The notes under the pieces: model-generated
What the model saw: only the letters and a program-made list of their open reading frames with translations
Told to the model about the DNA's origin: nothing
Databases searched by the model: none
Origin: a virus
Direction: 5' to 3' (one strand)
IMG/VR virus record: IMGVR_UViG_3300030107_001012
Coordinates: 1-24,383 of that record
DNA length: 24,383 nucleotides
Shown: positions 1 to 24,383 of the stretch, piece after piece
Numbering within the stretch: the stretch's first letter is position 1
Layout: each line of letters begins with the position of its first letter
Position numbers and translations under genes: made by a program

Positions 1-137
1 GATATTCCAACAATGCTACCTATTTCTTCTTGTGTGCATCCTATTTGACTTAAATTTGCTAATACTTTTTCATCAATAGACTTTTGTGGTCTGCCCATTT
101 GTTTCTTCTTTTCTGCCTTATTTATGTCGGATTTCAT
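1..137 (-). CDS. Small helix-turn-helix protein, 5' part only
   Basis: Only the first 45 codons lie in the window; the gene runs off the left edge. It starts at an ATG two bases after an AGGA motif, four bases past the stop of the preceding gene. The start of the protein is lysine-rich, followed by MGRPQKSID and then an HTH-like stretch (VLANLSQIGCTQEEIGSIVGI..). The pattern 'GRP.K.ID..v..L..IGcT.eEIa..lgi' is common in homeodomain-like phage proteins, including small terminase subunits and DNA-binding packaging or replication factors. Seen: the HTH pattern and the start. Inferred: DNA binding. Which role applies cannot be decided without the missing end and the next gene. Confidence 0.7.
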   Translation of the reverse strand, partial: MKSDINKAEKKKQMGRPQKSIDEKVLANLSQIGCTQEEIGSIVGI

Positions 138-141
138 AATC

Positions 142-426
142 CTATATCTCTATCTTTTTTAACTCCTTAATGCAACCAATAGGAAAGACATTTCTATCAC
201 TAAAACTTTCTTCGTTCTCATCATAACTAGCAAATGTTTTTAAATGTTTCTTATCTTTAGAATAAACATAACCTGTTGTAGTCATTAACGCTGGTTTCAT
301 TAAATCAAATTCTTTTGTTCCAGCATGACCGCTATCTCCCAATATATCCCACCACTTAATCTCAAAGAAATAATATTTTTTTGTATTTATTGAAATGTGT
401 CTAAATTTTGACTTCTTTTTAACCAT
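142..426 (-). CDS. Hypothetical 94-aa early protein
   Basis: The start codon forms a TAATG overlap with the 44-aa gene upstream, and the stop is four bases before the next start, so the gene is tightly embedded in the early operon. The basic N-terminus (MVKKKSKFRH) is followed by an aromatic-rich segment with a WWDILGD motif at about residues 25-31 and a mixed polar C-terminal half. The 'W.DI.GD' pattern recalls small conserved phage proteins with a beta-rich domain, but no known family can be assigned. There is no signal peptide or membrane segment. A cytoplasmic role during early infection is the default inference. Confidence 0.65.
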   Translation of the reverse strand: MVKKKSKFRHISINTKKYYFFEIKWWDILGDSGHAGTKEFDLMKPALMTTTGYVYSKDKKHLKTFASYDENEESFSDRNVFPIGCIKELKKIEI

Positions 427-560
427 TAATGTTTTTTTTTATCTATTGATTCTAATACTGCTCTATAATATTCAAGCTGGGTTTTAAGCATTTTATTTTC
501 AATAGACAATTTTATCAATCTTTTTCTGACATACTTGAAAATTCGGAGTAATCCCAACAT
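426..560 (-). CDS. Hypothetical 44-aa basic helical mini-protein
   Basis: This small ORF exactly fills the gap between the replication-initiator-like gene and the 94-aa gene. Its ATG overlaps the upstream stop (TAATG) and its own stop overlaps the downstream ATG (TAATG). Such double one-base coupling is strong evidence for translation. The peptide begins MLGLLRIFKYVRKRLIK, an amphipathic, strongly basic helix, followed by a heptad-like stretch (ENKMLKTQLEYYRAVLESI) and a KKKH end. The lysine codons near the end lie in a run of nine A. It could form a short coiled coil or bind nucleic acid; no family was recognised. Confidence 0.6.
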   Translation of the reverse strand: MLGLLRIFKYVRKRLIKLSIENKMLKTQLEYYRAVLESIDKKKH

Positions 561-1129
561 TAATAATCTTTTATAGGCTCATCTTTGTATTTATGTTTAA
601 GGTACTTTTTACCATCTTTTATTAAAATGTCATACATACCCTCAGTTCCAATTTTTTTATACCCATTATCCACAAACTTGTCTTTGTTAGACCCTAATTT
701 AGTTTGTTCTATAAGTTTGTTATTTAGTCCTTGTTGCGATATGTGGTCTGTATGTGGTTGCTCTTTATCCACATACTGAAATTTGTCATAATTTACAACA
801 CTAATAATCGTTACTTTTCTGTTCTTGTGATCGTTAGTGGGCTGTAAGTGGGCAACCCTTGTGGTTATCATTCCTCTACGCACAAGCCTTAGTATGAAAG
901 TTCGCATTTCACTATATGTCATTTTAAATCTTTTAGCATTTACTCTTAAAGGCATAATTAACTCTCCTCTACGAACAAATATCGTATTATCTAAAAATCT
1001 TAAATTCTTATCCTGATGACTAGCTGAACTTATCATATATATCCAACAACTCGCTTGTAGTAGGTTTTTAAACACAGGATGTTGCCAGATATTACGATAG
1101 CAAATAAAATACCCTGATTTTCTACTCAT
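560..1129 (-). CDS. Phage replication-initiator-like winged-helix protein
   Basis: 189 residues. The N-terminal half contains the pattern of phage replisome-organiser proteins: GYFICYRNIWQHPVF near residues 6-20, a central RRGELI.. at about 53-58, an HTH segment (RFKMTYSEMRTFILRLVRRGMITT) at about 67-90, and TIISVVNYDKFQ at about 107-118. The order 'RG.l..s.r.la....s...vr..l..L...gMI....ti.Ny..y' is typical of replication protein O/DnaD-type N-termini. The start is supported by a strong AAAGGAGAGA ribosome site. The C-terminal third is lysine-rich and unassigned; it may bind a helicase or origin. The location beside a Ref-like nuclease and near SSB and exonuclease fits replication or recombination. 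The exact subfamily is inferred. Confidence 0.7.
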   Translation of the reverse strand: MSRKSGYFICYRNIWQHPVFKNLLQASCWIYMISSASHQDKNLRFLDNTIFVRRGELIMPLRVNAKRFKMTYSEMRTFILRLVRRGMITTRVAHLQPTNDHKNRKVTIISVVNYDKFQYVDKEQPHTDHISQQGLNNKLIEQTKLGSNKDKFVDNGYKKIGTEGMYDILIKDGKKYLKHKYKDEPIKDY

Positions 1130-1139
1130 TCTCTCTCCT

Positions 1140-1457
1140 TTAAAATATACCTGATATTGTTCTCCATTCTTCTAACCTCTCTCTTAGTTTTTTTTCTAAA
1201 TATTCTTCAGTACCATACTTTTCTTCAAAAGCTTTCTTACCTAAATGTACTGATATTTTACCTGTCCTATGGTGTGAAGCACAAAGTGGAAGAATCTTAG
1301 TGTGTGGTGGTCTTAGACCCATTCCTGTATGCTTTCTGATGTGATGTATCTCGCAAGGAACAGAAACTTTACCATCTATTTCACAAGCTATACATCCATA
1401 GTTAGAAACCTCATTCATATACTTTTTTTCTTCTACTGTTGGTCTTTTCTTTGCCAT
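1140..1457 (-). CDS. HNH nuclease, Ref-like recombination enhancement family
   Basis: 105 residues with the Ref-type pattern: a first cysteine pair GCIAC (C22, C25), an EIHHIRK block (H38-H39), then LPLCASHHRTG (C59, H62, H63) and a later H71 in VHLGKKAFEEKYG. The pattern 'C..C....EIHHi...LC..HHr.g..H.gk..Fe..yG' is that of P1 Ref-like HNH endonucleases, which cut DNA at RecA-driven strand-exchange sites. The start lies inside the end of the winged-helix gene (25-base overlap), so the two are probably translationally coupled. The metal-binding residues appear intact. Established: the family pattern. Inferred: cleavage of recombination or replication intermediates. Confidence 0.85.
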   Translation of the reverse strand: MAKKRPTVEEKKYMNEVSNYGCIACEIDGKVSVPCEIHHIRKHTGMGLRPPHTKILPLCASHHRTGKISVHLGKKAFEEKYGTEEYLEKKLRERLEEWRTISGIF

Positions 1458-1726
1458 ACTATCGCAGTTTTACCATAAGGTGTTTCTCGTCTTTTACCAC
1501 TATCTTCTATAAGTCCTAACAACTGCAACTCTCGGCATCTAGCACATACACTAGATAATGGCATTTCTAACTCATCAGCTATTTGATAATTAGTTGATGA
1601 CTCAGTTTTAATATACTCATAAACTTGTTCTCTTTTTGTCAGTTTATCTTTTTTATTATTAAAAGCAGATTTGCTAGTGTCTGTATAGTTATGTGCTTTG
1701 TAATCTAGTTCTAATTGAATTTTCAT
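1433..1726 (-). CDS. Winged-helix DNA-binding protein
   Basis: 97 residues. After about 30 polar residues comes a winged-helix domain: KREQVYEYIKTESSTNYQIA forms the first helices, ELEMPLSSVCARCRELQLLG is the recognition-helix region at about residues 53-72, and IEDSGKRRETPYGKTAIVW forms the wing. The layout 'tn.qiA..L..p.ssVcaR.reL...GlI...g.R.tp.G..a.vW' is typical of small phage winged-helix proteins near replication genes. It begins at an ATG preceded by AAGAG and overlaps its neighbours on both sides. The likely role is transcriptional control or DNA loading in the early operon; the target is unknown. Confidence 0.75.
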   Translation of the reverse strand: MKIQLELDYKAHNYTDTSKSAFNNKKDKLTKREQVYEYIKTESSTNYQIADELEMPLSSVCARCRELQLLGLIEDSGKRRETPYGKTAIVWQRKDQQ

Positions 1727-1953
1727 AAATTACTCTTAAAATTAAAATTCCAACAATCATAGTGACCACCAATACCCATTCCCTCAGATACAAATAGTGG
1801 GTCATTTAAATCACTAGAAGTATATGCACCACCAAATATTGATGTAGTTGTATTTGCTTTTATTTGCAAAGCTAAAACTATTAATGGACAACTTGGTAAA
1901 TATTGAATTTTAATATCTTCCAAATTATTAGTTATAATATATTTTTTTTTCAT
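1723..1953 (-). CDS. Hypothetical 76-aa early protein
   Basis: The start overlaps the upstream stop as ATGA, and the end overlaps the winged-helix gene, so it is a coupled member of the early operon. The protein starts MKKKYIITNN, has a short hydrophobic patch (CPLIVLALQI, about residues 22-31) and a Gly/Ser/Asp-rich C-terminal part containing GMGIGGHYDCWNF. The hydrophobic patch is too short for a convincing membrane span. No family recognised. Confidence 0.6.
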   Translation of the reverse strand: MKKKYIITNNLEDIKIQYLPSCPLIVLALQIKANTTTSIFGGAYTSSDLNDPLFVSEGMGIGGHYDCWNFNFKSNL

Positions 1954-2144
1954 AATGGTCTCCCTGTCTCTATTAATTTTTTTAATTTTTTAGTAGAGAT
2001 ATTTAATAATGCCCAAGTAATCAATGTTTCGTGTACATTATATCCATCAAATACTGCATCTTCTTCTCCATTATTTTGTACTTTAGTTAAAGAATCTTTA
2101 ACTAATTTAGAGTGTTTTAAAAATTTAACTTGATCTTTATTCAT
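1950..2144 (-). CDS. Hypothetical 64-aa early protein
   Basis: A basic, helix-prone small protein (MNKDQVKFLKHSKLVKDSL..) with a central acidic loop (NNGEEDAVFDGYN) and a C-terminal KKLKKLIETGRPL. The start is supported by an AGGAG ten bases upstream, and its ATG overlaps the stop of the 38-aa membrane mini-protein (ATGA). No family recognised; the coupling to both neighbours supports a real gene. Confidence 0.6.
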   Translation of the reverse strand: MNKDQVKFLKHSKLVKDSLTKVQNNGEEDAVFDGYNVHETLITWALLNISTKKLKKLIETGRPL

Positions 2145-2257
2145 AACAATATTGCTCCTATTATAAAACCAAGTATGAAGCCAACTATATATTCTCTGTT
2201 ATATAGCGACCACATACTTAGCTTTTCTTTTAGTTTATTAAAATGGAATTTCGTCAT
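2141..2257 (-). CDS. 38-aa single-span membrane mini-protein overlapping the SSB gene
   Basis: This ORF starts inside the last codons of the SSB-like gene, reading the DNA that encodes its acidic DDEIPF tail in another frame, and ends in an ATGA overlap with the 64-aa gene. It fills a 93-base gap that would otherwise be empty. The product has a basic N-terminal part (MTKFHFNKLKEKL) and then an uninterrupted hydrophobic C-terminal span, YIVGFILGFIIGAILL, of about 16-20 residues with GxxxG-like spacing of glycines. An alternative start at the internal ATG (codon 15, MWSLYN) would still keep the span. Predicted: inner-membrane mini-protein with its N-terminus inside. Function unknown. Confidence 0.5.
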   Translation of the reverse strand: MTKFHFNKLKEKLSMWSLYNREYIVGFILGFIIGAILL

Positions 2258-2696
2258 CCATATCATCCATTTTTTCTACAGGTTTTGCATACTCAGGTGT
2301 AGATGGTTGTGCTTCTGTCATTGGCATTTCTCTATATTGTGGAATTGTTTGACCTATTGGTTTCATACCATCTACATTAGGTTGAGGTTTATAAGGTTTA
2401 ATCATAATAAAACTCAAAACCATTTGAAAATCACCTTTATCGTATGGTTTCGGATTTTCTATTTGTTGAGTCTTAGCCATCCATTTACCTGTATAACCTT
2501 GTTTAACTAAGTTTTGAACTCCCTCTGTCATAAACCATTCATTTATTTGTGATAACTTATATTTTTGTTTAGTTAAGCTACAAGTAAATAAACTTTTGGC
2601 ATCAGCTTTATATTCAAACTTAGGAGATTTATTTCCTGTCGGATTTAGATATAAAGTTAAAGCACAAAATGGTTGCTTTTGTTTTTGTTGGTACAT
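2238..2696 (-). CDS. Single-stranded DNA-binding protein-like
   Basis: 152 residues. The C-terminus is a textbook SSB tip: a flexible Pro/Met/Gln-rich linker after about residue 105 and then MDDMDDEIPF, the acidic-hydrophobic end through which SSBs recruit partner proteins. The N-terminal 100 residues contain aromatic residues spread over beta-prone segments (FCALTLYLNPTG, FQMVLSFIMIKP), compatible with an OB fold, although the sequence is divergent. A strong AAAGGAGC site precedes the start, and the start overlaps the exonuclease stop by one base (TAATG). Coupling to an exonuclease fits a role in replication and recombination. Confidence 0.75.
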   Translation of the reverse strand: MYQQKQKQPFCALTLYLNPTGNKSPKFEYKADAKSLFTCSLTKQKYKLSQINEWFMTEGVQNLVKQGYTGKWMAKTQQIENPKPYDKGDFQMVLSFIMIKPYKPQPNVDGMKPIGQTIPQYREMPMTEAQPSTPEYAKPVEKMDDMDDEIPF

Positions 2697-3472
2697 TAGT
2701 TGCTCCTTTGCTTATTATATTCCAAGTTTCTTTGCTTAAAATCTTCTTCAAGACTATTAAGATATTTACAAGCTTTAAAACCTTTTAGGTATTTAGGTTT
2801 AATCTGAAATATCCTCATCTCTACATCTTTAACAGGCTCTTTTGGAATATTTATAACTGCTAAAAATTCGATTTTAAGATTAGTAGAATCTTCCACTAAT
2901 TTTCTATAAGTATGAATTTGAATTGGCATATCAGGATAAAAGTCCTTAGATGTTTTAAAATCTAATATTCCAATCTTACCTTTATACTTAACAAGGCAAT
3001 CAAGAGTTCCACAAACATCTAACTCTTTTGAGTAATATGTTTTTTCTGTCTCAACTACTTTGATTTTTTTGCTATCCCAAAACTTTTTAAACTTTTCAAA
3101 CATAGTTTTAAGTGGCTCTGAGTTTGGAGTAATAACTTCTTTACCTAAAATATAATCCTCAGCTAAAGAGTGAAAATTAGTTCCAATGTGCATAGCACTT
3201 TCTTTTATTGTTTTAACCCTATATTTAAGATCATCTTCAAATTGCTGAATCTCATCCACAGGTTTTTTATTGTGTTTCATTAACTGTTTTATAGCTTCAT
3301 AAACACAATTTTCACTCCACCACATCAAAGCACCTTTACCAAATCTTTCACTTATGATTGTAGTAACACCTTTTTTTTTTAAACCATTTACAGTATATCT
3401 TGCTCCTCTACCTTTAGGATTAAACTCTATTTGGTTTCCGTGTTTATCTTTACTCTTGATTATCATTTCCAT
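2696..3472 (-). CDS. PD-(D/E)XK exonuclease, RecB/Cas4-like
   Basis: 258 residues with the RecB-like nuclease order: IGTNFHSLAEDYI (H101, E105), then GTLDCLVKYKGKIGILDFKTSK with the catalytic D158, D171 and K173 (D-x-K), and a QIHTY motif (Q185, Y189). It probably trims duplex DNA to produce single strands for the neighbouring SSB. Two starts compete: the annotated ATG sits directly against the AGAGAGAGAGG leader, whereas the ATG two codons further (3466) has ideal spacing of about seven bases and is probably used. A run of ten A encodes the LKKK at residues 31-34. The gene overlaps the XRE regulator by 23 bases. Family assignment is firm; substrate polarity is not visible. Confidence 0.88.
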   Translation of the reverse strand: MEMIIKSKDKHGNQIEFNPKGRGARYTVNGLKKKGVTTIISERFGKGALMWWSENCVYEAIKQLMKHNKKPVDEIQQFEDDLKYRVKTIKESAMHIGTNFHSLAEDYILGKEVITPNSEPLKTMFEKFKKFWDSKKIKVVETEKTYYSKELDVCGTLDCLVKYKGKIGILDFKTSKDFYPDMPIQIHTYRKLVEDSTNLKIEFLAVINIPKEPVKDVEMRIFQIKPKYLKGFKACKYLNSLEEDFKQRNLEYNKQRSN

Positions 3473-3812
3473 TCCTCTCTCTCTTTGTTATAAATTTATA
3501 ACCATTCTCAGTAATTGGCTGAACAAAGTAATTTCTATCACACTTTAAATATTCAGCTAACTTCAACTCATTCATAATACTTACAGAATTTACTCCTTTT
3601 TCATACTTCTGAATCTGTTGAAATGTAACAGAAATTGCTTTGGCAACTTTTGTCTGAGTTAAGCCACGCATTAATCTCATCTTCTTTAATTGCAAACCAT
3701 AAATCTTTTTCAAAACTTTATCGTTTTGATGATCTGACACACCAAACATATTTAAGTTAGGTGGAATCAGATGACTTATTTCTGCAATCTTATCTTGGTT
3801 TTTTATTATCAT
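3450..3812 (-). CDS. XRE-family transcriptional regulator
   Basis: 120 residues. A Cro/CI-type HTH occupies about residues 40-97: LQLKKMRLMRGLTQTKVAKA leads into SVTFQQIQKYEKGVNSVS, with the canonical 'R...G.tQ..vA...gvt...iq.yEkG.n' spacing. The C-terminal 20 residues are polar. The extra N-terminal 35 residues are unassigned. It is embedded in the early operon, overlapping the zinc-ribbon gene (23 bases) and the exonuclease gene (23 bases). It may act on the divergent control region near 5700-5900, where an inverted repeat is present. That link is inference. With no integrase or second repressor in view, it should not be read as proof of lysogeny. Confidence 0.85.
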   Translation of the reverse strand: MIIKNQDKIAEISHLIPPNLNMFGVSDHQNDKVLKKIYGLQLKKMRLMRGLTQTKVAKAISVTFQQIQKYEKGVNSVSIMNELKLAEYLKCDRNYFVQPITENGYKFITKRERNGNDNQE

Positions 3813-3999
3813 AAAAAGCCCATTCCTTTCGTTCTCTCTCTGTCAATTTATTAAATTGACCTTGCCAACAAGTCCGACAGAGTAATGACTCGTTGAAAAG
3901 GGTACTGCCTACAAACCAAGCTAATTTATCTGTTTCTGTAATAAAACATCTAGCACATTTGTAAGTTAATTTTTTTGTTTGTATTGTTAGTTTAGGCAT
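3790..3999 (-). CDS. Zinc-ribbon mini-protein
   Basis: 69 residues with two CxxC pairs, CARC (C15, C18) and CRTC (C41, C44), separated by 22 residues: a four-cysteine zinc ribbon. The remainder is basic and ends with KLTERERKEWAFYDNKKPR, a helical basic tail suited to binding nucleic acid or polymerase. The fold is inferred from the cysteine spacing. Neighbours are a lipoprotein gene upstream and the XRE regulator downstream. Possible roles include transcription factor or host RNA-polymerase modulator; no specific family recognised. Confidence 0.7.
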   Translation of the reverse strand: MPKLTIQTKKLTYKCARCFITETDKLAWFVGSTLFNESLLCRTCWQGQFNKLTERERKEWAFYDNKKPR

Positions 4000-4000
4000 A

Positions 4001-4276
4001 TTAATTTAATATCGAGTGTCCACGATTCACTAGACATTTACGATATATTGATTGATGTTCAGTTTCAGCTTCAGGGCTTCCTATCCAATAAATAATATTA
4101 CCAATGAAGTCGGTATTATTATCTGCAATAGTTTTACAATGTTGTAAATCGTTTGTAATTTCTTTTGCTTGGTCTGTATTGAAAGTTCCTGATTTTCCAG
4201 CAGTATCAATTATTGGATTGTAGGCACACCCATTTAAAAAGCAGACAAGGGTTGCGATTAAAAGTAAGTTTTTCAT
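4001..4276 (-). CDS. Phage-encoded small lipoprotein
   Basis: 91 residues. The N-terminus MKNLLLIATLVCFLNGCAYN is a signal peptide with lipobox L-N-G-C; C17 would be lipidated and become residue 1 of the mature protein. The mature part of about 75 residues contains further cysteines in LQHCKTIAD and YRKCLVNRGHSIL, which may form a disulfide in the periplasm. The C-terminal 'YRkCL..RGh.vL' resembles the end of alphaproteobacterial glycine-zipper-type lipoproteins, suggesting capture from a host gene. The ribosome site is AGAGAGAGGA. Its place in the early operon suggests superinfection exclusion or envelope modification rather than lysis; this is inference. Confidence 0.8.
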   Translation of the reverse strand: MKNLLLIATLVCFLNGCAYNPIIDTAGKSGTFNTDQAKEITNDLQHCKTIADNNTDFIGNIIYWIGSPEAETEHQSIYRKCLVNRGHSILN

Positions 4277-4278
4277 AA

Positions 4279-4587
4279 CTATTTATCCTCTCTCTTTATA
4301 CTGTTGCTGGATGATATTTTATTTGGTGCATCTTCCAAGCAACTTGTTTCTTTTGAAACCTCAGTTTCTTTAGCTTTTCCAACAAGTCTTGTTCTCTCAC
4401 TATCTGCTTGTCGTACTTCGCTTGAAGTTTCACTATTTGCTTTTGCATCTAGTTTCTCCTTTACAAAGTTTTCCACCTCTGCCACAGGTGTTTTGGGATG
4501 AAATATAACCCCAAAATCTTTATACACTTCTTCTAGCAAATTAAATGACTTATTTCTAGTGTTAATTGATAATATTAATTTAGGCAT
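4279..4587 (-). CDS. Hypothetical 102-aa early protein with disordered C-terminus
   Basis: A short folded-looking N-terminus (MPKLILSINTRNKSFNLLEE, then DFGVIFHPKTPVAEVENFV) is followed from about residue 50 by a Ser/Glu/Lys-rich, low-complexity tail that is probably disordered. The start is supported by AAGGAGAG and overlaps the end of the cysteine-peptidase-like gene by eight bases. Its opening MPKL is shared with the zinc-ribbon protein downstream, which may be chance. No family recognised. Confidence 0.6.
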   Translation of the reverse strand: MPKLILSINTRNKSFNLLEEVYKDFGVIFHPKTPVAEVENFVKEKLDAKANSETSSEVRQADSERTRLVGKAKETEVSKETSCLEDAPNKISSSNSIKREDK

Positions 4588-4984
4588 TTTTGCTCTCCTT
4601 TATCCAATATGCACCAGCTTTATATCTGCTGGGATTCCAAGTATCTAATATTTTGCCATCTTTCACACAAACTAAATGCTTTCTTGTATGAACTATTGCA
4701 CAAATATTTTTACACTCAAAATATTTTAACTTTCGTAACTTACCTGATTTAGTTCTTTGAGGTTTTTGTTTTATCCAACCATACCTTGAAAGATATTCAG
4801 AATAACATTTTTCTGTATTTGGAAACAAACCTGATTCTTTTGCTAAATCCATAAGTTCATTCCAAACATCTAAATATGGTTTTTCCAAAGCATTTGCTAT
4901 TGCTCTTGGGACACAATTACCAATTTTTCTTTTTGGAAAGTAAGTATTACTATACCCACCATCGCTTTCAATAAAAGTATTCAT
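4580..4984 (-). CDS. Papain-like cysteine peptidase-like phage protein
   Basis: Start chosen at the ATG behind AAAGGAGAGAGCATA, which gives 134 residues; a longer in-frame start at 5020 would place the ribosome site inside the gene. The N-terminal motif GNCVPRAIANAL (C24) sits at the start of a helix. A later segment CAIVHTRKHLVCVKDGKILD has H103 in a strand, followed by TWNPSR (D114 in ILDTWNP). The order 'GdCv.RAia...RHL..v.dG.i.DtWd.s' is that of a widespread family of small phage proteins with a papain/C39-like Cys-His-Asp arrangement. Activity is inferred. There is no signal peptide, so it would act in the cytoplasm, perhaps on a host or phage protein. Confidence 0.65.
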   Translation of the reverse strand: MNTFIESDGGYSNTYFPKRKIGNCVPRAIANALEKPYLDVWNELMDLAKESGLFPNTEKCYSEYLSRYGWIKQKPQRTKSGKLRKLKYFECKNICAIVHTRKHLVCVKDGKILDTWNPSRYKAGAYWIKESKNA

Positions 4985-5003
4985 TATGCTCTCTCCTTTT
5001 TTC

Positions 5004-5360
5004 CTAATTACCAGATTCATTTATTTGTCGTGCAAGCTGAACAACATTTGGTATAAAATTTGGAAAATAATATTTTTTTTCATCTAAAGTATCAAATGAT
5101 AAAAGATTATTTATATTCAAAGAATAATTACCTATGTAATTAAAAACTTTATTACCAGATTCATTTTTTTTAACACCTTTATAAATATCTGCATAAATAG
5201 TGTAATGATACCCAGCAGTTCCATCTATTCCTAAATCTCCATCTATATCTTTACTTTTATCTAAATAAAGATTTGTAATTTTTGTAGCCTTAAATTGTTT
5301 TTTAAGTGCTTGAACTACAATATCTTTTAATGAGTCTTTACTTGTTATTGGTTTTTTCAT
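5004..5360 (-). CDS. Hypothetical 118-aa early protein
   Basis: The protein starts with a basic segment (MKKPITSKDSLKDIVVQALK), continues with an Asp/Gly-rich region (DKSKDIDGDLGIDGTAGYHY), and has a beta-prone middle and a polar end NESGN. The ATG is preceded by AAAGGAGAGAACATA, and the stop lies 19 bases before the start of the cysteine-peptidase-like gene. The Asp-rich DIDGDLGIDG stretch might coordinate a cation but lacks a clear EF-hand pattern. No family recognised. Its position near the head of the early operon suggests early expression. Confidence 0.6.
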   Translation of the reverse strand: MKKPITSKDSLKDIVVQALKKQFKATKITNLYLDKSKDIDGDLGIDGTAGYHYTIYADIYKGVKKNESGNKVFNYIGNYSLNINNLLSFDTLDEKKYYFPNFIPNVVQLARQINESGN

Positions 5361-5641
5361 TATGTTCTCTCCTTTAATAATTTAATTGAGAACTCTCCAC
5401 CAAAATAAAATAATGTATCTTTATGATTTGGGTTAGAACTAGGATTCCAATTAATTTTTGTATCAAACCAATTTTTAGCTTCAGTTTCCCAGTATAGTTT
5501 ATTGTATGGTTTCCAAGCTGAAAATTCTCTCATAAAATAATTTGTAAGTTCAGTTGGATTTTTAAATGATAAAGTTTCTTCTTTACCATTCAAATAAGAA
5601 GTTCTGTAATCTTTACTTCTTTTTATTTGTAGTGTTATCAT
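5360..5641 (-). CDS. Hypothetical 93-aa protein, first gene of the early operon
   Basis: Start placed at the ATG at 5641 because AAAAGGAGAGAAG lies immediately upstream. An in-frame ATG at 5677 would add a 12-residue leader (MKKTNNLKKGEK) and also has an AGGA upstream, so both starts remain possible. The product is rich in Trp and Tyr (SAWKPYNKLYWETEAKNWF, residues about 40-58), basic at the N-terminus, and contains TLFYFGGEFSIKLL near the end. It resembles a compact alpha/beta protein but matches no known family. Being first in the leftward early operon, it is a candidate host-takeover protein. Confidence 0.6.
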   Translation of the reverse strand: MITLQIKRSKDYRTSYLNGKEETLSFKNPTELTNYFMREFSAWKPYNKLYWETEAKNWFDTKINWNPSSNPNHKDTLFYFGGEFSIKLLKERT

Positions 5642-5702
5642 CTTCTCTCCTTTTTTTAGGTTATTTGTTTTTTTCATAATGTCCTATTTTAATCATATTT
5701 AA

Positions 5703-5717
5703 GGTTGAATTACAACC
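5703..5717. promoter_or_regulatory. Inverted repeat, candidate operator upstream of early operon
   Basis: GGTTG and CAACC flank a five-base AATTA centre. The element lies 26-40 bases upstream of the first possible early start (5677). On the minus strand it also contains TTGTAA followed 18 bases later by TAAAAT, a poor promoter match. It could be bound by the XRE regulator encoded at 3450-3812 or form a small leader hairpin. Only one copy was found. Confidence 0.3.
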
Positions 5718-5822
5718 CCTAAAATAATGGCTTAAAACCTAGCTTATTTAACATTAGATACAAGTTATAGTAGAATATTTTAACATTTTGAGATTATAAG
5801 CAAATCAGATACAAATGATTCG

Positions 5823-5848
5823 TTATGATATTTATAAATTTTATGATA
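5823..5848. repeat. Short direct repeat TTATGATA x2
   Basis: Two identical 8-mers (5823-5830 and 5841-5848) separated by the AT-only spacer TTTATAAATT. The 18-base period is near two helical turns, as expected for a dimeric binding site or iteron. In such AT-rich DNA, chance is a real alternative. Confidence 0.3.
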
Positions 5849-5911
5849 GAGAGAATTTAATGCGTAAGCAGTCAAAGTATATTTTTTTCATAACAAATAC
5901 TTTTAGGTTAT

Positions 5912-5948
5912 GTGTTGGGCAGTTCTCTCTCTCTCTACTGCTCAACAC
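5912..5948 (+). promoter_or_regulatory. 12-bp stem-loop with (TC)6T loop in leader of plus-strand islet
   Basis: Arms GTGTTGGGCAGT (5912-5923) and ACTGCTCAACAC (5937-5948) pair over 12 positions with a single G-U wobble. The 13-base loop (5924-5936) is a pure TC alternation. It is followed by an A-rich stretch and the ATG at 5967, with no T-run, so it does not look like a terminator in either direction. It would form in the 5' leader of the islet transcript. The CU loop is complementary to the GAGAGAG-rich ribosome sites of the early genes. Confidence 0.6.
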
Positions 5949-5966
5949 TTTAAAAAAGTTAAAACT

Positions 5967-6227
5967 ATGGATGAAATACAATCATTAAAAAATATTATAG
6001 ATTCTAAAGAAGCTGAAATAACTGCTTTAAGAAGTATTAATAACCAACACAGAATATTAAATGGAGAATTAAGAAAAGAAATAGATCAGTTAAAATTATC
6101 AAATATAAAAGATGTTGAAGATGCTAAAAAAGAAGCCGATAAGCTTATGATGGAAAAAATCAAAGAGTATGAAAAAAAAATAAGACGATTAAAAAATGAT
6201 GTAAAGGAGATGTTACAATATCCGTGA
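5967..6227 (+). CDS. Coiled-coil protein, first gene of plus-strand islet
   Basis: Start set at the ATG of MDEIQSLKN (87 codons including the stop). The in-frame ATG at 5910 would put the stem-loop inside the coding region and has only AGG two bases upstream, so it is less likely; neither start has a good ribosome site. From the first residues to the end the protein is a continuous charged helix with heptad-like leucines and isoleucines (EIQSLKNIIDSKEAEITALR, later EYEKKIRRLKNDVKEML). It is predicted to be a coiled coil and probably oligomeric. The stop overlaps the GTG of the lipoprotein gene. It could be a spanin partner or a regulator; function unknown. Confidence 0.6.
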   Translation: MDEIQSLKNIIDSKEAEITALRSINNQHRILNGELRKEIDQLKLSNIKDVEDAKKEADKLMMEKIKEYEKKIRRLKNDVKEMLQYP

Positions 6228-6403
6228 TTATATTTAACTATCCAATACACAGAAAATATATAAATATAATTTATAAAATTTTAATTGTTATTATTTCTGT
6301 AATTGTATTTGTATTGTTAGTATCTTGTAGTAAAATTGATTTTGACCCAACAACAACATCTTTTAAATATTTAATACAAAAGGAGAGCAAATGGAAACAA
6401 TGA
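6224..6403 (+). CDS. Small lipoprotein with GTG start
   Basis: A 59-codon ORF beginning with GTG that overlaps the preceding stop as GTGA and ends 13 bases inside the next gene, filling an otherwise empty 160-base gap. The N-terminus has a basic region (MIIFNYPIHRKYINIIYK), then the hydrophobic core ILIVIISVIVFVLLV and the lipobox L-V-S-C with C35 as lipidation site. The mature peptide is only about 25 residues (CSKIDFDPTTTSFKYLIQKE..). The closest SD-like sequence is far upstream, so translation is probably coupled to the coiled-coil gene. Candidate o-spanin or exclusion lipoprotein; inference. Confidence 0.6.
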   Translation: MIIFNYPIHRKYINIIYKILIVIISVIVFVLLVSCSKIDFDPTTTSFKYLIQKESKWKQ

Positions 6404-6735
6404 ACTTAAATAGCAGAGAAGCTTATAAAAGGATGACAGAAGCATCTAACAAATGGAGTGAGTGGGCTGAAAAATCTATTGTACTTGATGAAGCTAGAAA
6501 AGCTATGTTCAGTAAATTATTCTTAAAATATAAATTAGAAACTAAAACTGTTATTGAAGCTGACCATAAAGCTAGAATAGACCCTGAGTATAAAAAAATT
6601 ATTGATAGTTATGCTTATGCAGAGGGTCAATTAATAAAAGCAAAATTAATGTATAATAATCTTGATCGTTATTTATCTGTTAGACAAACAGAAGTAAAAA
6701 GAGATTTAACTCTTGCTGTAAAACAAGAGGGATAA
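6391..6735 (+). CDS. Helical phage protein, last gene of plus-strand islet
   Basis: 114 residues, nearly all helical and charged. It has a strong AAAGGAGAG site six bases or less before the ATG; a second ATG three codons on is possible. The middle part, DPEYKKIIDSYAYAEGQLIK, and the C-terminal RYLSVRQTEVKRDL follow the pattern 'i.....Y..Ae..l...k..y..l.......R..q', seen in small phage proteins often found beside recombination or SSB genes. No enzymatic motif is visible. The gene ends just before paired hairpins and converges with the 78-aa gene on the other strand. Confidence 0.7.
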   Translation: METMNLNSREAYKRMTEASNKWSEWAEKSIVLDEARKAMFSKLFLKYKLETKTVIEADHKARIDPEYKKIIDSYAYAEGQLIKAKLMYNNLDRYLSVRQTEVKRDLTLAVKQEG

Positions 6736-6738
6736 AAT

Positions 6739-6795
6739 TCTTTGGGAATCTTAAGCTCCCTCAAAGATAGACCCATAACCGAGAGGGTATGGGTC
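6739..6795. terminator. Tandem hairpins between convergent genes, probable bidirectional terminator
   Basis: Hairpin A, 6739-6767, pairs TCTTTGGGA with TCCC-TC-AAAGA and has a CTTAAG-containing loop. Hairpin B, 6770-6795, pairs GACCCATA with TATGGGTC and has an inner CC/GG closing a GAGA tetraloop. Leftward transcription through A runs into ATTTTATC; rightward transcription through B meets only a short CTTTAA. The T-tracts are modest, but the location in a 64-base gap between converging operons makes termination of both the likely role. Confidence 0.6.
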
Positions 6796-6799
6796 GCCT

Positions 6800-7036
6800 T
6801 TAATGTTTAGTAATATCTAAATCTTTTAAGTCTGTTGCTTCTGTAATCTTTTCTATTTTAAATTCGTAATTAATAAGTTTTACATCAGGATATTGGCTCA
6901 TATCCTTTACAAGATTTTTGAGTTTAGAATGATTTGGGCTTTGATCTACAAACCTTAAACAAACAAAATGTCCATAAGGATTGTAGTCAGATTCTAATTG
7001 AAATTCTACTTCTATAATTACTGCATCTATGTCCAT
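6800..7036 (-). CDS. Hypothetical 78-aa protein, end of late operon
   Basis: Starts MDIDAVIIEVEFQLESDYNP and shows alternating hydrophobic residues typical of strands, then a helical SKLKNLVKDMSQYP and a final strand INYEFKIEKI. The pattern suggests a small alpha/beta protein of ferredoxin-like size. No clear ribosome site lies before this ATG, which is ten bases past the holin stop, so translation may be coupled. It is the last gene before the terminator. No family recognised. Confidence 0.55.
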   Translation of the reverse strand: MDIDAVIIEVEFQLESDYNPYGHFVCLRFVDQSPNHSKLKNLVKDMSQYPDVKLINYEFKIEKITEATDLKDLDITKH

Positions 7037-7045
7037 CAGGACATA

Positions 7046-7411
7046 TTACTTCTTTTTGTTTCGGTTTAAAACCTTATCTGTCATCTTAGTAGAAAATGTT
7101 GCTGTGAAGACGATGATTACGAGATACCAAACACTATCAGGTAAATCGTTGATTATCCTTACCCATTCTTCAAAGTTTGCTCTAGTGCTTTCAAACCAGC
7201 CTGTACTTAACATTGATATAAGCCAAATCATTAATATTTCGTCTTTCCAACTTTTATCTTGGCTCTTAATTCTAGTTATATCTACATCTTTTGCGGCTTC
7301 TATTTCTGCGGCTCTTATAGTTTTAACCTTTTCAGCTTTATGTTTAAAATGTTCAGTAGCTTTGTTTAAAACAATTTTTGTTAAAGGATTTTTTAATAAA
7401 CCAAATATCAT
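7046..7411 (-). CDS. Holin, 3TM/GTA-type-like
   Basis: 121 residues. An N-terminal amphipathic, charged region (residues 1-53) leads to SWKDEILMIWLISMLSTGWF (first span about 57-73), a polar stretch with FEEWVRIINDLPDSVW, a second hydrophobic span WYLVIIVFTATFST (about 95-108) and a basic C-terminus NRNKKK. The 'sWkDE....w..........f......l.P.wy..iv....fg.k' pattern matches the phage holin 3TM family found in gene transfer agents and alphaproteobacterial phages. The protein would form inner-membrane holes to release the endolysin. The first of the three spans may be the weakly hydrophobic start of the protein. Lysis genes nearby support the call. Confidence 0.72.
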   Translation of the reverse strand: MIFGLLKNPLTKIVLNKATEHFKHKAEKVKTIRAAEIEAAKDVDITRIKSQDKSWKDEILMIWLISMLSTGWFESTRANFEEWVRIINDLPDSVWYLVIIVFTATFSTKMTDKVLNRNKKK

Positions 7412-7420
7412 AAATAAATA

Positions 7421-7495
7421 TCACCTGTTAGCATTAATAATGTTATCCAATATATCAGAAGAATAGAATAAATTAAATAAGTGAATTTCATTCAT
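7421..7495 (-). CDS. Possible 24-aa mini-ORF before the holin gene
   Basis: An ATG nine bases after AAGGA opens a 24-codon frame (MNEIHLFNLFYSSDILDNII..) ending nine bases before the holin start. It is the only open frame in the 96-base gap and has a proper ribosome site. It could be a translational leader for the holin, or chance. No family. Confidence 0.3.
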   Translation of the reverse strand: MNEIHLFNLFYSSDILDNIINANR

Positions 7496-7507
7496 TCCTA
7501 ATATTCC

Positions 7508-7783
7508 TTATTTTTTATTTTTCAATAATTCTTTACCAAGTTCTGCATAATGAATAATTTTATTATACTTATCCTCTAAGCTTTCTCCATTCTTACTTCT
7601 AACTGCATATTTCACAATATTACCATCTATAAAGTTAAGCTTATTGGCTAAGATAAATTTTAAAGGAGATATGGGTAATTTATAATGCTGACCCCCAATT
7701 TGTCTCTGAGTAGCCTTTAAAAGCCCTCTATGAGCCTTTATCGTACCCTTTTTGTTCTGTTTTATACTATTTTTCCTATCCAT
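7508..7783 (-). CDS. DUF3310 family protein
   Basis: 91 residues. After a basic, probably flexible N-terminus of about 28 residues comes IGGQHYKLPISPLKFILANK, then NFIDGNIVKYAVR and LEDKYNKIIHYAELGKELL. The order 'gG.HYk...i.P.efi..N.L.f..GNviKYv.R...k....DL.Ka.hYi' defines DUF3310, found in many phages and sometimes fused to nucleotide kinases; its biochemical role is not established. The ATG lies inside the end of the phosphoesterase gene (22-base overlap) and lacks a strong ribosome site, so coupling is likely. Confidence 0.85.
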   Translation of the reverse strand: MDRKNSIKQNKKGTIKAHRGLLKATQRQIGGQHYKLPISPLKFILANKLNFIDGNIVKYAVRSKNGESLEDKYNKIIHYAELGKELLKNKK

Positions 7784-8466
7784 TTACCATTTTTGTCTAA
7801 AATCATTGGATATAGCATAGGTTGTCCATTTATGATTGCTCCTGTACCTATTACAAATCTTAACCTAAAATTTTTTGAATATTCAAAGGCAAGTGAACTT
7901 TGTTTCGTCAGGCATCCACATTGTAAAGACCACACTAAATTATCAGGGTTGCTAAAATATTGAATATTAAACTTTGAGTGAAAATGGAACTGACATACAT
8001 TCTTCCCATACTGCATAGCCAATTTTAAGCCATCTGCTGACATTCCGTGAGTAAAAAAACATTCTGTGCCATCGATTAATTTAAGATTTAATTCATCAAC
8101 CCATTTCCATTTATGATCTACTTCTAAAAATTCATTATATGATCTTAGATAAGCTTTTGGCATTCCGTGTTTTAAAGCTTTTCTATAAATTAATGATGAG
8201 TGATTAGAGTGCAATATTAACATTTCAGGAAATATCTTTTTAAGTTCCCAAATGTATTTCTTGCTAATTCTTAATTCATCTCCAGCACTTGGAAGATCAG
8301 GGTCGCTATCGTGAAAAGATAATGCGTGTTTATCTAATTCGTCTCCACCATTAACAATTAAATCAGGATTAATTTTTTTTTTTAATGCTTTAAGAAAATC
8401 AAATGCTTGTGGATGATGATATGGGATGTGTAAATCTGAAATGCAAAGAATTGATTTATAACTCAT
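7762..8466 (-). CDS. Calcineurin-like metallophosphoesterase
   Basis: 234 residues with the metallophosphoesterase motif series: SDLHIP (D11, H13), NGGDELD (D42), LHSNHSS (N88, H89), FFTHG (H140) and FHFHSK (H161, H163). These residues would hold two metal ions and hydrolyse phosphodiester or phosphomonoester bonds. The third motif reads HSNHS rather than the usual GNH(D/E), and the last reads FHFH rather than GH(T/F)H, both seen in divergent phage members. A run of eleven A encodes LKKKI near residue 28. The gene lies among late and lysis genes; the substrate (nucleic acid, nucleotide or other) is unknown. No ribosome site is evident before the ATG. Confidence 0.85.
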   Translation of the reverse strand: MSYKSILCISDLHIPYHHPQAFDFLKALKKKINPDLIVNGGDELDKHALSFHDSDPDLPSAGDELRISKKYIWELKKIFPEMLILHSNHSSLIYRKALKHGMPKAYLRSYNEFLEVDHKWKWVDELNLKLIDGTECFFTHGMSADGLKLAMQYGKNVCQFHFHSKFNIQYFSNPDNLVWSLQCGCLTKQSSLAFEYSKNFRLRFVIGTGAIINGQPMLYPMILDKNGKWIGKIV

Positions 8467-8508
8467 ACAATTAATACTTGTACTTGTTTTTTTAATATTT
8501 GTAAAGTG

Positions 8509-8706
8509 TTAGACCCTAGCTTGAAGCAAAATCATAATTACATATCCCATAGCAGTAATTAATGAGCCTGTGCAAATTAATAAAATTTTTTCTAATCGTT
8601 TAACTTTATCTTCTATCGCTTCAATTTTATTATGCGTTAATTTTTGCATAATACGACAAAGTTTTTCGTGAGATTCTATTTTCTGTAAAGCGTTTGCTTT
8701 AGCCAT
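8509..8706 (-). CDS. 65-aa coiled-coil membrane protein, lysis-associated candidate
   Basis: An N-terminal helical region with heptad spacing (ALQKIESHEKLCRIMQKLTH, then IEAIEDKVKRLEKI) leads directly into a single hydrophobic span LLICTGSLITAMGYVIMILL (about residues 42-61) and ends QARV. This layout resembles the hemolysin XhlA type, an accessory to holins: cytoplasmic coiled coil with a C-terminal membrane anchor. The ATG shares an A with the stop of the 28-aa peptide (TAATG). Role in lysis is inferred from neighbours (M15 peptidase, holin). Confidence 0.65.
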   Translation of the reverse strand: MAKANALQKIESHEKLCRIMQKLTHNKIEAIEDKVKRLEKILLICTGSLITAMGYVIMILLQARV

Positions 8707-8792
8707 TACTTCTTCTTCTTTTTTTTATTCATTTTATTTTTCTTAGCTGGTCTACCTCTTTTAGACCCATAAGTTCCTTTTCCTCTTGGCAT
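8706..8792 (-). CDS. 28-aa strongly basic Gly/Arg/Lys mini-protein
   Basis: The ORF begins immediately after the M15 peptidase stop (TAA then ATG) and its own stop overlaps the next ATG (TAATG), filling the gap exactly. The peptide reads MPRGKGTYGSKRGRPAKK and continues almost wholly with Lys and Asn. The opening 'MP.GKGTYG.K.GRP.KK' is a pattern I recognise from very short ORFs of many marine phages, where its function is unknown. It resembles an AT-hook-like (GRP) nucleic-acid-binding peptide. Gene reality is well supported by spacing and pattern; function is open. Confidence 0.7.
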   Translation of the reverse strand: MPRGKGTYGSKRGRPAKKNKMNKKKKKK

Positions 8793-9272
8793 TTAATTTA
8801 CCACCTTTCCACCAGACCATTTCATATCTGGTAATCCATTTTCATAAGTCTTTCCATCATAACGAAGAACTTGTTTTCTATTTGATCCCTCTACATAAGA
8901 ACAATGAATCCAACCACTATTAGCTTCTCCTGTCCAATATTCAAGAATTAATTGGTCAAAATCACAATTAGCTTCTATCCATACTGCTACTTGAAGATTA
9001 GATACTCCAGCTATTTCAAAATCAACTGCTTGTCCTTTTGCGTGTTGACTTGTTTTTTTTGATCCAATCGCTTCGCATAATTCTTCTGAACGAAAGCCTG
9101 AAGTAATAATAATAGGTTTATCAAACTTTGCTCTTACAGGTTCTAATACTGTATAACATAAATCGGTTAAGTTTTTAATTTCTCCACTTCCAGCTTTATT
9201 CTCAATTCCTTTACGAACTGCTGTCATAGACTTTTCAAATTCTTCTAACTTAAAATGTTTTGATAATTGCAT
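8793..9272 (-). CDS. M15-family zinc peptidase, probable endolysin
   Basis: 159 residues. The zinc site is visible: SQHAKGQAVDFE (H77, D84) and GWIHCSY (H123), the 'S.H..G.AvD ... gWiH' signature of M15A/DUF882-like L,D-carboxypeptidases and L-Ala-D-Glu peptidases. The N-terminal LSKHFKLEEFEKS and the SGFRSEELCEAIG segment are typical of this group. There is no signal peptide, so export through a holin is expected; the holin-like gene lies 1.4 kb downstream in the same operon. It could instead be a virion-bound wall peptidase, since it directly follows fibre genes. Endolysin is the preferred inference. Confidence 0.85.
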   Translation of the reverse strand: MQLSKHFKLEEFEKSMTAVRKGIENKAGSGEIKNLTDLCYTVLEPVRAKFDKPIIITSGFRSEELCEAIGSKKTSQHAKGQAVDFEIAGVSNLQVAVWIEANCDFDQLILEYWTGEANSGWIHCSYVEGSNRKQVLRYDGKTYENGLPDMKWSGGKVVN

Positions 9273-9280
9273 AATTTCTC

Positions 9281-10279
9281 CTATTCTGCTTGTGATGGTA
9301 CACCCTCTGAATTGACGAGTGGTCGGCTTGCAAAAGCCGCACCAATATAGGTGTCTCCAGAATTATTAATTACTGTCCAAGTACCTCTTAATTTAAAACC
9401 TGATGCTGTAAAATCAATTCTATTAGTTGATGATTCTTCTGCTCCTTCATCATTTGCTTGTAAAATTCTGCTTCTTTCATTAAAAGTATTTCTTTTATTG
9501 TCAAATATAACCCAGCTAGTACCTGAAGCATTAGATTTTTTTATAAGTATAAATGCTGGCGAGAATCCGAGATGGACATAAGTTCCTGAATTTGAACCAT
9601 TCCCACGATAGGAAAAAAATTTGCTATAGCCAGTTTTAGGTGCAAATAAATAAGATACAAAATTACGACCATTACCATTATTTCCAGTTTGATCTCCTAA
9701 TGTAACAACCGAACTTGTAGGAGTGGTTGCGTTCCACCAAAGATTACTTGTACTTACAGCTCCAGTTGTATTCAAATATATATTTTTAGTATTACCTAAT
9801 GACGCATTATAAGTGTACCAATCAGCAACTTCAGCATTTCTTATTTTGCAAAATACTAGGTGAGGTACAGCTGATAAGGAGTGTGAAAAAGTATTTCCAG
9901 AAGTTCCATTTCCACTATATAAAGCTATGTCCATTCCAGCAGTTGCAGATTCTTTCCAGCACCAAGCTACTATACTGTTTCCACTTCCATTAACAGCCGC
10001 ATCTGAACCGACAGTAAATCCATCGCTTCCAAATGCAGTTAAAGTATTGCTATCAGAACCTTCAGTAGAATTAGCATTTGACCATAAAGGTTTTTCTACT
10101 CCTCTTGCACTATCAAAAAGTGTGTGATAACCAGTAGTTGCTCTATTTTTTATCCAGACAAAATCTGGTTGCATATTTTCAGAGCCATCTAAAGTAATTG
10201 CATTACCAGAACTACCATTTCCACTATAAACCTTTGTCTGAAAATATAATTCTGGGTTGTCTATTGTCGTATAAGGCAT
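9281..10279 (-). CDS. Tail receptor-type protein with three GNG repeats (DUF7483-like)
   Basis: 332 residues made of three divergent repeats at about residues 17-110, 118-215 and 220-320. Each has 'YSGNG(T/S)SG...' followed by 'P.FV.IK.R', 'W..(F/Y)D..', a GNG or NxSG motif and an 'YIA..FA'-like end. This is the repeat unit seen in many marine phage tail or receptor proteins. It is rich in Ser, Asn, Gly and Thr. A ribosome site AGGA precedes the ATG, 19 bases after the stop of the LamG/SPRY gene. In related phages this module is commonly fused behind the LamG/SPRY part, so the two chains may act together in host adsorption. Confidence 0.72.
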   Translation of the reverse strand: MPYTTIDNPELYFQTKVYSGNGSSGNAITLDGSENMQPDFVWIKNRATTGYHTLFDSARGVEKPLWSNANSTEGSDSNTLTAFGSDGFTVGSDAAVNGSGNSIVAWCWKESATAGMDIALYSGNGTSGNTFSHSLSAVPHLVFCKIRNAEVADWYTYNASLGNTKNIYLNTTGAVSTSNLWWNATTPTSSVVTLGDQTGNNGNGRNFVSYLFAPKTGYSKFFSYRGNGSNSGTYVHLGFSPAFILIKKSNASGTSWVIFDNKRNTFNERSRILQANDEGAEESSTNRIDFTASGFKLRGTWTVINNSGDTYIGAAFASRPLVNSEGVPSQAE

Positions 10280-10298
10280 AATTAATTCCTATTTATTT

Positions 10299-11756
10299 TT
10301 AACTATTTAATCCTTTCGTTGATAAAACTTTGCTTGAAGAAGGCATATCATATTCAAATAAACCATCTTGGCCTGTTGCATTTGATCCAGCAGAACTAAT
10401 AGCTGTTCCATCAAATGAACCATTACCAAAGTTAGCCGCCCAAGTAGAGGTAACACTTGCACCATTACTTGCCGCACCATAAAAATAAAATGTTCCATAG
10501 CTTCCACCAGAACAATCTATATAATGTGTACTAAAATCAGGAGATGTTCCACCCCAAGTGCCTGTTCCATTCCACCAGCCACCATTTTTAGAAAATGTTA
10601 ATTTTTTATTAGTGCTGTCAAAAGCTAAACCCATAATATCTCCAGCAGAAAAACCATTATGTTGGCTGGTTGCACTACCAGTATTATAATATTTTAAGCC
10701 ATTATCATTTCTTAATCCAAACCATCCTGTTCCACTTTCGGTTTGATCTGCTAAATTTAATGTTTCAACGTCTCCACCAACTCCTATAAGGCTTTCGCCT
10801 GATGAACTTTCACTAACTAATTTAATTTCACAATAATAAGTACCTGTATCTATAGGCATACCTAAGCTACTTATACCTGAAATATATTGAGGAGCTGAAC
10901 CAGCATTATTTGCTCCAACAGTATTTCCTTGTGAAAGTACAGAACCTGATGGATATAAAGGATTCCAAGTAGCAAAGTTATTAATTGGTGTGTCTTGGCA
11001 TTGGTCAACTGCGGCTAGATTAACTTCTGTTAAATCCGTTCCACCATTAACGTCATTACCTAAATTACCACTATCTTCAAAGTCTAAATAAAAACCATTC
11101 GTACCAAAAGATAATCCTGATACATCTATCGGCTTCCAAATTGTTGGCGTGTCAGAATCAAATTCTCCAAATGAAGTTGGTGTTGTTGATGTACCGTCTA
11201 ACCAAACAACTTCTGCCATATAACCATCAAAATCTTCTCCTGTTGCGGCAAAACCATTATCTCCTATCCTATAAACTCCACTACTTACATTTCCATAAAG
11301 AGGATCATTTTGATTTGGATAATCTGATGAAGAAAAGTCAGTTACTTGAGTTCCATTAATATAAATTTTTACTCTATTACTTCCACTCCCATCAGAAGTT
11401 AAAAATTTTACAACGATATTTAACCAAGCAGTAGGATCTCTAAAAACTTGAGTAGTTGTTAAATTTGCGTCTGTACCTGAGCCACCATCTGCCCACCTTA
11501 AATCTAAAGCATCACCAGAAGTAAATCTTAAAATCAGAAAATTATTACCATCTTCAACTTGTGACATAATTGATGATGTTACTCCAAGATTTCCTCTTTT
11601 TACCCAACAGCTAAAAGTTCCACTTGTTGAAGTTCCATTTGATCCTGAAGTTTTACCCATATAAGCATTATCATCATTATTAAACCTACAAGAGTTTGAA
11701 ACTAAAGCTGTACTAGCTGTTGCTGAAGCTACATTGCCTGATAAAATTGGTATCAT
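10299..11756 (-). CDS. LamG/SPRY-domain tail receptor-type protein
   Basis: 485 residues. Residues about 20-215 form a LamG-like (concanavalin-type) jelly roll, with FSCWVKRGN, FLILRFTSGD, KIYINGTQV and DGYMAEVVWLDG as strand landmarks. Residues about 300-450 resemble a SPRY domain: TYYCEIKLVSE, SLIGVGG, GWFGLRNDNG, IMGLAFDSTNKKLTFSKNG. Both domain types bind carbohydrate or protein ligands, suggesting host-surface recognition at the tail tip. It ends in VLSTKGLNS, matching the linker that in related phages leads into the GNG-repeat module, here a separate gene. The ATG overlaps the preceding stop by one base. Confidence 0.75.
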   Translation of the reverse strand: MIPILSGNVASATASTALVSNSCRFNNDDNAYMGKTSGSNGTSTSGTFSCWVKRGNLGVTSSIMSQVEDGNNFLILRFTSGDALDLRWADGGSGTDANLTTTQVFRDPTAWLNIVVKFLTSDGSGSNRVKIYINGTQVTDFSSSDYPNQNDPLYGNVSSGVYRIGDNGFAATGEDFDGYMAEVVWLDGTSTTPTSFGEFDSDTPTIWKPIDVSGLSFGTNGFYLDFEDSGNLGNDVNGGTDLTEVNLAAVDQCQDTPINNFATWNPLYPSGSVLSQGNTVGANNAGSAPQYISGISSLGMPIDTGTYYCEIKLVSESSSGESLIGVGGDVETLNLADQTESGTGWFGLRNDNGLKYYNTGSATSQHNGFSAGDIMGLAFDSTNKKLTFSKNGGWWNGTGTWGGTSPDFSTHYIDCSGGSYGTFYFYGAASNGASVTSTWAANFGNGSFDGTAISSAGSNATGQDGLFEYDMPSSSKVLSTKGLNS

Positions 11757-12382
11757 TAAATCTCCAATGTTGGAAATTCTCCTAATGGTCTTGTGTAAGA
11801 ACCATCAGCTTGCTCAGTATATTCGTATAATGCTTTTAAAGCATCTACATCACTTGCATTGTCAATAGCAGTTTCCATTTCGTTTGATGTTGTTCTTACA
11901 TCTGATCTAAAAGTTGATACTGCACTTGGAACATTATATTCTGCTACATCAGTTGCTTTAATCACATACCAATCTGTCGGTGCTAATAAACCACTAGCTT
12001 GTTGTTTTATAACTTCTTTTTTTAGAGTTTTTAATCCTTTAACTTTAACATCACCTACTTCTTTATCGTCAGGCAAATCTCCATTATCAGAATCTTCTTG
12101 TGTCCATAAACTATCTGCTATTGCTTTTGGTGTTGCAGTTCCCCAAGACCTTGTAACTTGATCGTCTGTAAATGAATAAGATTCATTTGTGTTAATATAC
12201 CACTTCTCATCTTTAAAATTAGATGAATCAGTTATTATTTCATAAAGTCCGATAGCTTCTCTTTCTTCGTTAGTCCATCTTGAAGAAAAGATATTTTTTG
12301 AATGACGAACATCGCCAATAACCATAGCTTTTGGATTATTAATTATTTTTACTATTGCGTTATCTTCTACTAAAGCCCACAT
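11756..12382 (-). CDS. Tail fibre accessory/assembly-like protein
   Basis: 208 residues. The start MWALVEDNAIVKIINNPKAM (a short strand-rich domain) and the C-terminal half, with APTDWYVIKATDVAEYNVPS and then a helical region DVRTTSNEMETAIDNASDVD, resemble DUF4376/tail-fibre-assembly-like proteins, in which 'DWyv.ra.e.g...P......R..vR' is typical. These often assist folding or attachment of fibres. A short basic segment (KVKGLKTLKKEVIKQQA) links the halves. It lies between the fibre and receptor genes with a one-base overlap downstream, consistent with fibre assembly or a minor structural role. Confidence 0.55.
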   Translation of the reverse strand: MWALVEDNAIVKIINNPKAMVIGDVRHSKNIFSSRWTNEEREAIGLYEIITDSSNFKDEKWYINTNESYSFTDDQVTRSWGTATPKAIADSLWTQEDSDNGDLPDDKEVGDVKVKGLKTLKKEVIKQQASGLLAPTDWYVIKATDVAEYNVPSAVSTFRSDVRTTSNEMETAIDNASDVDALKALYEYTEQADGSYTRPLGEFPTLEI

Positions 12383-12385
12383 ATT

Positions 12386-13390
12386 TTAACTTTCTGGTAT
12401 GTTTAAAGTTCTACCTACTTCTTGCCAAATTGATCCATTGTACCTGAATACAAAAATGTCTGTCTTGCCATCTGTATCTGTTGTCGTAGGTGCAGTATCA
12501 GCCGAAAAATGGTATATTGCATTCCACGAAAAAGTATGACTTCCGTTAAAATTAACTTCTATACAAATAAAAGCACCTTCTACTGCATTACTTGGTGCAG
12601 ATAAAGTAGTGTTCTCTGATGTCTGATGATATGCGTTAGGTGCGGCTTGGGCATCCCACGCAACTGCATTCGAAGAAGAAGTTAATGCTTGTTGAGGAAT
12701 ATAAGCTAAATCATTAAATTTGATTGCTCCAGTTCCATTTGTTGTAAAATCAATATTACCATTTGCTCCATCAGTTATCGTTATGTTTCCAGAGTTTGTT
12801 CCTTTATTTGTATCTAAAACTAAATCGTATGTACCACTTGTTGTTAGAGTAGCGGCCGCACCACCTGAACCTATAATTGTTTCTCCAGAGCCTTTTGGTT
12901 TAATATGTAAATCAACATTTGTTTCTCCACTTGCTCCTAGAATAGGTGGATTACCTGTTGCCGCATTTGTAACTTCTAATTCATTAACTGCTGACCCTGT
13001 TGTTTGAAATATAATTTGTTCATTGTTATTTTCATCAGAAATAAAATGGGCATCGTCTATTATAATATTGTGTGAGTTAGTATCTAAATTTCCACCGAGT
13101 TGTGGAGAAGTGTCATTAACTAATTCTGTTGTAACTGATGAGTCTATAAAATCTACTGTGTTTGCAGAAGTATTAATATTAAATAAAGTTATGGAGTCTG
13201 ACCCATCGTAATATTTAACAGTATGCGTTCCAGCCGAACTAGAATCTACCCACATACTTCCAGCCGCTAAACTTGATGGTGCTGAAGTTGCTAAATTAGT
13301 CGTGTTAATTGCACCTAATATATTATTAAGTTCAGTACGAAACGCACTAAACCCTTGATTTGCCAAACTGTAATCAGAAACTGAACTCAT
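12386..13390 (-). CDS. Tail fibre protein
   Basis: 334 residues. The N-terminal ANQGFSAFRTELNNILGAIN is a typical phage-fibre opening that binds the virion, followed by SMWVDSSSAGTHTVKYYDG, a common 'W.d.s....v.y.dG' module. The middle is Asn/Thr/Ser-rich with repeated strand patterns (SPQLGGNLDTNSHNI, DLHIKPKGSGETIIGSGG, NGNIDFTTNGTGAIKF), typical of elongated trimeric beta fibres. The C-terminal globular part ends FVFRYNGSIWQEVGRTLNIP, a tip-like domain. No enzymatic motif is seen. It is the first gene after the J-like protein. Confidence 0.8.
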   Translation of the reverse strand: MSSVSDYSLANQGFSAFRTELNNILGAINTTNLATSAPSSLAAGSMWVDSSSAGTHTVKYYDGSDSITLFNINTSANTVDFIDSSVTTELVNDTSPQLGGNLDTNSHNIIIDDAHFISDENNNEQIIFQTTGSAVNELEVTNAATGNPPILGASGETNVDLHIKPKGSGETIIGSGGAAATLTTSGTYDLVLDTNKGTNSGNITITDGANGNIDFTTNGTGAIKFNDLAYIPQQALTSSSNAVAWDAQAAPNAYHQTSENTTLSAPSNAVEGAFICIEVNFNGSHTFSWNAIYHFSADTAPTTTDTDGKTDIFVFRYNGSIWQEVGRTLNIPES

Positions 13391-13428
13391 ATTTATTTAC
13401 CTATACTCCTATTTTTACATTATTACAA

Positions 13429-16413
13429 TTAAGATTTCAAACCATATCCTTTAGCTACATAGTCAAAAGTTCTATTTTGAGCAGAAGCAGAACTATTGTA
13501 AAAAGTTATTGTAAATCCTGTTTTTGTTTTACTTGTAATTGTATAATAATCTCCTGTCGCCATATTTTGTGCCGCAATACCAACTGCTGGAGAAGCATAA
13601 AAAGCATTTGTATAAGTTATTGCTTTTGCTCCAGCACCACTTGCAACATCTTCTTCACTTTCTAATCTTTTTTCCATTACTAATTTAATTTGCATTTTAG
13701 TAACTTCAGGTCTTGCTTTATTATCTCCACTTAATAATTTCAATCTAAATTTAAAATATCTTCCTTTAATTGTAGATTGTTGAGATATGTCTTGATAAGT
13801 GGTTATAGCATCTAAAGAACTTGTGCTAGAGCCAACTTGTAAAAAGGCATCACATTGAGAGCCAGAATTACCATCAAAAGGTGCTGGTGCGTCATCAAAT
13901 AAAGAAGCACCTCTACCACTATCAAATAAATCGTATAAATCGTTTGCTATCATATCAACAGTTGCTTGAAAAGTTGCATCATAAGTAGCATCAAGCGAAA
14001 GTGTATTACTTCCTATATAGCTTCCTGATGATTCTATGTTTGCTTGATAATAAGTTGGATTGGAAGTTGCGTCAGTTCCACCTAAATCAAAATCTCCACT
14101 TGGAGAGTCAAAATTTCCAACAGTTGAATCAAATAAAGTTATCGTGTCTAATGTTGCTATTTGTGCATTATCTGAGTTTGTTCCTTTAACGCAATCTCCA
14201 TCAAAAGTACCATTCCAACTTTGCCCTGTAACTGCACTTGCAGTTTCTTCATTTAAAGTTGATAAAGGTGCTGAGAAATGTTCAAGACTTGAAATATTAG
14301 AATATACTATTGTCTCATTTGCAGATTCATTTCCAAGTTTATCAACTGCTTTAATTAAAAATGCTCCTGTCCTTGCATTAATGGTAACACTATTAGATTT
14401 TCTTCTTACAACTTGAGTTAAGTTTGTTGAACCTGCCCAACTAGCATTACTCGTAACATCTTGATACCTAATTGCATAATAAGATACATCTAAATCTGCA
14501 ACAGGTGTCCATTGTAATTGCATTTGATTTGAACCAACCATTGATACAGATAAAGTTGAAACATCTGCTGGAGTATCTGTTGCACCTATTACAGTATGAT
14601 TTTCTGATGTATAAGTAGATGAAACTCCTAGAGCATTTATAGATTTAACTCTTACATTGTAAATTTTACCATCAACTACATTGAGCATTTCATAATTTAA
14701 TTGTGTTCCTTTACCTAAAATTTTGTAATCTGATTCTGTGCTTTGTTTAGCTTCAACTTGATAATATTGAACAAATTTATCTGTTGAAACTCCTACTACA
14801 ATATTTAATCTTGTTAAAACAACTCCATCTGAATACTCAACTAATTCATCGGAAAGTGTTAATGAAGCTGGAGCAGTAACAGAATATGGATTTGGAAGTG
14901 TTGTACTTGGTGTTGAAGCAACTTGTGTTTTTGTAGCCCAAGTATAATGTGCGTCTTGATGAATAACTAAATTAAGATCAATAGTAAAATCTTCATTAAA
15001 ATTAATTCCTATAACTCTATGTGGCTTTGCAGAATAACCTAAAGAAGATAATGTTATATTTACTATATCTCCTATTGCTAGATCATAAGCATCAAATCCT
15101 ACTGTTAATTGTAATCCTTTTGAATCTCTTGATCTTCTTAATATAACTTCTGCTAATTCTAAAGCTTGATATGGACTTGTTATTGTAGAAAAATCAAATC
15201 TTCCCTCTAATAAAAAACCACCATCAGCAGTTTTCATAGTTGCGTGTTGATCTGCTGAAGTATAACCACTATCATCTATTTCAGGCCATTGTACTTCATC
15301 AACTTGGTAATTTCTATCAGGATTAACAAATGAAACTATAACTCTATTATATTTATTTGATTTAGTTTCACTTGATAGTGTATAGCCACCTATAATATCA
15401 TCTTCTGTTAAAGTTATGGAAGCCGAGCCTGTGGTTTCAACAATCATTTTATATTTACCTGATGAAAAAGGTAAATATGATCTTGCTCCTTTTGTTAATT
15501 CTCTAACATTATCAATTACTTTTCTTGAAGTATCTATAACTGCATTACAATCTAAAACATCTATTGTTGTTGAGCCATAAGCAGTAACATCGGTGTCGCA
15601 AACTCCTGATGCAGTATAAAAACTTGGTATGTCAATATTTGCTATTGGTATTCCTTTTCCATATCTTTCGTTTGTTAAATAATCTAATAAACACCAAGCT
15701 GGATTATTAGAATGTGCCGCAGTTTGTGCAACTGAACTAGAATTATAAGCAACAACTTTTTTACCTTTAACTATTGCTTGGATTTGTGGTATTGCACCAA
15801 AGGCATCTTGATTCCATTTAAACTTTAAAGATAAATAAGCAATACCTCTTAGTCTATGATTTGATGTCCAAGATGTTAGTGTTCCTAATAAATCGCATTG
15901 TGCTTGACTATCAGTTCCATAATGACACTTAACACTAATTAAACTTGCACTATCTTTATAAAAGTTTCCATCACTTGACCCTACTGTTCTTAAAGTATTG
16001 TCTGCTAGAGTTCCTGACCAAGTAACCTCTTTGTCATCAATAAAAATTTTTTCTACACTTTCTATTTCTCCCTCACACAAAACTAATGCAACATATAAAT
16101 ACTCATTATCAGTTCCACTTGTTTCTACAAACACTCGTGTTCCACCAACTTTTCTTTCTCCATAAACAACAGGAATAGATTGATCGTTAGATTGATGGTT
16201 TAATAATATTCCTTTTTCGTAATTATTAAAATCGCTATCTCCAAAGTCTGGTCTATCAGGTCGTCTGTTTGACATAAACAACCAACCAATCGCAAAGATT
16301 CCTAGAGAAACCCAAATGTTATTTAAAATAGGAAATTGTTTTGTTAAAATGTGTTTAACTACAAATTTTTTTGCGGCTGAAAGAGGATTAAAGCTTGATA
16401 ATTTAAAACCCAT
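13429..16413 (-). CDS. Central tail tip protein, lambda J-like
   Basis: 994 residues. After a basic N-terminus there is a hydrophobic segment at about residues 28-48 (PILNNIWVSLGIFAIGWLFM). The conserved hub follows: NHQSNDQSIPVVYGERKVGG (about 72-92) and the LRGIAYLSLKFKWNQ block, as in phage tip-attachment proteins. Two fibronectin type III-like domains lie at about 511-610 and 614-705; the last 280 residues are beta-rich and lack clear assignment. This protein forms the tail tip and contacts the receptor. The ATG overlaps the preceding hub gene stop (TAATG). The hydrophobic N-terminal segment is unusual to see so clearly. Confidence 0.85.
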   Translation of the reverse strand: MGFKLSSFNPLSAAKKFVVKHILTKQFPILNNIWVSLGIFAIGWLFMSNRRPDRPDFGDSDFNNYEKGILLNHQSNDQSIPVVYGERKVGGTRVFVETSGTDNEYLYVALVLCEGEIESVEKIFIDDKEVTWSGTLADNTLRTVGSSDGNFYKDSASLISVKCHYGTDSQAQCDLLGTLTSWTSNHRLRGIAYLSLKFKWNQDAFGAIPQIQAIVKGKKVVAYNSSSVAQTAAHSNNPAWCLLDYLTNERYGKGIPIANIDIPSFYTASGVCDTDVTAYGSTTIDVLDCNAVIDTSRKVIDNVRELTKGARSYLPFSSGKYKMIVETTGSASITLTEDDIIGGYTLSSETKSNKYNRVIVSFVNPDRNYQVDEVQWPEIDDSGYTSADQHATMKTADGGFLLEGRFDFSTITSPYQALELAEVILRRSRDSKGLQLTVGFDAYDLAIGDIVNITLSSLGYSAKPHRVIGINFNEDFTIDLNLVIHQDAHYTWATKTQVASTPSTTLPNPYSVTAPASLTLSDELVEYSDGVVLTRLNIVVGVSTDKFVQYYQVEAKQSTESDYKILGKGTQLNYEMLNVVDGKIYNVRVKSINALGVSSTYTSENHTVIGATDTPADVSTLSVSMVGSNQMQLQWTPVADLDVSYYAIRYQDVTSNASWAGSTNLTQVVRRKSNSVTINARTGAFLIKAVDKLGNESANETIVYSNISSLEHFSAPLSTLNEETASAVTGQSWNGTFDGDCVKGTNSDNAQIATLDTITLFDSTVGNFDSPSGDFDLGGTDATSNPTYYQANIESSGSYIGSNTLSLDATYDATFQATVDMIANDLYDLFDSGRGASLFDDAPAPFDGNSGSQCDAFLQVGSSTSSLDAITTYQDISQQSTIKGRYFKFRLKLLSGDNKARPEVTKMQIKLVMEKRLESEEDVASGAGAKAITYTNAFYASPAVGIAAQNMATGDYYTITSKTKTGFTITFYNSSASAQNRTFDYVAKGYGLKS

Positions 16414-16979
16414 TATGATCTACCCCACTTAATATCTAAAACAGTTTCACTAGCAAAAGCCATACCTACATCACTACTAAAAAATCTTTGTTGAGATGTA
16501 TTGTTTGTTTTTCTTCCTGATTTCTTTTCAAAATCAGCCCAATGAGAAACTACATTTAAAGTTAATACTGAAGAATCGTTAGTTTCTGCTATTGTGTATG
16601 TTTCAATGTTTCCTTTATATAATAAAAAAGGGTCAGCTATAATTGCATTATTAGAATCTAAAAATGCTCTATAAATTGTTACTGCATCATTAACTATATT
16701 TTCTGCTAGTGCTAATGATATGTATGTTTGATCTGCTCCTGATAAAGCTATTGATATGCTTGACTTACCTATGTCAGTTTCTTCTGATACTTCAGGATAA
16801 CTTACTAAAAAACTATTTGATGTGTAGGTAACACTAGAGCCTGAGACACTTGAAGTTAAATTATGTACGCAATCTGTAATATTTTGTGGAGTTCCAAAAC
16901 CAATCGTAATTAAATGAACAGGTTTAATTTCATTCGTTGCTAGATGATTCTTTACTGCTGTTGTTAGGCTTCTCGTCAT
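16413..16979 (-). CDS. Tail hub-like protein (DUF2163/lambda L-like)
   Basis: 188 residues. The opening RSLTTAVKNHLATNEIKPVH and the strand-rich middle (DAVTIYRAFLDSNNAIIADP, LLYKGNIETYTIAE) lead to the highly characteristic end HWADFEKKSGRKTNNTSQQR followed by DIKWGR. This C-terminus, 'hw.dfe..sgR.tn..sQq..f..D.g', recurs in tail proteins that precede a J-like gene and that are annotated as DUF2163 or hub proteins. It would join the tail tube to the tip. The ATG lies 50 bases inside the 74-aa gene. No peptidase motif was seen. Confidence 0.65.
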   Translation of the reverse strand: MTRSLTTAVKNHLATNEIKPVHLITIGFGTPQNITDCVHNLTSSVSGSSVTYTSNSFLVSYPEVSEETDIGKSSISIALSGADQTYISLALAENIVNDAVTIYRAFLDSNNAIIADPFLLYKGNIETYTIAETNDSSVLTLNVVSHWADFEKKSGRKTNNTSQQRFFSSDVGMAFASETVLDIKWGRS

Positions 16980-17154
16980 ATTTCTCGTAACTTCTTCTGT
17001 TTATTTTTATACCACTTAATATTATATATTTTGCATCCTTTGTTGGCTCATTATACTTTCCTAAATCGTTTGTATCTATATTAATATTTTCACTATCAAT
17101 TATTTCTTCAGCAATTACATCAACATTCATCCAATACTTAACTTTGTATTGCAT
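16930..17154 (-). CDS. Hypothetical 74-aa tail-region protein
   Basis: Located between the distal-tail-like and hub-like genes, starting with a TAATG overlap and ending 50 bases into the hub gene. It begins MQYKVKYWMNVDVIAEEIID, a strand-like pair, contains an Asn/Asp-rich middle and ends in a Ser/Asn/Glu-rich tail (NNSSKESSSNE). No family recognised. The conserved tail-gene setting suggests a minor tail component or assembly factor. Confidence 0.55.
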   Translation of the reverse strand: MQYKVKYWMNVDVIAEEIIDSENINIDTNDLGKYNEPTKDAKYIILSGIKINRRSYEKYDEKPNNSSKESSSNE

Positions 17155-17774
17155 TAAAAGGCTTCTTCAACATCTAATTCGTATTTATATAAAAGACTAC
17201 CATCTTTATCAGCACCTACTGCTCCAAATTGTTGAACATCTCCTGTTAAATGAACTGTAAAAGAAACATCGTCATAAGTAACTGCTGAATTATCTGTTAT
17301 ATCAGCTATTAAAGGTGGCTCTATTGTAACAGTTGCGGCATTACTTGAACTTGTTACATCTGAGACAACCATATAAACTTTTGTATGTGAAGCAAATTTT
17401 ATAAAATCTCCAGCTTTTAATCTTCCAGCACTATCTCCAGCAAATCCATCCATAGCAATAGTATTGTCTCCAGCAGATTGATTACCATTAACTAAAACAC
17501 TTCCTGTTTCACTTCCTCTAGCATCCTCTATTTCTGGTGGAACAATAGTAAAGTTTTCTTTTCCACTTCTTTGCTTAACTATAAAAGCCATAAGTTCTCC
17601 ATAAACATCTGATCTATTTCCTGTGATTATAGAAACAGTAAAAGCCCACCTTTGAGAATCAATAGTTCTTGATAATTTTTTACCACTTATAGATTTAGAT
17701 ATGATTGTACTTTGAATAGACTTAATGCCAAGTGTTTCAAATTTTGCACTAGATATAGGAAATGCACCACTCAT
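17154..17774 (-). CDS. Distal tail-like structural protein
   Basis: 206 residues, directly downstream of the tape measure with a one-base overlap. The N-terminal part SGAFPISSAKFETLGIKSIQ and QRWAFTVSIITGNRSDVYGE form the 'R..fs.....m.r.d...l..fi..q.G....f' pattern of tail proteins that shape the end of the tube. The middle is Gly/Ser/Asp-rich (GNQSAGDNTIAMDGFAGDSA) with 'LKAGDFIKFASHTKVYMV', an insertion resembling an OB/beta barrel. It ends VQQFGAVGADKDGSLLYKYE. The position after the tape measure supports a distal-tail (Dit-like) role. Confidence 0.6.
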   Translation of the reverse strand: MSGAFPISSAKFETLGIKSIQSTIISKSISGKKLSRTIDSQRWAFTVSIITGNRSDVYGELMAFIVKQRSGKENFTIVPPEIEDARGSETGSVLVNGNQSAGDNTIAMDGFAGDSAGRLKAGDFIKFASHTKVYMVVSDVTSSSNAATVTIEPPLIADITDNSAVTYDDVSFTVHLTGDVQQFGAVGADKDGSLLYKYELDVEEAF

Positions 17775-19363
17775 TATATTAATTCTCTCCTACCTTTTTC
17801 GTTTAAAGCATTATTTATTATTGAAGTTATAATACCTCTGTTTTCTATTAAAACACTATTAAAGCTACTAGAATCTATGGCTTCTATATTGAAATTAACA
17901 TTAACAGTTCCACCACCTGTTCCTCTAGCGGCTTGTGTTATTTGACCTGTGCTATTTGGTACAAAAACTTCAGCACCTCGTTCTCCTACAACAACAGGCT
18001 GACCTTTTGAAACTGCTCCACCTTTAGCAAAACCTAAAAATGATTTTGCCACACTAAAGAAAGAACTACCACCACTTAAAGATGCTTGTTTTTCTTTTTC
18101 TCTAGTAATTAATTTTTCTATTGCAAGTTCAACAGTTTTTCTAGCAACTACCTCAATTAAAATAGATAAAACTTTTATTGCCAATGTTTGTGCTAATTCT
18201 TTAAATGTTGTGTTTAATTCTTTTCCTAATACTATTGCTTCTGCAACACCTTTTGAAAAACCTCTTATACCATCATTTAAAATTCCTGTTACTTGTTTTG
18301 CAACATTAGTTATTGCTTTTAAATCTTTTTTAAGTAATTCAGTTATTTCTTCTAATATTGTTTTTTGTTTAACTAAACTTTTATTTAAGCTTTTTGTTTC
18401 TTCAGCAATAAGCATTATTTGATCTTTATAATCTTCTGATATGGCTATATTATCTTTTATTGTTTTTCCTATCTCTATATTAACAAATGGTATTTTGTTT
18501 AATAATCTTATTAAATTTTCATATTGATTACGCAAAAATGAAACTGCTTTTGCAACACCTCTTACTGCCATAGCAAAACCTTGAACTGCTTTAGTTAATA
18601 TAAAACCAATAGCGTTGGCAATAGCTTCAAAATCTTCTGTGTTTTCTTCTATAAATTTATTTAATCCTTTAAATTCTTTTTTAAGTTCATCAAAAAATTC
18701 AGCACCAGCAACAGTTCTTTTAAAATTAAATAATTTATCTCCAAGCATTGATAAAGTACCTGTAAAAGTAGTAGATAGTTCTTCTGTTGCTTTTCCAAAT
18801 CTTCCATTTTTGCTAAAAACTTTTTCAAATGCTTTTATAGTTTCTTCAGCAGATACAGTTGCACCAGCAGAAAAACCTAACATATCTCTAACACCTTTTT
18901 CTCTAAAAATGTCTGCCGCCGCTATACCACCAGCAAATGACCTTTGTATTTGTTCTGCCGCTACATTAAAATCTATTCCTGTAACTGCCGCAACATTACC
19001 TGTAATCTCTAATATTTTTGAAAGTCTTTCTGCATCTCCAGCAACAACTGCTAGATTACCTGAAGCCGCTTGTATTTGCTCTAGTGAAAAAGGAACTTTA
19101 GCGGCAAATTTTGCCATTACATCAAAAGCTTTAGCTCCTTCTTGTTGAGTTCCAAATAATTGTTTTAATCTAACTTGTAAATCTTCAATGCTTTTCCCTG
19201 TATTAACAAATGATTTAATAACAAGACCAGCACCTAAACCTACAAAAGCACCTTTTAAACTAAATACAGCATTTTTAAGTCCAGCTAATCTAGCCCTTAC
19301 TCCATTTAGTGCGGCTTTAGTTTTATCTTGTGCTAATATGTTTATTTTTAAATTTTGTGCCAT
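17774..19363 (-). CDS. Tail tape measure protein
   Basis: 529 residues. The N-terminal 200 residues match the conserved tape-measure region: ARLAGLKNAVFSLKGAFVGL, NTGKSIEDLQVRLKQLFGTQ, FDVMAKFAAKVPFSLEQIQ and the AEQIQRSFAGGIAAADIFRE block. Long helices follow, including a glycine-rich hydrophobic stretch AKSFLGFAKGGAVSKGQPVV and the end domain VVGERGAEVFVPNSTGQIT, the 'GE.GpE.v.p..' motif common at the C-terminus of these proteins. At about 0.15 nm per residue the tail would be near 80 nm. The gene begins five bases after the stop of the -1 frame of the GT chaperone. Short for a siphovirus but consistent. Confidence 0.9.
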   Translation of the reverse strand: MAQNLKINILAQDKTKAALNGVRARLAGLKNAVFSLKGAFVGLGAGLVIKSFVNTGKSIEDLQVRLKQLFGTQQEGAKAFDVMAKFAAKVPFSLEQIQAASGNLAVVAGDAERLSKILEITGNVAAVTGIDFNVAAEQIQRSFAGGIAAADIFREKGVRDMLGFSAGATVSAEETIKAFEKVFSKNGRFGKATEELSTTFTGTLSMLGDKLFNFKRTVAGAEFFDELKKEFKGLNKFIEENTEDFEAIANAIGFILTKAVQGFAMAVRGVAKAVSFLRNQYENLIRLLNKIPFVNIEIGKTIKDNIAISEDYKDQIMLIAEETKSLNKSLVKQKTILEEITELLKKDLKAITNVAKQVTGILNDGIRGFSKGVAEAIVLGKELNTTFKELAQTLAIKVLSILIEVVARKTVELAIEKLITREKEKQASLSGGSSFFSVAKSFLGFAKGGAVSKGQPVVVGERGAEVFVPNSTGQITQAARGTGGGTVNVNFNIEAIDSSSFNSVLIENRGIITSIINNALNEKGRRELI

Positions 19364-19368
19364 TATCT

Positions 19369-19892
19369 TTATTTTCTATGTTGAGCTATCCTCTCTTGAC
19401 TTTTATACTCATCTTGCTCTTTTTTCAAGTAAGCTAACCAAAGATTATAATGGCTTACAGGCATATCTAAAACTTGTTGGTATGTAATATGAAGTCTGTC
19501 TGCTACTGCTAATTGCGACCTGACATCAGGGTCGCTACTTACTTTTTTTCGGCTTCCTCGTAAGATGTGTCTAGCAAGATTTTATTGGCTACTGTTGCAA
19601 TAACATTGGAATCTGCTTTTTTCTTTAAAGCAATTTTATCAAATGGGTCAAAGGCATTTATTAATTCGCCTTTTTCATTTTTAACTTTCAATTTCATTAT
19701 AAGTAAATCTACAAGGACATTTAAGTCTTGAAAATTATTTGATTTCTTAAAAATAATATTTTTTTCTTCAAGTGTTAAAGGCTCTGAATAAAATATAGAC
19801 GGATTTCCTTGCTCATCTTTCCACTCCTCAACTTCAATAGTAATAGTTTGCAGAGTCTCAAAATGTGTTTTTACTCTATCAATAACTGACAT
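19369..19892 (-). CDS. Tail assembly chaperone GT, -1 frameshift product
   Basis: If ribosomes slip one base back at AAAAAAG (19542-19548), translation leaves the frame that stops at 19539 and continues for 57 more residues to the TAA at 19369-19371, giving 174 residues. The extension starts VSSDPDVRSQ and contains LHITYQQVLDMPVSHYNLWL and AYLKKEQDE, the 'l....v..mp.....w.ayl..e' pattern of T-type domains. It ends five bases before the tape-measure ATG, as in lambda G/GT. Lambda-type GT binds the tape measure while G polymers coat it. The T region has no start of its own. Confidence 0.8.
19515..19548 (-). promoter_or_regulatory. Programmed -1 ribosomal frameshift signal
   Basis: The slippery heptamer A AAA AAG (19542-19548) is in the correct phase for the zero frame (GAA AAA AAG TAA). 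A six-base spacer TAAGTA (19536-19541) leads to a stem: GCGACC (19530-19535) pairs with GGTCGC (19515-19520), loop CTGATGTCA, with an alternative bulged register that adds inner pairs. Slip site, spacer of about six bases and GC-rich stem together are the standard -1 signal. Confidence 0.85.
19539..19892 (-). CDS. Tail assembly chaperone G-like
   Basis: 117 residues, the zero-frame product. It begins MSVIDRVKTHFETLQTITIE, is acidic overall, and shows 'W.de.g.p.i......tl.e...i' (EVEEWKDEQGNPSIFY, LTLEEKNIIF), typical of tail assembly chaperones. It ends SYEEAEKK at the slip site. Together with the longer frameshift form it would bind the tape-measure protein and be absent from the mature virion. 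Gene position between tail tube and tape measure agrees. No strong ribosome site is seen before the ATG, which lies nine bases after the tube stop. Confidence 0.78.
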   Translation of the reverse strand: MSVIDRVKTHFETLQTITIEVEEWKDEQGNPSIFYSEPLTLEEKNIIFKKSNNFQDLNVLVDLLIMKLKVKNEKGELINAFDPFDKIALKKKADSNVIATVANKILLDTSYEEAEKK

Positions 19893-19901
19893 AAATTAGG
19901 A

Positions 19902-20288
19902 TTATACCGTTGCTCTTGTCAATGCTCCTGTACCTTGAAAAGTAACTGATCTTGAAATTATTGCGTCCATTCCATTATTAATAGACATTCCTGTAATAAG
20001 ACCTGTTCCTGTAAATTTTTCATCTCCAGAAGAATTGCCCTCTGGTAATAAAATAAAAGATATAGAACTTCCTACTGTTAAAGTTTGTTGTGGAGAATCA
20101 GTTTCATCATAATTCATTTCTAAAGTTCCTGAAAATGATGTTCTTCCAGCAACAAAAGATTTAGTTGCATCTGTTAAAGCTGTATCTTCTACAACATCAG
20201 CAGTAGTTTCCAAAGTGAAACCTGTTAGTTCCCCAACACCAGTTCCACCAGCAGTTACTACTCCTTCTTTTCCGTGATGTGTTGCCAT
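19902..20288 (-). CDS. Major tail tube protein
   Basis: 128 residues of beta-rich sequence. KEGVVTAGGTGVGELTGFTL opens the fold, then EDTALTDATKSFVAGRTSFS and GTLEMNYDETDSPQQ, a pattern typical of small tail tube proteins, with ISRSVTFQGTGALTRATV at the end. Tube proteins of this class stack as hexameric rings to form the tail. The ATG has an AAGGA nine bases upstream and lies inside the end of the 54-aa gene. Being next to the chaperone pair and tape measure supports the call. Confidence 0.85.
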   Translation of the reverse strand: MATHHGKEGVVTAGGTGVGELTGFTLETTADVVEDTALTDATKSFVAGRTSFSGTLEMNYDETDSPQQTLTVGSSISFILLPEGNSSGDEKFTGTGLITGMSINNGMDAIISRSVTFQGTGALTRATV

Positions 20289-20422
20289 TTTTTATTTTCC
20301 TTTTTACTTGTTTGTTTTTCTTGTTTTTCTTGTTTCCAACCTAAATCTAAAAAATTATCAAGTTGAGTTTCATTGATAGTAATTTCATTCCCATCCTTAT
20401 ATAATTTAATGTCTTTAGCCAT
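20258..20422 (-). CDS. 54-aa small protein overlapping tail tube gene
   Basis: Between the acidic protein and the tail tube, this frame starts at an ATG 11 bases after the acidic protein's stop and runs 31 bases into the tube gene. The peptide MAKDIKLYKDGNEITINETQ continues to LDNFLDLGWKQEKQ and a Lys/Gln/Glu-rich tail. The 'L..GW' element with a polar tail recalls small, flexible phage tail-region proteins. The tail is encoded by a nearly tandem 9-bp repeat (20312-20336). Not a known family; reality is supported by spacing and overlap. Confidence 0.55.
   Translation of the reverse strand: MAKDIKLYKDGNEITINETQLDNFLDLGWKQEKQEKQTSKKENKKWQHITEKKE
20312..20336. repeat. Imperfect 9-bp tandem repeat TTGTTTTTC, 2.7 copies
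   Basis: Two exact copies (20312-20320, 20321-20329) and a partial third encode the Lys/Gln/Glu repeat of the 54-aa protein on the minus strand. Probably a replication-slippage product in a region tolerant of length change. Confidence 0.5.
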
Positions 20423-20433
20423 AAAGTCTTTTA

Positions 20434-20649
20434 CTATTTATCTTCTTCTTCGTCAATATTTTCGTCATCATTATCTTCGTCAAAATCTTCTTCTGAGTCA
20501 TCTTCCCATTTCTCATCTTCAAAACCATCTCTTAAATCAGCAAGTAAGTCTTTAACTTCTTCACACATAATTGATTCCTTGTCGTGCAATTTTTCAATAC
20601 TGTCTATTTTCTTTTCTATTTTGTCTATTATTTTATCTTTAGTTGCCAT
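20434..20649 (-). CDS. 71-aa protein with very acidic C-terminus
   Basis: Start set at the ATG at 20649, preceded by AAAAGGAGAAACT; a longer in-frame start at 20703 would place the ribosome site inside. The first 40 residues form a charged helix (ATKDKIIDKIEKKIDSIEKL). From about residue 44 the protein is almost entirely Asp/Glu (EDEKWEDDSEEDFDEDNDDE and more). This could mimic DNA or act as a scaffold or chaperone for basic tail proteins; the position between tail terminator and tail tube favours assembly. No family recognised. A single Cys (CEEVKDLL) is present. Confidence 0.65.
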   Translation of the reverse strand: MATKDKIIDKIEKKIDSIEKLHDKESIMCEEVKDLLADLRDGFEDEKWEDDSEEDFDEDNDDENIDEEEDK

Positions 20650-20662
20650 AGTTTCTCCTTTT

Positions 20663-21100
20663 TTATGGTGTTCCAGCTTGATACTCATACATACATCTAA
20701 CAACCATTCTTATACCACCAACAGGAAACAATGTACCCTCGTCAGTTTCTACTTGTATAATTTCTGTATCAAGTGCATTACTGCTTCTTGTAATATCAGA
20801 TTCTAAAGCAGTTTCAATAGCAGTAATTAACTGATTTCTTAATGTATCAATATTAGTGTTACTTCCTTTAACAAATCCCAATATTACAAAGTCTATTGTT
20901 CCGTGCCTTGTTCTAGCACTACTTCCTAATTCAGAATCATCTCTATTTTCTTCTGAAGTTTGTACTATTACTGCTGGATATTGTTGTTGTGATAATTCTT
21001 CTAATTCAAAAGGTTGTCTAGTACATAATTTGACATCAGGAGAACTGATGGCATCTATTACTGTTTTTATATTACTTGCTATGTTTTCTCTTACACTCAT
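20663..21100 (-). CDS. Tail terminator/completion-like protein
   Basis: 145 residues. VRENIASNIKTVIDAISSPD opens a helix, then CTRQPFELEELSQQQYPAVI and a strand-rich core (RHGTIDFVILGFVKGSNTN), followed by the helix TLRNQLITAIETALESD and QVETDEGTLFPVGGIRMVVR, YEYQAGTP. The 'i...l...i......p.v.V......e........y.v.....a.........l...i...i..al..d' spacing is typical of tail terminator proteins (lambda U/HK97 gp10-type). It overlaps the morphogenesis gene by four bases (ATGA). Location between connector and tube genes supports it. Confidence 0.65.
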   Translation of the reverse strand: MSVRENIASNIKTVIDAISSPDVKLCTRQPFELEELSQQQYPAVIVQTSEENRDDSELGSSARTRHGTIDFVILGFVKGSNTNIDTLRNQLITAIETALESDITRSSNALDTEIIQVETDEGTLFPVGGIRMVVRCMYEYQAGTP

Positions 21101-21657
21101 ATTCTTGCTCGTCTTAATTCTTTTGCTACAAATCTATTAAAGCTTTTATTTATAATCTTTTCTGTACGATTATCAAAGCCAAAAAATTTTCTTTTTGGTT
21201 CATTTAATACTTGATTAAATAATGCTCTTTTACGCATTTGTGCATTACTAAAAGCAACACTTATTTTGCCTTTACCTGTTTTTTTAATACTTGAAGATGG
21301 AGTAAGACTTCCAAGCATACGACCTGAATAAAACAAATCAACCGTTGTTTTTTTTCCCTCTCTTTGTAATCTTTTAATATATCCCTCTGAATAAGGTGCA
21401 AAAGGTAATCTTCTAAAATCAATTCCTTTTTCAGTTAAAGTTCTAATAATATCTAATAATTGAAATCCAGCTTGTTTTAATCCTTTGTCAAAAATTCTAG
21501 GAAGTAAGCTTTGGTATCTTTTTATATTTTTTGAAATTTTTTTTTGATTTGTTTTAACATCTAATTTAACACCTTTAGGTACTTGACCTAATAAACTTGA
21601 TATTCCACCTCTTGCCGCCATTCCAGCAAAAGGTTTTAATAACATTTTAACTGCCAT
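21097..21657 (-). CDS. Phage virion morphogenesis/head-tail joining-like protein
   Basis: 186 residues. The core QAGFQLLDIIRTLTEKGIDF then RRLPFAPYSEGYIKRLQREG and TVDLFYSGRMLGSLTPSSS follows the 'G.df.g.pw.p.s.....r......l...g.l..si' pattern of Mu G/tail-completion proteins, which seal the head-to-tail junction. The C-terminal region is strongly basic (NEPKRKFFGFDNRTEKIINK, ending KELRRARI). The ATG overlaps the connector stop by one base. The family match is to the general group; the precise step is inferred. Confidence 0.72.
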   Translation of the reverse strand: MAVKMLLKPFAGMAARGGISSLLGQVPKGVKLDVKTNQKKISKNIKRYQSLLPRIFDKGLKQAGFQLLDIIRTLTEKGIDFRRLPFAPYSEGYIKRLQREGKKTTVDLFYSGRMLGSLTPSSSIKKTGKGKISVAFSNAQMRKRALFNQVLNEPKRKFFGFDNRTEKIINKSFNRFVAKELRRARI

Positions 21658-22142
21658 TATCTATTCAATCTTCGTAAGCCGTGTAAAGGTTCTCTTTCAC
21701 TTGTAGAGATTGTTCCACCAGCATCACTATCATATTCAACACCATCTTCTAAAATTGCTCTCCATTCTTTGTTATATTCTGAAGCATAGTGTTCGCTCAT
21801 TCTTTCAAATCTATCTTTTTCTGTTTCAGGTCTAAACTTAGATAATGATGGTAAAAAATATCTTGATAAAAATAAATATACACCAGCTCTTGTGAACTGA
21901 TCTAAATTAACTTTTGTATTAACCATTTCAGCAGTATTAAGAACTGTAATATCTGTATATACATTTGTTTTATATACAGGCCACCACTCAATCCTTAACT
22001 GTCTAAAAATATCGTTTGTTGTTTGAGTAATATAGTATGAAACTTTAGAGTCGTTTGACGCAATACCAAAACTAAAAGCATCTGGTTGATATGTTTCTAT
22101 TTCTACAACATCACAAACATTAGCACCTGTAAAATTTGCCAT
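21657..22142 (-). CDS. Head-tail connector/adaptor-like protein
   Basis: 161 residues, directly after the capsid block. Regions such as ETYQPDAFSFGIASNDSKVS, RQLRIEWWPVYKTNV, TKVNLDQFTRAGVYLFLSRY and RFERMSEHYASEYNKEWRAI resemble adaptor proteins that attach to the portal and start the neck (gp6/gp15-type). The alternation of strands in the first half and helices in the second fits. The ATG is only one base after the stop of the 33-aa membrane mini-protein. The family assignment relies mainly on position. Confidence 0.6.
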   Translation of the reverse strand: MANFTGANVCDVVEIETYQPDAFSFGIASNDSKVSYYITQTTNDIFRQLRIEWWPVYKTNVYTDITVLNTAEMVNTKVNLDQFTRAGVYLFLSRYFLPSLSKFRPETEKDRFERMSEHYASEYNKEWRAILEDGVEYDSDAGGTISTSEREPLHGLRRLNR

Positions 22143-22143
22143 A

Positions 22144-22245
22144 TTAACCTACTAAACTAATAATAATTACAATAGCAATAATAACACCAGCAGTTACTTT
22201 TGGATTATCTTTTGCCATTTTCCAATATTTTTTTAATTCATTCAT
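22144..22245 (-). CDS. 33-aa single-span membrane mini-protein
   Basis: The ATG overlaps the stop of the 66-aa gene (ATGA) and the stop lies one base before the connector ATG, so the ORF fills its gap exactly. A polar start (MNELKKYWKMAKDNPK) is followed by VTAGVIIAIVIIISLVG, an obvious membrane helix. It sits inside the head gene block, an unexpected place for a membrane protein. Possibilities are a membrane site for assembly, an early lysis or exclusion factor, or a DNA-entry helper packaged in the virion. Real gene is likely; function unknown. Confidence 0.65.
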   Translation of the reverse strand: MNELKKYWKMAKDNPKVTAGVIIAIVIIISLVG

Positions 22246-22442
22246 TTCTTTTTCCTTGTCTTTTTTTTTGGTTTTAATTGTACTACTTTATCTACAATAT
22301 CACTTATTTTAGATTTTTTAATTTCTTTTTTTACTGCATCAATAGGAGCAAAACCTCTCATTTGAAAGTGATTTTTATTAGCTTCGTATTGCTCTTTTGA
22401 TCTTATTATTGTTTTTTTGCCATTTGTTAATTTTATATCCAT
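22242..22442 (-). CDS. 66-aa basic protein between capsid and connector
   Basis: A lysine-rich small protein (MDIKLTNGKKTIIRSKEQYE) with a helix KNHFQMRGFAPIDAVKKEIK, then a Lys-rich tail ending QLKPKKKTRKKK. The start is supported by AAGGAGAATTT and follows the hairpin terminator behind the capsid gene. The 'i.v.nG......s...y......kGf' motif and basic tail recall small head decoration or internal proteins that bind DNA. The tail may bind packaged DNA or the portal. No firm family. Confidence 0.6.
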   Translation of the reverse strand: MDIKLTNGKKTIIRSKEQYEANKNHFQMRGFAPIDAVKKEIKKSKISDIVDKVVQLKPKKKTRKKK

Positions 22443-22454
22443 AAATTCTCCTTT

Positions 22455-22508
22455 ATTAAAAGTGAGGGCAGTTTCCCACCCTCACAAAATATCCAATTAT
22501 TATTGGAT
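22455..22508 (-). terminator. Tandem hairpins behind the major capsid gene
   Basis: In the direction of transcription a first hairpin spans the capsid stop codon: ATCCAAT pairs with ATTGGAT around an AATA loop (22491-22508). A second hairpin pairs GTGAGGG with CCCTCAC (22462-22485, ten-base loop) and runs into TTTTAAT (22455-22461). This looks like an intrinsic, probably leaky terminator that would raise capsid mRNA relative to downstream genes and protect its 3' end. Confidence 0.75.
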
Positions 22509-23345
22509 TGATGAATCAGAATGTAATTCAACACCATAAGAGTCGTTTAATTCTCCAACTCCATATACTGCTGTTGCTACAATCTCATCTGCTCTAAGAG
22601 AAGCATCTCTTTGAGTTTCGATTTTAATGTCTTGCATCATTGCTAAACCTAGTGCGTCTCTGTGGAATACACCTTGTTTATAGTCTCCAGCCGTTCCATC
22701 GTTAGCTACATTTGTTGTTTCATAGATAGGTACTCCACCTAATCTTCCAACAAAACCATTTCTTAATGCTTCATTTGCTACATCATTACCATTTGCATTT
22801 GCAAAAGTATTAGTCAAATTAGCTTTAAGATCATAAGCAACCATTGGATGTAAAACTGCTGATACACCGTCCATTGATACTCCAGCATTTCTTACATTTG
22901 CGATTGATTGAAATACTAAAGCCGCAGTTAAAGCTGTTGAGCCTGAACCTACTGCTGTACTAAAACCATCAAATAATGCTGTTAAGTCTTGGTCTATTTT
23001 TTTTGCAATCGCTTCTCCAAATAATTTACCAATATCTGCCGCAACATTTCTTGGTGCAGAGTTTCTTGCTAAATCTGTAAGAGTAGTCATTATTCCATTT
23101 TCTGATGCTGTAATAGTTACAGAAGTTGGATTGATTGCTGTGTTAGATAAATCAGATGCTTCCGATACCGCCGCCGCAGAAACTGCCGCATAGATTGGAA
23201 CTTCAACTGACTTTCCGCCACCTTGTATTGCATAATTCTTTACAAGTGGTCTCATAATTGATTTCTCACTTGCTACGAATAATGCTTCAGCTACAATCTC
23301 AGTATATAATTCCGAGAGTGTAGAACTTGTGCTTTCGTTTGCCAT
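22500..23345 (-). CDS. Major capsid protein, HK97-fold
   Basis: 281 residues. An N-terminal helix STSSTLSELYTEIVAEALFV and SEKSIMRPLVKNYAIQGGGK lead into VEVPIYAAVSAAAVSEASDL, then TITASENGIMTTLTDLARNS and helix GEAIAKKIDQDLTALFDGF. The later VSAVLHPMVAYDLKANLTNT and NGFVGRLGGVPIYETTNV are typical A-domain elements, and RDASLRADEIVATAVYGVGE the closing part. Length is usual for a capsid with separate scaffold. A good AAAGGAC site precedes the ATG. It follows a scaffold gene, so assembly probably uses a separate scaffold. Confidence 0.9.
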   Translation of the reverse strand: MANESTSSTLSELYTEIVAEALFVASEKSIMRPLVKNYAIQGGGKSVEVPIYAAVSAAAVSEASDLSNTAINPTSVTITASENGIMTTLTDLARNSAPRNVAADIGKLFGEAIAKKIDQDLTALFDGFSTAVGSGSTALTAALVFQSIANVRNAGVSMDGVSAVLHPMVAYDLKANLTNTFANANGNDVANEALRNGFVGRLGGVPIYETTNVANDGTAGDYKQGVFHRDALGLAMMQDIKIETQRDASLRADEIVATAVYGVGELNDSYGVELHSDSSIQ

Positions 23346-23364
23346 TGTGTTTGTCCTTTATTTT

Positions 23365-24072
23365 TTATTTGTTTGTTAAGTTAATCTGAGTAGGTTTTGA
23401 ATCTCGGTCTTTGCGATACTCTGCATATTTAGCACGATCTTCTGACTTACTCATATCTAAATCCTGAATATTGAAAGGTTTTACAGTTTTACCACCGATG
23501 CTTTGCTGACTCCCTGATCCAGCCAAAGACCCTTGCGAGAAATGTGGGTTTGCATCTAAGAACTCTTTAACTTTTTCTTCAATCGTTAAAAGTTCGCCTT
23601 TAGAGTTATATCTGATGTTTTTATTATTATCAAGTATTTCAACTCTATTATCGTCAGTTAATCTTACTTCGTCTTTTAACAAAGAAACAACTTGACTTGG
23701 CGATATAGCTTTATTTCTTGAAGCAACAGAAAGTATTTGATTATCAATTCTTTCTTTTTGGATTGCTTGTTTATATTTTGTAATCTCAGTATCTTTTTCA
23801 GCTATTCGTTCTTTCATAAGCTTTTCAAGTTCAGATTTTGATTTAGCTTCTTCTACTTGTTTAGCTTTCAAAATTTCTTCTTCTTGTTTCTTAACTTCGT
23901 CTAACTGTCTTTGATGTTTTGATTTTTCAGCTTCTAATCTTTGTTTGACTATTCTATCTACATCTTCTTGATTAAAAGTGGTACTTGGTTTTGTTTCGTC
24001 AGTTTTAGTTTCTTTAACTTCAGCTTCCTGAACATCATTTTTCGGTTGATTAACCTGTTTGTCATCTGACAT
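23365..24072 (-). CDS. Capsid scaffolding protein
   Basis: 235 residues. A disordered acidic start (residues 1-35) is followed by FNQEDVDRIVKQRLEAEKSK, a long coiled coil (about 40-125), a segment VASRNKAISPSQVVSLLKDE and a C-terminal basic helix KSEDRAKYAEYRKDRDSKPT. The order 'f...evd.iv..Rl.re..k' plus coiled coil is typical of the phage scaffold (GP20-type) found upstream of the capsid gene. The basic tail would bind coat protein during prohead assembly and leave before DNA packaging. The ATG has GGAG nearby. Confidence 0.82.
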   Translation of the reverse strand: MSDDKQVNQPKNDVQEAEVKETKTDETKPSTTFNQEDVDRIVKQRLEAEKSKHQRQLDEVKKQEEEILKAKQVEEAKSKSELEKLMKERIAEKDTEITKYKQAIQKERIDNQILSVASRNKAISPSQVVSLLKDEVRLTDDNRVEILDNNKNIRYNSKGELLTIEEKVKEFLDANPHFSQGSLAGSGSQQSIGGKTVKPFNIQDLDMSKSEDRAKYAEYRKDRDSKPTQINLTNK

Positions 24073-24088
24073 TTTTTCTCCTATTTGT

Positions 24089-24383
24089 TTATATTACAAG
24101 TTCGCCTTTATCATCATACCAATCAGGATTGACATAACTAAATTGATGTCTGCAATTATACCCACCTCTGACTACAAGTGGATTGCCTGATTTCTTACCA
24201 GACCAACTCCTACTTTGCCAAAGGCTTCTAATTTCCTCAATGGTAAAAAGACCACCTTGTCTCTTGTTATATACACCATTTACTAAATTTCTGCAAAGGT
24301 CTCTAGTTGTTGGTATTACATCTCCATAGTATTTAACAAAAGTCAGCCCAGCATCCCTTGATTTATTGAAGTTTAGGGTTGCA
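24089..24383 (-). CDS. Minor head protein, SPP1 gp7/Mu F-like, C-terminal end
   Basis: Only the last 97 codons are in the window; the start is beyond the right edge. Visible are TRDLCRNLVNGVYNKRQGG, FTIEEIRSLWQSRSWSGKKS and the hallmark VVRGGYNCRHQFSYVNPDW, matching the 'gg..nCRH.f..v...w' C-terminus of head-morphogenesis proteins. These bind portal or prohead and may protect DNA ends. It ends 16 bases before the scaffold ATG. Because the start is missing, the length and any fused domains are unknown. Confidence 0.8.
   Translation of the reverse strand, partial: ATLNFNKSRDAGLTFVKYYGDVIPTTRDLCRNLVNGVYNKRQGGLFTIEEIRSLWQSRSWSGKKSGNPLVVRGGYNCRHQFSYVNPDWYDDKGELVI

What the first reader, a model, noticed from the sequence alone, without database searches (positions are those of the whole stretch)
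5967..6735. Plus-strand three-gene islet, including a hidden GTG-start lipoprotein
The only rightward genes in the window sit between the divergent control region and a convergent terminator pair. The middle gene (6224-6403) has a lipobox LVSC, a GTGA overlap with its neighbour and only about 25 mature residues. Coiled-coil, lipoprotein and helical proteins made together resemble a compact envelope or exclusion module, separate from early and late operons. I cannot match this trio to a described system.
Basis: partly seen in the sequence, partly recalled or inferred. Interest (0 to 1): 0.6.

Follow-up and report, generated by a model that had tools for sequence, protein, structure and literature searches.

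The report
Short early-gene arm of SAR11 phage
The three small rightward genes are real and conserved in a common group of viruses of SAR11 ocean bacteria; they are the short end of the virus's early gene set, and they sit behind a previously unlisted folded RNA leader and beside a block of recombination genes that can lie on either strand.

Summary
ORF1 (5967-6227), ORF2 (6224-6403, GTG start, lipobox LVSC, Cys35, 25 mature residues) and ORF3 (6391-6735) are real coding genes. Their order is conserved across HTVC111P-type pelagiphages, and isolate HTVC026P carries them annotated as gp03-gp02-gp01. The exclusion-module reading is weaker. In about half of relatives the trio is the far end of a longer operon (HTH, exonuclease, protein with an SSB-like acidic tip). 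In the window's lineage that block and the control region are inverted, so the trio stands alone. On the ORF3 tree the orientation changes about 8 times (at least 5 forced by starred branches). ORF3 is predicted all-helical; its best PDB fold matches are T4 UvsY chains, but below significance and with no sequence support. ORF2 is a lipoprotein in 66 of 82 distinct proteins, a membrane-only peptide in 16, and missing in two loci; its most conserved part is the N-terminus. The strongest new result lies just upstream: 5821-5949 is a structured leader RNA, absent from Rfam, with all 21 modelled pairs showing compensatory changes. It occurs once per genome and precedes the trio in one orientation and the wHTH-HNH-DnaD arm in the other. 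I read the islet as a minimal early arm, probably a recombination accessory, with a small membrane protein of unknown role.

The parts
5748..5776 (+). Promoter-like site for the islet transcript (TTAACA-17-TAGAAT)
   Evidence: consensus scan, 10 of 12 matches; weak evidence, promoter-like sites are common in this AT-rich stretch
5821..5949 (+). Structured leader RNA of the islet
   Evidence: CM from A-type copies finds most B-type copies on the other arm at E about 1e-5 to 4e-11, one per genome; 21/21 pairs with compensatory change, 99% of cells paired, covariation 0.695 vs 0.158 shuffled; no Rfam match
5848..5854 (+). AGAGAGA segment, complementary to the hairpin loop (possible pseudoknot)
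   Evidence: conserved in nearly all copies; pairing itself untestable because both sides hardly vary
5861..5870 (+). P2: small hairpin with GNRA-type loop (TGC-GTAA-GCA)
   Evidence: stem replaced with pairing kept and loop kept in 54 of 60 copies
5912..5948 (+). P4: 12-bp hairpin with CUCUCUCU loop, directly before ORF1
   Evidence: only stem of at least 11 bp with 5 or more G+C in the arm in the 24-kb window; compensatory changes at all 12 pairs
5967..6227 (+). ORF1, 86 aa, charged, predicted soluble, conserved C-terminal MLxYP end
   Evidence: conserved in order and 4-nt overlap with ORF2; no hydrophobic segment
6224..6403 (+). ORF2, 59 aa, GTG start; conserved N-terminus MIIF-PIHRKY, membrane segment, lipobox, short tail with FDPTT
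6317..6328 (+). Lipobox LVSC of ORF2 (Cys35)
   Evidence: canonical lipobox in 66 of 82 distinct ORF2 proteins, all 66 with FDP/FNP in the tail
6391..6735 (+). ORF3, 114 aa, three-helix protein with UvsY-like predicted fold
   Evidence: AF2 pLDDT 88; best PDB fold matches T4 UvsY, E 0.16, not significant; no sequence match to UvsY
6739..6767 (.). Hairpin 1 between convergent genes
6770..6795 (.). Hairpin 2 between convergent genes; loop GAGAG on +, CUCUC on -
2141..4587 (-). Early block (TM peptide 2141-2266, SSB-like 2238-2696, exonuclease 2696-3472, HTH 3450-3812, 3790-3999, lipoprotein 4001-4276, 4279-4587) that in B-type relatives lies in front of the trio on the same strand
   Evidence: gene-order survey; exonuclease PHROG 298; HTH families

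Best explanation
The islet is the short arm of the divergent early control region of an HTVC111P-type pelagiphage. Shown: three overlapping, conserved genes follow one structured leader; the arm's length differs between relatives because the block HTH-exonuclease-SSB-like plus the control region is found in either orientation. With the block on this strand the trio is the end of an early recombination operon; with it inverted, as here, the trio is left alone behind the leader. Inferred: the trio is transcribed early; the leader controls expression by base pairing of its CUCUCU loop with GAGAGA, either in cis or with early-gene Shine-Dalgarno sites; ORF3 is a recombination accessory acting like the T4 mediator UvsY, helping the host recombinase onto ssDNA made by the exonuclease; ORF1 and ORF2, made in coupled fashion, form a small membrane-linked pair whose conserved part faces the cytoplasm, with a lipidated periplasmic tail as an optional addition.
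For: Gene order and two orientations; at least 5 and parsimoniously 8 changes of orientation on the ORF3 tree; leader covariation and position at the leader side of the control region in both orientations; ORF3 fold; SSB-like acidic tips such as DMDDEIPF or DDDLPF in nearly all of 95 distinct partner proteins; exonuclease PHROG; ORF2 conservation strongest in its N-terminus and TM-only forms.
Against: UvsY resemblance is not significant by E-value and has no sequence support. The SSB-like protein has no profile, sequence or confident fold match to an SSB. No recombinase gene was recognised in the window. The ORF1-ORF2 role rests on layout alone. Timing of expression is not measured.
Confidence: 0.5

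Rival explanations
1. ORF2 is an early superinfection-exclusion lipoprotein like T5 Llp or Cor: secreted, lipidated at Cys35, and blocking the phage receptor from the periplasmic side, with ORF1 and ORF3 as unrelated passengers.
For: Canonical lipobox and conserved FDPTT tail in 66 of 82 distinct proteins; mostly Ser after the Cys, compatible with outer-membrane sorting by the E. coli rule.
Against: Mature part is only 21-31 residues with a conserved cytoplasmic N-terminus instead of a variable signal peptide; tail missing in 16 distinct proteins and replaced by a 36-aa TM peptide in isolates 111P and 202P. Llp is larger (61 residues in the structure), lies beside the receptor-binding gene and has an intramolecular disulphide (PMC9586334); ORF2 does not. 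Relatives of ORF3 were not found in sequenced prokaryote genomes.
Confidence: 0.2
2. ORF2 is a lysis-type protein (o-spanin or bacteriocin-release-like lipoprotein), with ORF1 as its partner.
For: Small size, lipobox, overlap with an upstream charged helical protein.
Against: ORF1 has no membrane segment or signal, so it cannot be an inner-membrane spanin; the lysis genes (M15 endolysin 8793-9272 and a TM protein 7046-7411) lie on the other strand; TM-only variants lack any periplasmic tail.
Confidence: 0.07
3. The conserved dyads and hairpins upstream are DNA elements (operators of the HTH protein or a replication origin with ssDNA hairpins), not RNA.
For: They sit in the divergent control region; GTTATGA/TCATAAC dyads could be operator half-sites; very stable small hairpins with GNA-type loops also form in DNA (established knowledge, not tested).
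Against: Compensatory change at every modelled pair with conserved loops, including GNRA-type loops, and a fixed place directly before a start codon fit an mRNA leader better.
Confidence: 0.25
4. The three ORFs are selfish or neutral early filler (morons) with unrelated functions.
For: No functional family found for any of them.
Against: Order kept in nearly all relatives over large divergence, purifying selection on ORF2, ORF3 invariant at 31 columns over 37 diverse sequences.
Confidence: 0.1

Closest known systems
Pelagibacter phage HTVC026P gp03-gp02-gp01 (MN698240)
   Same: Same three genes, same order, same overlaps, same solitary position; ORF3 71% and ORF2 69% identical; control region 86% identical DNA
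   Different: ATG start for gp02; annotated only as hypothetical proteins
Pelagibacter phages HTVC111P and HTVC202P early arm
   Same: ORF1-like, small TM peptide, ORF3 in the same order at the end of the arm, same leader RNA on the other arm
   Different: Block with HTH, exonuclease and SSB-like genes precedes the trio on the same strand; the ORF2 position holds a 36-aa peptide without lipobox
T4 UvsY recombination mediator
   Same: Small, all-helical, best PDB fold match; partner genes of ssDNA metabolism
   Different: No sequence similarity, Foldseek E 0.16, KARL motif not placed, no phage recombinase seen
T5 Llp / Cor exclusion lipoproteins
   Same: Small phage lipoprotein with a lipobox
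   Different: Mature part 25 aa instead of about 61, no second Cys, different gene neighbours, lipobox dispensable
Rz/Rz1 spanins
   Same: Overlapping small genes, one a lipoprotein
   Different: Partner lacks a TM segment; not with lysis genes

Membership tests
HTVC111P-type pelagiphages | Capsid and overall gene order shared with isolates | tested here: met
   Capsid 74-77% identical to HTVC111P, 202P, 026P, 112P; gene order
Llp/Cor superinfection-exclusion lipoproteins | Lipobox with lipidated N-terminal Cys | tested here: inconclusive
   Lipobox present by sequence; lipidation itself not testable here
Llp/Cor superinfection-exclusion lipoproteins | Mature domain of about 60 residues with an intramolecular disulphide | tested here: not met
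   25 residues, single Cys
Llp/Cor superinfection-exclusion lipoproteins | Receptor blocking | not testable with these tools
   needs experiment
UvsY recombination mediators (PF11056) | Sequence profile match | tested here: not met
   No Pfam hit; hhalign probability 2%
UvsY recombination mediators (PF11056) | UvsY fold | tested here: inconclusive
   Top PDB matches are UvsY, TM about 0.55, prob 0.99 but E 0.16
UvsY recombination mediators (PF11056) | ssDNA binding, hexamer, recombinase loading | not testable with these tools
   needs experiment
Two-component spanins (Rz/Rz1) | Inner-membrane partner with N-terminal TM segment | tested here: not met
   ORF1 maximal 19-residue hydropathy -0.01
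Known Rfam RNA families | Covariance-model match | tested here: not met
   No match up to E 1 in 5000-7000
Known anti-phage defence proteins | PADLOC profile match | tested here: not met
   Only weak coiled-coil hits for ORF1, best E 0.006

The most novel reading that the evidence does not exclude
A new phage riboregulator: a leader RNA of about 130 nt, one per genome, whose CUCUCU hairpin loop pairs with GAGAGA in its own 5' part or in Shine-Dalgarno sites of early genes, attached to a control region that is found in either orientation together with the recombination block, so that it governs either this three-gene arm or the replication-initiation arm.
Probability: 0.4. Interest if true: 0.75.

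Novelty: new variant of a known kind. Interest (0 to 1): 0.5.

Why it matters
Pelagiphages are among the most abundant viruses in the ocean and almost none of their early control is understood. The trio and its leader give a small, testable early unit. The leader is a strongly supported, undescribed structured RNA, and the repeated change of orientation of the control region and recombination block is an unusual mode of early-region evolution. If ORF3 is a recombination mediator, it would explain how these small phages use host recombinase.

Tried and rejected
Family searches of the trio in PHROGs, Pfam, NCBIfam, PADLOC and PDB sequences gave nothing above threshold. UvsY homology by profile comparison failed. 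HTVC112P gp01, in the ORF3 position, shows no BLAST similarity to ORF3, so its homology is left open. The SSB-like protein's model matched no SSB. Searched for inverted repeats at the block's ends that could drive inversion: none of note in the window, so no site-specific switch is claimed. Considered ATG 5910 as the ORF1 start: rejected because it lies at the hairpin, whose stem varies as RNA. Spanin and bacteriocin-release readings rejected on topology. The first profile search with ORF2 had no conserved stretch; repeated with the closer set. One genome-contig scan found no ORF3 relatives; this scan only reaches relatives sharing the short patterns.

Full report
Origin. The window is a 24,383-base virus record. 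Its capsid is 74-77% identical to those of Pelagibacter phages HTVC111P, 202P, 026P and 112P, taxonomically unclassified pelagiphages called the HTVC111P type (PMC10504331). HTVC026P carries the same trio, annotated as hypothetical proteins gp03, gp02 and gp01, in the same solitary position.

The genes are real. ORF1, ORF2 and ORF3 are conserved in order across dozens of contigs (the lists hold near-copies). The 4-nt ATGA/GTGA overlap of ORF1 and ORF2 is nearly universal. ORF2 shows purifying selection in its own frame and not in shifted ones. Of 82 distinct ORF2 proteins, 66 have a canonical lipobox and all 66 carry FDP or FNP in the short tail; 16 stop after the membrane segment. Two loci lack ORF2 (L077, L078). 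HTVC112P carries an unannotated GTG-start TM-only version (MIIFGKPIHRKYHK...) elsewhere in its arm. The best conserved part of ORF2 is the N-terminus that a lipoprotein would lose with its signal peptide, so that part probably has a role of its own (inference).

The setting. A survey of gene order shows two layouts. In layout A (window, HTVC026P) the block with TM peptide, SSB-like protein, exonuclease, HTH regulator, a zinc-finger-like gene, a lipoprotein and gene 4279 is on the left strand, and the trio stands alone on the right. In layout B (HTVC111P, HTVC202P and many contigs) the same block is on the right strand directly before the trio. The control region is inverted with it. On a tree of ORF3 the layout changes 8 times at the least, of which 5 are forced by well supported branches. 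This may reflect repeated inversion or recombination between lineages; no inverted repeats that would drive it were found. So the islet is a shortened early arm, not a separate module.

ORF3. AlphaFold2 gives a confident three-helix model (pLDDT 88). The first four PDB matches, and many of the first fifty, are T4 UvsY chains, but the best E-value is 0.16. Profile comparison with eleven UvsY sequences finds nothing. The operon partners in layout B support a role in ssDNA recombination: an exonuclease and a protein whose C-terminus is the SSB-type tip DMDDEIPF, DDDLPF or similar in nearly all of 95 distinct versions, although its own fold model matched no SSB. I treat the mediator reading as likely in kind but unproven.

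The leader. Immediately before ORF1 lies a 12-bp hairpin with a CUCUCUCU loop (5912-5948), the only stem of its strength in the window. With about 90 bases before it, it forms a conserved element: GTTATGA...TCATAAC, an AGAGAGA segment, a small GNRA-loop hairpin, and the CUCUCU hairpin. A covariance model built only from A-type copies finds B-type copies, mostly at E 1e-5 to 4e-11, before the wHTH gene on the opposite arm. All 21 modelled pairs show compensatory change, 99% of cells pair, and slid controls fall far below. That alignment was fitted to the structure, but an unfitted alignment of A-type copies already shows compensatory changes in the hairpin, and the stems can be read off unaligned sequences. 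Rfam has no match, and two exact pattern scans hit once per contig; most of those contigs were already in the set, and I did not check the layout of the few others. Early genes of the window use GAGAG Shine-Dalgarno sites more often than late ones (6 of 19 against 1 of 22, p 0.04), so the loop could act on them; this is a hypothesis. Many B-type genomes have a second CUCUCU-loop hairpin after ORF3.

Exclusion. Exclusion by a small lipoprotein is established for T5 Llp (PMC9586334). ORF2 differs in size, cysteine content, neighbours and the dispensability of its lipobox. It is not excluded by the data and stays as the main rival.

Verdict. The trio is a new variant of a known kind, a short divergent early arm; the leader RNA is the most novel part.

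Noticed in passing
window 5821-5949 and loci: Structured leader RNA with GNRA hairpin and CUCUCU-loop hairpin, not in Rfam
   Followed up: yes
window 2141-4587 against B-type loci such as L045, L024, L083: Early recombination block and control region occur in two orientations among relatives, with repeated changes on the ORF3 tree
   Followed up: partly
B-type loci, about 410-555 bases after the ORF3 start (for example L223:6477): A second hairpin with CUCUCU loop between ORF3 and the convergent gene
   Followed up: no
L084:2453-2563 (HTVC112P, minus strand): Unannotated GTG-start 36-aa gene of the ORF2 family without lipobox
   Followed up: partly
window 4001-4276 (-): Another predicted phage lipoprotein (LNGC) in the left early operon, also present in HTVC112P (gp05)
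   Followed up: no
window 2238-2696 (-): Protein with SSB-type acidic C-terminal tip DDEIPF but no recognisable SSB domain
   Followed up: partly
HTVC026P gp47, HTVC111P gp50, HTVC112P gp46: Tail-region genes annotated as toxin-activating lysine acyltransferase or RTX acyltransferase family
   Followed up: no
window 5945-5967: ORF1 lacks a visible Shine-Dalgarno site in the window although several relatives have AGGAG
   Followed up: no
ORF1 C-terminus, window 6213-6224: ORF1 proteins end in a conserved MLxYP-like tail even where ORF2 is absent
   Followed up: no
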